From Acidobacteriota bacterium (GTDB lineage Bacteria; Acidobacteriota; UBA6911; RPQK01; JAJDTT01): a stretch of 64,000 nt of DNA. How positions within the stretch are numbered: the first letter of the stretch is position 1; every line of letters begins with the position of its first letter. Shown one piece after another: positions 1 to 64,000 of the stretch. A program made the translations under genes and the position numbers. The notes under the pieces were generated by a model, which was not told where the DNA came from, did no database searches, and was given only the letters and a program-made list of their open reading frames with translations. The DNA is taken from the NCBI GenBank assembly GCA_028874215.1, contig JAPPLF010000068.1, positions 45,127 through 109,126 on the forward strand. Reading direction: 5' to 3'.

Positions 1-68
1 CACGGGGGGTTTTAGCCGGTACGCGAAATGGGGGTACTGCGGCCCCCCATAAACCCCCAAAGTGGGCT

Positions 69-110
69 AAAAAATGCCCCCGCTCCAGTTCGGCGGCAGG
101 AAAGCCGCCG
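69..110 (-). terminator. Possible terminator of katG
   Basis: Just past the katG stop codon there is a 7-bp GC-rich stem (91-97 paired with 104-110, loop AGGAAA). Read on the minus strand it is followed about 16 bases later by a six-T run (69-74). The T run is too far from the stem for a textbook intrinsic terminator, so this is a weak call. The rest of 1-118 is rich in G and C runs and shows no gene. Confidence 0.3.
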
Positions 111-118
111 CTCCACCA

Positions 119-2338
119 TCAAAGGAGGTCGAAGCGGTCGAGGGTCATCACTTTGGTCCACGCCGCGACGAAGTCATGGACGAACTCTTCCTTGGCGTCG
201 TCGACCGCGTAGTGCTCGGAGACTGCGCGGAGTTCGGAGTTGGAACCGAAGATCAGATCAACCGGGGTCGCCGTCCACTTGAGATCACCTGTGGCGCGAT
301 CACGACCTTCGTATATGCCCGCGGTGGATGACTTCTTCCACTGCGTTGACATGTCGACCAGGTTGACGAAGAAGTCGTTGCTCAGGGTGCCGGGACGGTC
401 GGTGAACACGCCGTGGGCAGAGTCCCCCGCATTGGCATCCATGACTCGCATGCCGCCCACAAGTACCGTCATTTCAGAGACCGTCAGGTTCAGAAAAGCC
501 GCCTTCTCCACCAGCCTCTCCGCTGGAGATCTGGGATTTCCGCTGGCGAAGTAGTTGCGGAATCCATCCGCGGTGGGCTCGAGCAGGGCAAAGGAGTCTG
601 AGTCGGTCTGTCCCTGCGAGGCGTCCGTACGCCCGGGTGCAAAGGGAACATTCACATCGACCCCGGCTTTCGAAGCGGCCTGCTCAATGGCGGCAGCGCC
701 GCCGAGAACCACCAGGTCGGCCAACGAAACCCGTTTGCCGGATTGCGAGCTGTTGAAATCCTTGCGAATGCCCTCCAGGGTCTTCAACACGCGGCCGAGT
801 TCGGCCGGATCGTTTGCCGCCCAGTCCTTCTGCGGCGCCAGACGGATACGTCCACCATTGGCGCCGCCGCGCATGTCGGTCCCGCGGTAAGTGGATGCCG
901 AGGCCCAGGCGGCCCGGACCAATTCAGCGGTAGAAAGCCCGGAGGCCAGTACCTTGGCTTTCAGCGCGGTTGCGTCCTTTGCATCGATCAAGGCGTGATC
1001 GGCTTCAGGAACCGGGTCCTGCCATACGAATTCCCGGTCCGGCGCCAGATCGCCGAGGTAACGCGACCTGGGACCCAGGTCGCGGTGAATCAGCTTGAAC
1101 CACGCCCGGGCGAAGGCGTCTTCGAACTCCTTCGGGTTCTTGAGCCAACGCGAAGTGATCTCGCGATAGGACGGGTCGACCTTCAGAGCCAGGTCGGTGG
1201 TGAGCATCATCGGCGCGTGCCGTTTCGACGGATCGTGGGCGTCCGGGACCAAGTCCGCCGCGGCGCCGCCGGCGGGCTTCCACTGGGTGGCGCCGCCGGG
1301 GCTCCGAGTCTGCTCCCACTCAAAACCGTACAAGTTCGTGAGGAATTCGTGAGTCCATTCCGCGGGACGACTCGTCCATGCACCTTCCAGGCCGCTGGTG
1401 ATCGTATCGCCGCGATTGCCGGTTCCGTATTTGTTTTTCCAGCCGAAACCTTGGGCTTCGATATCCCCGGCCTCCGGCTCGACACCGACGTACTTGGACG
1501 GATCAGCGGCGCCATGGGCCTTGCCGAAGGTATGGCCGCCGGCAATCAGCGCGACGGTCTCTTCATCATTCATTCCCATGCGGCCGAAAGCCTCACGGAT
1601 GGCGTGAGCGGCCGCCTGCGGATCGGCATTGCCGCCCGGGCCCTGAGGGTTCACGTAGATCAGGCCCATCTGCGTCGCGCCGAAAGGATGATTCAGATCT
1701 CCTTTGTCATTGCGCCGGTCGAAGGCGAGCCACTCGCCCTCGGGTCCCCAGTTCACTTCTTCGGCTTGCCAGGCATCGACACGGCCACCCGCGAAACCCA
1801 GGGTCTTGAAGCCCATGGACTCCATGGCGACGTCACCCGCCAGGATCAGCAGGTCGGCCCAGGAGATCGTGCGGCCGTACTGCTGCTTGATGGGCCAGAG
1901 CAATCGCGTCGCTTTTTCCAGGTTTGCGTTGTCGGGCCAACTGTTGAGGGGCGCGAAGCGTTGCAGGCCGCCGTCAGCGCCACCCCGCCCGTCGAGGGTT
2001 CGATAGGTGCCCGCGCTGTGCCAGGCCATGCGAATGAAAAACGGTCCGTAGTGGCCGTAGTCCGCCGGCCACCAGTCCTGGGATGTCGTCATCAGCTTTT
2101 TGAGATCCGCCTTCAACGCGTGCAGGTCGAGACCTTCGAACTCTTTCCGATAGTCGAAGTCTCTGCTGGGGGGACCGGATTCCGCGGACCGTTGCCGCAG
2201 TGGTTCGAGGCTCAGCCGGTTGGGCCACCAATAGTCATTGTCGGGCGCCTCGTCCTTGGCTCCCGCCAAGCTGATGGGGACGACCGGAGAGATCCCGATC
2301 GTCAGCATCGCAATCACGGATATGGTTCGTCTAAGCAT
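119..2338 (-). CDS. katG: Exported catalase-peroxidase KatG
   Basis: Bifunctional heme catalase/peroxidase that removes hydrogen peroxide; 739 aa with both the catalytic N-terminal and the degenerate C-terminal peroxidase repeat. The distal site is visible as [11 protein letters not shown] (Arg, Trp, His). The Tyr of the Met-Tyr-Trp adduct lies in LIYVNPQGP and the proximal heme His in [10 protein letters not shown]. The start was set at the ATG at 2336-2338 because AGGAG stands nine bases upstream; the open frame continues 20 codons further without support. With this start the protein opens [15 protein letters not shown] and ends a hydrophobic stretch at SLAGA, a convincing signal peptide, so it should act in the periplasm, unlike most KatG. 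Monocistronic and divergent from the cytochrome gene. No OxyR-type site was recognised. Confidence 0.95.
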
Positions 2339-2426
2339 TGAAGTCGTCTCCTGTGGGTGGTTCGCTTTGGTTTGGCCTCCTTGTCGGGTTGAGGCCAATT
2401 GATTCGAGCTTTCTGGTGTCGGTCTT

Positions 2427-2444
2427 CCCTTGGCGGGCCAAGGG
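2427..2444. other. Hairpin in katG/cytochrome intergenic region
   Basis: A perfect 7-bp inverted repeat (CCCTTGG at 2427-2433, CCAAGGG at 2438-2444) with a four-base loop lies in the 298-bp divergent region 2339-2636. It could be an operator or an RNA hairpin upstream of either gene. Nothing else recognisable was found in this stretch, and no clear promoter pair could be assigned. Confidence 0.3.
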
Positions 2445-2636
2445 ATTCAAGGCCGGAAGGTTGGTTCCGGTCCCGGATTTCGTCACTTCGTGCCACTTCA
2501 TTCCTGTCCTGTATCCTGCCGAAATTTTACCACGAAGCCACTTCGCGTACCGTCCGCGGGCGCGATTGGGCCGGGCGAAGCCCTTGACCTCACATTGGTT
2601 GCAGCGTACGGTTGGTCCGCTGAAATCCTGAGGAAA

Positions 2637-3473
2637 ATGCCCACCGCGAATCGCTGGCTCTCAGCAGCGGCGGGCCGCGAACGATCCATGATCTGGTTGC
2701 TCCTGTTACTGGCGCAGAGTTCCCCTGATCCGGATTTGGTCTCTCGGGGCGAGGTCGTGTTCGCTCAGAGTTGCGCCACCGGGTACTGCCATGGTTCGGC
2801 CGGCACGGCGGGCCGGGGGCCTCGGCTTCGAGGCACGGAACTCAGCCGCGATCGGATTCTGGAAGCCACTCGCGAGGGGATCCCCCGGTCGGCCATGCCG
2901 GGCTGGGAAGGGAAGTTGAGCGAGACGGACCTGTCGGCGGTGGTGGAGTATGTGTGGAGTCTGGCCATGGACGCTCGTGAACCGCCGGCGGACGAGTCCA
3001 TGCCTCCCGGAACCGGTCCGGCGGTTTTCGTTGGATTCGGCGGGCCGGAGCACGCGTCCCGCGGGCGGGACCTGTTCTTCGATGCGACGCGGGATGCCCG
3101 TTGCGGGACCTGTCACGAGGCCGGCGGTCGAGGCATTCCCGTCGGTCCCGACCTGCTGGCGCTGGGGGAAGGGCTCGGCGCCACCTTGGTGGGAAGGACC
3201 AGGAGCCGCCGTGCCACTCACGTCCTGCGAGCGCAGCTCACGGACGGCCAGAGCTTTGCCGCTCTGAGAGTCGCTCAGGAGGAAGACCGGGTCCGGCTTT
3301 TTGACCTCACAACGATTCCTCCCGTCTTGCGCACGCTCCGGCCGGACGAGATCGAGTCCCTGGCCCAGGATGGAAAATGGGAACATCGGACCGTCTCCAC
3401 CGAGTACAGCGACGACGAATTGAGAGCCATCGTCGACTATCTGGACTGGCTCAATACAAGCAAGTCCGAATAG
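2637..3473 (+). CDS. Diheme cytochrome c, one CX4CH site
   Basis: Probable periplasmic electron carrier, 278 aa from the ATG at 2637. That start is preceded by AGGA and gives a charged n-region before the hydrophobic core MIWLLLLLAQ; an ATG at 2688 is an alternative start. The first heme site is C46-ATGY-C51-H52, a CX4CH spacing rather than CXXCH; the second, C156-GT-C159-H160, is canonical. After the first domain (about 30-110) comes a second fold with conserved PVGPDL that ends in a helix EYSDDELRAIVDYLDWL typical of cytochrome c C-termini. It is divergent from the exported katG, so a link to peroxide or respiratory stress is possible but only inferred from position. Exact redox partner unknown. 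Confidence 0.8.
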   Translation: MPTANRWLSAAAGRERSMIWLLLLLAQSSPDPDLVSRGEVVFAQSCATGYCHGSAGTAGRGPRLRGTELSRDRILEATREGIPRSAMPGWEGKLSETDLSAVVEYVWSLAMDAREPPADESMPPGTGPAVFVGFGGPEHASRGRDLFFDATRDARCGTCHEAGGRGIPVGPDLLALGEGLGATLVGRTRSRRATHVLRAQLTDGQSFAALRVAQEEDRVRLFDLTTIPPVLRTLRPDEIESLAQDGKWEHRTVSTEYSDDELRAIVDYLDWLNTSKSE

Positions 3474-3572
3474 CGGTCTGCCGCCTTTTCCCCCATGAGG
3501 TGAAGTGTGCGGAGAAGCCGATCCCGCCCTCGGCCGATTGATCCGTAAGGGGAGGATTTCCGGGGCGGCGCG

Positions 3573-3773
3573 TCACTTGACGCGGCGAAGAACCGTCCGG
3601 CCCTGAACTTGCGTCAGCTCGGTCCGGTAGTGCCGAATCTGTTGCAGGAGTTCGTCCCGGCGGATCTCAAGGCGGTCCAGGTCACTTTGGATATTCTCCA
3701 ACTCCGCCTCGAGGATGCAGAGTTGGAGTTGAAGAGGTAAAGCCGCTTCCGGGCCCGAGGTCTTGTGACTCAT
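3573..3773 (-). CDS. Small coiled-coil protein, hypothetical
   Basis: 66 aa. Most of the length (residues 15-60) is charged and heptad-like, for example LEAELENIQSDLDRLEIRR, indicating a coiled coil. There is no signal peptide and no known family was recognised. Its start codon overlaps the stop of the VWA gene by four bases (ATGA), so it is most likely the third gene of the 5559-to-3573 operon and translationally coupled. Function unknown. Short length leaves some doubt that it is real, but the coupling and clean amphipathic pattern support it. Confidence 0.55.
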   Translation of the reverse strand: MSHKTSGPEAALPLQLQLCILEAELENIQSDLDRLEIRRDELLQQIRHYRTELTQVQGRTVLRRVK

Positions 3774-4702
3774 GGATTCGATTCCGCTGCATAATACCCC
3801 TCACGGTGCCTGACTTTCAACCCGGAGCGAGCCAGCGAAACCCGTATCTTGCGGAATGATCCGTCGGCCTTGGCGTTGGAGGAGACGTAGCCGAGGCTGT
3901 ACTGATTGCCCAAATCCCTCCGGATGCCGTTGAAGGCTTGGCGGAGACGTTTCAGGTTGGCCTTGGAGTTGACGAAACGGCCTCCGGTGGCCCGGGCGAA
4001 GCGCTTCAGCTTCTCGAAATCCGCGTCAAAACCGGAACTCTTCACCCCGATTCCGTAGATCACCACATCGTGGGATTGGGCCGTCCGAATCGCCCGTTCC
4101 CATGAAACGGCGCTCCGGGTGTCGGCGCCGTCGGAGAGCACCAACAGGATTCGCCGCCCGTCCCGGTGCCGCAACAGATCCCTGACCGTCACCCAGATGG
4201 CGTCATAGAGCCGGGTGGCGCCTTCGGCCCGAACCTCCATGATGGCGTCCGCGAGTTGCGATGGATCGGCGCTGAAATCGTGGAGGAGCCGGACGTCACT
4301 GTCGAACTGGACCACCGCTCCCGACTCCCCTCCCCGAGTCAGGACCTCGCCGAAGAACTCGATGGCGGCCTTCTGCTCGAACGCCAACTTGTCCTTGACG
4401 CTGGCACTGGAATCCATGACCAGGGCGACGGACAAGGACCGTTCCGTCCCCGCCTTCTCTCGATGAAAAAACAGAAGTTCCTGCCGGACTCCGTCTTCGT
4501 AGACCTGGAAGTCGCGCCGCGTCAGGCCCTCCACGTAGCGGCCCCGCCGGTCCCGGACGATGCAGGAGACGTCCACCACGTCGACCTTGGCCCGGAAGGA
4601 CGGGCGCTGCTGTCCGCCGGCGGTCCAGGAGGCGCCGAGGACCAGGGCCGTTCCAAAGAGGGCGGAGATCCAAACGGAGCAAGGCCTGATCCGATCCTTC
4701 AC
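3770..4702 (-). CDS. VWA-domain protein (acidobacterial VWFA-related)
   Basis: 310 aa, secreted or periplasmic, with an N-terminal hydrophobic signal (SVWISALFGTALVLGAS). Residues about 35-90 hold the short beta domain that precedes VWA in this family (VDVVDVSCIVRDRRGRYV). The VWA domain follows with a metal-ion-dependent adhesion site DSSAS and downstream SDGADTR. The order and motifs match the 'VWFA-related acidobacterial domain' family, known almost only from Acidobacteria; partner and ligand are unknown for the family. It overlaps the stop of the upstream DUF1189 gene and the start of the coiled-coil gene by ATGA junctions, so all three are co-translated. Confidence 0.88.
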   Translation of the reverse strand: MKDRIRPCSVWISALFGTALVLGASWTAGGQQRPSFRAKVDVVDVSCIVRDRRGRYVEGLTRRDFQVYEDGVRQELLFFHREKAGTERSLSVALVMDSSASVKDKLAFEQKAAIEFFGEVLTRGGESGAVVQFDSDVRLLHDFSADPSQLADAIMEVRAEGATRLYDAIWVTVRDLLRHRDGRRILLVLSDGADTRSAVSWERAIRTAQSHDVVIYGIGVKSSGFDADFEKLKRFARATGGRFVNSKANLKRLRQAFNGIRRDLGNQYSLGYVSSNAKADGSFRKIRVSLARSGLKVRHREGYYAAESNP

Positions 4703-5559
4703 CGGGCCGACTTCTCCGCCATGATTCTACTGGTCGCCATATAGGTGTAGATGCCCGTGGTCGCCAGAGAGATCACATCCAGATGGCGGATGGAAAGGCC
4801 GGTCAGGGTCACCGCCGTTTCAATCGTTACGGCGGGCGTCAGGCTGTAGATGGCGATCGCCAGATAGGCGGGATAAGGGAACTTCACTTGGTAACGGGTC
4901 GTCACCGAGAGGGCAAGCAGAGTGAAGAGCAAGGCCAGAACCAGTTTGACCGCGAAGGTGAATACCAGAACCAGGGAATACGCGGTTGGGAAATAAACCC
5001 ATTTCATGACCTCAAGCCAGTTCCGGAGCAGTTCCGGAGTGACTTCGAATGAGCCGAAATCCGTCCAGGGAAAGGTTTCCACCGACTGGTTCCGGCGTAG
5101 CACGAGGGCGTCTTCGGTGAAAAGGAGCAGCGGCTCCGGGAAACGGGCCAAGTCCTGGCGGCTTCCCGTGGTGTCGAAGATCAGGGTGACGGGTTCCCGG
5201 CCGGAGTACGTCTGGATCAGCGGCTGGTCCGCCTCCACGCGGAGCCGGCCCTCGCTCACCTGCATGGGAGGGACATTCTCCTGGAGCCAGATTCCGAATT
5301 CCCGAAACTCCGGGCCCAAGTGAAATGCGTAGGCCAGAGTCACGATCAAGGAGGCGTGGGCGCAGAGATAAAGCAGATAGAGCAGGGTCTGCCGGGGAGG
5401 TTGCGCCAGTATCGTCTTGTAGAACGGGAATTCAGTGATGGCCCAGTAGAACTGGCGGTAGAAGGCGGTCCTCATGGCTGACACGTGCGAGATCTGTCCC
5501 GGGTCGGTCGTTCCGGCATCCGCGGCGGCAATCGCCAAGGATTGGGCGTAAACGGACAC
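4699..5559 (-). CDS. DUF1189-family integral membrane protein
   Basis: 286 aa from a GTG; an ATG 28 codons later (5475) is an equally possible start because neither has a strong ribosome site. It opens with the aromatic FYRQFYWAITEFPFYKTIL stretch seen at the start of DUF1189 proteins. One membrane helix (about 60-80) follows, then a soluble loop of about 110 residues (VSEGRLRVEADQPLI, FDTTG), then a bundle of three or four helices to the end. DUF1189 proteins have no assigned activity. The gene leads the operon with the VWA protein, hinting at a shared envelope role, which is inference. Confidence 0.75.
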   Translation of the reverse strand: MSVYAQSLAIAAADAGTTDPGQISHVSAMRTAFYRQFYWAITEFPFYKTILAQPPRQTLLYLLYLCAHASLIVTLAYAFHLGPEFREFGIWLQENVPPMQVSEGRLRVEADQPLIQTYSGREPVTLIFDTTGSRQDLARFPEPLLLFTEDALVLRRNQSVETFPWTDFGSFEVTPELLRNWLEVMKWVYFPTAYSLVLVFTFAVKLVLALLFTLLALSVTTRYQVKFPYPAYLAIAIYSLTPAVTIETAVTLTGLSIRHLDVISLATTGIYTYMATSRIMAEKSAR

Positions 5560-5620
5560 TGGAAAGACTTACTGTTCCAAGCGATCCTTCACGATTTGGT
5601 CGATCACACTGTCCGGCGTC

Positions 5621-5645
5621 CCTGAAATCAGCGTCTGATTTCAGG
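5621..5645. other. 11-bp perfect hairpin after zinc-ribbon gene
   Basis: CCTGAAATCAG (5621-5631) and its exact complement (5635-5645) flank a three-base loop, five bases beyond the stop at 5650. It has no T run on either side, so it is either a transcript-end stabiliser, a factor-dependent terminator or the scar of the event that extended the adjacent gene. Confidence 0.5.
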
Positions 5646-5649
5646 TAGG

Positions 5650-6852
5650 TCACTTCTTCGCAATCGATCCACTGGGCACCCGCTCAGCCTTGATTCCCCG
5701 CTTCCTGATCTCTTCTATGAGCCAGTCAATGCCGGACCATTGATCTGCTCTTTCCAGCCCTCTCCGCCACGTTTGCGGCAGTGACACATGGCGTCTGGCT
5801 ATGCCATGAGAGATTCCCCGTTGCGGATCCGGAATCCATACAGCCGACTTGACACGCAACCCGTACGGCCATCGATCCGCTCCTGGAACCGAATTCGGAA
5901 GTTCATACGGCCCCTCTTCGGCGGCTATCTGTAGACCCATGTAGATCCTATTCCCGGGCCCAGGCCAGTAGATCAACATGAGGTCATTCTGCTGGATCTG
6001 TTTCTCAAATTTCTGGCCTGTATCTCGGGAAAAGTGTTGGTACTTGAGGTCTTCTGGAATCCACTTCGGCTTAGGGTGTTCGGAATCCCCTTTCATCGCC
6101 TGCCATATGGGACCCGCCTTCCATTTGGACCGACTAATAGCATTGGGCGGTACATAATAAAGGATTCGATTGCAGGTCTCGCAGGTCAATATCTTCAGAC
6201 CGGTCTTGACCTCAGTGAAGAGCTGGGGACGAAGCGTCACGTTGCAGGCTTGGCAGGATTCGTCGCTGACCGGTGCCAGGGCCTGCCCGTTGTTGACCGA
6301 GGCGATCCTGCGGTACTGTTCGAGCAATGGTTCGGGCAGGTTCCGTTCCAGCCGGTTTCGCTCCTGCTCAAAGTCGGCCATGTTGGTCTCGGAACCGGCC
6401 GCGAAGGTCTCCAACTCCTTTTGCCGGGATGACACCTCCAAGGCCCGTTCCTCGGCCCGGCGGCGGGCTTCGCGGGTCTGGTCATCCAATTCGTCCATGG
6501 CCAGCATGATTTCCAGGATCTCATCTTCCTTGCTGGAGATCTGTTCCCGGACGCCGGCGATTTCGAGCTGCATGGCCTTGTATTCCCGGTTGGTCTTGAC
6601 GTCCATGAGCTGCTCCTGGTAGCGGGACAGCTTCTGCTGCAGCAAATCGACTTCACCCTCCAACCGGCGTTGGGTCCGGGCTTGCCGGTCGGTTTGCTCC
6701 CGGAGCTCTTCTACGGCGTCGTGACTCTCCTGGAGCGACTCGGCCTGATTCTCGATCTCGTCAGGAATGGACAAGACCCGCTGCCGCAACTCGACGATAC
6801 TGGCGTCGAGTTGCTGCAGCTGGATCAACCTCTGCAACTCTTCGCTCAACAC
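5650..6852 (-). CDS. C4 zinc-ribbon coiled-coil protein fused to EVE/PUA-like domain
   Basis: 400 aa. Residues 1-190 are a long coiled coil (RLIQLQQLDASIVELR onward) and 200-235 a C4 zinc ribbon (CQAC then CETC), the standard build of the zf-RING_7/CdsZ-like family, which normally stops soon after the ribbon at RILYY. Here about 165 residues follow. The segment with NDLMLIYWPGPGNRIYMG resembles the nucleic-acid-binding EVE/PUA-like fold, a tentative match by eye. DNA for the extension is much poorer in G+C: 25 of 60 bases at 6001-6060 against 44 of 60 at 6421-6480, which points to a recent acquisition. The start ATG lies 46 bp downstream of the tRNA gene. Role unknown; the family has been linked to ribosome or envelope functions. 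Confidence 0.75.
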   Translation of the reverse strand: MLSEELQRLIQLQQLDASIVELRQRVLSIPDEIENQAESLQESHDAVEELREQTDRQARTQRRLEGEVDLLQQKLSRYQEQLMDVKTNREYKAMQLEIAGVREQISSKEDEILEIMLAMDELDDQTREARRRAEERALEVSSRQKELETFAAGSETNMADFEQERNRLERNLPEPLLEQYRRIASVNNGQALAPVSDESCQACNVTLRPQLFTEVKTGLKILTCETCNRILYYVPPNAISRSKWKAGPIWQAMKGDSEHPKPKWIPEDLKYQHFSRDTGQKFEKQIQQNDLMLIYWPGPGNRIYMGLQIAAEEGPYELPNSVPGADRWPYGLRVKSAVWIPDPQRGISHGIARRHVSLPQTWRRGLERADQWSGIDWLIEEIRKRGIKAERVPSGSIAKK

Positions 6853-6898
6853 ATGCCTCCATGGGACGGTCCGGACCGGCAGCCGGCGTCGGTGGCTA

Positions 6899-6972
6899 TG
6901 GGCCCAGTAGGACTCGAACCTACGACCACCTGATTATGAGTCAGACGCTCTAACCGACTGAGCTATGGGCCC
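6899..6972 (-). tRNA. tRNA with CAT anticodon (elongator Met, possibly Ile2)
   Basis: 74-nt cloverleaf on the minus strand: a 7-bp acceptor stem starting GGGCCCA, D arm TAGCTCAGTCGGTTAGAGC, anticodon loop CTCATAA with anticodon CAT, and T arm with GGTTCGAGTCC. The discriminator base is A and the CCA tail is not encoded. The D-arm and loop sequence exclude an initiator tRNA. A lysidine-modified tRNA-Ile that reads AUA has the same encoded anticodon, and the GGGCC acceptor start leaves that option open. Confidence 0.93.
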
Positions 6973-6976
6973 ACCG

Positions 6977-7003
6977 AAAAAAAAAGGGCGCTTCCCAGCG
7001 CCC
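6977..7003 (-). terminator. Rho-independent terminator of rpoD
   Basis: On the minus strand a 6-bp GC stem (GGGCGC / GCGCCC, 6986-6991 and 6998-7003) with a 6-base loop is followed at once by nine T residues (6977-6985). It lies between the rpoD stop codon and the tRNA, so it ends the dnaG-rpoD transcript just before the tRNA promoter region. Textbook form. Confidence 0.92.
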
Positions 7004-7165
7004 GTGTGAAACAGTTGCCGCGCCATTCGGACGGCGCCGCATCCCGGCCGGAGATCCTGTCCCCAGGTCGAAACCCGGTGGCGGCAACGATGTTGCCCCC
7101 TGGTCGCGCCGAGCCCGCCCCGTGTTCCCCGTCGCGGTAATGCGCCGGAAGTTCACGACGGGCTC

Positions 7166-8905
7166 CTAGGAAAGTGTACGGCCGGAATTCCCATTGTCTT
7201 CGTGGAATGTCTTCAGCTTCCGGCTGCGGGACGGGTGTCGAAGCTTTCGCAAGGCCTTGGCTTCGATCTGGCGGATCCGTTCGCGGGTCACGCAGAACCG
7301 CTGGCCCACTTCTTCCAGGGTATGCTCGCTTCCGTCCCCGATGCCGAATCTCATGCGGATCACCTGCTCCTCTCGATCGGTGAGAGTCTTGAGAACGGCC
7401 GCCGTCTGTTCCTTGAGATTGAGATTGATGACCGCTTCGGCGGGTGAGGTCACCCCTCGATCCTCGATGAAATCACCGAGATGACTGTCCTCCTCCTCGC
7501 CGATGGGGGTCTCCAGGGAAATGGGTTCCTGGGCGATCTTGAGGATCTTCCGGACCTTGCTGACCGGAAGCCCCATTTTCACCGAAATCTCTTCGTTGGT
7601 CGGTTCCCGGCCGTATTCCTGGACCAGCGCCCGGGAGGTTCGAATCAGCTTATTGATGGTTTCGATCATGTGGACCGGGATCCGGATGGTTCGGGCCTGG
7701 TCCGCAATGGCCCGGGTGATGGCCTGCCGAATCCACCAAGTGGCGTAGGTCGAAAACTTGTATCCCCTTCGATATTCGAACTTCTCCACCGCCTTCATGA
7801 GGCCGATGTTCCCTTCCTGGATCAGGTCCAGGAACTGCAGGCCCCGGTTCGTATATTTCTTGGCGATGGAAACCACCAATCTCAGATTCGCTTCCACCAA
7901 CTCCTTCTTGGCGATATCGGCTTCGAGCTCGCCCTGCTTTATGGTGGCCAAAGTACGCTTGAGTTCCGCGGGAGTGGCCAGAACCTCGTCTTCGATCTCC
8001 TTCAGGTGCTTGTCGATCTCTCGTAACCGAAGCTTGATCTTCTTGGAGTCCTCCAGCTTCAGAGGGGCTTCGTGCAGCTTCTTGAGCTTCTTGGTCTCCT
8101 GGTCCAGGGCGACGATCCGGTCGACGGCTCGCTTGATGACGTTGACGAGCCGCTCGTAAGTCGCGGGGGTGAGATCCAGGGCCCGGATGTGCCGGGCAAT
8201 GGGAATTCGATAGCGGGCCAACTGCGACAGGAGGCTCTTGTATTCGGGCGTATCCTTGGGTTTCCTGACCCGCCGGATCTTGTGCCGGATCCTGCTGGCC
8301 CCATCTTCCAGCTCTTCCACCTCCCGCACCACGCGGATGATGGTCTGCCGCCTGGCCTCCAACACCTCGGGGGTGATCTCGTCGTCACGGAACACCACCA
8401 GTGTCTTGACGTTGAGGCCGCCCTCGCCCAGGGCTTCCCCGTAGCGCATGACCTCGTTGACCACTACGGGAGATCGGGACAGCACGTTCAGCACCGTCTT
8501 TCGACCCTTCTCGATCCGTTTGGCGATGGTCACCTCCCCCTCCCGGGTCAGCAGGGGTACCGTGCCCATCTCCCGCAAATACATGCGGACGGGGTCATTG
8601 GTCTTCTCGAGCGTGGGATCCGGGGGCTCTGCCTCACCCGCCTCGGTCTTGGTCCGAATCCTTCGCTGGTTAGACTCGAAGTCCTCCTCCGAGTCGATGA
8701 CCTCGATCCCGGCCTCGCCGAACAGGTAGAAGATGCTGTCCAGGTCTTCCGAGGATTGGATATCGTCCGGGAGGTGGTCGTTGACTTCGTCGTAAAGGAG
8801 ATAGCCCTTTTCCTTCCCCAGGGCGATCAATTCCTTGACGCCGTCGTACCTTTCCTCAACGGGAATCTTCTCTTCGTTCTCTCTCATGCCGCCAGCCGCC
8901 CCCAT
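7166..8905 (-). CDS. rpoD: RNA polymerase sigma factor RpoD (sigma70)
   Basis: Primary sigma factor, 579 aa with all expected parts: region 1.1 near the N-terminus ([19 protein letters not shown]), region 1.2 at [16 protein letters not shown], region 2 core around residue 340-410 ([26 protein letters not shown]), region 3, and the region 4.2 helix-turn-helix [16 protein letters not shown] near the end. The ATG at 8905 was chosen because it overlaps the dnaG stop as TAATG, implying coupling. The ATG at 8887 (MRENEEKIP) is an alternative; the longer frame inside dnaG is not supported. Co-transcribed with dnaG, the classic macromolecular-synthesis order without rpsU, and followed by a strong terminator. 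Confidence 0.97.
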
Positions 8906-10650
8906 TATACAAAATCGGACTCTATTTTCTTGCGGATCTGCGCCTTCATTGCCAGAAGCTCCTGCAAATTTTCGGTTGACGAAGCGTTCTTCTCCTCTTC
9001 CAGAATCTGTTGCTGCACCTGCCGGCTCAGGTTCTCGAAATGCTTGCGTCTCAGCGCCCGAATGCACTCGAGAACGACCTCGTCCGAAAGCGTTTCGTCG
9101 GCCAGAGCCAGGTTTTCCAGGAGATCCATGTCATCCGCGTCGAGCCGCTCCGAGGCCGCGGTTACCGTCAGGCCCCGCTGCTGACCGTTCAATTCGAACA
9201 AGGCCTTGAAGATCTTGCCCGATTCCAGGTTCTCGAACCAGTCGGGTTCCACTTCGCTGAAGACCCGATGCCCATGGTCCGGATCAAGGGCGGCCAGCAC
9301 CAAGGTCTTCTCGGCCCGAGTGACGGCCGCCGGCCGTGGAGACTGCGCTGCGAGAAGTTGCCTGGACCGGGGTTTGCGGACGTAGCGCATCTCCGCCAGG
9401 ATCAGGTTCTCATCCAGTCTCAGAAGCGAGGCTGTCCGGGACACGGCTTCGGCGCGCTCGATTCGATTGGCGATCGCGGCAAGGTGAGGCACGACCTGTT
9501 CCACGATTTCCCGTTTACCCGCGGGACTGTACGGATCCTTGTGCCGGCCAACCAGCCAGGAGAGCAGAAAAGACAGCAGAGGGACGGATGACCGCAGCAC
9601 CTCACCGTAGGCCTGCGCCCCGTGTTCTCTCAAAAAGGAGTCGGGATCCCGGCCGCCTGGAACCTGGGCAATGCTCACACTGAATCCTTCGCGCACGAAG
9701 ATGTCCGCCGAGCGCACGGTCGCGTTGGCTCCGGCCGTGTCCGGATCGTAGTTGATCACGACTCGACGCGTGTAGTGCCGCAGCAGCTTGGCCTGGTCGG
9801 TGGTGAGACTGGTGCCCAGCGAGGCGATCACGTTCCGGAAGCCGAACTGATGAGGCATGACACAGTCGAAATAACCCTCCACCAGAATGGCGAAACCCCT
9901 CCTGCGAATCTCCGGACGGCTCAGGTCCAGGGCGAACAGATTGGCGCCTTTCTTGTAGAGGTCGCTGTCGGGAGAGTTCAGGTACTTGGGGACGCCGTCT
10001 CCCATGACGCGTCCGCCGAAGGCCACGATCCTCCCTTGCAGATCCCGGATCGGAAATATCACACGCTGGCGAAGGTACTCGTAGGGGCGGCCCCCTCTTC
10101 CTTCCTTGACCAGGCCACAGGCCATCAGTTCCTGATTCGTAAAACCCTCCCGGCGAAGCTCGGTAACCAATTGACCGCCGCCCGGGGCATAGCCGACCTG
10201 GAATCGCTCGACGGTTTCAGCGTTGATCTGCCGGTTCTGCAGATAGTCCCTGGCCGCTCCCGACCGCTCCAGGAACCGGCGGTAGAGTTTCCCGGCCAGT
10301 TCCATGGCTTGACGCAGGCGCTGCGTCCGCTGGGTCCGCGGGTTTTGACTCGCCTCCGACTGACGGACCGCGATGCCCGAGCGCTCCGCCAGAAACTTCA
10401 CCGATTCGGGAAAGGTCCGGTTTTCCATCAGCATGATGAACTTGAAGATGTCCCCGCCGGAGCCGCACCCGAAACACTTGAAGATCTGCTTGCTTTCGCT
10501 GACCAGAAACGAAGGGGTCTTTTCGGCGTGAAAGGGACAGAGGGCGGAGTGGTTCTGCCCCTGCTTCTTCAGGGGGAGGTAGCCGCCGATCAGATCCACG
10601 ATATTGATGCTGTTGCGGATCTGTTCCACGATCCGGTCGTCGAACTTCAT
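8905..10650 (-). CDS. dnaG: DNA primase DnaG
   Basis: Makes RNA primers at the replication fork. 581 aa: an N-terminal CHC2 zinc finger (C38, H41, C59, C62; CPFH and CFGCGSGGD), the catalytic core with the TOPRIM signature VEGYFDC and the metal site YDPDTAG, and a C-terminal helicase-interaction region. The length is normal. It starts 148 bp from larB's stop and runs directly into rpoD. The ATG is preceded by CAGGG. No promoter could be assigned confidently in 10651-10798. Confidence 0.97.
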
Positions 10651-10798
10651 CCCTGAGTCGTGATCGGGGCCGCAACCGGCGGAGCCCGGATGACTTCACA
10701 TGCCGAGCCGGTGTGCGCCCGAAAAAGGTCCTTTCCTTGTCGTGCCCTCAGTGAGCCGGTGAGAGATTCCGGTTAGAAGTTACCAGAATCAGTCCGGG

Positions 10799-11557
10799 TC
10801 AGTCGGAGTCCCGCCGACGGTTGATCATGCTGGCCACGTAGCCGGCGCCGAACCCGTTGTCGATGTTGACCACCGACACGTTCGCCGCGCAACTGTTGAG
10901 CATGCCCAGGAGCGCGGCCAGGCCGCCGAAGGAAGCCCCGTATCCCACGCTGGTGGGAACCGCGATCACCGGCAGATCGACCAGGCCGCCCACCACGCTG
11001 GGAAGGGCTCCCTCCATGCCGGCGACGGCGATCACCACCGTGCATGACGCCAACAGCTCCCGTTGCCCCAGGATCCGATGCAGCCCCGCCACGCCCACGT
11101 CGTAGCAGGGGACGGCTTTGTTGCCCATGACCCTTGCCGTGACCAGGGCCTCTTCGGCGACCGGGATGTCCGCGGTGCCGGCGGCGAAGACCCCGATGGT
11201 GCCCCGGCCCCGATCGGCCGGATCCCGGACCACCTCCAGGATCCGGCTTCGGCTGTGGAACACGGCTTCCGGACAGGACGCCTTCAGCCGGATGTGGACT
11301 TCCTCGCTGGTGGAAGTGATGAGCAGGTTCGAGTGGTTCTCCAGCAACGCCTCCGCAATCCGGAGGATCTGGTCCGGACTCTTGCCCCTCCCGAAAACGA
11401 CCTCGGGAAAGCCTTGCCGAAGACTCCGGTGGTGGTCGACCTTGGCAAAATCCAGATCTTCGTAAGGCAGGTCGTGGAGCAGCCGGAGCAACTCCCTCTC
11501 GGGCAGGCGGCCCTCCTTGAAGTTGCGGAGGGCCTGCTTCAGCGATTCCGGGATCAT
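10799..11557 (-). CDS. larB: LarB, nickel-pincer cofactor biosynthesis
   Basis: 252 aa. In the lactate racemase pathway LarB carboxylates and hydrolyses nicotinic acid adenine dinucleotide as the first step of the nickel-pincer cofactor. The C-terminal two thirds is an AIR-carboxylase (PurE-like) fold with [34 protein letters not shown] and [12 protein letters not shown], the family signatures. The start overlaps the pnp stop (ATGA), an odd pairing between RNA turnover and cofactor synthesis. Neither larC, larE nor a larA-type epimerase is present nearby, so partners must lie elsewhere or the product serves another purpose. Confidence 0.93.
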
Positions 11558-13764
11558 CGGCGCTGCCGGCGGCGCCTCCGGCGATTCCCCTGTTGCTCTC
11601 GACGCCCGGGACGTCGTCGATGGTCCGTACGGCGTGGCTGCCGCGGCTGCCCCCGATCCCTTTGCTGTTCCCGATCCCCTTGCTGGTCTCTGAGCACGGC
11701 GCGGCGGCTGAGCCGGATCTTGTTGTTGTCGTCGACATTGAGGACCTTCACCATCATCTTGTCCCCATTGCTGATCTCCTGGTGGATGTCCCGGATCCGA
11801 TGTTCCGCGACTTCGGAGATGTGCAGCAGCCCTTCCGTGCCCGGGAAGATCTCGACGAAGGCTCCGAAGTCCACCACCTTCATCACCGTCCCCAGATAGG
11901 TTTTCCCGATTTCGGCGGTGGCCGTCAGATCTTCAATGATCCGGATCGCCTTTTCGGTCGCCTCGCTGCTGGTGGAAGCGATGTTGACCGTGCCGTCGTC
12001 TTCGATGTCGATCTTCACTCCCGTCTGATCGATGATGCTGCGGATCATCTTCCCGCCGGGACCGATGACCCCGCCGATCTTCTTGACCGGGATCTTGATG
12101 GTGACGATACGAGGCGCCAATTTGGAAATGTCGGGGCGCGGCTCGGCTATGGTCGCGGCCATCCGATCGAGGATGTGCAGCCGGCCCTCCCGGGCCTGGA
12201 GCAGCGCTTCCTCCATGATCTCTCGCGTGACCCCCGCGATCTTGATGTCCATCTGCAGGGCGGTGATCCCGTTCCGGCTGCCGGCGACCTTGAAGTCCAT
12301 ATCGCCGTAGTGGTCCTCGAATCCGGCGATATCCGACAGGACGGCATAGTCGTCTCCCTCCTTGACCAGTCCCATGGCGATGCCGGCGATGGGTCCCTTG
12401 AGCGGCACGCCTGCGTCCTGCAGCGCCATGACGGCGCCGCAGACGGTAGCCATGGACGAAGAGCCGTTGGACTCCAGGATGTCCGATACCACTCGGACCG
12501 TGTAGGGGAACTCCTCCTCCGATGGAAGCATCGGCGTGACGGCTCTCTCCGCCAGGGCTCCGTGCCCGATTTCCCGCCGGCCCGGGCCCCTCAGGAATCT
12601 CACCTCCCCCACGCTGAAGGGCGGGAAGTTGTAGTGGAGCATGAAGCGTTTCGAGCTCTCCCCGGTGAGCAGATCCAGGCGCTGGGCGTCATCTCCGGTT
12701 CCCAGCGTGGACGTCACCAGGGCCTGGGTCTCGCCTCGCGTGAAAAGGGCCGATCCGTGCGCCCGCGGCAACAGGCCCACTTCGCTGGAGACGGCCCTCA
12801 CCTGGTCGAAACTGCGCCCGTCGGGACGGCGTCCATCCTGCAGCAGCCGTTCCCGGAACAGCCTCTCCTTGAGCCGGTTGAAGCAGACTCCCGCCTCGGC
12901 TCTCTTTTCGCCGGTTTCATCGGGGATGGAATCGAGAACGTCACGCTTGGCGTCACTCATGTTTCGTTCGCTGGCCAATTTTCCGGGGGTATGGAGAGCC
13001 TCCAGAATTTTCTCCTTGGCCAGGGCCTCGACCTGGTCCACGAGTTCCGGGTCGAGCGATCCGGGCTCCACGGTCCGTTTGGCAACCGGACGGCGTTCCG
13101 CCAGCTCGCGAATCCCCTGGATAACGGGCCGGATGCCATGCTCGTGACCGTATTCGATGGCATCGACGACGACCTTTTCCGAGACCTCCCGCATCGTGGC
13201 TTCCACCATGGTGATGCCGTCCCACGAGCCGGACAGGATCAGGTTCAGATCGCTCTCTTCCAACTGGGAATAGCTGGGGTTGAGGACGAAGCGGCCGTCG
13301 ACGCGGCCCACCCGCACCGCCCCGAGGGGAAACGGGAAGGGGATGTCGGACAGGGCCAGTGCCGCCGACGCGCCATTCAGAGCCAGAATATCCGGGTTCG
13401 TCTCCGGGTCGGCCGACATCACCATGGCCACGATCTGGGTCTCGCAAGCATAGCCGTCCGGGAAGAGCGGGCGGATGGGACGGTCGATGAGGCGACTCGT
13501 CAGGACCTCTTTTTCGGTGGGTCTGCCCTCCCGTTTGAAAAAGCCGCCCGGAATCTTGCCCGCGGCATAGGTGTATTCCCGGTAGTCGCAAGTCAGCGGG
13601 AAGAAGCTCAAATTCTCCCGAGGCTCGCGTTGGGAACAGGCCGAAACCAGGACCATCGTCTCTTCGAGGCGAACGACGGCGGCGCCGTCGGCTTGCTTGG
13701 CCATTTTTCCGGTTTCGATGGAAAGGACTTTACCGTCCAGGTGAACTTCTATTTTCTCCGACAT
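11554..13764 (-). CDS. pnp: Polynucleotide phosphorylase
   Basis: 3'-to-5' phosphorolytic exoribonuclease, 736 aa. Two RNase PH-like domains (second core around [19 protein letters not shown]), then a KH domain ([14 protein letters not shown]) and an S1 domain ([18 protein letters not shown]). The protein ends in an unusual arginine/glutamine-rich tail of about 45 residues after LSRRAVL, probably an RNA-binding or partner-binding extension. Downstream of rpsO on the same strand, the standard rpsO-pnp arrangement; the 175-bp spacer carries a small hairpin. Coupled at its end to larB. Confidence 0.97.
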
Positions 13765-13865
13765 TCCTTCTCCTTTAAGGGTTTTACGGTGCGTGAAACC
13801 GTTCTCAGCCGTCGCGGCAACCGTATGGGCAGATTCTCACCGGGGGTGTGAGTGCCGTTTTCCGT

Positions 13866-13881
13866 CCGGCTCGAAAGCCGG
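13866..13881 (-). other. Hairpin in rpsO-pnp spacer
   Basis: CCGGCT / AGCCGG six-base stem with a CGAA loop sits in the leader between rpsO and pnp. In other bacteria this spacer holds an RNase III-cleaved stem by which PNPase controls its own mRNA; an equivalent role here is only suggested by position. Confidence 0.3.
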
Positions 13882-13939
13882 TGGCCGGAGGGTCGCCGGG
13901 GTCAAGATTCGGAAACACTATGGTTGGGCGTACCGCTGT

Positions 13940-14206
13940 TCACTTGCGAATTCCCAGGTGACCGATCAACTCCTTGTAGCGGCCGAAGTCGATCCGCTTC
14001 AGATAGTCCAGAAGCCGACGCCGCTGACCGACGAGTTTCAACAGCCCCCGCCGGGAGTGGTGGTCTTTCTTGTGGGATTTGAAGTGTTCAGTGAGGTAAC
14101 CGATACGGTGGCTCAGAATGGCAACCTGGACTTCGGGCGAGCCGGTATCGGTTCGGTGCAGTTGGTAGCCTCTGATGAGCTCTTCTTTCTGTTCCTTAGT
14201 CAACAT
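13940..14206 (-). CDS. rpsO: 30S ribosomal protein S15
   Basis: 88 aa, the usual length, containing the signature [16 protein letters not shown] and the RNA-binding [17 protein letters not shown]. It binds 16S rRNA early in 30S assembly, at the central domain. First gene of rpsO-pnp-larB, preceded by a 266-bp region that holds repeated hairpins. Confidence 0.97.
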
Positions 14207-14324
14207 TTTCTTCTTCGTTCGCGCGTCAATCTAGCAGAGACGGGTGTCTTCTGGCAACCGAACCGGTGGGTCCTGGGGAGAAACCGAGGGGCCCGCAGAC
14301 CGATTCCAAATCCCGAACGACTCC

Positions 14325-14467
14325 CGAGGAGCGACGGTTTCCCAACCGGTGATTCCCGAAGGGGCGGCGGTTTCCAAACCGCCGATTCCCGCAGGAGCGG
14401 CGGTTTCCAACCGCCGATTCTTTGGACCTGTCCGAACAAGGGGGAGCCGGCCGATTGGAAATCGTTC
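14325..14467. repeat. REP/BIME-like hairpin repeat cluster, copy 1
   Basis: Three tandem units of 30-33 bp (14325-14357, 14358-14390, 14391-14420) each contain GGCGGTTTCC(A)AACCGCC or a close variant, a 7-bp stem with a 3-4 base loop. A further unit near 14450-14467 has the related stem CGATT-GGA-AATCG in the opposite sense. The same two hairpin types recur at 42953-43074. This occupies most of the rpsO-xerC intergenic space. Confidence 0.75.
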
Positions 14468-14472
14468 CTCCG

Positions 14473-15378
14473 TCAGGCCTTGGGGTGGGCGTCCCGGTAG
14501 ACCTTCTGCAGGTGCTCGATGGAGACGTGGGTGTAGCGCTGGGTAGTGGAGAGGCTCTCATGTCCCAGGAGTTCCTGAATCGAGCGCAGGTCGGCGCCGT
14601 TGTTGAGCAGGTGCGTGGCGAAGGAGTGGCGAAAAAGGTGCGGGTGGACGTCCAGCAGCAAGGCCGCTTGCCGGATGTAGGCCCCCAGGTTTCTCTGGAC
14701 CGAGCGGGCGGTGAGGCGGCCTCCGCGCAGATTCAGGAACAGGGCTGGGGTTTGCGGACGGTCCTTGCGCTTGGCCAGGATGCGCCTCCTGGCCTCCAGG
14801 TAGGCGGCCAGACTCGCACGGGAAGGTTCTCCGAAGGGGACCACCCGCTCCTTGTTCCCCTTCCCGCGGACCCGCACCAGCCGGCGGTTCATGGAGAGAT
14901 CGATGAGGTTCAGGCCGACCAGCTCTCCCACCCGCAGGCCGCTGGCATAGAGGAGTTCCAGAATGGCCTGGTCCCGGATTCCCTTCACGGTCTTCGCCGG
15001 AGGCAGACTGAGGATGGATTCGACCTCCGAAAGGGAGAGAAAACGGGGTGTCCTGAGTGGCTGGCGGGGAGTCCGCACCAACTTGGCCGGGTTCTGGTCC
15101 AGGTGGCCCTCCCGGTAAAGGTAGCGGAAGAAGGACCGCAATACCGACAGTTTCCGGGCGATGGTCACCTTCCGGTTCCCCGCCTGGCTCAACCGGCTCA
15201 GGAATTCCCGGATGGTGATGTGGTCCAGATCGGAAGGCTTGATCTCTCTGTCGGTGCGGCCGTCAGTCAGGTGGCGGAGGAATTGGTCCAGGTCGCGGGA
15301 GTAGCTCTCCACGGTGTGGGGGGAGTAGTTCTTCTCGAACCTCAAATGAGCGACGAAGGATGCCATCAGTGCCTGCAT
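14473..15378 (-). CDS. xerC: Tyrosine recombinase XerC/XerD type
   Basis: Site-specific recombinase that resolves chromosome dimers. 301 aa, typical Xer length: an N-terminal SAM-like core-binding domain (FEKNYSPHTVESYSRDLDQF) and a C-terminal catalytic domain with Arg in SGLRVGEL, the HLFRHSFATHLL box, LGHESLSTTQRYTHV with the downstream histidine, and the nucleophilic tyrosine in the same segment. XerC against XerD cannot be settled from the sequence alone. It sits 20 bp downstream of the ntrX-like gene and may be read with it. Confidence 0.9.
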   Translation of the reverse strand: MQALMASFVAHLRFEKNYSPHTVESYSRDLDQFLRHLTDGRTDREIKPSDLDHITIREFLSRLSQAGNRKVTIARKLSVLRSFFRYLYREGHLDQNPAKLVRTPRQPLRTPRFLSLSEVESILSLPPAKTVKGIRDQAILELLYASGLRVGELVGLNLIDLSMNRRLVRVRGKGNKERVVPFGEPSRASLAAYLEARRRILAKRKDRPQTPALFLNLRGGRLTARSVQRNLGAYIRQAALLLDVHPHLFRHSFATHLLNNGADLRSIQELLGHESLSTTQRYTHVSIEHLQKVYRDAHPKA

Positions 15379-15398
15379 GAACTTCGATCCCGAATCGG

Positions 15399-16871
15399 TC
15401 AGCGGTTCACCTTTCGTCCCCGGGCCGGATCCGAATGCTCCTGCCGGCCCCCGCGCTTTCCGCGCGAAGCGCCGACGCTGATCCCGTGGGCCTTGAGTTT
15501 CCGGTGCAGGTGAGAACGCTCCATCCCGATCTCGGCGGCCGTTCTGGAAATGTTGCCGCCATATTGCTGCAGCTTCCGGGTCAGGAAATCGGACTCGAAC
15601 GCCGAACGCGCTTCCTGCCAGCTCCAGGCTTCCGGCCGGGAGGCGCCGGGCCCGTCCAGGATCGACCGGGGCAGGTCAGAAAGTTTCACCCGGCCGCCGG
15701 GGACCATGATAATCCACCTTTCGACGATGTTGCGGAGTTCGCGGACGTTCCCCGGCCAGTGATAACGGAGGAGCCGGTCCCGGACTTCCGGAGGAATGAT
15801 CTTGGCCGGTTTCCCATGATGAGGACTGAGCACCTCCATGAAGTAGTCCAGAAGCTGAGGAATGTCCTCCTTGCGTTCCCGCAACGGCGGGACTTCGAAG
15901 GGGATGACGTTGAGCCGGAAGAAGAGGTCCTCCCGGAACAGTCCGGTTTCGATCTGCTTCTCCAGGTCCTTGTTGGTCGCCGCCAGGACGCGCGTATCTA
16001 CCTCGGTGGGCCGTTGGCTGCCTACCGGATAAAATCGTTGATTCTCCAGCACCCGCAGGACCCGGGCCTGGGTCTTGAGGCTCATGTCCGCCACTTCGTC
16101 CAGAAAGAGAGTGCCGCCGTCGGCCAGCTTGAAGCGCCCCTTCCGGTTCTCGGTCGACCCGGTGAACCCTCCCTTGACGCTGCCGAACAGTTCGCTCTCG
16201 ATCAGGTCGTCCGGAATGGCCGCGCAATTGACTTCGACGAAGGGCCCCTCGCGGCGGGCGCTGTTGAGGTGGAGCAATCGCGCCACCAGTTCCTTGCCGG
16301 TGCCGTTCTCGCCGTAAATGACCACCCTTCCTTCCGTGGGGGCCGCGAAGTCGATCTGTTGCCGGAGCGCCTGCATCGGCACCGAGGTGCCGATCATGAC
16401 CGTCTCCTGCCGGACGAGGTCCTTCAGGCTCCGGTTTTCCGTTTCCAGGCGCTTCTGCTTGAGCGCATGGCTCAGCACCAGCAGGACCTTGTCGCGGGCC
16501 AGCGGTTTCTCGATGAAGTCGTAGGCTCCCAACTTGGTGGCCTGGACCGCCGTCTCGATGGTGCCGTGGCCGGAGATCATGATGACGTACTGGCGGGGGC
16601 GCCGGGCTCGAATCCGCTTGAGGGCATCGATCCCGTCCATGCCGGGCAACCAGATATCGAGGAAGATGGCGTCGTAGGTGGTCCGGTCCACGAGGCGCAG
16701 CCCTTCCTCGGCGCTGGCCGCCGTTTCCACCAGGTAGCCCTCGTCTCCCAGGACTCCAGCCAACGAACGGAGCACGCTCCGGTGGTCGTCGACGATCAAC
16801 AGCCGGATTCCGGGATGGCGTCCGGTCCTGAGCGGGTCGTGCCCCCGAGTCTTGCCGGCCTCGCCGATCAT
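15399..16871 (-). CDS. NtrX-like sigma54 response regulator
   Basis: 490 aa: receiver domain with phospho-acceptor D72 ([13 protein letters not shown]), AAA+ sigma54-interaction domain with Walker A GENGTGKE near residue 185 and Walker [10 protein letters not shown], and a Fis-type helix-turn-helix ([20 protein letters not shown]). The sigma54-contact loop reads KGGFTGS instead of the nearly invariant GAFTGA. Changes in this loop often impair sigma54 activation, so it may have lost or altered that ability. Its start overlaps the stop of the upstream kinase gene by four bases, so the two form a cognate pair. An in-frame N-terminal extension of about 20 residues precedes the receiver and the true start may be later. 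Confidence 0.9.
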
Positions 16872-19075
16872 GCGGACGGAAACTCCATGATGAATCGGGT
16901 GCCGCGGGGCTCGTTCCGTTCCGCCCGGATGAAGCCGTCATGCTCGGAGACGATCTGCCTGACGATGGCCAGTCCCAGACCCGTGCCCCGCTTCTTGGTG
17001 GAGAAGTAGGGAAGGAAGAGATTCTCGTAATCTTCCGGGGAGATCCCGGTTCCGTTGTCTTCGAATTCCACCACCACCGAACCCCGGTCCGGATCGCAGC
17101 GGCTGCGAATCCCGATCCGGCGGCGGCCCTTGACTTCCACCAGGGCGTCGAGGGAGTTGTCGATCAGGTTGACGAACACCCGCTGGATCTGGACCGGGTC
17201 CCAGCGCACCGTCCTGATGCGGGGATCGAAGTGGGTGCTCACCCCCACGCTCTTCAACGCGCCGTCGTAACGGGCCAGGGTCTGTTCCACCAGCCTGGCC
17301 GGATCGACCTCCACGGGATGGCAGATGGGAAGCCGGGCGAAACGGGAAAACTCCTCGACCAGGGTTTTGAGCGTAGCCGCCTCCGTGGTGATCAGAGCCG
17401 TCGCTTCCGTCAAGGTTTCGCCAAACCGGCGGGTCTCGCGAGTTCCGGGGAGGGTCCGCTCGATCCTGTGGAAGCGGTTCCGGATGCGGTCGGCCGAGAG
17501 TTGAATCGGTGTCAGCGGGTTCTTGATCTCGTGAGCCAGTCGCTTGGCGACCTCCTGCCAGGCGGCGAATTTCTCCGCCCGGATCAGCTCCGTCAAGTCG
17601 TCCAGGACCACCAGGTGCTCGACGCCGTTCTTGAACGGCAGGTTGGTGGTGGTGGCGGTGACGGTCAGCGGCGGTTGGCCCTGGCCGTGCTTGAAATTGA
17701 CCCGGCGCCGATCGGTGCTGAACAGGCTCACCCGTTTTTTCATGTCCTGAAAATCGGCGTAGACATCCGGCTCCAGAACGCTGCTCAAGGGCCGGTTCAG
17801 GATCTGCTCCGGCCCCGCACCGAACATTTCCATCGCCGCCTGGTTGACGGTGCGAATCACATCGTTCCGATCGACGCTCACCACGCCGGTGGCGATATTC
17901 TCCAGGATGGTCTCGATGTACTTCCGGCGTTCGTCCAGGCGCTCGTTGGTCTCCCGCAACTCGGCGTTGGCCTGCTCCAGCCGCCGCCGGCTTTGGCGAA
18001 TCTCGTCGGCCATCCGGTTGAAGGAGTCCACCAGGATGCCCAACTCGTCCACCGCCTTCTGCTCCACCCGGTGGTCCAGGTTCCCTTCGGCAAGCTCCCG
18101 CGCGCCCTGGGCCAGGGCCTCCAGCGGAACCGTGATCCGTCTGGCCATATAGGTGCCCAGCCAGACGAAAACGACCACCACGATCAAGGTGGTGACGGTC
18201 ATGATCAGGAAGTAGTTGTTTTCGAACTGTTGCCGGCTGCTCATCAACTGGCGGTGCCTCGCCGCCGCGTCCTGCATTTCCCCAATGCGGAATTTGACGC
18301 TGTCGGGCAGTGCGAAGCTGGCCACCAGGCCCCCCACCACCGATCCGTCGGAACCTCGGGCCGGAACCGCGGCCAATCCCCGGTCGACGAACCTCCGCAG
18401 GTTCAGGTCGGCCTGAGAGGAGACGTCATAGTACTCCCTGCCGTCCAGGACATGGTCCAGCGCAAGGTCCCACGGAGCATCCTCCCAATCGCCCTGCCGG
18501 AATCGGACCTTCCGGTCCCGATCCACCAGCATCAGGCCGTCGAACCCGAGCTCGGCAATGCGGCCGCGCAATGCGGAATCGAAAGAGAAGCCGGCCCAAT
18601 CGATCCGGCCGCCGAGGGTGCGGGCCGCAACCATGCTCACGGTCTTCTTCTCTTCGTAATAGTTCGAGGCAATGATTTCAGACGCTTCCAGAAGGTCCTC
18701 GGAGGGGGAACTGAACCAGAGCTTGAGGTTTTCGTTGATCAGTCCGGTTGCGACGAAAAAGTAGATCAGAGCCGGAAACAGGGAAATGATGGTCAGGGTC
18801 AGCACCAGCTTCCGCTTCAGGCGGGTGCCTTCCCGCCTGGATTGATGCTCGAAAAACAGCTTGATGAGATTCCGGGCGAAAATGAAGAGAAGCGTCAGGG
18901 CCACGATGAAATAGATGGCCCAGACCGCGGACCAGAGAGTCAGATTCGAGACGAACTGCGGGTTGCCGACGGAAGTCGGGTTCAGAAAGAGAACGGCTGC
19001 CAGGACCAGGAGCGCGGAGAAGGCGAGAAGCGCTCCCGTCCAGTAGATCCTCCGGAGTCGTTCGAGCCGCTTCAT
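16868..19075 (-). CDS. NtrY-like membrane sensor histidine kinase
   Basis: 735 aa from the ATG MKRLERLRRIYW, chosen because it opens directly into the first membrane helix; the frame continues far upstream but that part looks random. Three helices lie in the first 110 residues, then an extracytoplasmic sensor region and another helix (IMTVTTLIVVVVFVWLG). HAMP follows (RRITVPLEALAQGAREL), then PAS (ILENIATGVVSVDRND), HisKA with the phospho-histidine in RLAHEIKNPLTP near residue 515, and HATPase (FVNLIDNSLDAL, DNGTGI, GTGLGLAIV). The build matches NtrY. The signal may relate to nitrogen or redox state as in relatives; not shown here. Coupled to the NtrX-like gene. Confidence 0.92.
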   Translation of the reverse strand: MKRLERLRRIYWTGALLAFSALLVLAAVLFLNPTSVGNPQFVSNLTLWSAVWAIYFIVALTLLFIFARNLIKLFFEHQSRREGTRLKRKLVLTLTIISLFPALIYFFVATGLINENLKLWFSSPSEDLLEASEIIASNYYEEKKTVSMVAARTLGGRIDWAGFSFDSALRGRIAELGFDGLMLVDRDRKVRFRQGDWEDAPWDLALDHVLDGREYYDVSSQADLNLRRFVDRGLAAVPARGSDGSVVGGLVASFALPDSVKFRIGEMQDAAARHRQLMSSRQQFENNYFLIMTVTTLIVVVVFVWLGTYMARRITVPLEALAQGARELAEGNLDHRVEQKAVDELGILVDSFNRMADEIRQSRRRLEQANAELRETNERLDERRKYIETILENIATGVVSVDRNDVIRTVNQAAMEMFGAGPEQILNRPLSSVLEPDVYADFQDMKKRVSLFSTDRRRVNFKHGQGQPPLTVTATTTNLPFKNGVEHLVVLDDLTELIRAEKFAAWQEVAKRLAHEIKNPLTPIQLSADRIRNRFHRIERTLPGTRETRRFGETLTEATALITTEAATLKTLVEEFSRFARLPICHPVEVDPARLVEQTLARYDGALKSVGVSTHFDPRIRTVRWDPVQIQRVFVNLIDNSLDALVEVKGRRRIGIRSRCDPDRGSVVVEFEDNGTGISPEDYENLFLPYFSTKKRGTGLGLAIVRQIVSEHDGFIRAERNEPRGTRFIMEFPSA

Positions 19076-19118
19076 GATGCCGGCGAAGTCAAGGGTCGGA
19101 AAGCGCCCCGGGGAACGC

Positions 19119-19148
19119 TTGTCAGGTTTCCCGAATCTTCGGTATTGT
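19119..19148 (+). promoter_or_regulatory. Possible sigma70 promoter for hyuA-like gene
   Basis: TTGTCA (19119-19124), 18-base spacer, TATTGT (19143-19148), about 108 bp ahead of the hydantoinase-like start. Only a moderate match to consensus. Confidence 0.35.
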
Positions 19149-19152
19149 AGCA
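19144..19152 (-). promoter_or_regulatory. Possible extended -10 promoter for ntrY-like gene
   Basis: On the minus strand TGC-TACAAT forms an extended -10 element 69 bp ahead of the kinase ATG, without a good -35. It overlaps the opposite-strand -10 at 19143-19148, so the divergent genes could interfere with each other. Confidence 0.35.
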
Positions 19153-19255
19153 TCTTCTCAGGCCTGAACCGGTCGGCGGGGACGGCGTGGGCGCCGGGCC
19201 GCGGGGCCGGATTCAGATTGATCGGATTGCAGGAAGAAACACGGGACAGCGTGTG

Positions 19256-21271
19256 ATGAAGGGTCTCCCTGATCCCGGGTCTCTGCTGCGGGTCGGGATC
19301 GACACCGGCGGCACCTTCACCGATTTCGTGGTCTGCCGCGAAGGCCGGATCGAATCCCTCAAGCTGCCCTCGACGCCGGCGACGCCGGAAAAGGCAGTCC
19401 TGGAGGGGTTGGCCCGCATTCTCGGCGACGCCCCCGCTCTGGTTCAACACGGCTTCACCGTCGGCACCAACGCCTTGCTGGAGCGCAAGGGGGCCAAGAT
19501 CCTTCTGGTGACGACCGAGGGTTTCCAGGACATTCTGGAGATCGGCCGCCAGAACCGGGCGCATCTGTACAATCTGACCGCCGGCCGGGTCGCGCCGCTG
19601 GTCCCCCGCAGCCGGCGCATCGGAATCCAGGAGCGGACGCTTCACGATGGCGCGCGGCTGGAGCCGCTGAAACGGGAGACTCTGGATCGGCTCCTGGAAA
19701 GGGTGCGGCGCAAGTCGCCCCAGGCCGTCGCGGTCGTCCTGCTGCACAGCTACATCAATCCACGCCACGAGGACCTGGTCGGCAAGGCGTTGCGGGACAC
19801 CGGAATACCGGTCAGCCTCTCCAGCCGCATCCTGCCCGAGTTTCGCGAATACGAGCGCACGTCGGCGACGGTCATCAACGCCTACCTGACGCCGGTGGTC
19901 GACCGCTATCTGGACGCTTTGAGCTCGAGCCCGTTGCTGGAGGGGGGCCGTCTCTCGGTCATGCAGTCCAACGGGGGGACGGTGCCGCTCGCGTCGACTT
20001 CCGTCGATCCGGTGAGAACCCTCTTTTCGGGACCGGCCGGAGGAGTCGTGGGAGCCTTCAAGCTGGCCCGGCAGGCCGGCTACGGCCGGATCATCACCTT
20101 GGACATGGGGGGCACGTCCACGGATGTCTGCCTCTGCGACCAGCGGGTCCCCAGCACGGGAGAGGCCGAGGTGGACCGCCTTCCCCTGCCCGTCCAGACG
20201 ATTCCCATTCGTTCCGTCGGCGCGGGCGGAGGCTCCATTGCATGGGTCGATTCCGGAGGGCTGCTGCGGGTGGGTCCCCGAAGCGCAGGGTCCCGTCCGG
20301 GTCCCGTCTGCTACGGGAGGGGGCGGAGCATCACCGTGACCGACGCCAACCTCTTTTTGGGCAGAATCGACGCCGAGCGCTTTCTGGGCGGAGAGATGAG
20401 ACTCGATTCAGACCGGTTGCCCAAGTACCTGAAACAGCTTTCCAACCGGCTCCAGGAGCATTCCTGGTCACCCGAGGAGCTTTCCGAGGGAATCATCAAG
20501 ATCGCAAACACCCAGATGGAAACGGCCTTGCGCGTGATCTCCCTGGAAAAGGGCTACGACACCCGGGACTTCACACTGGTGAGCTACGGGGGCGCGGGCG
20601 GGCTCCACGCCTGCGAGCTGGCCCGGTCTCTGATGATTCCGCGGGTCATGGTTCCTCCCAGCCCGGGTCTGGTCTCCGCTTGGGGGATGATGGACTCGCA
20701 GGTCGTCCGGGACCTCTCCCGCACCGTCCGTCTCACCTTCAGCAACGCCAGCGTGGCCCGCCGCCTCCGGAAAAGGGTGGCGCCCCTGGTGGATCGGGCG
20801 CGCCGCCAGTTGGTTCGGGATGGGTTTGAGGAGAAGCGGATCGAGGTGCAGCGGAGCGTGGACCTTCGCTACCTGGGACAGGGTTACGAAATCAACGTCC
20901 CCTACTCACGCAACTTGTTGCGGGCTTTTCACAAGAAGCATGAGAGGCTCTACGGATACTCCAATCCCGGTCTCTCCGTGGAGGTGGTGACACTGCGCGT
21001 CCGGGCCTTCGGCAACCATTCCGAGTTGCCGCTTCCGGAGGCTGCCGCCATTCCGAAGAAGCGGCCCCGGGCCATTGCCCAAGGAAAAAGAAAGGTTTTC
21101 TTCGGGCGAAAGCGCCGTGTGACCCGCTTCTACGATCGCGACCGGCTACGGCCCGGAACCCGGCTCAAGTCGCCCGCCGTGATCAGCGAATACAGCGCCA
21201 CCACTTTGATTCCTCCCGGATTCAAGGGTCGTGTGGACCGCTGGCGGAACCTGATTCTGGAGCCTGCTTAG
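19256..21271 (+). CDS. Hydantoinase/oxoprolinase A-family protein (HyuA-like)
   Basis: 671 aa from the ATG at 19256, chosen because the family signature VGIDTGGTFTDFVV then falls near residue 15. An acetate/sugar kinase-like actin fold with the second nucleotide-binding signature LDMGGTSTDV and GPAGGVVGA. Family members hydrolyse hydantoins or 5-oxoproline using ATP, or act as acetone/acetophenone carboxylase subunits. They normally work with a HyuB partner encoded next door; none is present here. The 3' end overlaps the convergent rlmB gene by 50 bp. Substrate cannot be named. Confidence 0.88.
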   Translation: MKGLPDPGSLLRVGIDTGGTFTDFVVCREGRIESLKLPSTPATPEKAVLEGLARILGDAPALVQHGFTVGTNALLERKGAKILLVTTEGFQDILEIGRQNRAHLYNLTAGRVAPLVPRSRRIGIQERTLHDGARLEPLKRETLDRLLERVRRKSPQAVAVVLLHSYINPRHEDLVGKALRDTGIPVSLSSRILPEFREYERTSATVINAYLTPVVDRYLDALSSSPLLEGGRLSVMQSNGGTVPLASTSVDPVRTLFSGPAGGVVGAFKLARQAGYGRIITLDMGGTSTDVCLCDQRVPSTGEAEVDRLPLPVQTIPIRSVGAGGGSIAWVDSGGLLRVGPRSAGSRPGPVCYGRGRSITVTDANLFLGRIDAERFLGGEMRLDSDRLPKYLKQLSNRLQEHSWSPEELSEGIIKIANTQMETALRVISLEKGYDTRDFTLVSYGGAGGLHACELARSLMIPRVMVPPSPGLVSAWGMMDSQVVRDLSRTVRLTFSNASVARRLRKRVAPLVDRARRQLVRDGFEEKRIEVQRSVDLRYLGQGYEINVPYSRNLLRAFHKKHERLYGYSNPGLSVEVVTLRVRAFGNHSELPLPEAAAIPKKRPRAIAQGKRKVFFGRKRRVTRFYDRDRLRPGTRLKSPAVISEYSATTLIPPGFKGRVDRWRNLILEPA

Positions 21272-21980
21272 CCCTGCCAAAGGAGATGTGGTACAGCAGG
21301 ACTCCCGCCGCCACCGACAGGTTCAGGGATGCGACCCGTCCCTGCATGGGCAGGGCCGCGAGGTAGTCGCACTGCCGGCGCACGAGTCGGCGCAGACCCT
21401 GGTGTTCACCACCCACGACCACCACCAGCCGCAGCGTGGTGTCGATCTGGTTCAGGCCGGTCGAGCCCTTCGGATCCAGACCCACGATCCAGAATCCCGC
21501 CTGCTTGAGTTGGTCCAGGGTTCGAGACAGGTTGGAGATACGGCAGATCTTCAGATGAAGGGCGGCTCCGGCGCTGGCGCTGACGACGCCGGAAGTAATG
21601 GAGCAGGAACGGCGCCGCGGGATCAGAACTCCGTCGACGCCGACGGCCTCCGCGGTTCTCAGGAGAGCCCCCAGATTGTTGGGGTCCTGGACGCCGTCGA
21701 CGGCGAGCAGCAAGCTCGGCCTCTGCTGCAGGATCGACTCGAGAGGGACCGGCGCAGCCCCGGAAACCCGGGCCGAGACCTCCTCGTGACGCTGCCGCCG
21801 GCCGGCGGCTGACGACCGGGACACGGCCTCGACTTCGACCGGAATGCCGCGGCGGCGAGCCGCTTGGACGATTCCCTGCAGCCTTGGATTCAGACTCCGC
21901 CTCCGGATCAGAATCTTCTCGACCTTGGGAATCTCCGCCGCCAGCGCCTCCCGGACGGCATGGACCCCGTGAACGATCAT
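21222..21980 (-). CDS. rlmB: 23S rRNA 2'-O-methyltransferase, RlmB/SpoU family
   Basis: 252 aa. The N-terminal substrate-binding domain (GVHAVREALAAEIPKVEKILI) is followed by a SPOUT methyltransferase domain with motif 1 DPNNLGALLRTAEAVG, motif 2 VVVGGEHQGLRR and motif 3 SLNLSVAAGVLLY, as in RlmB, which methylates G2251 of 23S rRNA. Motif 2 normally reads GxEGxG; here the last part reads GEHQGLRR. The C-terminus overlaps the convergent hyuA-like gene. RlmB and TrmH-type relatives are hard to separate by eye. Confidence 0.88.
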   Translation of the reverse strand: MIVHGVHAVREALAAEIPKVEKILIRRRSLNPRLQGIVQAARRRGIPVEVEAVSRSSAAGRRQRHEEVSARVSGAAPVPLESILQQRPSLLLAVDGVQDPNNLGALLRTAEAVGVDGVLIPRRRSCSITSGVVSASAGAALHLKICRISNLSRTLDQLKQAGFWIVGLDPKGSTGLNQIDTTLRLVVVVGGEHQGLRRLVRRQCDYLAALPMQGRVASLNLSVAAGVLLYHISFGRAKQAPESGSASGPHDP

Positions 21981-22145
21981 GAGACGGGATCAGGATTGAA
22001 AACCGGCGTCATGGCCGGAGTATACACTCGGAGCCAGAGTGGGAAGGAGCCTGCACGAGACTGAACGGCCGGTCCGGCCCGGTGAAATACCGAGAGAAAA
22101 AGGGGTGGTCCGGGAGCAGTCGCAGTTTCGGGAATTTGCCGCGGA

Positions 22146-22174
22146 TTGACTAACGTGATGACGATGCCTACAAT
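22146..22174 (+). promoter_or_regulatory. Sigma70 promoter of outer-membrane protein gene
   Basis: TTGACT (22146-22151), exactly 17 bases, then TACAAT (22169-22174): one mismatch per hexamer from consensus. Transcription would begin near 22181, giving a leader of only about 14 bases before the ATG at 22195. Confidence 0.75.
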
Positions 22175-22194
22175 GTGCAATTGAAAGAAAACTT

Positions 22195-23979
22195 ATGGCC
22201 TGTCCTTCAATAGGTCGCTTTTCAGTTCGTCTGATTCTCGTCTGTGCCCTCATAGCTCTGTCCGGAGTATCGGCGCGGGCGTCCGCCCGGGGACAACTCC
22301 TGGGGCTGGTGCAAGACGAATCCGGGCTTCCGGTTTCCGACGTTCTGGTCACTCTGACGGAAGACTCCTCCGACGAGGGCCTGCCCGTTCTCACCCGCAG
22401 CGACGCTTCGGGGCGCCTGTTCTTCAAGAATATGAGGGCGGGTTCCTACAGAGTCCTGGTCAAGAGCAGTCAGTACGCGGTGCGGAAGGCGGCTCCGGTG
22501 GAGATTCTTCCCGGGCAGACGGCGGTGATGACCCTGGTGTTGCAGGATCTGCTGGATGTCGAAGGGCTGGGAGGCCGAAACGTCAGCTTCAAGGCGCTGT
22601 TTCGCAACGCCGACCCCCGGCTTATTTTCCGCCATCTTCCCGAACTGCTGGAAGGAAAGACCAATCCCTGGTTCGAAAGCGCGGTTTTCCAGGTTTATTC
22701 CAATGCCGGCCATGGCGGCGACTATCTCCGCCTTCCCGACGACTCCGCGGGCGCGACCACGGCCAACTTCGCCATGGTGCAGAGCCTGCCCGGCGGCCGC
22801 GACTACATCTTCGCGGGCCAGTTGAATTCGGGCGAGGATGCGCTCTGGCGGATCAAGGCGTTCATGGACCAGTCGCTGAGCGAGCGGCACTCGATCAGGT
22901 TGTACCTGGGCCACGGCCGGATCGGCGTCCACCAACCCAGAATGGCCCTGTTGGGGAATCCTGGCTCCCTGGGGCGCGACCTGGATTTCACCAATGCCGC
23001 CGGCACCACCAACATCCTCAGCGTGGGTTTTGAAGACCGGTTCTCGTGGGGCGACACGCTGGACCTGACCTGGGGGCTGGAGCTGAACAGGGTCCGGTCG
23101 ATCTACAACTATTCGACACTGAGTCCGAGTGCCGAGTTGACCCTGCGACCGGTCCCCCGAGCCCGTCTGCGCCTCACCATGGCGTCGAAACGGCCCGCTC
23201 TCTACCAGAATTCCGTGACTCTGGAGGACGGCCGTTCCCTGGGCCTCTCGGATGCCGTCAAGATCTCCTGGATCGACAACCGATTGGAATTCGGCACCTC
23301 GCGCCACTTCCAGGGCAGCATGTCCTACACGCTCTGGGACGACACCGAGTTGGAGCTGGTCCGCTTCCAGGACCAGTTCTTCGGCGGAACCGTCCCCTTC
23401 ATGGCCTTTTTCGCGAATTCTCCGGACCCGGACCTGGTTCGGCTGACAGATGATCAGGCCCGGACCTGGGGCAACCGGTTGACGCTGCGGCAGGGAATCA
23501 GCCGCAATGTTCGAGCCGGTGTTTCCTATATCCGCGGCTCGGCCGTCAGTGTGATTCCTGCCGGGTACACGCTGGTGCTGGAAACGCCGGATGTCGGCGC
23601 ACTGTTGAAACGAAGAGGCTACGGTGCTGTCGCTTCCGAGCTGGGCGTGCTCATCCCGACGACTCGGACCGAGTTGACGACCGTGGTCAAGTTCGTGACG
23701 GATGGAGATCCCGTGACCCCGTTGAACGCTCTCTCGGATGTCTACGAGACCGGCAACAAGGGTCTGAATCTCTTTATTCGCCAGATCATTCCCATTCCCG
23801 ACAGCGTCTTGAGTTTTCTCGGCCTGGACTTCCTCAACGGACGTCGGATCGAGGCACTGCTGGATATCCGCAATCTCACCAATGAGGACCTTGGCGTGAT
23901 CTCCAACGGTCCGGGTGGAAGCGTCGTCCTGGCCCAGAACCCAAGGTCCGTTCGGGGAGGAGTCACGGTCAGGTTCTGA
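22195..23979 (+). CDS. Outer-membrane barrel with carboxypeptidase-regulatory-like domain
   Basis: 594 aa with a signal peptide (LILVCALIALSGVSARASA). Residues about 35-120 form a carboxypeptidase-regulatory-like beta sandwich (GLVQDESGLPVSDVLVTL, SGRLFFKNMRAGSYRVLV). The remainder is long alternating polar/hydrophobic strands ending in GGVTVRF, the aromatic C-terminus of outer-membrane barrels. There is no TonB plug domain, although N-terminal regulatory domains of this type usually precede TonB-dependent receptors. Strong promoter upstream, so probably abundant. Such proteins are frequent in Acidobacteria; ligand unknown. Confidence 0.72.
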   Translation: MACPSIGRFSVRLILVCALIALSGVSARASARGQLLGLVQDESGLPVSDVLVTLTEDSSDEGLPVLTRSDASGRLFFKNMRAGSYRVLVKSSQYAVRKAAPVEILPGQTAVMTLVLQDLLDVEGLGGRNVSFKALFRNADPRLIFRHLPELLEGKTNPWFESAVFQVYSNAGHGGDYLRLPDDSAGATTANFAMVQSLPGGRDYIFAGQLNSGEDALWRIKAFMDQSLSERHSIRLYLGHGRIGVHQPRMALLGNPGSLGRDLDFTNAAGTTNILSVGFEDRFSWGDTLDLTWGLELNRVRSIYNYSTLSPSAELTLRPVPRARLRLTMASKRPALYQNSVTLEDGRSLGLSDAVKISWIDNRLEFGTSRHFQGSMSYTLWDDTELELVRFQDQFFGGTVPFMAFFANSPDPDLVRLTDDQARTWGNRLTLRQGISRNVRAGVSYIRGSAVSVIPAGYTLVLETPDVGALLKRRGYGAVASELGVLIPTTRTELTTVVKFVTDGDPVTPLNALSDVYETGNKGLNLFIRQIIPIPDSVLSFLGLDFLNGRRIEALLDIRNLTNEDLGVISNGPGGSVVLAQNPRSVRGGVTVRF

Positions 23980-24175
23980 TTTCCCACCGCTGTCCCCGCC
24001 ATTGTCGGAAGCGGGACTCCCGGCAAGCTCCGATCCAAGGGCCCATGTCGGCTATCTAATTTATTGGATCTCATACGAGAGATTGGATCTGAACCCGTGT
24101 CAATGGCGCGCCGGCTTCCTCCCACGGCCGAGTATCCCTCTTCGTCCCAAGACATTTCGGGTGCGGACCGACAGG

Positions 24176-24190
24176 TGGCACCGATCTTGC
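24176..24190 (+). promoter_or_regulatory. Sigma54 (-24/-12) promoter
   Basis: TGGCAC-CGATC-TTGC (24176-24190) matches the sigma54 consensus TGGCAC-N5-TTGC exactly, with the required 10-base gap between GG and GC. The start of transcription would be near 24202, about 80 bp ahead of the histidine kinase gene whose partner is a sigma54 activator. It lies within the 302-bp gap 23980-24281, which holds no other recognisable gene. Confidence 0.75.
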
Positions 24191-24281
24191 GAGTAACAGA
24201 TGGGGAGTTGGAGGGACTGTGAAAAGCGCCGCAGACGTGTGCATCGTTTCCGTTGACGGCCGTTTCTGAGGGGAGCCGTTC

Positions 24282-27149
24282 ATGCTTCGTGGCTTCCAAC
24301 TGAAGGCTATCCTGGTCGTCCTGGCCTCTGCCGTCGCCGTCTATGTCGGCGTCCTGAATCTTCTGGACCGGTCGACTTGGGGCGAGGTCTCCGACGGAAT
24401 CGTCTGGACCGAAGGAAGTAGCGGGGACGTCCTCGCCCACCGGATCCACGATCCTGGGGCCGGTGGCCCGCGTGCCGGAATCGAGCCGGGAGACCGGCTG
24501 GTGGAACTGGGGGGTATCGAGATCCGGTCTCTCGACGACTACGTCGAGGTGATGGAAGTCTTGGCCGGGTCCGGTTCCATTGGCATGCCGGCGACCTATC
24601 TGGTCCAGAAAACACCGGGAGGCGACCGGCGCCAACACCAGGTTCAACTGGAGGTCGAGCCGGGACTCGGCCGGACCGACGGTCTTCTGGTGCTTGTCGC
24701 GCTGCTCCATCTGGCCATCGGATTGTTCGTTTTCCTGCGCAAGCACGAGTCGGCGGGCGCGCTCCACTTTTTTGTGCTGTGCCTGGTCTCGTTCTGCCTC
24801 TTTCTGTACCGGTACTCGGGTCGCAGCGATTCCTTCGATCTCCTGGTTTATTGGATCGGATCGGTGGCGCTGCTGGTCCTTCCTCCCTTGTTTCTCCACT
24901 TCTGCGCGACGTTTCCCGAGGCCCAACGATGGCTGGACCGCCGGGGAAGGCTGGGTGTTGCCTTCTATCTGCCGGCGTTCGTGCTTTTGGCGATCCACGT
25001 GGCCTGGTTCCTGGGATCCCTGCAGCCGTTGGGGTTGCCGCGAAGTCCGGGGGTCGCTCACTTTTTTGACAAGATTCACCTGTCCCATTTGGGAGTCTTC
25101 TTCTGTCTCGGAGCCGGTTTGCTCATCCAGTCCGGCCGGCAGGCGCGGACTCCCCTTCACCGCAGGCAGATGATGTGGGTTTCCCATGGGACCCTCATCG
25201 CCCTGGCTCCGTTTTTGATTCTGTATGCGGGACCCTATTTCATGGGTTTTCCCATACATCCCGTCATGGAGATGTCGATCCTGAGTCTGGCGCTCCTTCC
25301 CTTGTGTTTCGGTTACGCCATCATCCGCTACCGGTTGATGGACGTTGAGTTGATCTTTCGCGAAAGCGCGGCCTACGTCCTGGCCAGTTGGGTCCTCCTG
25401 GTCTTTTACGTGGGGGTGGTCCTGCTGGTCGGTGGGACGCTGTTCGGACTCTCTCCCCATTCCGATTTCTCGGTGTTCGCCGTTTCGGCCTTGGTGGCGG
25501 CTTTCCTGTTCGCACCGGTGAAGGACAAGATTCAGCAGCGGTTGGACCGCTACTACTATCCCGAGACCTACGATTACCGTCAGTCTTTTGCGGATTTCGG
25601 CAAGAGCCTGAACTCGGAGTTCAGCCTGCCGCGTTTGGCGGAGCGGGTTTGCGCCCGGATCGAGCAGACCTTCACGGTCCGTCCCGTGGCCGTCTTTCTC
25701 CGCTCCCCGGAACGGCCCGGCAGGTTCTTCCTTTACCACTCCCGCGGCGTGAACGGCGGCGTTGACCAGGAAAGTCCGATACTGCTGCCGGGTCCGGCTT
25801 GGGGCGGCGGCCACGGCCGGGCGGAGCGGTTGGCGCCGGATTTCGGCGGCAGGGACGAGGAGGCGGGACACCGGACCCGGCTGGCGGCCTTGGGAATCCG
25901 GACTCTCCAGCCCCTTGAGACCCATGGCCGCGTCATCGGCCAGTTGGGACTGGGGGATCGGGCCAACGGCGACGCCTTGAACAGCGAAGATTTGGAGTTG
26001 CTGGCGGCGCTGGCCGGTTATGCGGCGACTGCCATGGACAACGCCGTGCTCTACCGTTCGTTGGAAACCAAGGCGGGCGAACTCCAAAGACTCAAGAGCT
26101 ACAACGAAAGCGTCATCCAGAGCATCACCGCGGGAGTGGTGGTGGTCGATTCGGAAGGCGCCGTCCGAGTCTGGAACTCGTTCATGGAGACGTTCTACGG
26201 CCTGGAGGCGAGCCAGGCGGTCGGCCGGAGCATCGACCATGTCTTTCCCCCGGACCTGCTCCGATCCGTGACGGAAGCGCTGGGCAGCTCTCGCTGGCGG
26301 ATTCCAAAGGTGGCACGCCTGGACAAGACGCGTCTCAAGTCCTCCTCAGGCGAGGAGCGCCTCGTGAATGTCCATCTCTCGCCCTTCGTGGCCCAGGATG
26401 ACGTCCTTACCGGAACTCTGCTGCTCTTCGACGACGTCACGGAGAAGCAGCAGTTGGAGGATCAACTGGTCCAGGCGGAGAAGCTCACCTCCATCGGCCT
26501 CCTGGCGGCGGGTGTGGCGCATGAGGTCAATACCCCTCTGGCCGGGATCTCGAGCTACACGCAGTTGCTGCTGGATTCGACCCCTGCTTCCGACTCCCGG
26601 CGCGACCTGTTGGAGAAGATCGAAAAACAGAGCTTTCGAGCCTCGCGGATCGTCAACAACCTGGTCAATTTCGCCCGTGTCCGGGACGGCGAATTCCGTG
26701 AAGTCAACGTCAATTCCCTGATGCTGGAGACGGTGTCCCTGCTGGAGCATCAACTCTGGAGCCAGGGGGTGGAGGTCAGTCTCCACCTCGATCCCGCTCT
26801 GCCCCGCACCCGGGGCCATGAGGGCAAGCTGCAGCAGGTTTTCGTCAATTTGCTGATGAATGCCAATGACGCCATGCCGGACGGAGGGAGCATCACGGTC
26901 CGCACCTCCCACAGGAACTCAGGGCTCGTGGTGGAGGTGGAAGACAGTGGAAAGGGCATTCCCGGCGACGTTCTGCACCGAATCTACGACCCCTTCTTCA
27001 CCACCAAGGACGTCGGTAAGGGAACCGGCCTGGGGCTCTCGGTCTGTTATGGAATCGTGCAGGAGCATGAGGGCCGGATTCAGGCGAGAAGCCAGGCGGG
27101 CGAGGGAAGCACGTTCACGGTCCATCTGCCCGTGAAAAGGGTTCAATGA
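24282..27149 (+). CDS. Membrane histidine kinase with PDZ, GAF and PAS domains
   Basis: 955 aa. Order: membrane helix (8-25), PDZ-like domain in the periplasm (about 45-115; AGIEPGDRLVELGGIEI), seven to eight membrane helices (135-405), a GAF domain (about 450-590; LAERVCARIEQTF), a PAS domain (VIQSITAGVVVVDSEGAV), HisKA with the phospho-histidine near residue 746 (LAAGVAHEVNTPLAGISSY), and HATPase with N box VNLLMNANDAM, DSGKGI and GKGTGLGLSV. The 'HEVNTPL' box groups it with kinases that feed NtrC-type activators. It overlaps the next gene by four bases. A sigma54 promoter stands upstream. Confidence 0.93.
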   Translation: MLRGFQLKAILVVLASAVAVYVGVLNLLDRSTWGEVSDGIVWTEGSSGDVLAHRIHDPGAGGPRAGIEPGDRLVELGGIEIRSLDDYVEVMEVLAGSGSIGMPATYLVQKTPGGDRRQHQVQLEVEPGLGRTDGLLVLVALLHLAIGLFVFLRKHESAGALHFFVLCLVSFCLFLYRYSGRSDSFDLLVYWIGSVALLVLPPLFLHFCATFPEAQRWLDRRGRLGVAFYLPAFVLLAIHVAWFLGSLQPLGLPRSPGVAHFFDKIHLSHLGVFFCLGAGLLIQSGRQARTPLHRRQMMWVSHGTLIALAPFLILYAGPYFMGFPIHPVMEMSILSLALLPLCFGYAIIRYRLMDVELIFRESAAYVLASWVLLVFYVGVVLLVGGTLFGLSPHSDFSVFAVSALVAAFLFAPVKDKIQQRLDRYYYPETYDYRQSFADFGKSLNSEFSLPRLAERVCARIEQTFTVRPVAVFLRSPERPGRFFLYHSRGVNGGVDQESPILLPGPAWGGGHGRAERLAPDFGGRDEEAGHRTRLAALGIRTLQPLETHGRVIGQLGLGDRANGDALNSEDLELLAALAGYAATAMDNAVLYRSLETKAGELQRLKSYNESVIQSITAGVVVVDSEGAVRVWNSFMETFYGLEASQAVGRSIDHVFPPDLLRSVTEALGSSRWRIPKVARLDKTRLKSSSGEERLVNVHLSPFVAQDDVLTGTLLLFDDVTEKQQLEDQLVQAEKLTSIGLLAAGVAHEVNTPLAGISSYTQLLLDSTPASDSRRDLLEKIEKQSFRASRIVNNLVNFARVRDGEFREVNVNSLMLETVSLLEHQLWSQGVEVSLHLDPALPRTRGHEGKLQQVFVNLLMNANDAMPDGGSITVRTSHRNSGLVVEVEDSGKGIPGDVLHRIYDPFFTTKDVGKGTGLGLSVCYGIVQEHEGRIQARSQAGEGSTFTVHLPVKRVQ

Positions 27150-28534
27150 CATCCCGGTCCACGGTTCTGATCATCGACGACGAAGAGATCATGCGGGAAG
27201 TCTTCTCGCGAGTCGTCGCCGGCGGCGGTCACCAGGTTCTCCTTGCTTCCTCGGGGGAGGAGGGCGTCGAGTTGATTCGACGCGAGCCGGTGGATCTGGT
27301 GCTTCTGGATCTCATGCTTCCCGGCATCGGCGGACTTGAGACGTTGGAGAAGATCCTGGAGCTGGATCCTGACCTGGCCGTCATCATGGTCACGGCCTAT
27401 GCGTCCATTGAAAACGCGGTGCAGGCGACCCGGCTGGGAGCGTTCGACTTCGTGACCAAACCGTTTCGCAACGAAGAGTTGCTGCTGGTCATCAAGAACG
27501 GCATCCGGCAACGGCGACTCGAGTTGGAGAATCGCCAGCTCAAGTCCAGTCTTCATCGCCGTCAGGGTCACTTCCAGAACATCGTCGGCAAGAGCGAGCC
27601 GATCCGGCGGGTCACGGAACTCATTACCCAGGTGGGCCCGGGCCGCAGCACGGTTTTGATCACGGGGGAGAGCGGTACCGGGAAGGAATTGGTCGCCAAG
27701 GCCGTTCACAATCTGAGTCCCCGGCGCGACCGGGCCTTCGTCCCGGTCAACAGCGGCTCGATTCCCTCCGAGCTCTTGGAGAGTGAGCTCTTCGGGCACG
27801 TGAAGGGAGCTTTTACCGGCGCCACGGCCACCAAGAAGGGGCTGTTCGAGATCGCCCATGGGGGCACGATTTTCCTGGACGAGATCGATACCGTTCCGGT
27901 GCAGACCCAAGCCAAGCTGTTGCGGGTTCTGCAGGAAAGGGAATTCCGTCCCGTGGGCGGCGTGCGGAACACCAAGGTCGACGTGAGAATCGTGGCCGCC
28001 ACCAACGTGGACTTGAAGCTGGCGGTCAGGGAAGGCCGATTCCGAGAGGACCTCTACTACCGCCTCAAGGTCATCACCCTGGACGTGGCGCCGTTGCGCG
28101 ACCGGAAGGATGACATCCCTCTGCTGGCCCACCACTTCCTGACCCGCTTCAGCCGCGAGAACGGGAAGACGATGAAATCCATCGACCAGGACGCGCTCAG
28201 GGTCTTGATGAACTACGACTGGCCCGGAAACGTCAGGGAACTGGAGAACGCCATCGAACGTGCAGTGGTACTCTCCGGGACCAGCGCAAGCGTCCGATCG
28301 GATCTGCTTCCCCGGGAAATTCTGGATTCGATCTCGGGCCGGCTGGATGGAATCCCGCCGCAATCCCAGAACGGTTCCCTCAGGGAACTGGTGCTTGAAT
28401 TTGAGCGCAATCTGATTCTGCTGGCGCTGGAACGGGCCAATTGGAACCAGAGGAAGGCGGCCAGCCTTCTCAAGGTCAAACCGACCACCCTGAATGCCAA
28501 ACTGAAACGCCTGCAGGTCAGGATCCCCTCCTGA
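27146..28534 (+). CDS. Sigma54-dependent response regulator (NtrC family)
   Basis: 462 aa: receiver with D55 (LVLLDLMLPG), AAA+ domain with Walker A GESGTGKE at about residue 174, a canonical sigma54-contact loop GAFTGA near 222, Walker B IFLDEID, and a Fis-type DNA-binding helix (RKAASLLKVKPTTLNAKLKR). Start overlaps the kinase stop (ATGA). With the sigma54 promoter at 24176 it likely switches on its own operon, and perhaps the outer-membrane or ExbB operons nearby; the latter is speculation. Confidence 0.95.
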   Translation: MTSRSTVLIIDDEEIMREVFSRVVAGGGHQVLLASSGEEGVELIRREPVDLVLLDLMLPGIGGLETLEKILELDPDLAVIMVTAYASIENAVQATRLGAFDFVTKPFRNEELLLVIKNGIRQRRLELENRQLKSSLHRRQGHFQNIVGKSEPIRRVTELITQVGPGRSTVLITGESGTGKELVAKAVHNLSPRRDRAFVPVNSGSIPSELLESELFGHVKGAFTGATATKKGLFEIAHGGTIFLDEIDTVPVQTQAKLLRVLQEREFRPVGGVRNTKVDVRIVAATNVDLKLAVREGRFREDLYYRLKVITLDVAPLRDRKDDIPLLAHHFLTRFSRENGKTMKSIDQDALRVLMNYDWPGNVRELENAIERAVVLSGTSASVRSDLLPREILDSISGRLDGIPPQSQNGSLRELVLEFERNLILLALERANWNQRKAASLLKVKPTTLNAKLKRLQVRIPS

Positions 28535-28662
28535 CGTTCTGAGGAAACAGAAAACAGGACAGAGAAAAGAGCGAGTCCAGGGGGAAGTTTGCCCGCTTCG
28601 GAGCACGACATTCCTACCGCGAAAAACCAGTTGGGAGGGGCCGCTTCCGGCTCCGGGCCGGT

Positions 28663-28692
28663 TTGACTTGCCCGGCGAAGCGGGGCTATCAT
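28663..28692 (+). promoter_or_regulatory. Sigma70 promoter for exbB operon
   Basis: TTGACT (28663-28668), 18-base spacer, TATCAT (28687-28692), in the 289-bp gap ahead of exbB. A second weaker pair starts at TTGATA near 28745. Nothing else was recognised in the gap. Confidence 0.55.
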
Positions 28693-28823
28693 GATTTTTC
28701 CTTACGAGTGCCACGGGGTCGGATACCGGACTCTTTGGACTGAATTGATACTTCCACCGACTTTTGCAGTCTAATTTACTCAAGCAGATCGGTTTATTGT
28801 TCGGACAATAGGAGGACAGGACA

Positions 28824-29504
28824 GTGGTAGTAGCAATCGGGGGAACCCTGTGGAGTTATTTCCAGCAGGGCGGTCCCATGATGTACGCCCTCCTTCTCTG
28901 TTCCATAGTCGCGTTGATATTCATCTTCGAACGGATGATCACGTACTACCGGGTTCAAGGAACCACGGCGGACATCTTCTCGTCGGTCCGCCAGGCGTTG
29001 CTGGACGGGGACCTTCGCCACTCCCTGGAGGTTTGCGAGTCCTATACCCACCCCGTCGCCAGCACTCTGAAGTCGGGTCTGCTCAGGTACGGAAAGCCGC
29101 ACTACGAGATCGAGAAGGCGATGGAGAGCGTGGCTCTTCACGAGGTTTCCAATCTGGAAAAGGGACTCTGGATCCTGGGAACGGTGGCCAATATTGCCCC
29201 GTTGTTCGGATTCCTGGGAACCGTCACCGGCATGATCGCGTCGTTTGAGGCGTTGGCGGAGGTGGGGCTTGGGAACCCGCAGGCGGTGGCGGGAGGCATC
29301 GCCGAGGCCCTGGTGACCACGGCCACGGGACTCATCGTCGCTCTCCCGGTCCAGGCCGCGTACAATTACTTCAGCAACCGGGTCTCGATCCTTGGTCTGG
29401 ACATGGAGACGAGTTCCTCCATGCTGCTGGAGACGTTCAACGAGTTGGAGGAGAGGCAGGGTGGAAGAGGCCGGCTGACGGAAGCGGCCCCGAGTGATTC
29501 CTGA
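28824..29504 (+). CDS. MotA/TolQ/ExbB proton channel protein
   Basis: 226 aa from a GTG with a strong AGGAGG site nine bases upstream. Three membrane helices (about 15-35, 115-140, 160-180) with the family motif GLWILGTVANIAPLFGFLGTV and TATGLIVALPVQAAYN. In the inner membrane it forms the pentameric proton channel that, with ExbD/TolR, energises outer-membrane processes. First gene of the exbB-exbD-exbD-TPR operon. TolQ and ExbB cannot be separated by sequence; no tonB, tolA or tolB is nearby. Confidence 0.93.
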   Translation: MVVAIGGTLWSYFQQGGPMMYALLLCSIVALIFIFERMITYYRVQGTTADIFSSVRQALLDGDLRHSLEVCESYTHPVASTLKSGLLRYGKPHYEIEKAMESVALHEVSNLEKGLWILGTVANIAPLFGFLGTVTGMIASFEALAEVGLGNPQAVAGGIAEALVTTATGLIVALPVQAAYNYFSNRVSILGLDMETSSSMLLETFNELEERQGGRGRLTEAAPSDS

Positions 29505-29938
29505 TGAAGCTGAGACGGAAACAGTCCGCAGCGCTGGTGCCCAGGATTCCCACCGCATCCATGGCGGATATTGCCTTTCTGCTCATCATTTTCTTCATGC
29601 TGACGACTTCCTTTTCTCCGGAACGGACCTCGGTGAGCCTGCCCGAGTCGGAGATTCGGACCGAAGTGTCCAAGGATGCCGCCATCGTGGCGATCTCGCC
29701 CCAGGGCGAGATCAGCTTCACCGACGGGGAAACGGCGGCGTTCCCACTGGCCACGGTCGCCGAGTTGGGGGCAGTGGTGAAGGCCTTGGTGGCCGTCATG
29801 CCCAGGAAGGAGTTTCTGATCAAGGCGGACCGGAGCGTCCGGTATCAGTTGGTGGACGGTGTCCTGGAACAGTTGCGGACCAACGGCGCCCGCCGTATCG
29901 GACTTCTGACGGAGCGCGAGGTCAAGGAATCGGGCTGA
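29504..29938 (+). CDS. ExbD/TolR family protein (first copy)
   Basis: 144 aa: short cytoplasmic start, one membrane helix at about 20-40 with the channel aspartate in MADIAFLLIIFFML, and a periplasmic domain that ends in ERSV..VDGVLEQLRTNGARRIG. Overlaps the exbB stop by one base (TGATG), so coupled. Partner of the proton channel; transmits the proton-motive force to the outer membrane. Confidence 0.92.
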   Translation: MKLRRKQSAALVPRIPTASMADIAFLLIIFFMLTTSFSPERTSVSLPESEIRTEVSKDAAIVAISPQGEISFTDGETAAFPLATVAELGAVVKALVAVMPRKEFLIKADRSVRYQLVDGVLEQLRTNGARRIGLLTEREVKESG

Positions 29939-30376
29939 ATGAAACTTCGAAGCCGCCTCCAGCGCAGCCCTGAGGTCCCGACCTCCTCAATGGCCGACAT
30001 CGCCTTTCTGTTGATCATCTTCTTCATGCTGACGGCCGTCTTTACGTCCAACCGGGGGCTTCAGTTCGCTTTCCCCAAGGAGGATCCGACGCGGTTGGAC
30101 GTCCAGCCCGAGGAGGCCGTTCACATCAAGATCACCGGTGAAGCCCAGTACCTGGTGGACAAGACCCCCATGTCTCTGGAGGCCATGTCCAGCTACGTGC
30201 AGGGGAAAATGGGGCAAAACCCCAGCAAACCCGTGATCATTCAGACCCAGGGACACGTCCCTTACCGGGTCATGATCGATGTCTTCGACCTCTTGAGACA
30301 GCTTGAGGTCAAGAACATCTCGGTGCCTACGGAGTCGGAAGTCGAGCGTTGGAAGGCATTCGGTGTTTTCGAGTGA
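29939..30376 (+). CDS. ExbD/TolR family protein (second copy)
   Basis: 145 aa, starting on the base after the first copy's stop. Same build: SSMADIAFLLIIFFMLTAVF helix with the conserved aspartate, then a periplasmic domain ending PYRVMIDVFDLLRQLEVKNI. The two copies differ clearly in the periplasmic part, so they are probably a functional heterodimer and not a recent duplication. Two ExbD genes behind one ExbB are seen in several phyla without a fixed function. Confidence 0.92.
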   Translation: MKLRSRLQRSPEVPTSSMADIAFLLIIFFMLTAVFTSNRGLQFAFPKEDPTRLDVQPEEAVHIKITGEAQYLVDKTPMSLEAMSSYVQGKMGQNPSKPVIIQTQGHVPYRVMIDVFDLLRQLEVKNISVPTESEVERWKAFGVFE

Positions 30377-30395
30377 TGCCGTTGAAGGGGTGACC

Positions 30396-31379
30396 ATGCC
30401 GCCCGGACGCCGCCGCTGCCGAATCGGACTGCTATTGCTGGCGCTGCTGCCCGGTACTCCCCCGGTCTGGGGTCAAGGAGACTTCGGGAAGGGAATCTCC
30501 TTCTACAAGCAGGGGCAGTACGACAAGGCCATAGCGGAGTTCGAGGCGATCGTCGAGGAGCATTCCGACTATGAGAGCGGGCACCGGATTCTCGGGATCT
30601 CCTATCTGAAGACCAATCGGGCGGAAAAGGCCATCGAGTCCTTCAAGAAAGCGCTGGATCTCAAGGACGACGTCTACGCCTCGCATCAGGGACTGGGGAT
30701 CGCCTACTACAACACGGGCAATTTTCAGGAAGCCGCGGCGGCGCTTGAAAGAGCGGAGGCATACGCCAAGTCGCCCGCGGACCGCTACCAACTGCACCAC
30801 ACCCGAGGAAGCGCCTACTACAATCTGACCATGTACGACCGGGCCATCTCCGACCTGGAGCGGGCCGTCTCCATCCGCAGGGGCCAGTTCGACGACGTCC
30901 TCCAGCTCGGATTGGCCCACTACAGAATGAAGAGCTACACACTGGCCGAAGGATTCCTGAAACAGGCCGTTGGGCTGGATCCGAATTCCGCCGAAGCCCG
31001 CAACCACCTCTCGCGCATCGTCTACTACAGGGGCGTTGCGTCCCTCGAACAGGGCAACTATTCGGAAGCGGTCGCCACCTTGGGCGACTACCTGAAGGAG
31101 CAACCGGAAGACGGGGATGCCTGGTTCAACCTGGGGATCGCTCATCTCTTCTCCGAACACCTCCTGGCGGCGCAGGAAGCCTTTGTGAAGAGCAAGGAAA
31201 TCGATCCGGACCGCTGGGAGACGCACAACCGGCTCGGCTATATCTACGAAATGAATAACCAGTATTCGGAGGCTCTGGAACACTACAGGAAAGCTCACAG
31301 CCTCAGCCGGGATGGCGAGATCCAGGCGAGTGTCGAGCGGGTTCAGGAGCGGATTCGAAGACAGAGGGAACGAAGATAG
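30396..31379 (+). CDS. Exported TPR-repeat protein
   Basis: 327 aa from the ATG at 30396, which follows AAGGGG and opens into a signal peptide (IGLLLLALLPGTPPVWGQ); the longer frame begins inside exbD. At least seven tetratricopeptide repeats run to the end (for example YKQGQYDKAIAEFEAIVEEH, AWFNLGIAHLFSEHLLAA). As last gene of the ExbB/ExbD operon it is probably a periplasmic scaffold, comparable in place to CpoB/YbgF of the Tol system. That comparison rests on context, not sequence. Confidence 0.88.
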   Translation: MPPGRRRCRIGLLLLALLPGTPPVWGQGDFGKGISFYKQGQYDKAIAEFEAIVEEHSDYESGHRILGISYLKTNRAEKAIESFKKALDLKDDVYASHQGLGIAYYNTGNFQEAAAALERAEAYAKSPADRYQLHHTRGSAYYNLTMYDRAISDLERAVSIRRGQFDDVLQLGLAHYRMKSYTLAEGFLKQAVGLDPNSAEARNHLSRIVYYRGVASLEQGNYSEAVATLGDYLKEQPEDGDAWFNLGIAHLFSEHLLAAQEAFVKSKEIDPDRWETHNRLGYIYEMNNQYSEALEHYRKAHSLSRDGEIQASVERVQERIRRQRERR

Positions 31380-31399
31380 CGCCCGCCCGGTTCGTGTGA

Positions 31400-32689
<1,290 letters not shown>

Positions 32690-32749
32690 CCGGGCAGGAG
32701 CTTGCCTGAGAAAAACCGCCGTTTGACCCTCTATCTGCCGCACTGAATC

Positions 32750-34285
32750 ATGTCGACACCCCCCGTGGTCCTTCTGGCCGTCCTGGATGGTTGGGGATTG
32801 CGAGACGGCCGGGAAGGGAATGCCATTGCCCAGGCCCGGCTCCCCACCATGGAGAGGCTCTGCTCGCGCTACGCCTGGACCCGCCTGGCGGCCAGCGGCG
32901 GGCGTGTCGGCCTGCCCCCGGGCCAGATGGGCAACAGCGAAGTCGGCCACTTGAATCTGGGGGCCGGACGGGTTGTCCCGCAGGATCTGACCCGAATCGA
33001 TCGAGCCATCCGGACCGGGCGGTTCGACGGCAACTCGAGCCTGCGATCCGTCATGGAAACGGCTCGCCACACGGCGCTCCACCTGGTCGGCCTGGTCTCC
33101 GACGGAGGTGTGCACAGCCACATCCGGCACCTGCTGGCGTTGCTGCGGCTGGCCGGGAACGAGCATGTCGAGAACGTGTGGATCCACGCCATCCTGGACG
33201 GGAGGGACGCGAGTCCCACCGCCGGAGTGAAATATCTGGAGCAGTTGCGGGCAGAGACCAGGAGGCTGGGAACCGGAGCCTTGGCTTCCGTCGGCGGCCG
33301 CTACTACGCCATGGATCGCGACAACCGTTGGGAACGGGTGGAGAAGGCCTACCGGTGCATGGTCGAGGGTCGCGGAGGGCGAGGCTGGCGGAATCCGATT
33401 CAGGGTGTAGAGGAGTCCTATCGAAAGGGGGTCTACGATGAGTTCGTGGTCCCGTTTCCGGTTGTGGACTCCCTCGGCCGTCCGGTGAGTCCCATCGATC
33501 CCGATCATGCGGCGATTTTCTTCAACTTCCGTGCCGACCGGGCCCGCCAACTCACGCACGCGCTGACGGAAGACGATTTCCAGGCCTTTCCCCGGAACCG
33601 GGGGCCCATGACACACCTTCTCACCATGACGCGGTATCGTCTCGACTGGTCCCTGCCGGCGGCTTTCCCTTACGTTCCGGTTCGTCAGACGCTGGCCCAG
33701 CTCCTGAGCTCCCATGGCGTTTCCAATCTGCGCCTCGCGGAGACGGAAAAGTACGCCCACGTCACCTATTTCTTCAACGGAGGAGTGGAGGAGCCTCCGG
33801 ACGGCGAGACCCGGGTGCTGATCCCATCTCCGAAGGTGGCCACGTACGATCTCCAACCCTGGATGAGCGCCGCCGAGATCACCGACCGGCTGCTCGAAGA
33901 GCTGGAACACGGCGTCTTTCCCGCCATGGTGGTCAATTTTGCCAACGCCGACATGGTGGGACACACGGGAGACCTGGCGGCGACCGTCCAGGCGGTGGAA
34001 GCCGTCGACTCCTGCCTGGGCCGAATCTACCGAAAGATCCGGAAAACCGGAGGCGTCATGGCCGTCACGGCAGACCACGGGAACGCAGAGTTTATGGTGG
34101 ACACGAAAACGGGTCAGCCCCACACGGCGCACACCAGTCACCCGGTGCCGTTCATTCTGGTCGATTCTCAGAACCGGACGGCATTGAGGCCGGACGGAGC
34201 TCTGGAGGATGTCGCCCCCACGCTGCTCGAATATCTGGACTTGCCGAAGCCGAAGGAAATGTCCGGCAGATCCCTGTTGAGATAG
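32750..34285 (+). CDS. gpmI: Phosphoglycerate mutase, 2,3-BPG-independent
   Basis: 511 aa, manganese-dependent alkaline-phosphatase-fold enzyme that converts 3- to 2-phosphoglycerate. Metal site LDGWGLR at the N-terminus, catalytic serine in QMGNSEVGHLNLGAGR, FFNFRADRARQL, KYAHVTYFFNGG and the C-terminal ADHGNAE and HTAHTSHPVPF metal-ligand blocks are all present. Length normal. Lies directly after eno and 14 bp ahead of a glycosyltransferase gene, so possibly part of one long transcript. Confidence 0.97.
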   Translation: MSTPPVVLLAVLDGWGLRDGREGNAIAQARLPTMERLCSRYAWTRLAASGGRVGLPPGQMGNSEVGHLNLGAGRVVPQDLTRIDRAIRTGRFDGNSSLRSVMETARHTALHLVGLVSDGGVHSHIRHLLALLRLAGNEHVENVWIHAILDGRDASPTAGVKYLEQLRAETRRLGTGALASVGGRYYAMDRDNRWERVEKAYRCMVEGRGGRGWRNPIQGVEESYRKGVYDEFVVPFPVVDSLGRPVSPIDPDHAAIFFNFRADRARQLTHALTEDDFQAFPRNRGPMTHLLTMTRYRLDWSLPAAFPYVPVRQTLAQLLSSHGVSNLRLAETEKYAHVTYFFNGGVEEPPDGETRVLIPSPKVATYDLQPWMSAAEITDRLLEELEHGVFPAMVVNFANADMVGHTGDLAATVQAVEAVDSCLGRIYRKIRKTGGVMAVTADHGNAEFMVDTKTGQPHTAHTSHPVPFILVDSQNRTALRPDGALEDVAPTLLEYLDLPKPKEMSGRSLLR

Positions 34286-34299
34286 CTTGGCAGTTCCCC

Positions 34300-35385
34300 A
34301 TGGACGTGAGCATCGTCATCCCGACATGGAACGGAATCGCCCTGTTGCGGGAGACTCTGCCCTCGGTGTGCGAGGCCGCCGGGTTCTACCGCCGCGAGAG
34401 CCATTGCCGGATCGAGATCCTGGTCGTGGATGACGGCAGTGAAGACGAGACACGGAAAGTCCTGCCGGCCGAGTTTCCCCAGGTCCGGCTCATCGAGTCC
34501 CCCTCGAATCGCGGATTCGCGCCGGCCTGCAACCTCGGATTCGAGCACGCCCGCTTTCCCCTGGTGGCGCTCTTGAACAACGACGTGAAGGTGGAGCCCG
34601 ATTACCTGCTGCGCCAGATCCCGCATTTTCAGGACCCGGAGGTGATGGCGGTCACGGCCCGGGTTTTCTCCTGGGACGGAGACGAGTTCACGGCGGGAGG
34701 ACGGTTCGGCCGTTTCCGGCGAGGGTTCTGGAGCGTCTATCTGAATTATGACGTCGACCCGCGCAGCGCCCGCGCCGAGCTGCAGGATCGCCGATGGCTG
34801 TCGGCTTATGCCGTCGGCGGTTTCGCTACCTACGACCGCCGGAAGCTCCAGGAGCTGGGAGGCTTCAACACCCTCCTCGCTCCCTTTCACTGGGAGGACG
34901 TCGACCTGTCCTACCGCGGATGGAAGCGTGGTTGGAAGATCCACTACGAACCGGACAGTGTCGCCTATCACCGGATCAGCGCCACCATCGGCAGCCGGTT
35001 CCAGCCTCGAAGGGTCCAGACCGTAGCGGTGCGGAACCGGCTCCTGTTCCATTGGATCAATCTCCATTCCACCGGTTACTGGATTCGCCACCTGGTGGGA
35101 CTTGCAGGCCTCCTGCTGACCCGGTTCATGGTGCTCGATGGCGCCTTTTACCGTTCCTTCCTGGGCGCTCTCTCCCGGATTCCCGAAGTGAGGAGGATGC
35201 GGCGGCGGGAGCGGGACCGTGCGCGGCGATCCGATGTGGAGATCTCCCGGTTATTGAGCGCTTTCTATCGGACCGCGCCGATTCGGGTGTATCGGGGCAG
35301 CAGCGAGGTCCGGGCGGAGCATCCGGGTCTGGAAAAAGCTCCCGCCGTCGAGGCCGGTTCGTCTCGTCCCGGTTCGATTGTATGA
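34300..35385 (+). CDS. Family 2 glycosyltransferase
   Basis: 361 aa. GT-A fold with N-terminal VSIVIPTWNG, VVDDGSEDET, SNRGFAPACNLGFEHA and the metal-binding LNNDV segment; then FHWEDVDLSYRGWKRGW. This set is typical of rhamnosyl- and related transferases that build polysaccharides. A hydrophobic patch (LVGLAGLLLTRFMVL) near 275 may tether it to the membrane. First of three consecutive glycosyltransferase genes; sugar and acceptor unknown. Confidence 0.88.
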   Translation: MDVSIVIPTWNGIALLRETLPSVCEAAGFYRRESHCRIEILVVDDGSEDETRKVLPAEFPQVRLIESPSNRGFAPACNLGFEHARFPLVALLNNDVKVEPDYLLRQIPHFQDPEVMAVTARVFSWDGDEFTAGGRFGRFRRGFWSVYLNYDVDPRSARAELQDRRWLSAYAVGGFATYDRRKLQELGGFNTLLAPFHWEDVDLSYRGWKRGWKIHYEPDSVAYHRISATIGSRFQPRRVQTVAVRNRLLFHWINLHSTGYWIRHLVGLAGLLLTRFMVLDGAFYRSFLGALSRIPEVRRMRRRERDRARRSDVEISRLLSAFYRTAPIRVYRGSSEVRAEHPGLEKAPAVEAGSSRPGSIV

Positions 35386-35441
35386 TCTGAGGATCTGAAC
35401 TCCATGTCAGGGGGTCAAGTGATCGGGATGGGGCGAGTCTC

Positions 35442-36218
35442 TTGAAAAAGCTCTCCGGCGTCGTCATCAGCTACAACGAGGAGGAAAAAATCGACGCTGC
35501 CCTGAGCAGCCTTCAGGACGTGAGCGACGAGATCGTGGTTGTGGATTCCTTCAGCTCGGACGGGACCGAAGCCATTTGCCGCCGTTTTACGGATCGATTT
35601 CTCCAACGCGCGTGGTCCGGCTACCGCGACCAGAAGCAGTTCGCGACGCATCAAGCCTCTTTCGACTGGATCCTGAGCCTGGACGCGGACGAAGTTCTGA
35701 GTCCGGAGCTGCAGCGGGAAGTGCTCCATTGGAAGTCCGGTAAGGATGACGGAATCGACGGCTACTACCTGTCCCGCAAGACTTTCTTTCTGGGGCGATG
35801 GATCGAGCACACGACCTGGTATCCCGATTGGCAGATGAGGCTCTTTCGCCGGTCCGCGGGACGGTGGGAAGGAGGACGGGTCCATGAGTCGTTCCGGGTC
35901 AATGGGTCCACCGGCCGGCTTTCGGGAGATCTGCACCACCACACCTACGCTTCCCTGAGCGAGTATCTGCGGCAGTTGGAGCGGTTCACCAACCTGGCGG
36001 CAGCCGACTATTTCGATGCCGGCGTTCGAGCCGGACCAGCGAAGCTGTTGCTGTACCCCCCTTGGGTATTCTTTCGCAATTACGTCCTGCACCGCGGTTT
36101 TCAGGACGGCGTTCCCGGGCTGGCCGTGTCTTTCCTCTCTGCCATGTCCACATTCTTCAAGTATCTCAAGCTGTGGGAACTGGCCGCAGGAGACCCGAAG
36201 CGGGCGGGTGACGGATAG
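35442..36218 (+). CDS. Family 2 glycosyltransferase, WaaE/KdtX-like
   Basis: 258 aa from a TTG start (no better codon in frame). N-terminal SGVVISYNEEEKI, EIVVVDSFSSDGT, and SLDADEVL with the DAD metal site. The compact GT-A domain and the R-N-Y-V-L-H-R-G-F-Q-D-G motif match the LPS core glucosyltransferase group WaaE/KdtX. Overlaps the next glycosyltransferase start. Likely acts at the inner membrane on lipid-linked core sugars. Confidence 0.85.
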   Translation: MKKLSGVVISYNEEEKIDAALSSLQDVSDEIVVVDSFSSDGTEAICRRFTDRFLQRAWSGYRDQKQFATHQASFDWILSLDADEVLSPELQREVLHWKSGKDDGIDGYYLSRKTFFLGRWIEHTTWYPDWQMRLFRRSAGRWEGGRVHESFRVNGSTGRLSGDLHHHTYASLSEYLRQLERFTNLAAADYFDAGVRAGPAKLLLYPPWVFFRNYVLHRGFQDGVPGLAVSFLSAMSTFFKYLKLWELAAGDPKRAGDG

Positions 36219-37326
36219 CGTGAAGCGTCCTTTGCGGATCCTATATGTGGATACCGAGAGTTTCTGGCGGGGAGGCCAGGAGCAGCTCTTCAGCCTGATG
36301 GTGGGAATCCGGAAACGGGGCCACGTTGTGGAGCTGGCGGCGCCGGCCGGGAGCCCGCTGGCGAACCGGGCCCGGGATGCGGGCATCCCCACCCACAGCT
36401 TTACCCAGCGGAGTGAGCTGAGCCTTGCCGCGGCTTGGAAGCTGACACGGATCATGGGATCCGGGACGGTGGACCTGCTCCACTACAATACGCCCCGTCC
36501 GGTGCTGGCCGGCAAACTGGCGGCTCTGATCTCCAGAGTCTCCGTTCTGGTCGCTTCCCGCCGGGTCAATTTTCCGTTGCGCTCCGGGTTCAGCCGCATC
36601 AAGTACAACCGGCTCCTCGACCGGGTCGTCACCGTCTCCGGGAGCATTCAGCGGACGCTGGTTCAAAACGGCGTCCGGCCCGAGCGGGTCTCGGTCGTTT
36701 ACGAGGGGGTGGACCTGCGGTCCGTGGACAGGCTCCCACACACGTCGGTGTTGCCGCCGCGAACGGGTCTCGTCGTCGGGGTCGTCGCCCACCTGAGTCC
36801 CGAGAAGGGGCACGTGACGGTGCTGAAGGCCGCGGCTCGGTTGCGGGAGAGGTTTCCCGGCGTCACGTATGTCTTTGTCGGCGGCGGGGAGCGCAGGCAG
36901 ATGCTGGAGGAGCGGGCTCGCGCCCTGAACGTCGCGGACCGGGTCCTGTTCACCGGCTTTCGGAAAGACAGCGACGCGATGATGCGGGAATTCGACGTCT
37001 TCTGTCTGGCATCACTGTCCGAAGGGCTCAGCTCCGCGATTCTCGCCGCAATGGCCCGTCCGCTGCCCGTCGTGGCCACTCGCGTCGGCGGGATTCCCGA
37101 GCTGGTGGTGGATGGAAGCACGGGTCTGCTGGTCCCCCCGGGCCGGCCGGACAAGTTGGCCGAGGCGCTGGCCAAGGTGCTGTCGTCCGCCTCGTTGAGA
37201 CGGCGAATGAGGGAAGCCGGGCGTCAGCGGGTGGCCGGGTATTTCACCCTGGAACGGAAGCTGGATGAGACCGAGCGGCTCTATCTGGAACTGGCGAAGT
37301 CGCGGCGGCCGGGACGCTTGAGTTGA
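36208..37326 (+). CDS. Family 4 glycosyltransferase
   Basis: 372 aa from the GTG at 36208 (overlapping the previous stop by 11 bp; GTG at 36220 also possible). The longer open frame back to 36016 lies inside the preceding gene and is not used. GT-B fold: RILYVDTESFWRGGQEQ at the N-terminus, then the donor-binding domain with VGVVAHLSPEKGH, FVGGGERR, and the EX7E-type region FDVFCLASLSEGLSSAILAA. Belongs to the GT4 retaining transferases of lipopolysaccharide or exopolysaccharide synthesis. Confidence 0.88.
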   Translation: MTDSVKRPLRILYVDTESFWRGGQEQLFSLMVGIRKRGHVVELAAPAGSPLANRARDAGIPTHSFTQRSELSLAAAWKLTRIMGSGTVDLLHYNTPRPVLAGKLAALISRVSVLVASRRVNFPLRSGFSRIKYNRLLDRVVTVSGSIQRTLVQNGVRPERVSVVYEGVDLRSVDRLPHTSVLPPRTGLVVGVVAHLSPEKGHVTVLKAAARLRERFPGVTYVFVGGGERRQMLEERARALNVADRVLFTGFRKDSDAMMREFDVFCLASLSEGLSSAILAAMARPLPVVATRVGGIPELVVDGSTGLLVPPGRPDKLAEALAKVLSSASLRRRMREAGRQRVAGYFTLERKLDETERLYLELAKSRRPGRLS

Positions 37327-37440
37327 CAGGCCGCGGAAAAGTTCCCGCGCGGCAGGGCAGTCCGCCGCGGCGCGGGTGCGGCCGTATGCCGTGACGGCAT
37401 TTGGCGCGGGCTGGTAAGATGAGCCGGGATTTGGAAGGCC

Positions 37441-38199
37441 ATGAAAGGAGTCATTCTCGCAGGTGGACTCGGCACCAGGTTGTGGCCCCTGACCAAGGTG
37501 ACCAACAAGCACCTGTTGCCGGTCTACGACAAGCCCATGATCTACTACCCGCTGGAAATGCTGGTCGAAGCCGGCATCGACGAGATCATGCTGGTGACGG
37601 GAGGCAACAATGCGGGTGACTTTCTCCGCCTGCTGGGCAGCGGCCAGGAGTTCGGTCTCAGACAGATCCACTTCGGCTACCAGGAGGGAGAAGGGGGGAT
37701 CGCGGATGCGCTCTCTCTGGCCCGGCATTTCGCCGGGAACGACCTGATCTGCGTCGTGCTGGGCGACAACATTCTGGAAAAATCCATCGCGCCCTTCGTG
37801 CGAAGCTTTCTCCGGCAGGGCCGGGGCGCCAAGATCCTCTTGAAGAAAGTGCCCGATCCCCAACGTTTCGGAGTGCCGGAGTTGAACGGCGACCGGGTCG
37901 TACGCATCACCGAGAAGCCGTCCAGGCCCGCCTCTCCGTATGCGGTGACGGGAGTGTACATGTACGACTGCCGGGTCTTCGACATCATTGACACCCTCTC
38001 GCCTTCCGACCGGGGAGAGCTGGAGATTACGGACGTCAACAACCGGTACATCGAGTCGAACGAGCTGACCTGCAATGTCATCGACGGCTGGTGGACGGAC
38101 GCGGGAACCATCGAGTCCCTGATGCGCGCCGCGAACCTGGTGGCGGAGGATGCAGGAGCACCTGCGCCCCTTGAAGTCGAGCTGCTCGCCAATCCTTGA
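37441..38199 (+). CDS. rfbA: Glucose-1-phosphate thymidylyltransferase, short form
   Basis: 252 aa. Transfers dTMP to glucose-1-phosphate to give dTDP-glucose. Nucleotide-binding start ILAGGLGTRLWPLT, sugar site LPVYDKPMIYYPLEM, VVLGDNIL and EKPSRP. It is about 40 residues shorter than typical RmlA (near 290), lacking the C-terminal helices that form the allosteric dTDP-rhamnose site, so feedback control by dTDP-rhamnose may be absent. Followed 100 bp on by the next enzyme of the pathway. Confidence 0.88.
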   Translation: MKGVILAGGLGTRLWPLTKVTNKHLLPVYDKPMIYYPLEMLVEAGIDEIMLVTGGNNAGDFLRLLGSGQEFGLRQIHFGYQEGEGGIADALSLARHFAGNDLICVVLGDNILEKSIAPFVRSFLRQGRGAKILLKKVPDPQRFGVPELNGDRVVRITEKPSRPASPYAVTGVYMYDCRVFDIIDTLSPSDRGELEITDVNNRYIESNELTCNVIDGWWTDAGTIESLMRAANLVAEDAGAPAPLEVELLANP

Positions 38200-38299
38200 C
38201 ATCCCGTGCGGCACTCCCGTATGAACCCCCGGGAAACGTGGGCCGGCGCCGGGACCGGAAACACGATCGGGATTCGGTTTTCTTGAGTGGTGGCTTCAG

Positions 38300-39325
38300 A
38301 TGAAATTGTTGGTCACCGGTGGAGCAGGCTTCATCGGCTCGAATTTCATCCGCCACATTCTGAGCCGCCGCGGCTTTCAAGTCGTCAATTTGGATCTCCT
38401 CACCTACGCCGGGAATCTCCAGAACCTGGCCGGTCTGGGGGCCGGCGACGACTACCGCTTCATCCGGGGCGACATTGCCTCCAGGCGGCAGGTGGCCGGC
38501 GCTCTGGATCCCGGAATCGACGCCATTGTCCATTTCGCCGCCGAGAGCCACGTGGACCGGAGCATTCTGGATGCTTCCGCGTTTGTCTGCACCAACGTTC
38601 TGGGTACCCAGAACCTGTTGGAGGCGGCGCGCCGCAACGGGGTCTCCCGTTTCATCCACGTGTCCACCGATGAGGTTTACGGTTCGCTGTCCGGCAGCGG
38701 ACAGTTCACCGAGGATTCTCCGCTGGCTCCCAACAGTCCCTATGCCGCCAGCAAAGCGGCCGCCGACCTGCTGGCCAGGGCCTACCACCGCACTTACGGC
38801 CTGGGCGTGGTTACGACCCGTTGCGGGAACAATTACGGTCCCTATCAATTTCCGGAGAAGCTGATTCCGCTGATGGTCTCCAACGCGCTGGACGATGAAC
38901 CGCTCCCCTTGTACGGAGACGGTCTGTATACCCGGGACTGGATCCATGTCCTGGACCATTGCCGCGCCCTGGAGGCGATACTGCTCGCGGGCCGGGAGGG
39001 GGCGGTCTACAACATCGGAGCCCACGGGGAACGGACCAACCTGGAAGTGGCGCGCCGAATCCTTGGTATCCTGGGAAAGTCTGAAGACCTGATTTCCTTC
39101 GTGGCCGACCGGCCGGCGCACGACCGGAGATACGCCGTGGACAGCAGTCGTCTGCGGCTGGAGTTGGGATGGTCTCCGCGGATTTCCTTCGAGGAAGGGT
39201 TGGACGAGACGGTGCGGTGGTACCGCGATCATCCCCAATGGGTGGACGGGGTTCGAAGCGGCGATTACCGGCGCTACTACCGCCTGGTCTACGGGAACCG
39301 GGACCGGACCCTGTCCAGCCTTTAG
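38300..39325 (+). CDS. rfbB: dTDP-glucose 4,6-dehydratase
   Basis: 341 aa extended-SDR enzyme that converts dTDP-glucose to dTDP-4-keto-6-deoxyglucose. NAD site VTGGAGFIGSNFIRH, FAAESHVDRSI, STDEVYGSL and the catalytic YAASKAA are in place. Pairs with rfbA; rmlC and rmlD are not in the window, so the final sugar (rhamnose or another 6-deoxyhexose) is undecided. Confidence 0.95.
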   Translation: MKLLVTGGAGFIGSNFIRHILSRRGFQVVNLDLLTYAGNLQNLAGLGAGDDYRFIRGDIASRRQVAGALDPGIDAIVHFAAESHVDRSILDASAFVCTNVLGTQNLLEAARRNGVSRFIHVSTDEVYGSLSGSGQFTEDSPLAPNSPYAASKAAADLLARAYHRTYGLGVVTTRCGNNYGPYQFPEKLIPLMVSNALDDEPLPLYGDGLYTRDWIHVLDHCRALEAILLAGREGAVYNIGAHGERTNLEVARRILGILGKSEDLISFVADRPAHDRRYAVDSSRLRLELGWSPRISFEEGLDETVRWYRDHPQWVDGVRSGDYRRYYRLVYGNRDRTLSSL

Positions 39326-39381
39326 GGGTCTGCCCTTGAAGACGTGCTGCGGACTGCCGGGTTCGCACTGTTGGAGGAGTC

Positions 39382-39831
39382 GTGAACCGCGGTTCGGTGA
39401 CCAGAAACAAGAAAGCCTTCCACAACTATGAGATCCGGGAGAGGTACCAGGCCGGAATGGTGCTGCTGGGGACCGAGATCAAGGCGATCCGCGACCATCA
39501 GGTCAGCCTTGCCGACAGTTATGCCAGGATCAGGGATGGCGAGGTCTGGTTGGAGAATTGCCACATCGGACCCTACCGTCACGGCAATTTGGCCAATCAC
39601 GAACCCTTGAGGCCCCGGAAGCTGTTGCTGCACCGAAGAGAGATCAACCGGTTGACGGGCGCCGTCGCCCACAAGGGTTTCACCCTGGTCCCGCTGGCGC
39701 TCTATTTTGAAAAGGGAAGGGCCAAGCTCGAGCTGGGGGTCGCTCGAGGAAAACGTCTCTACGACAAACGGGAGGCGGCCCGGCGCCGCGCCGTCGACCG
39801 GGACATGGCACAGGAGTTGAAACGTCGATGA
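39382..39831 (+). CDS. smpB: SsrA-binding protein SmpB
   Basis: 149 aa from a GTG with GGAGGAG immediately upstream. Binds tmRNA and carries it to stalled ribosomes. OB fold with KKAFHNYEIRERYQAGMVL, GTEIKAIR and the C-terminal KLELGVARGKRLYDKRE, which folds into the mRNA channel. No tmRNA gene in the window. Overlaps pepA by four bases. Confidence 0.97.
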   Translation: MNRGSVTRNKKAFHNYEIRERYQAGMVLLGTEIKAIRDHQVSLADSYARIRDGEVWLENCHIGPYRHGNLANHEPLRPRKLLLHRREINRLTGAVAHKGFTLVPLALYFEKGRAKLELGVARGKRLYDKREAARRRAVDRDMAQELKRR

Positions 39832-41318
39832 GCATGGAACTTGGAGTGGTCGATTCGAGTTGGTATCGCCTGGAGTGCGATGCCGTGGTGCTGATACTCC
39901 ATCGCGAGGAGGAGTCCGGCCGGCTGAACCAGTCGGCGGATGAACGCATGGATGGTCTGCTGGCGCAGTTGACCGCCAGTGGAGAGTGGACGGGGGCCGA
40001 TGGTGACATCCTGGTGATTCACCGGCCCGCGGACATCTCGGCGAGCCGCCTGGTTCTTCTGGGAGCGGGACGCCGCGGCGATTGCGACGGCGCCCGGCTC
40101 CGCGACCGCATGGTTCAAGTGGTGCGCAAATTTCGGGGCTCCGACGTCGAATCCATCGCCGTCGCAGGCTGGGATGCATCGGAGTCCGCCCTCTCGATCC
40201 AGGCGTGTGCCGAGGGACTGGTCATCGGGAGCTACGGACCGGACGAATACAAGACCCGGGACCGAAGCCGGACCAAGATCGGCCAGGCGCTTTTCTGCTC
40301 CGGTGATCCAGCGCGCAAGACTGAGTTGCTGGACGCCTTGAACCGCGGGCAGGTGCTTGGCGAGGCCACGAATCTGGCCCGTTCCCTGGTCAACCAGCCC
40401 GGGAATCGGATCAATCCGGCGCGGCTGGCGGAGGAAGCGCGCTCGATCGCCGAGAAGTCGGGTCTGCAGATCGAGATCCTGGACGAGCCGGCCATGGAGG
40501 AGGAGGGCATGGGGGCGCTCCTGGCCGTGGCCAGGGGGAGTGACGAGCCGGCCAGAATGATCGTCCTCAAGCATTTCGGCGCCGAGGACGCCGCCGCGCC
40601 GCCGGTGGTCCTGATCGGCAAGGGGGTGACCTTCGACAGCGGGGGGCTCTCCCTGAAGACCTCCCAGGGAATGGAGGAGATGAAGGCGGACAAGGCGGGA
40701 GCCTGCGCCGTGCTCGCCGCCATGAAGGCCGTCTCCCGGTTGCGGTTGCGCAAGAACGTGGTGGGCATCCTGCCGGCCGTCGAGAATATGCCCGGCGGAC
40801 GGGCACAGCGCCCCGGCGACGTGGTCCGTTCCATGTCGGGAAAGACCATCGAGGTTCTCAACACGGATGCGGAGGGCCGGCTGATTCTGGCCGATGCCAT
40901 GCACTATGCCCGACGTTTGAATCCGGCCTGCATGGTGGACATCGCCACGCTCACCGGCGCCTGCGTCATCGCCCTGGGACATGTCCGGGCCGGCCTGTTT
41001 TCCAATGATGACCGGCTGGCGGAGTGCTTTTTCCAGGCCTCGGACAAGGCCGGGGAGAAGTTCTGGCGGCTGCCCCTCGACGACGAGTACCGCGCGCTCC
41101 TGGACAGTCATATTGCCGACATCAAAAACGTGGGCAAGCGGGCGGCCGGCGCCGTCACGGCGGCCAAGTTCCTCCAGGAGTTCGTAGGCGATACGCCCTG
41201 GTGCCACATCGACATAGCCGGTGTCGACATGTTTCAGGAGGGTGGCGCCAACAAGGGTCCCACCGGCTTCGGAGTGCGGACCATGGTTGAGCTGGCGTCA
41301 CTCCACCCGGATTCATGA
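39828..41318 (+). CDS. pepA: Leucyl aminopeptidase (M17)
   Basis: 496 aa cytosolic two-metal peptidase that removes N-terminal residues. The N-terminal third is the variable macro-like domain; the C-terminal catalytic domain shows IGKGVTFDSGGLSLK, MKADKAGA and NTDAEGRL with the metal ligands (Lys, Asp, Asp, Asp, Glu). Coupled to smpB by an ATGA overlap, so peptide turnover sits with ribosome rescue. The Fic-like gene follows after 58 bp. Confidence 0.97.
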   Translation: MSMELGVVDSSWYRLECDAVVLILHREEESGRLNQSADERMDGLLAQLTASGEWTGADGDILVIHRPADISASRLVLLGAGRRGDCDGARLRDRMVQVVRKFRGSDVESIAVAGWDASESALSIQACAEGLVIGSYGPDEYKTRDRSRTKIGQALFCSGDPARKTELLDALNRGQVLGEATNLARSLVNQPGNRINPARLAEEARSIAEKSGLQIEILDEPAMEEEGMGALLAVARGSDEPARMIVLKHFGAEDAAAPPVVLIGKGVTFDSGGLSLKTSQGMEEMKADKAGACAVLAAMKAVSRLRLRKNVVGILPAVENMPGGRAQRPGDVVRSMSGKTIEVLNTDAEGRLILADAMHYARRLNPACMVDIATLTGACVIALGHVRAGLFSNDDRLAECFFQASDKAGEKFWRLPLDDEYRALLDSHIADIKNVGKRAAGAVTAAKFLQEFVGDTPWCHIDIAGVDMFQEGGANKGPTGFGVRTMVELASLHPDS

Positions 41319-41376
41319 AACCTCAGATGCTGGCCGTTCGCCATCTCGCGGGATTGGCCCGAGTCCGGGGAAGTCG

Positions 41377-42021
41377 GTGAGGACGGCTCTCCGGTTTGCC
41401 GCTCTGGCGCGAAAGAAAGAGCTCTTCGAGGCCGGGAGTTCGGATTTCCACGAACTGCTCCGGCAGCGGATTCTACCCGGATTGGTGGAGTTCGAGGCCT
41501 TCCGGGGTGGATTGGCGGAGCCGGTCGTCAGCGGTGGATTCCGGTTTTTGTTGCAGGTGGCTCGCGGCGGGAGAGGTCCCGATCTCGAAGGTCTGATTGC
41601 CTTGCGCGACGCCGTCATCCCCGGGACGAAGGCAGGACTGCGCCTGGTCCCCGCCAAGCCTTTGTTTCCCGCTCACGCACCGCTCGAACCGGGGGCGGTG
41701 GGGCCGGCCCTGGACCGGTTCTTCGAGTGGACCTCCAGTCCGGGCTTCGCCGAGATGCACGTCGTGCAGCAGGTCACGGTGACCCAGGTCCGTCTCCACG
41801 AAATCTATCCGTTCGGGGAAGGGACGGAGGTCTCAGTCTCACTGCTCGCCCACTGGTTTCTGCTGGCACAGGGCTATCTCCTGCCCGCCTACAGGTTTGC
41901 GGACGCCGGCGAGTTCGCCCGGGCGCTCGAGGCCGGTTTGGAATTCAGGACGGAAGATCTGGTGAATCTGAATCTTCAGGCCCTGGGACGGGCCTACAAT
42001 CTGGGACTTGAGAACTCCTGA
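41377..42021 (+). CDS. Degenerate Fic-fold protein
   Basis: 214 aa from a GTG, chosen because GGGGA stands five bases upstream. The middle and C-terminal parts follow the Fic layout: a G..LR pocket segment near residue 90, a helix of the LDRFFEWT type, then LHEIYPFGEGTEVSVSLLAHW, which aligns with the Fic motif HPFxDGNGRxxR. In this copy the catalytic His is Tyr (IYPFGEG) and the Asn/Gly/Arg of the nucleotide loop are replaced by T-E-V. AMP transfer is therefore unlikely; it may be a scaffold, an inhibitor or use another chemistry. Fic assignment is by motif only. Confidence 0.65.
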   Translation: MRTALRFAALARKKELFEAGSSDFHELLRQRILPGLVEFEAFRGGLAEPVVSGGFRFLLQVARGGRGPDLEGLIALRDAVIPGTKAGLRLVPAKPLFPAHAPLEPGAVGPALDRFFEWTSSPGFAEMHVVQQVTVTQVRLHEIYPFGEGTEVSVSLLAHWFLLAQGYLLPAYRFADAGEFARALEAGLEFRTEDLVNLNLQALGRAYNLGLENS

Positions 42022-42022
42022 C

Positions 42023-42355
42023 TCAGACGCGGCGTCTGGGACCCAGCTCCGGCTTGTCTTCATACTGCTTGAAGATGTACTTGATCACGTTCTTGGGGAT
42101 CAGGAGATTCGGCTCGGTTTCGCGGTTCACCTTGATGCAGTTTCGGTCGTACCATTCGATGACTCCCCGGATCTCCTCTCCGTCGATGAGTCGCACCACC
42201 ATGGGGGTTTTCCCCGTCATCTGCTTCAGGTAGTAATACTGCTCCGCGTTGGTCTGTTCGGGCGGAACCCGCCGCTTCGGGCCGTCGGAGTACTTGTTGG
42301 AACTCTGCTCTCGCAGTCCCGAAAGCGAGGGTCGTATCAGTTTCCGGTTAACCAT
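42023..42355 (-). CDS. hfq: RNA chaperone Hfq, divergent form
   Basis: 110 aa from the ATG MVNRKLIRP (GAGGT six bases upstream), which makes the N-terminus longer than the gamma-proteobacterial Hfq. Sm1 motif VVRLIDGEEIRGVIEWYDRNCIKV and Sm2 motif NLLIPKNVIKYIF are clear, but the usual KHA of Sm2 is replaced by KYI. The QQIF of distal-face binders is not recognisable, so RNA preference may differ. One base separates its stop from the convergent Fic-like gene. Reported Acidobacterial Hfq copies carry similar changes. Confidence 0.85.
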   Translation of the reverse strand: MVNRKLIRPSLSGLREQSSNKYSDGPKRRVPPEQTNAEQYYYLKQMTGKTPMVVRLIDGEEIRGVIEWYDRNCIKVNRETEPNLLIPKNVIKYIFKQYEDKPELGPRRRV

Positions 42356-42475
42356 GGTGACCTCATCCTGGACTGAGTCTTGCTCTCGTATTGTGGTTGA
42401 AATGAAAAGGACCAATAAGAGAGAGGAGAATCTCTAAAAGCGCTGTCTCAAAAAGCCTAGCACAAATGCCTGTTT

Positions 42476-42504
42476 TTGACAAGAAGGGACACCGCAAATA
42501 GACT
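42476..42504 (+). promoter_or_regulatory. Sigma70 promoter of TPR-type gene
   Basis: TTGACA (42476-42481), 17 bases, TAGACT (42499-42504). The -10 lies in the centre of a 22-bp inverted repeat. With a start near 42511, the leader before the ATG at 42518 would be only about seven bases, close to leaderless. Confidence 0.65.
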
Positions 42505-42513
42505 AGTTTGCGG
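42492..42513. promoter_or_regulatory. Palindromic operator candidate
   Basis: CCGCAAA (42492-42498) and TTTGCGG (42507-42513) form perfect 7-bp arms around an 8-bp centre that contains the -10 hexamer TAGACT. A dimeric regulator bound here would block the promoter. Confidence 0.5.
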
Positions 42514-42517
42514 CAGT

Positions 42518-42940
42518 ATGAGGGCCCTCACCTACCCCCTTTTTCTACTTGCATTGACGCTACCCCTGCAGGACCGGAGATTGGGGCGCAAGCCGGTCCT
42601 GATTCGAGCGGATGATGCCTCCTCGCAGGAGCAGGAGGAGGTTCCTCCCGAGCCCGATCCGGACAAGGCCCGCAAGGCCGTGGAGATCGGAAACTTCTAC
42701 TACAAGCGGGAGAACTACAAGGCGGCGGAAGTCCGCTACCGCGAGGCGATTCTCTACGGTCCCGAATGGCCCAGGGGTTACGAGAAACTGGTCCGGACCC
42801 TGGAGACCATGGCCCGATACGACCAGGCGATCCAGGCTTGCCGGGATTTTCTCAAGGCCGCGCCGGATTCCAAGAAGGCTCCCGAATTCGAGCGCCGGGC
42901 GAAGCGTCTGGAACAGAAGCTGGGTAGCGGGGCCGACTGA
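42518..42940 (+). CDS. Exported small TPR-like protein
   Basis: 140 aa from the ATG at 42518, which opens a short hydrophobic signal (YPLFLLALTLPL). Residues 55-135 are two to three TPR-like helix pairs (ARKAVEIGNFYYKRENYKAA, YDQAIQACRDFLKA). The N-terminal 30-50 part is acidic and low-complexity (SSQEQEEVPPEPDP). It may relate to outer-membrane assembly lipoproteins of the YfiO type, but no lipobox cysteine is present. Reading may be controlled by the palindrome over its promoter. Confidence 0.7.
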   Translation: MRALTYPLFLLALTLPLQDRRLGRKPVLIRADDASSQEQEEVPPEPDPDKARKAVEIGNFYYKRENYKAAEVRYREAILYGPEWPRGYEKLVRTLETMARYDQAIQACRDFLKAAPDSKKAPEFERRAKRLEQKLGSGAD

Positions 42941-42952
42941 AGAAAGGAAGCC

Positions 42953-43074
42953 AGCGCGGTTTCCCAACCGCCGGACTCCCGAGCAGCCGGAGAACAGGAG
43001 CGATGCCGGGCGATTAGGAAATCGCCCTTCCGAACACCGGAGCGGCGGTTTCCTAACCGCCGATTCGCGAGCAG
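42953..43074. repeat. REP/BIME-like hairpin repeat cluster, copy 2
   Basis: Two units of the type seen at 14325-14467 (42953-42986 and 43039-43074, core GGCGGTTTCCTAACCGCC) flank an oppositely oriented hairpin with an 8-bp stem and AGGA loop (43008-43027, GGGCGATT / AATCGCCC). The inner stem differs from the outer by compensated base changes, so the fold is conserved. It fills the 42941-43144 gap after the TPR gene. Confidence 0.75.
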
Positions 43075-43144
43075 CAGAGCGACGGCGCAAGAACGGACGA
43101 TTGTAGTTCGCCCCTCCTTATTTCAAAGAAGACCGTTCCCCGGA

Positions 43145-43846
43145 TCATTTCTTCCGCGGCCGTTTGCCCCGCCGTCGCCGTCGCCGTCGTTGATTGCAAC
43201 TTCGGCGGGAGGTATCGACCTCGTAGTTCAGACAGCACTTGAGCCGGCCGCACATGCCGGAGAGCCGATTCATGCTCATTCTCAAGTCCTGACGTTTGAC
43301 GGTTCGCACGCTCACCGACTTCAGTTCCTTCAGGAACAGGGCCGAGCAATTCTGTCCCAGGCCACAGCAACCGAGTCCGCCGACGAGCTTGGCCTCATCC
43401 CGAGCCCCCACTTGCCGCATTTCGATTCTGGTCCTCAGGCGGCGCGCCAACTGTTTGACCAGACGTCGAAAGTCGACTCGGCGATTCGCGGTGAAGTAGA
43501 TGATGACGCGGCTTCCGTCGAAGACGTACTCGACTTCGGACAGCTTCATGGGTAGCTTGTGGGCCTTGATCTGCTTGCGGCAAAGTCGGTACGCCGTATT
43601 CTCCCAGTCCTTCTTTTTCTCGTACAGGTAGAGATCCCGTTCCGTGGCCCGCCGCAGAGCCTTGCCCAGAGTCGTTTCCTTGGTCCCGTTGCTGTCGAGT
43701 TGGCGACTGTCCAGGACCATCCCCATCTCCACGCCCCGCTCGGTGGAGACCACACAGCGGTTTCCAATCCGAAAGCTCATGTTCGTCGCCAGGAACCTGC
43801 CGATCGTCTTCCGGAGTCCGAATCTCAACGTGAGCAATTCGTACAT
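43145..43846 (-). CDS. PSP1-domain protein (RicT/YaaT family)
   Basis: 233 aa. PSP1 C-terminal domain with VGARDEAKLVGGLGCCG, QNCSALFLKEL and GMCGRLKCCLNYE; the many cysteines match the iron-sulfur-cluster-binding Cys set of Bacillus RicT, which with RicA and RicF tunes RNase Y and phosphorelay. C-terminal arginine-rich tail (RRRRRRRGKRPRKK) suggests RNA binding. It starts two bases after the holB stop, so is coupled. Confidence 0.88.
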   Translation of the reverse strand: MYELLTLRFGLRKTIGRFLATNMSFRIGNRCVVSTERGVEMGMVLDSRQLDSNGTKETTLGKALRRATERDLYLYEKKKDWENTAYRLCRKQIKAHKLPMKLSEVEYVFDGSRVIIYFTANRRVDFRRLVKQLARRLRTRIEMRQVGARDEAKLVGGLGCCGLGQNCSALFLKELKSVSVRTVKRQDLRMSMNRLSGMCGRLKCCLNYEVDTSRRSCNQRRRRRRRGKRPRKK

Positions 43847-43847
43847 G

Positions 43848-44906
43848 TCATGCCCTTCCGGCCAATTTCAACCAGAGGGTCTCGAAGCAGAAGAGGGGCT
43901 GCACGTTCCTGTCCAGATCCTCGCGCGCCTCCCGGAGATGGTAAAGGAGATCCCGAATCCAGTCCAGATCGACGCTTTCCGCCAGTTCCAGCAACCGGTC
44001 CCGGCGATCCAGGTTCACCATTCTGGACTCGGTCCCGGTTCGAAGGAAATACAGGTCTTCAGCCAGGTGCCTCAATATTTCCAGATACTCCCGCACTCGC
44101 TCTCTGCTCTTGAGGTCGCGCCGCATGGGCTCTTCCTCGCAGGCCTCGAAGAGTCGGGAGAAGGAGGCGTTGGACAGCCATTGCTGGAGCACGGCCAAAA
44201 CCCGGTCCCGGTCCTGCAGGGCTTGCTCCAGGTCCAACTGCAGCGCTTGTCCGATGCTGCCGCCGGCGAATGCCGCCCGCAGCTTGGCCTCTTCGGCTCC
44301 GTACCGGATCTCCAGATAACTTCTGAGCTGGTTGCGTGTCAGAGGCCGGAAAACGAAGATTTGGCATCGGGATCGAATGGTCGGGAGAAGCTGGTTGGGA
44401 AAGGCCGTCGTCAGGATGATCCGGCTGGTCTCGGCCGGTTCTTCAAGCGTCTTGAGGATGGAGTTGGCGGCTTCCCGTGTCATCTTTTCCGCCTGGTCCA
44501 GGACGAAGACGCGAAAGGCTCCTTGAAAGGGCCGGAAACGGGCTTCCCGGGTCAACTGGCGGACGGTCTCGATTCCGATGGAAGCCCCGGTGGCCTGGAT
44601 GAGGCGGATATCCGGATGGTTGCCTCCCGCCACCTTCGCGCACGATTCGCAGTTTCCGCAGAAGTCTTCAGCGGACCGGTTTCTACAGTCGGTCCGGGCG
44701 GCGAGGCCCAGCGCCAGGGTCTTCTTGCCGACTCCTTCGGGTCCGGCAAAGAGAGCGGACTGGGGCAGGGAAGCTCTCTTCACGCGGCTGACGAGCTCGT
44801 GGTTCCCGATGAAATCCTTCAGACGGACCAAGCCATATCCCGGCGACACGCCGGAACCGGAACCAGCGGACGGTCTGCGCTTGGCGGCGCGACGCTTGGC
44901 GGCCAT
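43848..44906 (-). CDS. holB: DNA polymerase III delta' subunit
   Basis: 352 aa clamp-loader subunit. AAA+ fold with the altered Walker A GPEGVGKKTL, a four-Cys zinc knuckle (DCRNRSAEDFCGNCESC), sensor-like residues in KTLEEPAETSRIILTT and RSRCQIFVFRPLTR. The N-terminal 30 residues are basic and poorly conserved. Forms one run tmk-holB-PSP1, the same order as in Firmicutes (tmk-yaaQ-yaaR-holB-yaaT) minus the small genes. Confidence 0.9.
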   Translation of the reverse strand: MAAKRRAAKRRPSAGSGSGVSPGYGLVRLKDFIGNHELVSRVKRASLPQSALFAGPEGVGKKTLALGLAARTDCRNRSAEDFCGNCESCAKVAGGNHPDIRLIQATGASIGIETVRQLTREARFRPFQGAFRVFVLDQAEKMTREAANSILKTLEEPAETSRIILTTAFPNQLLPTIRSRCQIFVFRPLTRNQLRSYLEIRYGAEEAKLRAAFAGGSIGQALQLDLEQALQDRDRVLAVLQQWLSNASFSRLFEACEEEPMRRDLKSRERVREYLEILRHLAEDLYFLRTGTESRMVNLDRRDRLLELAESVDLDWIRDLLYHLREAREDLDRNVQPLFCFETLWLKLAGRA

Positions 44907-44948
44907 CTCTTCGCCATGCCGGCGGCCCCTCCTGGCGAGCAGTGCGGG

Positions 44949-45587
44949 CTAGCCGATCAGTGCTTTCCCCTCCAGTTCGGACAGCAGTTTCTTCAGAGTC
45001 TCTTGCGGGTCTCCGGAAGCGTCAACCAGCGTGATCCGGTCCGGATCCCGCTCTGCCAAGAGTCGATATCCCTCCCGGACCCGCCGGTGGAACCGCATGG
45101 TCTCCGCTTCGAAGCGGCCCCAGGCCTGGTTGCCCTCGACGGCATTCCTCCTGCGGGCGCGAGCCAACCCGGATTCCACTTCCAGATCCAGGATCAGGGT
45201 CAGATCGGGCATGCGGATCCGGAGAGGATGTGCGAGTTCATCGACCAGCGAGAATCCGATGCCGCGGGCGTAACCCTGGTAGGCCAGCGTCGCGGCGTGG
45301 TAGCGATCGCAAAGGACCGTTCGCCCCTGCCGGAGCGCCGGTTCGATCACCTCCGCCAGATGCTGAAAACGGTCCGCCAGGTACAAGAGCAGTTCGGCCT
45401 CGGCCTCCCGGCCGGGTCCCTTGGATTCCAGGAGGATGCGGCGCAGGCGCGAACCGAAGGGAGTGCCGCCCGGCTCCCGGGTCACGACGGTGGGAATATC
45501 GCGTCTCCTGAACTCTTCCGACAGCAGCGACAACTGCAGCGTTTTTCCCGAACCCTCGATGCCTTCGAGTGCTATGAATCGGCCCAC
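44949..45587 (-). CDS. tmk: Thymidylate kinase
   Basis: 212 aa from the GTG at 45587, chosen over the upstream ATG because GGGGG precedes it and VGRFIALEGIEG is the usual start. P-loop EGIEGSGKTLQL, DRY motif LCDRYHAATLAYQG and LDLEVESGLARARRR lid are all present. Phosphorylates dTMP for DNA synthesis. The commonly Thr residue after GKT is Leu here, an uncommon but tolerated change. Lies 42 bp upstream of holB. Confidence 0.95.
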   Translation of the reverse strand: MGRFIALEGIEGSGKTLQLSLLSEEFRRRDIPTVVTREPGGTPFGSRLRRILLESKGPGREAEAELLLYLADRFQHLAEVIEPALRQGRTVLCDRYHAATLAYQGYARGIGFSLVDELAHPLRIRMPDLTLILDLEVESGLARARRRNAVEGNQAWGRFEAETMRFHRRVREGYRLLAERDPDRITLVDASGDPQETLKKLLSELEGKALIG

Positions 45588-45748
45588 GGATCCCCCGCCG
45601 ATGCCGAGTTGCAGGCCTTCCGGCTGGTCCTGAAACAAGGGTTGCACATAGTACCATACGGCCCGGCGGGTGCAGGTTGCCGGATCTGCCGCTCACTCGT
45701 TGATTTCGAAGAGCGTTCACTGTTTGCCCTCGGATATACTGGCTGCCG

Positions 45749-46438
45749 ATGCAGGATTTGAGATCCCGACTGGACAGTCTGCTGGCCGAAATCGACCGGA
45801 CGGCGCGGTCCTGCGGCCGGGACGGGCGCGACATTCAGCTTCTGGCCGTGACCAAGGTGTTTCCCGCCGCGGTCGTTTCACACGCCGTCGCGGCCGGGCA
45901 GACACGGTTCGGCGAGAATCGCGTTCAGGAGGCCGCGGCCAAGATTCCCGCCGTCGACGATTCCGCACTGGAGTGGCATCTGATCGGCCATCTCCAATCC
46001 AACAAGGTGCGCCGTGCGGTCCAGCTCTTCGACGTGATCCAGACCCTGGACAGTGAGAAGCTCATCTCCAGGGTGGCCCGATGCGCCCGGGAGATGGGAA
46101 AGGCTCTCGCCGTCTACATCCAGGTCAATCTGGGCCGGGAGACACAGAAATACGGCGTCGACCCCGCCACCGTGGGACAGCTCGTAAGGCTGGTGGACCG
46201 GTCGCCGCCCCTGGTTCTCCAGGGCTTGATGGCCATTCCACCCTATGCCGCGGACCCGGAAGCGTCGAGACCCTATTTTCGGCAGTTGGCCCGATTGGCC
46301 CGGGAAATCAGCCGATCCCGGCCGGAGCCCGTCACCGGCCTTTCCATGGGAATGAGCCACGACTATCGCGTGGCCATCGAGGAAGGGGCCACCTTGCTCA
46401 GGGTCGGGTCGAAGCTGTTCGGAAAACGTCCCTCTTGA
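45749..46438 (+). CDS. YggS-family PLP homeostasis protein
   Basis: 229 aa single-domain fold-type III PLP protein. Lysine that binds the cofactor is in LLAVTKVFPA; FGENRVQEAAAK, WHLIGHLQSNKVR and SMGMSHDYRVAIEEGATLLRVGS follow as in YggS/PROSC. Maintains free PLP levels and amino-acid balance. Divergent from tmk; monocistronic, ending 185 bp ahead of nrdJ. Confidence 0.95.
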   Translation: MQDLRSRLDSLLAEIDRTARSCGRDGRDIQLLAVTKVFPAAVVSHAVAAGQTRFGENRVQEAAAKIPAVDDSALEWHLIGHLQSNKVRRAVQLFDVIQTLDSEKLISRVARCAREMGKALAVYIQVNLGRETQKYGVDPATVGQLVRLVDRSPPLVLQGLMAIPPYAADPEASRPYFRQLARLAREISRSRPEPVTGLSMGMSHDYRVAIEEGATLLRVGSKLFGKRPS

Positions 46439-46623
46439 GGGGCCGTTTTCGGTTCCAGTCTGGAGGTTCCGGGTTCCGGAGGAACTGATCGGAGGAACCG
46501 GAGGTGCGGCTTCAACCCCAAGTGCCGCCGCCGGCGGTTCGCAGCTCATCCTGTCAGGGGCCCCTGCTACAATCCGCCGCACTTTTTGTGAAAATTAAAT
46601 AATTCACTTGTTGGGAGGGGAGC

Positions 46624-49329
46624 ATGGGGAAGCTGGCGGAAGCGGTATCGGGGTCTCGGATCGGGCTTGAGCATCATTTCTCCAGACCCGACATCCATCC
46701 CTTCGATGACGTGGAATGGGAGACGCGTTCCGCTGAAATCAAGGATTGGAAGACGGGCAAGGTCAGTTTCCGCCAGGACGATCTGGAGTTTCCCAAGTTC
46801 TGGTCCCAACGGGCCACCGACATCGTTTCCAGCAAATACTTCCGCGGCCATCTGGGCACCCCCGGGCGGGAGCGGAGCGTCAAGCAGCTCATCGGGCGCA
46901 TCGTCGACACCATCACGGGTTGGGGTTCCAAGATGGATTACTTCGACTCGGACGCCGACGCCAAGACCTTCAACCACGAGTTGAGCTACCTGCTGCTGCA
47001 CCAGGTCGCGGCGTTCAATTCGCCGGTTCAGTTCAACGTCGGGATCAAAGAGAAGCCCCAGTGCTCCGCCTGCTTCATCAACACCGTGGACGATTCCATG
47101 GAGCACATCATGAAGCTGGCCCGGACCGAAGCCACCATCTTCAAGGGTGGGTCCGGCTCGGGCGTGAACCTGTCCAAGATCCGCGCCTCCACGGAACCCC
47201 TCGCCGCCGGCGGCTTCGCTTCCGGTCCCGTCTCCTTCATGCGGGGATACGACAGCTTCGCCGGAGCGATCAAAAGCGGCGGCGCAACGCGCCGGGCCGC
47301 CAAGATGGTCATCCTGGACGCCGAACATCCCGACATCGAGGAATACATCTGGTGCAAGGCCAAGGAGGAGAAGAAGGCTCAGCAGCTCATCGAATTGGGA
47401 TACGACGACTCCATCGATGGAGAGGCCTACCGGTCCGTCCAGTTCCAGAACGCCAACAACAGCGTCGGAGTGACCGATGAATTCATGAAGGCCGTGATTT
47501 CCGACGGCGAGTGGCGAACCCGGCGGGTCATCGACGGCAAGGTCGACCGCGTCTACAAGGCTGCCGATATGATGCAGTGGATTGCCGAAGCGACTTGGCA
47601 GTGCGGCGATCCCGGCCTGCAATTCAAGACCACTCTCAATGAGTGGCACACCAGTCCCAACGCGGGCCCCATCAACGCTTGCAATCCCTGCTCCGAGTAC
47701 GTCTTCCTCGACAACTCGGCATGCAATCTGGCCTCCCTGAACTTGATGAAGTTCCTGAAGCCGGACGGACAGTTCGACACCAAGTCCTTCCGCCATGCCG
47801 TATCCGTCTTGATCCTGGCTCAGGAGATCATCGTCGACAACTCCAGCTATCCCACCGAAGAGATCGAAGAGATCAGTCACGATTTCAGGACGTTGGGATT
47901 GGGATACGCGAATCTGGGAGCGTATTTGATGGCGCAGGGGCTGTCCTACGACAGCGACCAGGCGCGGAACACGGCCGCCGCCATCACCGCGCTGATGACG
48001 GGACAGGCCTACTTGACCAGCGCCCGGATCGCGGAGCGCATGGGGACTTTCGCCGGGTTCGAGAGCAACCGCATTCCCATGATGGGTGTCATCCACAAGC
48101 ACCGGAGCGCCCTCACCCAGATCGATTCGGCCCTGGTGCCCATGAACCTTCTCCACGCCGGCATGGAGGTTTGGGACAAAGCCATCGAGAAGGGGACTCA
48201 ATCGGGCTTCCGGAATGCCCAGGTGACCCTGCTGGCCCCGACGGGGACCATCGCCTTCATGATGGACTGCGACACCACCGGCATCGAGCCGGACTTCTCA
48301 CTGGTGAAGATCAAGAAGCTGGTCGGTGGAGGCACCCTCAAAATCGTCAACCACACCATTCCCCGGGCTCTCCGGACTCTGGGGTACGACGAGGGTGAGC
48401 AGAAGGCGATTCTGGACTACATCAACCGGAAGGATACGGTAGAGGGTGCGCCCAACCTGGTGAGGGACCATCTCCCCGTGTTCGATTGCGCGGACACTCC
48501 GGCGAATGGGGTCCGCTCCATTCATCCCATGGGGCACATCAAGATGTGCGGCGCCGTGCAGCCCTTTCTCTCCGGAGCGATTTCCAAGACGGTCAACCTG
48601 CCCAATTCGGCCACGGTCGAGGAGATCAAGGACGCCTATATCCAGGGCTGGAAACACGGGATGAAGTCCGTCTCCATCTATCGGGACGGATGCAAGCTGG
48701 TCCAGCCGCTGTCGACCAAGGACAGCAGCCGCCAGGCTCTCGCGGCTCAGCACCGGAACATGCCCAAGGATCATCCGGCGCTGCAGCATGAATTCCGAAT
48801 TCGTGGTTTCAAGGGTTTCCTGACCATGGGGATGTATCCGGAAGACGAAGAGTTGGGCGAGATCTTCGTCAATTTTTCGAAGCAGGGATCGACGCTGCAA
48901 GGCATGGCCATGGCGTGGGCCATCGCCATTTCCATGGGGGTTCAACGCGGAGTGCCCATCGAAGACTATATCCGCATGTTCTCTCACATGAGCTTCGAGC
49001 CGGCAGGGTTTACCGACAATCCCCAGATTCCCTTCGCCACGTCCATTCCCGATTACGTGGTCCGGTACTTGGCGAGCCGGTTCCTCGACACCGAGATTCA
49101 GGAGGAGCTCGGGATCCATCAGGTCCGGCCCAACGGCAGTGTCCAGGATGGCGTCCAGGTGAGTTTCTCCGAGTACTCGCGGTCTGCCGAACCGGCCAGC
49201 CCGTCGGGAAAGCTGGTGGAGGATGTTCGGGCAGACTCGCCCGCCTGCCTCCAGTGCGGGAACCTGATGCAGCGGAACGGAAACTGCTACGTGTGCACCG
49301 TCTGCGGCACCACGTCGGGATGTAGTTGA
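46624..49329 (+). CDS. nrdJ: Vitamin B12-dependent ribonucleotide reductase
   Basis: 901 aa class II reductase that makes deoxyribonucleotides with adenosylcobalamin and without oxygen. Substrate and radical site segments: AACSAC-like QCSACFINTVDDSMEHI, IFKGGSGSGVNLSKIR, the radical-relay NACNPCSEYVF and LDNSACNLASLN, and MDCDTTGIEPDF. The last 30 residues are a zinc finger (CLQCGN, CYVCTVCG) typical of the NrdJ long form. Preceded by GGGAGGGG. No cobalamin riboswitch was found in the 185 bp upstream. As the only reductase in the window it fits variable-oxygen growth. Confidence 0.96.
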   Translation: MGKLAEAVSGSRIGLEHHFSRPDIHPFDDVEWETRSAEIKDWKTGKVSFRQDDLEFPKFWSQRATDIVSSKYFRGHLGTPGRERSVKQLIGRIVDTITGWGSKMDYFDSDADAKTFNHELSYLLLHQVAAFNSPVQFNVGIKEKPQCSACFINTVDDSMEHIMKLARTEATIFKGGSGSGVNLSKIRASTEPLAAGGFASGPVSFMRGYDSFAGAIKSGGATRRAAKMVILDAEHPDIEEYIWCKAKEEKKAQQLIELGYDDSIDGEAYRSVQFQNANNSVGVTDEFMKAVISDGEWRTRRVIDGKVDRVYKAADMMQWIAEATWQCGDPGLQFKTTLNEWHTSPNAGPINACNPCSEYVFLDNSACNLASLNLMKFLKPDGQFDTKSFRHAVSVLILAQEIIVDNSSYPTEEIEEISHDFRTLGLGYANLGAYLMAQGLSYDSDQARNTAAAITALMTGQAYLTSARIAERMGTFAGFESNRIPMMGVIHKHRSALTQIDSALVPMNLLHAGMEVWDKAIEKGTQSGFRNAQVTLLAPTGTIAFMMDCDTTGIEPDFSLVKIKKLVGGGTLKIVNHTIPRALRTLGYDEGEQKAILDYINRKDTVEGAPNLVRDHLPVFDCADTPANGVRSIHPMGHIKMCGAVQPFLSGAISKTVNLPNSATVEEIKDAYIQGWKHGMKSVSIYRDGCKLVQPLSTKDSSRQALAAQHRNMPKDHPALQHEFRIRGFKGFLTMGMYPEDEELGEIFVNFSKQGSTLQGMAMAWAIAISMGVQRGVPIEDYIRMFSHMSFEPAGFTDNPQIPFATSIPDYVVRYLASRFLDTEIQEELGIHQVRPNGSVQDGVQVSFSEYSRSAEPASPSGKLVEDVRADSPACLQCGNLMQRNGNCYVCTVCGTTSGCS

Positions 49330-49342
49330 AGCCTCTTGGCGG

Positions 49343-50212
49343 CTAGAACGGAGACTTGAACTCTTTCGAAAGTCCGAAGACCACGCCGTAGGACGGGTCG
49401 GTGTCTCGCAGCCCGGCAAAGCCGCCCAGATCCAGGTAGATTCCTCCCACCCGGACCTCCAGGGCAATCCGCATCCTCTTTTGTTGCTCGGTTCCGATGC
49501 CCGATCGACTGGCAATGATGTCGGGTGACACCGGAATTCCCGTGTGGCGGCCGGACCCGGCCCTTCCGTAGAAATCGCCCACCAGATTGATCTTGGAAGT
49601 GATCGGGTAGATCATCCCCACCCCGTACAGGACCAGGTCGTCTTGGGCCGCCGCATCCAACGGATCCCCCAAGAGCGCGAGACCCATATTGATGAAGCCC
49701 CTCAGGCGGCCGAAACTCCGCTCCATGACGAGCGCGGAGAAGATGTTCGTCACGTCATTTCCGATGCCGGTCTCGTTCGATGCGATGGGAATCTGGGCGA
49801 GGAAGTGCAGTCCCATCGCCGGCCAACCGTTCTTCTCGTCCAGGAAACGGACCTTGGAACCGACGAAAAGGTCGCCATAGTCGCTGGTCGAGTTTCCGGA
49901 AAAGGCGAGTTTTTCCGTGTGCGGAGCGGGGAACCTCTCGGAAATGCCCAAGGATTCCTGAACGGTCCAGCCCATCTGGAGTTCGGCTTTGGGTCCGACC
50001 CCAAAGCGCAGATCGCAGACACCGGCGCGGGTCAAGTTCCCCTTCAGCCCCGAGAGCCGGAAAGTGGCGTCCTGGAAGTGCTCGAAGCCGAGTCCGAAGC
50101 GGGTCATTCCTTCGGGAACGGTGCTGGCGGGTTCCGTGTGCAGCGGACGTTCCTGAGCAAACAGGGATCCGGAGAGGAGGACGAGCGCCGGCAGGACCGC
50201 GATCCGCTTCAT
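49343..50212 (-). CDS. Outer-membrane barrel protein, unknown substrate
   Basis: 289 aa from ATG at 50212, opening with a signal peptide (IAVLPALVLLSGSLFAQ). The mature part is alternating beta strands (RFGLGFEHFQ, AELQMGWTVQ, DLFVGSKVRFLDE, GMGLALLGDP) ending in YGVVFGLSKEFKSPF, the C-terminal phenylalanine seen in outer-membrane barrels. Probable transporter-like barrel (family of phenol/MetA-type 'transporter' barrels). Convergent with nrdJ, 13 bp apart. No substrate can be named. Confidence 0.72.
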   Translation of the reverse strand: MKRIAVLPALVLLSGSLFAQERPLHTEPASTVPEGMTRFGLGFEHFQDATFRLSGLKGNLTRAGVCDLRFGVGPKAELQMGWTVQESLGISERFPAPHTEKLAFSGNSTSDYGDLFVGSKVRFLDEKNGWPAMGLHFLAQIPIASNETGIGNDVTNIFSALVMERSFGRLRGFINMGLALLGDPLDAAAQDDLVLYGVGMIYPITSKINLVGDFYGRAGSGRHTGIPVSPDIIASRSGIGTEQQKRMRIALEVRVGGIYLDLGGFAGLRDTDPSYGVVFGLSKEFKSPF

Positions 50213-50251
50213 CCGGGGGAGTGTATGGACGCCTCCGAGGCGAGTCAACTT

Positions 50252-50490
50252 GCCCGCATTTCTCGCCAGGGGGCGTGACGATCGCGCAGGATTTTTGCCC
50301 TCAGCGCGTGCTCGCGACCGAGAGCGTAGTGGTGACTACGTTTGAGGGAGTACGTGCGCGCTGAGGGCGAAAAGACCAGCGAGCGCGCGCCCAGCGCAGT
50401 CTGTCCCGGAGAAACTATGGAAAAACCTCCGTAAATGTTCAAAAAAATCTTTTTCATCGTACGCATAGCGACCTGGTGAGAAATGCGGGC
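50252..50490. mobile_element. MITE-like element, 19-bp terminal inverted repeats
   Basis: The ends GCCCGCATTTCTCGCCAGG (50252-50270) and CCTGGTGAGAAATGCGGGC (50472-50490) are inverted repeats with one mismatch over 19 bp, bounding 239 bp. Inside is a 12-bp inverted pair (50297-50308 and 50357-50368) around a smaller perfect stem (50325-50330 / 50335-50340, loop GGTG). No transposase is encoded, and no target duplication is obvious. A 73-codon frame (minus, 50466-50245) crosses the whole element. It occupies the dnaJ to barrel-protein gap. Confidence 0.72.
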
Positions 50491-50534
50491 TAGGGCCAGA
50501 CGCGGGACCGCGGACGATGGATGGCCGGCCGCTG

Positions 50535-51653
50535 TTAACCGAACACTTCCTTGACCTTGCCGAAGAAACCCTCGTTGTCCCGGCTCGACTTCTCGATGGT
50601 GTCCAATTGGAGCAGCAACTCCCGTTGTTCCCGGCTCAGCCGCTTCGGAAAGGTGACCTTGATTCTGACAAACTGATCCCCGCGGCCGTGTCCTCGAAGA
50701 CTCATGACTCCGCGCCCCCTGAGACGGAAGACCGTACCGGGTTGCGTGCCTTCGGGCAGCCGCAATTTTTCCGTTCCCTGCAATGTCGGGACCACCAGTT
50801 CTGTTCCCAGCGCGGCCTGAACGAAACTCACCGGAACCTCGCAGTGAAGGTCGTTCTGATCCCGGCTGAAAAAGGGGTGTTCCTCGACGGAAAGGACCAC
50901 GTAGAGGTCTCCCGAAGGTCCCTTGTTGGGCCCGGCCTCTCCTTCGCCGACGATGCGCAGCTTCGAACCCTGGTCCACGCCAGGCGGAATCTTGATCTCC
51001 AGGACCTTCTCCCGCTGAATCCGACCCGCCCCGTGGCACTGGCGGCACCGGTTCTTGACGATCCGTCCCGAGCCCTGGCATTGGGAACAGGTGCGGCTGA
51101 TGGTAAAAAAGCCCTGCTGATAGCGTTGCTGGCCCTGACCTTGACAGGCCGGGCAGGTGACGGGACCGGTTCCGGGGTCGGCGCCGGAGCCGTTACACGG
51201 TTCGCAGGTCTCTTGTCTGGGAATCTTGATCTTGGTCGTGGCTCCGAAGACGGCGTCCTCGAATGAGATTCTGAAATCGTACCTCAGATCGGCGCCCCGG
51301 CGGGCCCGGGTCCCTCGGCCGGATCGTCCGCCGCCGAAGACGTCACCGAATCCGAACAGATCGCCCAGGATATCGCTGAAGTCGGCGAAGGGATCGCCGC
51401 TGAATCCTCCACCCGGGCCTCCCGCGCCGCTCACGCCGGCATGGCCAAAGCGGTCGTACTGGGTGCGCTTCTGCGGGTCGATCAGAACGCTGTAGGCTTC
51501 GGCGGCCTCCTTGAAACGCTCTTCGGCCTGTTTGTCTCCCGGATTCTTGTCCGGATGGTACTTGATGGCGAGCTTGCGGTACGCTGCCTTCAAGTCCTGC
51601 TGAGAGGCCTTGCGACCCACCCCCAGAACTTCGTAATAATCTCTTTTGGACAA
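50535..51653 (-). CDS. dnaJ: Chaperone DnaJ
   Basis: 372 aa from a TTG start (GGGAG site nearby). J domain with YHPDKNPGD, glycine/phenylalanine linker ([13 protein letters not shown]), four CxxCxGxG zinc repeats ([32 protein letters not shown]) and the C-terminal substrate domain. Co-chaperone that stimulates DnaK; dnaK and grpE are not in the window. No CIRCE element was found upstream in 51654-51918, which holds nothing else recognisable. Confidence 0.97.
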
Positions 51654-51918
51654 AGCCGCTTTCTCCCTCTCCCAGCGGAGTCACGCCTCGGTTGCGATTC
51701 CCGATGAGCCGACGGTCGCCCTTAAAATAAGATCGTTGGCCGACCGATTCAAGGAACCCGATTTTTCATGCCGGACCGCACCCTTCCGCTGGGACGATCG
51801 GGTCAGCGTTTTTCCCAATCCGCGATCGCGCCGGGTGTGACGCGAAAAGGTACTTGGGGTGCAGGCTCCAAAGGCGCATTGAGACTTTCCGGCGCCCGCG
51901 TGCGGGTGACCGTTCGGA

Positions 51919-52902
51919 TCAGGTTCGGATAATGGGATCGATAAATTCACGCATGGCCGCGACACACTGGTGCGGTTGTTCCAGTTGCAGCAAGTGGCTC
52001 GCTTCCGGAATGAAATCGTAGTCGACGGTCAGCATGTTGCTCATATCCATGGTGGGGAGGTAGGAGTACGGCAGCATCGGATCGGCCCCGATGACCTTGG
52101 TCGGGCAGCGAAGGGAATCAAGGTCCACGAGCACGGCAAACGCTCGCGCGTAGTCTACGAGTCGTGCTTCATATTCGGGTGGGCATCGAAGCTCGAATCC
52201 GTCTCCATCGGCACACTCCCGAAGCGTCGTCATGGCCACGAGATCGCAGACACCGGGCACGACACGTTGGAAGACCGGCAAATACGGAAGAAAGCCGGCA
52301 AACGCTTCCCTGGACTTGAAGCGGTCCGTCCGGCGCCGGGTCATGGCGGCGACCCGGGTCGCCGCCCGCTCGAATTCTTCGTAGCTGTCATCCGGCTTGC
52401 ACAGGGGTGGGTCAAACAATACGCGCGCCGAGAATCCGCTTCCCCGTGTCGGTGACAAGAGCGTGATCAGAGCCGAAACGGAATGAAATACGCCGATTCG
52501 CGGCTTCTTCCCGAAATGGCCGTCGATCGCCTCAAGAAGCCGGTCGTGGTCACGAATCAGCGTCGGAATGTTCTGCTCTCGCAGATTGCCGACGGTATTC
52601 CACCCATGGTTTCTGAGGTCGTACATGACCAAGTCGAATTCGTCGGCCAGGAGTGACCAGAAAGGATAGTAGAGATCTATGGCCAATCCGTTGCCGTGGC
52701 TCAGGACAAGGCGCGGACCTGCCGGGTTTCCGTGACGTCTCAGCGTGATCGAGGTGACATCGTCCACGCGGACCTCGCAAGTCGAGAGCGGTTCGGGTAT
52801 TTTCCACGCGTCAGTCAAGTCGGAGGTTTCCCCAATAAGTTGTCGCTGCGCCAGGAAAAGGCAAACTCGCCATTTGGGGCCGGGGTGGCGGCAGCGTTGC
52901 AA
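51919..52902 (-). CDS. Alpha/beta hydrolase, possible PKS release enzyme
   Basis: 327 aa. Alpha/beta-hydrolase fold: the oxyanion strand LVLSHGNGLAID, nucleophile elbow VFHSVSA (Ser with an unusual Ser after it instead of Gly), acid near DPMLPYSY and catalytic His in EASHLLQL. The enzyme could be an esterase or thioesterase. It is the next gene on the same strand after the ACP and PKS, and no TE domain is present in the PKS, so release of the acyl product is its most attractive role. The N-terminal 50 residues lack conservation and the exact start is unsure. The 271-bp spacer 52903-53173 shows no feature. Confidence 0.6.
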   Translation of the reverse strand: MQRCRHPGPKWRVCLFLAQRQLIGETSDLTDAWKIPEPLSTCEVRVDDVTSITLRRHGNPAGPRLVLSHGNGLAIDLYYPFWSLLADEFDLVMYDLRNHGWNTVGNLREQNIPTLIRDHDRLLEAIDGHFGKKPRIGVFHSVSALITLLSPTRGSGFSARVLFDPPLCKPDDSYEEFERAATRVAAMTRRRTDRFKSREAFAGFLPYLPVFQRVVPGVCDLVAMTTLRECADGDGFELRCPPEYEARLVDYARAFAVLVDLDSLRCPTKVIGADPMLPYSYLPTMDMSNMLTVDYDFIPEASHLLQLEQPHQCVAAMREFIDPIIRT

Positions 52903-53173
52903 ACGGACCCGGTGCCCCTTATCGAGCGAAGCTCAGTTGTCCGCCTCGGATGCTCTGTGGGGAGTCAGGTCGACGAGCAGGATGGAGATCTTACCGGCTG
53001 CCCTGAACGGACGCCGCGAACACTGATCTGCGATAACGGACATCGCCGGTTGAGCTTGTTCCACCGATCACGTATTGGAGGGGAATTCTGCCTGCGACGA
53101 ATGACCCGGTGGACCGTACAGACGTCGGTGATCGTTACCCCGGGGGGCTGACTGTCTGCGGGTCCGGGAATGT

Positions 53174-53419
53174 TCAACCAGCGTGCGTATCGAGGTACTC
53201 GACTAACATCCCCACGGAACGAATCTTCGCACACTCTTCCGGAGGAATCGTGATGTTGAACTCCTTGGAGACGACCTGCATGAACGCAACGGCATCCATT
53301 GAGGAAACACCGGCCTCGATGAGGTTGGTGTTGAGATCCAAAGGTCGGCCCAACGGGCGTCCGTCCACTTCGAGATTCTCGTCGACGATTTGTCTGATAC
53401 GTTCCTCGACTGAGGCCAT
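53174..53419 (-). CDS. Discrete acyl carrier protein
   Basis: 81 aa. Four-helix ACP pattern (EERIRQIVDENLEVDG, LNTNLIEAGVSSMDAVAFMQVV, IPPEECAKIRSVGMLVEYL). The phosphopantetheine serine is in GVSSMD, in place of the usual DSL. It stands directly downstream of the PKS, whose second KS-AT has no carrier of its own, so it probably accepts that module's product. Its DNA is poorer in G+C than the PKS (27 of 60 bases at 53401-53460). Confidence 0.85.
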   Translation of the reverse strand: MASVEERIRQIVDENLEVDGRPLGRPLDLNTNLIEAGVSSMDAVAFMQVVSKEFNITIPPEECAKIRSVGMLVEYLDTHAG

Positions 53420-53580
53420 AGTATTGATGCTTTCAAACAGTTTAGGAGAAGGAAATCGGCGGAAAAACTATCAGGAAGGGTTCCTCAAGTCAATCAATCG
53501 CTTCCGGATCACTCTTTCCCGTTGGACGGGTTCGCGTCAAACGCCTTGCCGTCCCGAACCCCTTGGAGAATGCGTCAACG

Positions 53581-55512
53581 TCACGAGGTGGAAGCACTCT
53601 GCCTCGGCGCTCTGAACCAGTAGTGCCGTCGTTGAAATGGATAGACAGGCAGAGAAATCCGGCGCCGGACCTCTCCCGCAAACAGCCCGGCAAAGGAAAC
53701 CGCAAGACCGGCCTCGTACGCTCCTGCAACGGCCTCCACAAAGCAGCCGTCACATTCGTTCGCCGATTCCTTCCCGGAGGGGCGCCGCATACTCCGTAGC
53801 ACGGCCGGTGCACGATTCGACTCCCCGCCCGGTGGGTGAGGCCAGGACCTGACGACCTTCGGCCCCAATATGGCATCGGGGCCAATTTCCAAAATGGCGT
53901 CAACACCAAGTCGTTTCAGTGTTCGGACGCAATTGCCGAATCGTGCCGGTTCATTCGTCTGCCGGCGCCAGTACTCGCCGTCTGCCGCCTCGGTTGGCTC
54001 CATGACACGGCCTGTCGCGCCGCTGACCACGGCGCGCGACGGCGGCGCGAACGTGATTCCCCGCAAGAATGCGTCCGGATTCTCCAACCCGGGTGCCGCT
54101 GCCCTCCCTTGCGGCCGGGTCGCCGGCAGCGGAGTCCTCGCCATTGCCAATCGAAGCCCTTCCTCCAAGCTCATAACCGCTGCGGCCTGCGCCGCCGCCA
54201 ATTCCCCTACGCCCTGGCCGAACACGACTCTGGGCTGGATCCCCACGCTTGACCACAGCGCCGCAAGTGCACATTCCAGTGCATATACGGCTGGCTGCGC
54301 CCACGAAGCCCGGTCCGAATCTCCGCCCGGACCGGACCGTCCGAACATCACGTCCAACAGCGAATACCCCCGTTGTTCCCGCAGCATTTCATCACAGCGA
54401 TTCAGCACCGCCCGCACCACCGGCTCGCTGTCATACAACGCCTGGCCCATGCCGATCCACTGACTGCCCTCCCCGGTGAACACGAACGCCACCTTTTTGG
54501 CTGTCAACGGCTCGGGACTCTCGTTTCCTTCGGCGATGGCCTTCAGTCCGGTACGCAACGACGGAGCGTCGTGGAATACGACTGCGGCCCGGTAATCAAA
54601 ATGACTACGACCCAGTCCCGCCGTCCACGCCATATCCGCAAGCATCGCCTCTTCGGCCGCTGACGAAGTCAGCTCCCCGGTCCGCTCGTCGAACCAGCTC
54701 GCGTACCTCCCCGCCAGTTTCCGCAGGGCACCGCCGGACTTCCCGGACAAGGGCAGGAGCCGGAGCCCGCGCGCCCGGAATTCTCCTTCCTCCGGTAGCG
54801 GCAGGTCCGACAGCGGCTCGGGAAGAGAAACGGCGACCGTCCGCCCGGAACCCGCCGGTGGAGATCCGGAGTTCGAATCGTCGCCATTGGTTGTTCCGTA
54901 CCCTTCCACGACGATGTGGGAGTTCGCTCCCGAAACCCCGAACGCGCTGATTGCTGCCCGCGGCGGCCGATCGGCGTGACGAGGCCAGTCCGTCGCCTCG
55001 GAAGTCACCTTTACAGGGAGCCGGTCCCATTCCACGTTCGGGTTCGGGTTGTGGAAGTGCAATTGCTTTGGAATCACCCCCTGCTTCATGGCGAGGAGTA
55101 CCTTGATGAGTCCGGCAACGCCGGCAGCCGTCTCCAGATGGCCGATATTGCCCTTGACCGAGCCGATCAACAGCGGGCTGTCCGCTTCACGTCCCTTGCC
55201 GTACACCGCCGCTGCCGCCTGCACTTCAATCGGGTCGCCCAACGCCGACCCGACCCCGTGGGCCTCGAGGTAGTCGACGTCCGGTGGAGACACTCCCGAA
55301 CGGGACAGCGCCTCCTCGATCACCCGTTCCTGTGCCGGACCGTTGGGGACCGTCGGTCCAGCGCTTGCCCCGTTTTGGTTGACCGCCGATCCGAGGATCA
55401 CGCCCCAGATGCGGTCGCCGTCGGCCTGCGCCCTTTCGAGCCGCTTCAGGACGACCATTCCGCAGCCTTCCCCCGCACGAAGCCGTCGGCGGAGGCATCG
55501 AATACGTTGCAC
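53581..55512 (-). pseudogene. PKS 3' part: rest of second KS plus degenerate AT
   Basis: Continuation of the PKS in the next frame, open for 643 codons. It completes the second KS (GMVVLKRLERAQADG, EAHGVGSALGDP, NIGHLE) and an AT-like region (FTGEGSQWIGMGQALY). The AT active site GHSxGE is replaced by GQGVGE (54202-54219), removing Ser and His. Between MARTP and VVSGATG the AT is shortened by a large segment, including the malonyl/methylmalonyl-selecting region. The AT therefore cannot load an extender. The block ends with the linker RRHYWFRAPR and no ACP or TE. It can only be made if the frame is restored. Confidence 0.85.
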
Positions 55513-58500
55513 CGGCCTGCCTTCGACAACATACCCATGTCCGCCATCGCCCTCGTAATCTCAGGCGACAGGATTGCACTCACGCCTCCTACGAGCGCCA
55601 GGTCCACTTCATCCTGGCGCAAGCTCGCGACCGCGTGGTGTACCGCGACCAGCGACGACGCGCAGTTGAGTTCCACCGGTATCGTCGGCCCCTCAAGTCC
55701 CAGATGAAATGCGACGCGTCCGACGGTCATGCTGGCGGCGTTGCCCAGGTAACTCACGCCGTAGTCGTTCTTCGCCATCAGGTCCCGGTATTCGCTGGTA
55801 GCGATACCGGCATAGACTCCGGTGCGGCTGCCCCGCAAGCTGGCCGGATCTATCCCGGCATCCTCGAGAGCCTGCCAACTCGTCTCCAGAAGCATGCGCT
55901 GCCGCGGGTCCATCATGCGCGCCTCGATCGGCGCAACCCGGAAGAATCTCGCATCAAAAGTCTCGATCTCTTCCACGAACCCGCCCCGGCAGTAGGCGGC
56001 ATATTCCGGCGGAAGGTCTCCGGCAAGATCGCTCCAGTTGTCGGAACCCGGGCGCCGGTCGGTCACCGCGTCCGCGCCGGCCTCGAGCTGGCGCCAGAAC
56101 GCTTCATGATCCGGAGCGCCGGGGAAGCGGCACGCCACGCCCACGATCGCAATGGCGTCTCCCTCAGCTTGATACGCCGGACGTTGCTCAGGCCCGGGTT
56201 GAGGCTCCGGTACGGGTTCACCCTCAACTTGGGCAAGCTCTTCGGCGAGATGACGGGCCAGGGTAGCGATGTCGGGGTAGTCGAACACGATGGTGTTGGA
56301 CGCGGTGTACTCCTCGGCAAACGCCCGGTTCAGCCGGTTCCGCAACTCCACGGCCATCAGGGAGTCCATCCCCAGATCGAAGAAACCTACGGTCGGCGCC
56401 GGTTCCGATGGCAGCCGCAGGACGGATTGCACCTCCGCCTGCAGGAACGCCACCAGCACCTCTTCGCGCTCCACGACGGGCGATTCCCGCAGCCGGGAGA
56501 GCACGTTTCTGGTTGAGCCGGAGGCATCCCCGCCGGCATCGGCCGTTGTCGACAGCAGATCTTCCAGCAGTGGTGGACGGTCCTCGACAGCCTCTTCGAA
56601 TACCGACCAGTCCATGGACATCACAACGGAATGCGTGACGTCTTGGCGCACCAGCCGGTCGAATGCCCTGAGGCCCTGCTGAGGAGTAAACCAGCGGCCG
56701 CCGAGCGCCGATCGTTGCCGGTCGATCCGCTCCCGTTGTTCCGCCGCCTCGCCGATTTCCGACCAGGCCCCCCAGGCGATGGCCTGCCCCGGGAGCCCCA
56801 GCGCCCGGCGGTGACCGGCCAGTTGGTCCAGAAACGCATTGGCGGCGGCATGGTTGGCCTGTCCCGGATTGCCCATAACGCCGACGCGGCTGGAGTAGAG
56901 GACGAACATGTCCAGGTCGCGGTCGACGGTGGCGCGATGCAGGTGCCAGGCCCCCAGTATTTTCGGCCAAAGAACGGTTTCGAACCTCTCCCAGGTCTGG
57001 TTGGTGAGCGCACCGTCGGACAGCACCCCGACGCTGTGGATCACGCCGCCCAAGGGGGGCAGTTCCTGGTCCACGCGCGCCAGCATTGCGTCCACGGCAT
57101 TCCCGTCCGTCACATCCGCCAACTCGACATGGACCGTTGCCCCGCGTTCCCGGAGCGCCCGGATCGCTTCTTCGGCGTCGGCTTCGGGCGCGCGTCGTCC
57201 ATTCAGCACGATGGCCCCGGCGCCACGGTCCGCCAGCCAGCCGGCGACGGCGCATCCGATCCCGCCCAGACCGCCGGTCACCAGGTAGGTCCGGTCCCGG
57301 CGCAACCGGTTCCCCATGAGCGGCGGCGTGGTCACCACGATCTTCCCGAGGTGCCGGGCCGACCGCATGAAGCTCAGCGCGGCTCCGGCTTCGGCCAACG
57401 GCCACCGGCTGTGGACGATGGGTTTCAGTTCGCCCGCCCCAAGGCGCTCCATCACTCGCCGAAGGACCCTCCCGACCCATGCGGGATCGGTCTTTTTCAG
57501 AACATCCAGTTCCAGGATGGAGTAGGGGACGTCGGGACGCACCGCCGCCATCTCGTCTTCGCTGAGGATGTCCCGTCTGGCCATCTCCACGAAGCGGCCA
57601 CCGTGCCTGAGACAGGACAGACTCGCGTCGATGAAGCCCTCTCCCGTCAGACTGTTCAGCACCACGTCCACGCCGCTGCCGCCGGTGGCTTCCAGAATCT
57701 CCTTCCCGAACGCCGTCTGGCGGCTGTCGAACACGTGTTCCACACCCAGCGACTTCAAATAAGCCTGCTTGCGGGCGCTGGCTGTGGCGAAGACCTCCGC
57801 TCCCGCCGCCTGCACCCACTGGATGGCCGCCAAACCCACCCCGCCGGCGCCGGCGTGAATCAGTACCCGTTCGCCGGCCTTCAGGCCGGAGAGCTCAAAG
57901 GACAGCGCGGCCGATACGAACGCGCTCGGCACCGTCGCCAGTCCAGTCACCGAAAACCCTGCCGGGGCGGGGGCCACCAACTCTTCGTGGGTGACCATTT
58001 CCGGAGCGAACGCACCGAATCCCAGACCAACCACGTGGTCTCCGGCCGATACCGTGGATACCTCGGAGCCCACGTCCAGGACGTAGCCGCACATCTCCCG
58101 GCCCAACCGTCCCTCCTCGATAAAGCCGAGCGAACGAAATACGTCCCAGAAGTTCAGCCCGGCCGCTTCCACCGAGATGCGTACTTCCCGCGGCTCCAGT
58201 GAATGCTCCGGCAGCGGCTGGACGTACGGTTGATCGAAGACACCGCTCGTGTCCGGAGCCAGGACCCAGCCCGGCTCCTGGGGCAGGGCCAGGCGCTCCG
58301 CCTCCGATTCCGCCCGAACCAGCCGTGCGATTTGACGCCGTCCCCATCGGTACGCGATGTGATTCTCCGGGTCGGGATACATCAACTCATTGACCAGGTC
58401 CGGCTCGGCCGCCCTCTCGCCGGGATCCAAATCGATCATCCTCGGCTGTAGATGCGCTGCTTCCCGGGCCACCCCTTTGCCGAAACCCCAAAGGGCTGCG

Positions 58501-61500
58501 CCGGCAAGTTCGCCGCCCAGCTCACGCTCCAATACCTGGGCCCCTCGAGTGAGAAACCACATCCCCTTTACAGGCGTCAGATCGGAGTCGCCCGCGCCTT
58601 GCACCATGGCCAACGCGCTCGCTCCCGCGTGTCTCACGTCCGCCGCGATTTCTTCCGGGGTCGCTTCCGCACCGTGACCGTCCAGGGCCGCGAGATGCAC
58701 CATGCCGTTGAACGGAACGTCCCGGGGCAGGCTGTCGATCAGCGAACTCCACGACTCCCGCCGGCCCATGTCCAACGCTGTTTCAAAAACCCCGGGACCG
58801 GGCGTTCCCGGCCACCCGTTTCCCGACGATTCGCTGTCTACGAGCAGGACTGTCTGGTTCCGAGCCGCCAAATCGGTTGCCAGCTTCGCCGCCGCGCCGC
58901 CCCGGTCTGCTCCCAAGACCCACACGCCTCGCGGTTCCGTCGCCACGGCCGGGCCTCTGGCCACGATAACGCCCTTGTCCGGCGTCCTGGTCGCATCGGA
59001 CTCGTCCACTCCCAGGACCTCCACTTCTTCGAAACCGGCGTCCCCAAGTGCTCGTCGCCACACCGCGGGGCTTGCCAGGGCGTGGTGCGGACGGTAGTCG
59101 TCGGCAAACCGCCACCAGCCGTCCAACTGTCCGAAAGTCAGGTCCATCCAACCCAAACCGCTGAGGTTCTCCAGTGCGATCAACTGGCCGGATGGCGCGA
59201 GAAGCTGCCGGCAGTGCCCCAGGGTTTCTTCGAGGTGCCGCGTGGCGTGCAGCACGTTGGATGCGAGCAGCACGTCATAGCCGTGGGCGTCGAAGCCCTG
59301 GTCGACCGGGTCTTTTTCGATATCCAGCGGACGGTATTCGATACACCCGCCGGCGTCGCCGAAACGCTCCTCCGCTTCGGCAAAGAAGCCCGCCGAGATG
59401 TCGGTGTACATGTAGTCGAATCGCCCTTCCGGGAGTTCCGGAAGCACCGATGCAGTCGCCGATCCCGTGCCGGCCCCGACCTCGATCACCCTGAGTCGCC
59501 TTCCGTCGGGCAGCGCCGCCACGAGTGCCTGAATCGCCTCCTTCAGCATCCGGTTCGCCGCGCGCGCCACCGGGGCTTTCAGGTACAGGTCAGCCGGGGT
59601 CGGGTCTCCGCTGCTGAACAGGAGCGTCAGCGGGTCCAGTTGGCCCCGAAGCACGTCGGCGAGGGCGTCGCCCGAGCGCCGGAACAGCCCCACTTCAATC
59701 AAACCGTGAGGGAATCGTCCGGCCATCGCCGTGTCATGTCCCTCGGGGTCCGGAGGCATTCCTTCCGGCCAAGGGTCACCCGATCCCACCAAGACGACGA
59801 ATCTGTCGCCCTCTTCCGCCAATACTCCCGATTGGGCCAACATTTCGAGCATTCGGCGGAAGAGTTTTTTATGCTCGCCGATGACGTTCAACTGCTTCCG
59901 CAAGTCGTCGGGAACCACGACCGCTCCCACCGTGCGCCGCCAACCCAACTTGTCCAGCGTCAAAAGCGCATAGGATCGTGACCATCGCTCCAGATCCGTC
60001 AACAGGGCGTCCCGGTCGTCGGGGTCGACCCCCGCGTCCGTCAGGTAATCCGAAAACATCTGCGAGGCGCCCTTCACCGACGTCGGGCCCGGAAAGAAAT
60101 CCGCAGACAGCAGTCCCGGTGGAAGGGCGCGTTCGCGCCACACAATCTCGTAGAGGAGTTCCTTTACCCCTTCGACCGCCGAGAGAAGCGCCGCACGCGT
60201 CGCCCGCTTCACCGTGTACCCGCTCAGCCCACCAAGCAGAACGCCGTTGGGATCGTAGAGGCGCAATTCGCCGCTCAGTACTTCCGGCGGCTCGCCCGCT
60301 GCCGCATCCGCCTCGCGGGACGCCTCGCTCATGCGCACGTGGCAGAACACCCGATCCGGAAGCTTCCCGGTGGTCAGCCACAGCCGCTCCCAACCGAAGG
60401 GCAGATAGGTGACGGAACCGTAGGGTCCGGTCAAGTTGCGCGCCGCGCCTACGACCTGAAAACAACCGTCCAGCACCAGCGGGTGAACATCCAGCCCGTT
60501 CCGGCCGAGGCCTTCAGGGAAGGAGACCTCGCCCAACGCCTCGCCCGCCCGGGACCACAATCGGCGCAACGTCCTGAAGCAGGGGCCCAGATCGACGCCG
60601 GTACCCGCCCTGGCGCGGTAATAGGCGGCCACGTCCGACGGCAACAGCCTGGCCTTCAGGCCTTCCAGATCGATCCGCCGTCCGGTTTCGGGGGTGGATG
60701 CGCCGGGCGACATGCGACCCTCCACATGGACCGTCCATTCCCCTTCGCTCCCTTTACTGTAGATCCGGACACCACGGGACGACGCCCCCTCGGCAGCACT
60801 GAGCACGACCTGCAACGTCCGGCCGGGTTCGCCCGTCCCGTTCTCCGAACCCTCCTCCGGGAGGACCAACGCGTTGTGAAGTTGCATCTCCTCCAAGATC
60901 ACCGGACCTCTCCCCTCGGCGAGAGAGGCCGAAACCGCCATCGCTCCGTAGAGCGCACCCGGCGCCACAATCCGGCCGAACACGCGGTGATCGTCGAGCC
61001 ACGCGGGATCCGAAGGGAAGATTTCCGTTTCGAAGGTTGTCTCGCCGCGCGCGGATTCGTGCCGGATTCCCAGCAAGGGGTGCCCTGTGGTCCTGGACCG
61101 TCGCTTCGGCGCCTCGAGCCAGTGGCGTGTGCGTTGGAACGGATAGCCCGGCAACGAAATCCGCCGCCGGGACTCGCCGGCGAACAGCCCCTCGAAACGA
61201 ATCGGGAGTCCCGCCTCATACGCCTCCGCGACGGCATTCACGAAGCCGCCGCTTGCGGCGCCCGGTGCGTTCCCGGACGGCGGGCGCAAGCTTGACACGA
61301 CCCCCGGCGCCGTCGTCCCGGCCGACTCCGGCCAGGCGGAGAGCACCATTGGAGCCAAAATCGAGCGCGGGCCGATCTCGATCACCAGATCCACGCCGAG
61401 ACCCGCCAGCGTCCTGACGCCGCGGGCGAATGCCACCGGCTGCCTGGCGTGCCGTCTCCAGTAAGATCCGTCCAGCAACCGGGCAGTCTCCACTGCGCGG

Positions 61501-63971
61501 CCGGTGAGATTGCTGACCATGGACAGGATGGGAGGTTGGATCGCCACGCCGTCAAGGGTCGTTTCCAGTGCGTCGAGGATCGGCTCCACCAAGGCGCTGT
61601 GGAACGCCTTGGCCGTGTTCAGGCGCCTGACCCGGACTCCCTCCGATTCAAGGCGCTCCGAGATGGCATCGATTGCCGTGACCGTACCGCTGACCACCTG
61701 ATGGGTCCCGTTGTCTGCGGAGATATTCAATTCGAGGGGGGAAGTCGTAGTCTGCAATGCTTCGACGGCTGCGGCCACTCGTGCCGGCGGTGCGAACACC
61801 GCTGCCATGGCGCCCTCTGCCATTTCCGACATCAATGCGCCCCGAGTGCAGGCGAACCGCATGCCGTCTTCCAGGCTGAAGACTCCCGCCGCCTGCGCCG
61901 CCGCCAATTCCCCGATACTGTGTCCTACCACCACCGCGGGACGGACACCCAAACTCCACCACAGCCCGGTGAGCGCGCATTCCAGGGCGTACAGGGCCGG
62001 CTGCTCCCAAGCCGTGTCACCCAGCGTTCCGTCATCTCCACACCGGCCGAACATCGTGTCCAGGAGAGAGGCCTCCCTCTCCTCCCGGAATACCGCCTCG
62101 CACCGGTCCAGAATGGCCTGAACCACCGGTTCGGTCTCGTAGAGCGTCCGCCCCATGCCGGCCCACTGGCTCCCCTGTCCGGTGTAGGCGAACGCCACCC
62201 TGGCCGCTGCTTTCGACACCGAGTCTCCGACGGACCCCGCCAGAACAGTGAGCTGTTCCCGCAAGTCGCTGGCGTTGCGGAAGACGACTCCCGCTCGGCA
62301 ATCGAAATGACTTCGCCCCACGCCCGCCGTCCACGCCATGTCCGAGAGCGTCGGTCCCGACGCGGCGCCTTCGGTGGACACGCCCGGCTGATCGTCGAGC
62401 CACGAAAGATACCGCTCCGCAAGTTCACCGAGCGCGGTATCGGACTTTCCCGAGAGGGGCAGGAAACGGGTGCGGCGGGGCGCGGCGCTCCCCGGTAACT
62501 GCAGGCCCGGCATGTTCCCCGGGAGCGAAACCGCCACCGGCTGGGCTGAGCCGGCACTCGTATGGCCGTTGGCGGAAACCCCGTCCGGCGCCTCGTACTC
62601 TTCCACCACGAGATGGGCGTTCGTCCCGGAGATTCCGAAGCAGTTCACCCCCGCGAGCCGCGGCTGTCCAGGACTTCGCGGCCAGTCCATCATCTCCGAC
62701 GTCACCCGCAGCGGCAGACGATCCCAGTCGACGCTCGGGTTGGGATTGTGGAAATGCAGATGCTTCGGAATGACACCCCGGTTCACCACCAGTGCCGCCT
62801 TGATCAGTCCGGCGACTCCTGCAGCCGACTCCAGGTGGCCGATGTTGGTTTTTACGGAACCCATCAGAAGTGGCTGGTCGGTGTTGCGTCCCCTGCAGTA
62901 GACATCGGCCACGGCGTCGATCTCGATGGGATCGCCCACCGCCGTCCCGGTCCCGTGTGCCTCCAGGTATTCCACATCCGATGCGGCGACCCCGGCCTGC
63001 GAGAGCGCCTCCTCCATGACCGTAACCAGCGCCGGTGTGTTCGGAACCGTCAGTCCCACACTGGCCCCGCCGTGGTTCACGGACGCACCCCGGATCACCG
63101 CCCAGATCCGATCGCCGTCGGCCTTCGCCTCGCTCAGGCGTTTGAGGACCACGATCCCGCAGCCCTCACCCCGCACGTAACCGTCCGCCGAAGCATCGAA
63201 GGTCTTGCACTGGCCGGCAGGGGACAGCATCATCGCTTCGGCTCGGAGTTCGTAAATGCGACCGTTCAGGATGGCCTGCACACCGCCGGCAATGGCCAGA
63301 TCCGCCTTGCCGTGCTGCAGATCCGCCACCGCGTCGTGTATTGCCACCAGAGCCGACGCGCAGGCGGCGTCCACGGCCTTTGCCGGCCCCCTGAGGCCCA
63401 GTACGAAGGAGACCCGGCCGGCGGCACCGTTCAGGTTCGTTCCGCTGAGGGCGTACAGGCATCCGGCAGCCTCGGAGGGTTTGGCCGATTCCACGACCAG
63501 CATGCGGTATTCGTCGTTGCTGATCCCCGCGTAGACGCCGGTGCGGCTCCCTTTCAAACGGTGCGGATCGATCCCCGCGTCCTCGAGAGCCTGCCAGCTC
63601 ACCTCCAGCATCATGCGCTGCTGTGGGTCCAGCAGTTGAGCCTCCACCGGGGATATCCGGAAAAACGAGTCGTCGAACCGGTCGATGTCGTCCACGAAGG
63701 CGCCGAAACGGCAGCCTTCGCTCTGCACCGCATCGTCGCCGAAGATCTGGCCCCAGCGCCCGACCCCCGAACCGGGGACCCCTTCGCTGACGGCATTCCC
63801 GCCGGCTTCAAGCAGGCGCCAGAAGTCCGACAGGTGCGCCGCGCCGGGAAACCTGCATGCCATTCCCACGATGGCGATGGGCTCTCCGGAACTCATGCCC
63901 GTTCGGTTTTCCGCAGCATGTTCGTCGAGTGGTCTTTCTGACGGTCCTAAATCGCCGTCATGTCCCATCAT
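55446..63971 (-). CDS. Type I reducing polyketide synthase (5' part)
   Basis: 2841 aa, with a GAGGGGAG ribosome site before the start. Order by residue: KS (30-455; active Cys near 203 in DAACASALVAIH, His in EAHGTGT and NIGHLES), AT (565-870; GHSIGE near 684, AFHS for malonyl choice), DH (940-1220; HRVFGRIVAP), C-methyltransferase (1440-1680; VIEVGAGTGSA), silent KR-like fold, ER (1870-2190; HAGAGGVGLAAI), KR (2220-2400; VTGGLGGIG), ACP (DLGMDSL near 2534), then most of a second KS (Cys near 2769 in LNCASSL). In KR the catalytic Tyr position reads GQANHAAAN. Together with the next block and the discrete ACP this makes a fully reduced, alpha-methylated chain. The frame ends in KS2 through a one-base shift. 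Confidence 0.93.
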   Translation of the reverse strand: MMGHDGDLGPSERPLDEHAAENRTGMSSGEPIAIVGMACRFPGAAHLSDFWRLLEAGGNAVSEGVPGSGVGRWGQIFGDDAVQSEGCRFGAFVDDIDRFDDSFFRISPVEAQLLDPQQRMMLEVSWQALEDAGIDPHRLKGSRTGVYAGISNDEYRMLVVESAKPSEAAGCLYALSGTNLNGAAGRVSFVLGLRGPAKAVDAACASALVAIHDAVADLQHGKADLAIAGGVQAILNGRIYELRAEAMMLSPAGQCKTFDASADGYVRGEGCGIVVLKRLSEAKADGDRIWAVIRGASVNHGGASVGLTVPNTPALVTVMEEALSQAGVAASDVEYLEAHGTGTAVGDPIEIDAVADVYCRGRNTDQPLLMGSVKTNIGHLESAAGVAGLIKAALVVNRGVIPKHLHFHNPNPSVDWDRLPLRVTSEMMDWPRSPGQPRLAGVNCFGISGTNAHLVVEEYEAPDGVSANGHTSAGSAQPVAVSLPGNMPGLQLPGSAAPRRTRFLPLSGKSDTALGELAERYLSWLDDQPGVSTEGAASGPTLSDMAWTAGVGRSHFDCRAGVVFRNASDLREQLTVLAGSVGDSVSKAAARVAFAYTGQGSQWAGMGRTLYETEPVVQAILDRCEAVFREEREASLLDTMFGRCGDDGTLGDTAWEQPALYALECALTGLWWSLGVRPAVVVGHSIGELAAAQAAGVFSLEDGMRFACTRGALMSEMAEGAMAAVFAPPARVAAAVEALQTTTSPLELNISADNGTHQVVSGTVTAIDAISERLESEGVRVRRLNTAKAFHSALVEPILDALETTLDGVAIQPPILSMVSNLTGRAVETARLLDGSYWRRHARQPVAFARGVRTLAGLGVDLVIEIGPRSILAPMVLSAWPESAGTTAPGVVSSLRPPSGNAPGAASGGFVNAVAEAYEAGLPIRFEGLFAGESRRRISLPGYPFQRTRHWLEAPKRRSRTTGHPLLGIRHESARGETTFETEIFPSDPAWLDDHRVFGRIVAPGALYGAMAVSASLAEGRGPVILEEMQLHNALVLPEEGSENGTGEPGRTLQVVLSAAEGASSRGVRIYSKGSEGEWTVHVEGRMSPGASTPETGRRIDLEGLKARLLPSDVAAYYRARAGTGVDLGPCFRTLRRLWSRAGEALGEVSFPEGLGRNGLDVHPLVLDGCFQVVGAARNLTGPYGSVTYLPFGWERLWLTTGKLPDRVFCHVRMSEASREADAAAGEPPEVLSGELRLYDPNGVLLGGLSGYTVKRATRAALLSAVEGVKELLYEIVWRERALPPGLLSADFFPGPTSVKGASQMFSDYLTDAGVDPDDRDALLTDLERWSRSYALLTLDKLGWRRTVGAVVVPDDLRKQLNVIGEHKKLFRRMLEMLAQSGVLAEEGDRFVVLVGSGDPWPEGMPPDPEGHDTAMAGRFPHGLIEVGLFRRSGDALADVLRGQLDPLTLLFSSGDPTPADLYLKAPVARAANRMLKEAIQALVAALPDGRRLRVIEVGAGTGSATASVLPELPEGRFDYMYTDISAGFFAEAEERFGDAGGCIEYRPLDIEKDPVDQGFDAHGYDVLLASNVLHATRHLEETLGHCRQLLAPSGQLIALENLSGLGWMDLTFGQLDGWWRFADDYRPHHALASPAVWRRALGDAGFEEVEVLGVDESDATRTPDKGVIVARGPAVATEPRGVWVLGADRGGAAAKLATDLAARNQTVLLVDSESSGNGWPGTPGPGVFETALDMGRRESWSSLIDSLPRDVPFNGMVHLAALDGHGAEATPEEIAADVRHAGASALAMVQGAGDSDLTPVKGMWFLTRGAQVLERELGGELAGAALWGFGKGVAREAAHLQPRMIDLDPGERAAEPDLVNELMYPDPENHIAYRWGRRQIARLVRAESEAERLALPQEPGWVLAPDTSGVFDQPYVQPLPEHSLEPREVRISVEAAGLNFWDVFRSLGFIEEGRLGREMCGYVLDVGSEVSTVSAGDHVVGLGFGAFAPEMVTHEELVAPAPAGFSVTGLATVPSAFVSAALSFELSGLKAGERVLIHAGAGGVGLAAIQWVQAAGAEVFATASARKQAYLKSLGVEHVFDSRQTAFGKEILEATGGSGVDVVLNSLTGEGFIDASLSCLRHGGRFVEMARRDILSEDEMAAVRPDVPYSILELDVLKKTDPAWVGRVLRRVMERLGAGELKPIVHSRWPLAEAGAALSFMRSARHLGKIVVTTPPLMGNRLRRDRTYLVTGGLGGIGCAVAGWLADRGAGAIVLNGRRAPEADAEEAIRALRERGATVHVELADVTDGNAVDAMLARVDQELPPLGGVIHSVGVLSDGALTNQTWERFETVLWPKILGAWHLHRATVDRDLDMFVLYSSRVGVMGNPGQANHAAANAFLDQLAGHRRALGLPGQAIAWGAWSEIGEAAEQRERIDRQRSALGGRWFTPQQGLRAFDRLVRQDVTHSVVMSMDWSVFEEAVEDRPPLLEDLLSTTADAGGDASGSTRNVLSRLRESPVVEREEVLVAFLQAEVQSVLRLPSEPAPTVGFFDLGMDSLMAVELRNRLNRAFAEEYTASNTIVFDYPDIATLARHLAEELAQVEGEPVPEPQPGPEQRPAYQAEGDAIAIVGVACRFPGAPDHEAFWRQLEAGADAVTDRRPGSDNWSDLAGDLPPEYAAYCRGGFVEEIETFDARFFRVAPIEARMMDPRQRMLLETSWQALEDAGIDPASLRGSRTGVYAGIATSEYRDLMAKNDYGVSYLGNAASMTVGRVAFHLGLEGPTIPVELNCASSLVAVHHAVASLRQDEVDLALVGGVSAILSPEITRAMADMGMLSKAGRCNVFDASADGFVRGKAAEWSS
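55470..55474 (-). other. Frameshift in G run within second KS
   Basis: Reading the minus strand, CGG-GGG-AAG gives RGK and a stop 20 bases later, while one more G would give R-G-E-G-C-G-M as in the first KS (VRGEGCG). The run has five Gs; six are needed. It may be a true mutation, a programmed slip or a sequencing error. Confidence 0.85.
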
Positions 63972-64000
63972 GTTCTCCCCTCTGGCGCAGACTATGACTC

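Follow-up and report, generated by a model that had tools for sequence, protein, structure and literature searches.

The COG1579/CT398/HP0958/MSMEG_4306 proteins share an N-terminal coiled-coil hairpin (PF24481) followed by a C4 zinc ribbon (PF02591). Binding of RNA or of RpoN is established for two of them only: the HP0958 ribbon binds flaA mRNA, and the CT398 coiled coil binds RpoN (reviewed in PMC5947703). The EVE domain (PF01878, PUA/ASCH superfamily) also enters into fusions, and the main text of a survey of EVE fusions (PMC7641849) contains no fusion to a COG1579-type protein.

A zinc-ribbon protein with an added C-terminal region

Here, we describe a zinc-ribbon family member that, relative to the family, carries approximately 165 added C-terminal residues. 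The gene lies in a 64-kb stretch of Acidobacteriota DNA, called the window, with the following features:

5650..6852, minus strand: fusion ORF, 400 aa, starting at GTG, or at TTG one codon later
6301..6819, minus strand: CT398-type coiled-coil hairpin, residues 12-184 (PF24481, E=3e-12)
6160..6258, minus strand: C4 zinc ribbon, residues 199-231, Cys 200/203/224/227 (PF02591, E=9e-11; cysteines)
6109..6153, minus strand: linker, residues 234-248, the NAISRSKWKAGP region, past the ancestral protein end (relatives end about here; congeners align)
5695..6108, minus strand: orphan C-terminal domain, residues 249-386 (homology to a standalone gene in genome G014; dN/dS; GC3)
5653..5694, minus strand: C-terminal tail, residues 387-400, the last ~10 codons being an out-of-frame tsf relic (DNA alignment)
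5537..5681, minus strand: relic of tsf (elongation factor Ts), 3' part, 145 bp (EF_TS HMM; DNA alignment)
5621..5645, no strand: perfect 11-bp hairpin within the tsf relic, particular to this genome
4699..5475, minus strand: DUF1189 membrane-protein gene, the ancestral next neighbor (PF06691, E=6e-27)
6898-6973: tRNA gene, anticodon CAT, upstream of the fusion ORF

A sigma-70 gene is likewise located upstream. The fusion protein exceeds the cut-offs of both family models: PF24481 with 47.2 bits (cut-off 27) and PF02591, the ribbon with two CxxC pairs, with 42.1 bits (cut-off 29.1). Judged by these matches, residues 12-231 are a coiled coil plus C4 zinc ribbon of the CT398/COG1579 type. The protein obtains 48 bits from the NCBIfam CdsZ equivalog model NF047363, which has a curated cut-off of 275 bits, and thus is no CdsZ equivalog.

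The original prediction, made from the window's letters, was that the frame continues past RILYY, near which the family normally ends, that G+C content falls beyond this point, and that a perfect 11-bp hairpin follows the new stop. Each of these observations holds. Specifically, no stop codon occurs until 5650, leaving an in-frame extension of ~165 residues past the ribbon, with YYVPPNAISRSK at the junction. Relatives outside the genus, where their 3' ends were read, finish 1 to ~36 residues past RILYY. The G+C counts are confirmed exactly, 44/60 for 6421-6480 and 25/60 for 6001-6060; just 0.4% of 60-bp windows across the 64 kb are as low as the latter. GC3 is 0.80 over residues 1-233 but 0.60 over residues 234-400. 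The hairpin arms, at 5621-5631 and 5635-5645, lie just beyond the fusion stop.

The zinc-ribbon protein is present in 57 of 60 genomes, that of the window included, where the fusion is the only family copy found. Thus, the role usual for the family must fall to the fused protein. The exception among the short-ended relatives is G059, whose protein has an unrelated C-terminal extension of ~125 residues with no Pfam match. The existence of this different extension implies that the C-terminal end of the protein tolerates additions. The extended G059 gene is L090 (G059:C92), at about 631-1713. Behind the zinc-ribbon gene, DUF1189 follows at a distance of 10 to ~320 bp, on the same contig and strand, in five of the seven genomes outside the genus that were searched for it.

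Distribution of the extension

Searching other genomes for the two-domain architecture, as the original prediction proposed, uncovered it in two congeners. The extension is fused in the window's genome (G000), G001, and G002, and these versions are 89-90% identical. The prediction called the fusion recent; because three congeneric genomes share the insertion, the fusion instead predates the split of these species. In G001, the contigs break within the extension (L017 and L003, G001:C263 and C194), and a contig of G003 (L019, G003:C1) ends inside the ribbon. Readthrough of the extension in a single contig thus pertains to G000 and G002 only.

An unfused homologue of ~149 aa exists in another genome of the order, Acidobacteria bacterium AH-259-O06 (G014, L059). 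This standalone gene aligns with the orphan domain over its full length at 39-41% identity, differs by an insertion of ~10 residues, and possesses its own ATG and Shine-Dalgarno sequence, with GGGAGGTGATGG immediately 5' of the ATG. Its start coincides with the conserved start of the domain (IWQ). The ORF directly 5' of it (L049, G014:C237, 2238-3071) encodes a VGLNPGG motif reminiscent of uracil-DNA glycosylases; searches of Pfam, NCBIfam, and PDB with this ORF returned nothing, and we place no weight on the resemblance. G001 harbors, in addition, a decayed version of the orphan domain, truncated, interrupted by a stop, and with no zinc-ribbon fusion (L046 3941-4189, G001:C34).

Beyond these examples, the domain is rare. 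In a sample of 396 genomes from the phylum, matches are confined to G000, G001, G002, and G014, and the window's genome contains no additional copy. A 149-genome class of the phylum yielded a single chance-level match to the domain profile. That match, a weak one in G469, reads unlike the orphan-domain family and was taken as chance. We also considered a phage, plasmid, or viral source for the extension and rejected it, as matches in the phage, plasmid, and viral-contig collections never rose above chance. Finally, two N-terminal motifs were used to scan ~85,000 species genomes, a search that relatives divergent in these motifs could escape; it recovered only three loci, all in Acidobacteriota (G002, G014, and G001).

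A tsf relic behind the fusion gene

The fusion ORF ends inside the remains of another gene, a feature absent from the original prediction. Specifically, between the fusion gene and DUF1189, all three congeneric genomes carry a segment matching the 3' part of tsf (PF00889). Stops and an indel break its frame, and it is not functional. The EF_TS HMM detects the relic, internal stops included, at the curated cut-off in G002 (E=9.1e-6) and more weakly in G001 (8e-4). DNA alignments to the genus's own tsf score 41 in G000, 55 in G001, and 61 in G002; shuffles reached 17 at most. Over 144 bp, the relic of G002 shares 72% identity with own-genus tsf, and its score against the tsf of G014 is far lower, 20, suggesting that it descends from a native duplicate that decayed. 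The first part of the relic is read out of frame by the fusion ORF, which furnishes the C-terminal RVPSGSIAKK (~10 codons). Past a 1-nt indel, the tsf frame and the fusion frame are the same, and the relic's TGA is the fusion stop.

Domain capture versus readthrough

Evidence that the extension is maintained as protein comes from comparing the three congener pairs. dN/dS is 0.23-0.31 for residues 234-400 and 0.22-0.29 for the coiled coil, and nonsynonymous change in residues 234-400 is significantly depleted in each pair (Fisher p = 9.8e-4, 6.0e-7, and 3.7e-4). The frame remains open through the extension in G000, G001, and G002, with no stop or frameshift, save two bases missing between the G001 contigs. 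Together, the purifying selection, the open frame, and the coincidence of IWQ with the standalone gene start argue for a real protein domain that was captured before the species diverged.

These findings bear on three other ways in which the long frame could have come about. Were the extension meaningless readthrough following loss of a stop codon, the dead tsf sequence that makes up the final ~10 codons and the stop would be in keeping with it. The original prediction had identified such a simple stop loss, together with absence of the extension from all relatives, as the outcome that would overturn it. On the contrary, congeners share the extension, selection on it is as strong as on the coiled coil, neither frameshift nor stop interrupts it in three genomes, and a standalone homologue retains the conserved residues; we regard a lost stop as highly improbable. 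An assembly chimera, for which the contig breaks at or close to the extension (G001, G003) could speak, is less credible still, to the point of being negligible: single contigs of G000 and G002, with diverged sequences, cross the junction, and both halves are present in G001. Independent assemblies thus disfavor an artefact. Indeed, an extension that is common to congeners and under purifying selection is attributable neither to a lost stop nor to assembly error. It could also be imagined that the orphan domain is still produced separately, from an internal start, with the open linker frame incidental. Standalone relatives of the domain are known, and an in-frame ATG occurs just past the domain start (GCG ATG AAA GGG). 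However, initiation there would cost the domain its conserved IWQ start, that ATG lacks a well-placed Shine-Dalgarno sequence, and the linker frame is open in three genomes. Separate production is accordingly improbable, although less remote than the other two.

With respect to domain capture, we are confident of the following structural history, as read from the sequence comparisons. Approximately 0.6 kb of DNA became lodged between a COG1579/CT398-type gene and DUF1189 before the sampled congeners split. This DNA comprised a small, foreign-looking, low-G+C gene for the orphan domain plus a 3' fragment of tsf. Reading of the zinc-ribbon frame then extended across the small gene as far as a chance stop within the tsf relic, and the orphan domain thereby became a lasting C-terminal part of the sole copy of the zinc-ribbon protein. 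By sequence, the result is a new architecture within a known family: a conserved, lineage-restricted domain capture involving an orphan domain of putative fold and function. The locus presents a clean instance in which a small gene was made into a permanent part of a bacterial protein that is single-copy and widely conserved; the scar of capture, the tsf fragment, can still be read and a free-standing relative is available for comparison.

Identity and putative role of the orphan domain

The original prediction envisioned an EVE/PUA-like domain fused to the zinc-ribbon protein. A compositionally distinct extra domain is borne out by the relatives, the standalone homologue, and the purifying selection; its assignment to EVE/PUA is not supported by the profile and structure searches. 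Searches of Pfam, NCBIfam, PHROGs, PADLOC, and PDB with the extension returned no usable match. The EVE profile PF01878 did not match it up to E=5-10, nor did ASCH or other PUA-superfamily domains in Pfam. An EVE match with a probability near 100% had been proposed as the confirming result; hhalign against a same-phylum EVE profile gave 1.5-2.3%. AlphaFold models of the extension have low mean pLDDT values (39.9 and 44.3), and Foldseek found nothing under E=0.3 for these low-confidence models. The window's genome encodes a separate, true EVE protein, and a plain BLOSUM alignment of the extension to that protein is off register and was equaled in 19 of 500 shuffles. Profile and structure work drew on three to six homologous rows only, and the EVE negative is therefore weak.

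The likeness to EVE is a faint, in-register resemblance of the core motif, without a significant profile or structure match. Specifically, the top hhalign alignment keeps the register of the EVE core (helix, GD..lIYh.g....vGia.vv..PY); its score exceeds that of 195-196 of 200 column shuffles, with 4-5 doing as well, and the predicted helix-strand-strand order fits, at low confidence. Set against the low hhalign probability, the lack of a match in Pfam, NCBIfam, and PDB, and the poor, matchless models (pLDDT 40-44), a negative that the few homologous rows weaken, these points leave it doubtful that an RNA-binding protein has here been joined to a divergent member of the EVE/PUA superfamily, one that reads modified RNA or DNA bases. 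A bolder version is that the extension founds a new, lineage-restricted branch of the PUA superfamily that reads a modified base. On this view, a zinc-ribbon protein that bound RNA in general would, by capturing the extension, have become in this genus a nucleic-acid reader that is aware of modification. We view this version as a long shot.

Because the orphan domain matches no fold or family, we infer a nucleic-acid role from its partner domains only. By analogy with them, it is probably a nucleic-acid-binding domain captured by an RNA-binding protein family. The notion is that the coiled coil would bind protein partners and the ribbon would bind RNA, as in CT398 and HP0958, and that the added domain would give the protein one more surface for binding, most likely of nucleic acid, altering target choice or affinity. 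That functional effect is a guess, and a tentative one; taken as a whole, history and function together, the explanation is a reasonable possibility to which we would not quite commit. If the domain does bind nucleic acid, it would open a way into the COG1579 family, which is poorly understood.

The hairpin and the DUF1189 start

Two smaller features trace to the tsf relic. At the site of the hairpin, the congeners' relic contains a quasi-palindrome, and the perfect 11-bp palindrome occurs only in the window's genome; its perfecting was possibly the outcome of template-switch correction. The RNA fold z-score is -3.0 in the window's genome versus +1.3 in G002. A shared terminator was considered and rejected, as the hairpin does not resemble a terminator, lacks a T-run, and is not conserved in G002. 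Finally, the GTG at 5559, listed as the DUF1189 start, falls within the tsf relic. The congeners carry stops in this overlapping sequence, upstream of the ATG, and DUF1189 is therefore probably translated from the ATG at 5475.

Follow-up and report, generated by a model that had tools for sequence, protein, structure and literature searches.

A probable SUP-family polyketide synthase with a conserved ending of second KS, dead AT, free ACP and hydrolase

Introduction

The SUP (sponge symbiont ubiquitous) enzymes are small monomodular type I PKSs of microbe-rich sponges, where they have been proposed to make mid-chain-branched fatty acids (PMC4245539). In one sponge, SUP genes made up more than 99% of the KS amplicons (PMC4245539), and Chloroflexota, Spirochaetota, Proteobacteria, and Acidobacteriota are the phyla whose MAGs have yielded SUP-like clusters (PMC9426513). 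Excerpts of two papers call the SUP product a proposal or prediction (PMC4245539, PMC6151786), while an excerpt of a third gives it as fact (PMC9864124). The motifs DPQQ and HGTGT are those of the KS PCR primers (PMC4245539, PMC3908369).

A second sponge-specific small PKS is Swf (sponge widespread fatty acid synthase). As excerpted, its description gives no MT, HATGT, no DPQQR, and a reductase-sulphotransferase that follows (PMC3908369).

Chain release can also be the work of a terminal KS alone, even when its AT is dead. The published analogue is CalA3 from calcimycin biosynthesis, a terminal PKS module without an ACP. In the excerpted account its Cys-His-His is conserved, the Ser-His dyad of its AT has become Gly and Leu, and the chain is released by amidation or hydrolysis (PMC10006239).

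The locus

The window is the whole stretch of DNA that was analysed, 64,000 nt from an Acidobacteriota bacterium (GCA_028874215.1, contig JAPPLF010000068.1, positions 45,127 to 109,126, forward strand). Pfam matches on its minus strand give KS-AT-DH-MT-ER-KR-ACP-KS2-AT0, then a free ACP, then an alpha/beta hydrolase (ABH). ORF calls and Pfam give the order of transcription as PKS ORF, second ORF, small ACP, and hydrolase. The original prediction, made from the letters alone, had placed these domains and genes correctly in coordinates, order, and strand. All features below lie on the minus strand and are numbered within the window.

The PKS ORF (55446..63971, 2841 aa) carries KS1, AT1, DH, MT, ER, KR, an in-line ACP, and the N half of KS2, and stops at a frame break. 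KS1 (62595..63887) has Cys-His-His, DPQQR, and HGTGT, and AT1 (61332..62204) has intact GHSIGE and AFHS motifs. These are followed by the DH (60177..61091), the C-methyltransferase or MT (58941..59651), the ER (57324..58223), a KR whose catalytic Tyr is replaced by His (56739..57296), and the in-line ACP (56211..56501).

KS2 (54898..56162) is read in two frames, with its N half at 55455-56162 and its C half at 54898-55485. The second ORF (53581..55512) contains the C half of KS2, the KS-AT linker, an AT0 remnant (matches at 53842-54498), and the post-AT linker YPFQRR. Next come the free-standing ACP (53174..53419, 81 aa), with its modification Ser in GVSSMD, and the hydrolase (51919..52902), of which the part common to congeners starts at about 52818.

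The PKS ORF goes out of frame at a run of G (about 55470-55474) within a conserved KS stretch, and the rest of KS2 lies in another frame. In one congener (G002) the same region is a single open frame of about 3500 aa that runs through KS2-AT0. The two window ORFs are one gene. Because the congener is intact there, the break is either a recent mutation or an assembly error. The original prediction had seen the second KS correctly and missed its frame break.

Comparison with described systems

The window locus very probably belongs to the SUP family; SUP is the likely name because domain content, distribution, and KS1 motifs match. As in the SUP enzymes, there is one complete module (KS-AT-DH-MT-ER-KR-ACP), the family is spread over unrelated phyla (at least 10 named ones), and KS1 keeps the primer motifs DPQQ and HGTGT. 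The original prediction had drawn this link to small PKSs of sponge symbionts, and it agrees with the SUP descriptions in domain order, distribution, and KS1 motifs. The difference lies in the ending: the excerpted descriptions call the SUP enzymes monomodular, whereas the window family adds KS2-AT0, a free ACP, and a hydrolase. These trailing parts are not mentioned in the excerpts of the SUP descriptions compared, and Fieseler 2007 may state them. A literature search for a C-terminal KS with a truncated AT gave nothing relevant by title, and one for SupB/SupC found nothing.

SwfA differs from the window PKS, which has MT, DPQQR, HGTGT, and KS2. No reductase-sulphotransferase was seen by eye among the ORFs flanking the window PKS. 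Identity with SwfA was rejected on the KS1 motifs (HGTGT, DPQQR) and the presence of MT. Elsewhere in the same genome (contig C51, L006 5417-14590) lies a Swf-like PKS with HATGT, GHSSGE, IAFH, and no DPQQR by eye, followed by a reductase-sulphotransferase gene that is apparently split (names by eye).

KS2 resembles CalA3 in being terminal, in its Cys-His-His, in its dead AT, and in having no in-line ACP. CalA3, as far as the excerpt describes it, differs in being a separate protein of a modular line, with DH and KR regions that are likely inactive, a small AT subdomain that is kept, and no free ACP-hydrolase pair. In the window family AT0 and its linker end the protein, and the CalA3 trait of DH and KR regions in the same module is absent.

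Mycocerosic acid synthase and Pks2 are iterative, fully reducing single modules for methyl-branched lipids. They gave the second-best NCBIfam score (NF041183) and the best PDB match of the window KR. They differ in that the methyl groups of the window product are expected from the MT, with a malonyl-type AT, and in the extra KS2-AT0. A mycobacterial identity was rejected, since NF041183 scored 1149.7 bits against a cut-off of 2400. The best-scoring NCBIfam model, NF045894, was also below its cut-off (1496.3 against 1740).

The first module

Among the best 80 of at least 511 relatives, the SAM-motif Glu of the MT is present in 81/81 sequences, the His and Asp of the DH in 77/77, and the second Gly of the ER in 74/74. 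KS1 has HGTGT and both Q of DPQQ in 71/71. AT1 has an xAFH motif, with Ser in 66/67 (one gap) and His in 67/67; we take this motif to mark a malonyl-type AT. The Pfam domains and xAFH bear out the original prediction of one reducing, C-methylating module with an AT of this type.

AT1 would load malonyl units in an iterative cycle, the MT would add alpha-methyl groups from SAM, and KR, DH, and ER would carry out reduction. By established PKS knowledge applied to the domains seen, the output would be a methyl-branched acyl chain on the in-line ACP. Complete reduction appears less than certain, because the catalytic Tyr of the KR is His in 68/68 sequences (the window and 67 loci; Ser, Lys, and Asn are retained) and the Gly of the DH motif HxxxG is retained in only 44/77.

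Conservation in the genus and beyond

The PKS is found in all four genomes of the genus. KS2-AT0-ACP-hydrolase is found in three of them: the window genome (G000), G002, where it lies on a single contig, and G001, where a contig break interrupts it. G003, the remaining genome, is cut off ahead of KS2.

A named-genome scan was made with the MT region, and the best 80 of at least 511 relatives were used, one of which is the congener G003 (L055). By depositors' labels these 80 comprise Chloroflexota (20), Gemmatimonadota (18), Pseudomonadota (14), Acidobacteriota (10), Actinomycetota (6), Nitrospirota (3), Latescibacterota (3), Myxococcota, Bacteroidota, Rhodothermota, and Aminicenantes (1 each), and two unplaced. 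This makes at least 10 named phyla on labels that call L055 itself Candidatus Aminicenantes. The MAG series to which these relatives belong presumably come from sponges. Two further loci, L023 and L024, are other PKSs, with 31-35% identity.

KS2, its AT (AT2), the free ACP, and the hydrolase were searched in these best 80 loci with profiles built from seed sequences. KS2, counted when over half of the profile matched, is present in all 65 loci that reach more than 2 kb past the in-line ACP. Among the 62 that reach more than 3.5 kb, 58 have a partial AT2, which covers no more than about 0.8 of its profile, and 4 gave no AT2 match. For the 57 that reach more than 7 kb, the free ACP is found in 45, the hydrolase in 46, both in 43, and neither in 9 (L062, L080, L096, L097, L110, L111, L123, L128, L131). 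The ACP alone is missing in L073 (split hits), L081, and L092, and the hydrolase alone in L105 and L107.

Chance is excluded for the string, because it occurs in three of the four genomes of the genus and in dozens of loci elsewhere. That the window locus is a lone oddity was likewise rejected on KS2 being in 65/65 extended loci of the best 80. The original prediction had proposed conserved synteny across many genomes as its check, and the string recurs in this way; the trailing KS, dead AT, free ACP, and hydrolase form one conserved unit, as it had supposed. What it called an unusual design is the usual ending of a PKS family and is not peculiar to the window locus.

The second KS and its dead AT

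Residue roles in KS2, the free ACP, and the hydrolase were assigned by motif. In the 65 near-complete KS2 sequences from the best 80 of at least 511 relatives, the Cys, the Lys, and the second His are each conserved in 65/65, and the first His in 60/65. (This set shares 62 members with the 65 loci above; KS2 is split or short in L073, L080, and L105, and L077, L122, and L124 end too soon.) The counterpart of HGTGT mostly ends in GS (last residue Ser in 58/65), and DPQQ is mostly DPRQ (46/65). The five KS2 without the first His require three changes on the KS2 tree. We read these as losses of the first His with the Cys kept, which would fit acyl transfer without decarboxylation in those lineages.

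In the window, the second AT match covers only positions 2-169 of the 319 in the Pfam profile, its nucleophile motif is GQGVG, and a deletion has removed the part that would hold the catalytic His. The original prediction had correctly called this AT null. Of 65 tails, 60 are complete, and AT2 was compared in 57, namely 56 locus tails longer than 300 aa and the window's. The His column is gapped in 57/57, and the Ser column reads G47 D4 N1 S5, so that Ser is replaced in 52/57. One block of about 80 columns, the part that bears the His in AT1, is largely absent (occupancy 0.02-0.27). A sequencing fault was rejected, since the same deletion is seen in 57/57 tails. The deletion is probably old and single. 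The motif of the post-AT linker is retained in 59 of the 60 complete tails. In L045, L046, L088, L090, and L099, nearly the whole AT between the linkers is gone.

The median dN/dS of the 14 closest non-overlapping pairs is 0.07 for KS1, 0.10 for KS2, and 0.33 for AT0; for the AT1 region it is 0.21 (12 pairs). KS2 is under purifying selection. Its identity averages 67% between 61 loci. On a quick tree with very long outgroup branches, a single branch (SH-aLRT 99) separates KS1 (73 rows) from KS2 (66 rows), and the two KS go back to one duplication.

Structures were modelled from alignments of 42/53 KS2-AT0 stretches and of 43/49 hydrolase stretches with the window's. In the AlphaFold2 model of KS2-AT0 from L056, the AT0 core (residues 571-830) has pLDDT of mostly 82-95, with a dip at 691-710; the mean is 69.6 overall, and the N half of KS2 is of low confidence. 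Compared as a whole, the model comes closest to KS-AT didomain structures (CurL, Z 28.9, rmsd 5.6, 566 aligned). Argued from conservation, KS2 would be a live enzyme on a dead AT kept as a scaffold.

Free ACP, hydrolase, and neighbouring genes

The modification Ser of the free ACP is conserved in 54/54 sequences of the best 80 of at least 511 relatives. The hydrolase has its Ser in 52/52 (one row is gapped), and its Asp and His in 53/53. Its model (pLDDT 87.5) shows an ordinary alpha/beta hydrolase fold, which matches E-2-(acetamidomethylene)succinate hydrolase (3kxp, Z 28.2), the acyl-CoA hydrolase MpaH (26.8), and the methylesterase PME-1 (26.1). Curacin thioesterase was the second Foldseek match of the model, and a PDB search by sequence gave weak matches only (6, best E 0.001). 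Naming the reaction from the fold was rejected, because all top matches share a common fold and no function follows from it.

Hydrolases within the genus share 82-86% identity. In 42 of 47 loci the nearest ACP and hydrolase share a strand, whereas the hydrolase and the PKS do so in 20 of 46 and are opposite in 26. Because of this, the ACP-hydrolase pair tends to travel as a unit that remains beside the PKS whichever way it is oriented. The PKS was found in 16 of 396 genomes of the phylum, a count that omits 8 of 24 genomes with a best match of only E 1e-63 to 1e-95. All 16 have a hydrolase homologue; the Fisher value for this co-occurrence overstates independence because the 16 genomes belong to three genera. 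The homologues in G003 and G144 are just 57% and 49% identical and lie on a contig without the PKS. Two genomes have the hydrolase alone.

A second pair of free ACP and hydrolase occurs in the window's own genome (contig C64, L050 8862-10079), in a 19.5 kb stretch with no PKS match. By eye, this ACP has Ala at the place of the modification Ser. Because of this pair and the two genomes with a hydrolase and no PKS, the ACP-hydrolase pair may have a role independent of the PKS. The congener G001 has two free ACP genes in tandem downstream of its PKS (L021 1431-2209).

Other genes recur beside the PKS in the best 80 of at least 511 loci. An ORF cluster whose tested member is a phosphopantetheinyl transferase occurs in up to 17 of the 80, a median of 0.7 kb past the PKS; the 17 include L088 and L099, on the other strand and maybe shadow frames, and L061, far upstream. 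The window's own genome has two phosphopantetheinyl transferases elsewhere and a stand-alone malonyltransferase-type AT (C28), so the parts to prime and load the free ACP exist. A nearby permease of the SupE type is a further SUP trait, for which the candidate is a cluster with one tested member (L101), a Xan_ur_permease; it touches up to 26 of the 80 loci, some as shadow frames, and no ORF of this type was seen beside the window PKS. A repeat-rich cluster recurs downstream of the PKS in 34 of these loci (L056, L058, L060, L089, and others). By eye it looks like the antisense of a leucine-rich-repeat protein.

How the chain may be released

The best explanation of the locus is a SUP-family member whose chain is relayed onto the free ACP, with a probability of about 0.55. 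KS2 would take the finished chain from the neighbouring in-line ACP onto its Cys and hand it over to the dedicated free ACP; this step would be either a simple transacylation or a final condensation with malonyl on that ACP. The adjacent serine hydrolase would then release or transfer the chain from the free ACP. The figure covers transacylation and condensation together, and the two have equal standing: the usual triad of KS2 would favour condensation, and the repeated loss of the first His would favour transfer. Both the product and the chemistry of this relay are what we infer.

A release of the CalA3 kind, in which KS2 passes the chain to another nucleophile, is unlikely, and all other outcomes together are improbable to a slightly lesser degree. 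By analogy with CalA3, KS2 alone would end synthesis onto a small amine, alcohol, or water, and the ACP and hydrolase would act later or elsewhere. KS2 does have the CalA3 traits of a terminal position, no ACP, Cys-His-His, and a lost AT dyad, as excerpted in PMC10006239. Such a release would have no need of the free ACP and hydrolase, yet both are kept beside KS2 in 43 of 57 loci, a hydrolase homologue accompanies the PKS in 16/16 genomes, and no amine-supplying gene was seen among the 12 largest recurrent neighbour clusters.

It is less likely again that KS2-AT0, its catalytic residues being residual, assists KS1 structurally or in setting chain length, with the hydrolase releasing the chain directly from the in-line ACP and the free ACP serving as a starter or helper carrier. 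The AT0 core is confidently modelled, as a scaffold would be, and 5 of 65 KS2 lack the first His; against this, the invariant Cys and second His (65/65 each) and a dN/dS of about 0.1 point to catalysis.

That the trailing part is functionless baggage decaying from an old duplication is very improbable: the frame break in the window, the near-complete loss of AT0 in some lineages, and its dN/dS of 0.33 would suit it, but it is largely contradicted by KS2 in 65/65 loci, at 67% mean identity (61 loci) and a dN/dS of 0.10. The original prediction's own refutation, that KS2 and the ACP belong to degenerate stray genes, fails for the family, where KS2 and ACP residues are conserved, although the window's own KS2 is frame-broken.

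Probable insertion site and possible mosaic origin

In 15 relatives of the order or class (L148-L162), grpE lies directly ahead of dnaJ, and hrcA is also in view in 14. Of the 17 genomes outside the genus, G005 and G013 (L163, L164) gave a weaker DnaJ without adjacent grpE and are not among the 15; G003 gave no DnaJ match in the same search. Members of the window genus have the PKS, ACP, and hydrolase between grpE and dnaJ. G000 and G002 show both borders, G001 the dnaJ side, and G003 the hrcA side.

The insertion in the window is about 12 kb long. The PKS begins 20 bp after the stop of grpE (63992..63994), dnaJ (50535..51653) forms the right-hand border, and hrcA lies further upstream of grpE, beyond the window (L005). 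Because relatives have grpE directly before dnaJ, the most likely origin of the cluster here is insertion into a heat-shock operon, with the flanking genes named by eye. Given the 20 bp spacing to grpE, co-expression of the PKS under heat shock is possible.

Eight sequences were compared along the PKS. Up to residue 2600 or so, its congeners mostly resemble the window PKS less (0.57-0.80 per 200 aa) than do one copy from Nitrospirota and two from Gemmatimonadota (0.62-0.88). At residues 2601-2800, in KS2, the Gemmatimonadota copies fall to 0.57-0.58, and the values are 0.73-0.77 for Latescibacterota, 0.74 for Nitrospirota, and 0.70 for the congener G001. The window PKS has the look of a mosaic gene. 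Across the KS2 tree (n=65), there are at least 19 changes of phylum by depositors' labels. The gene seems to have crossed phyla and to have recombined on the way.

Significance

Taken as a whole, the picture would be that an off-loading relay, built on an ancient duplicate KS, closes the PKS most abundant in sponge microbiomes, that the AT subdomain was lost once before the gene spread to at least 10 phyla, and that this is a general and overlooked ending for cis-AT iterative enzymes. This joint reading is tentative, at somewhat less than even odds.

Within the family, nature provides successive stages of AT decay beside a live KS, from a deleted subdomain to near-complete loss. If the relay is true, KS2 would tend to go unseen in surveys that rely on KS primers, since it has mostly lost the primer motifs. 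The conserved ending of KS2-AT0, ACP, and hydrolase tells which parts to express together to obtain the product, and it offers a release step that can be tested.
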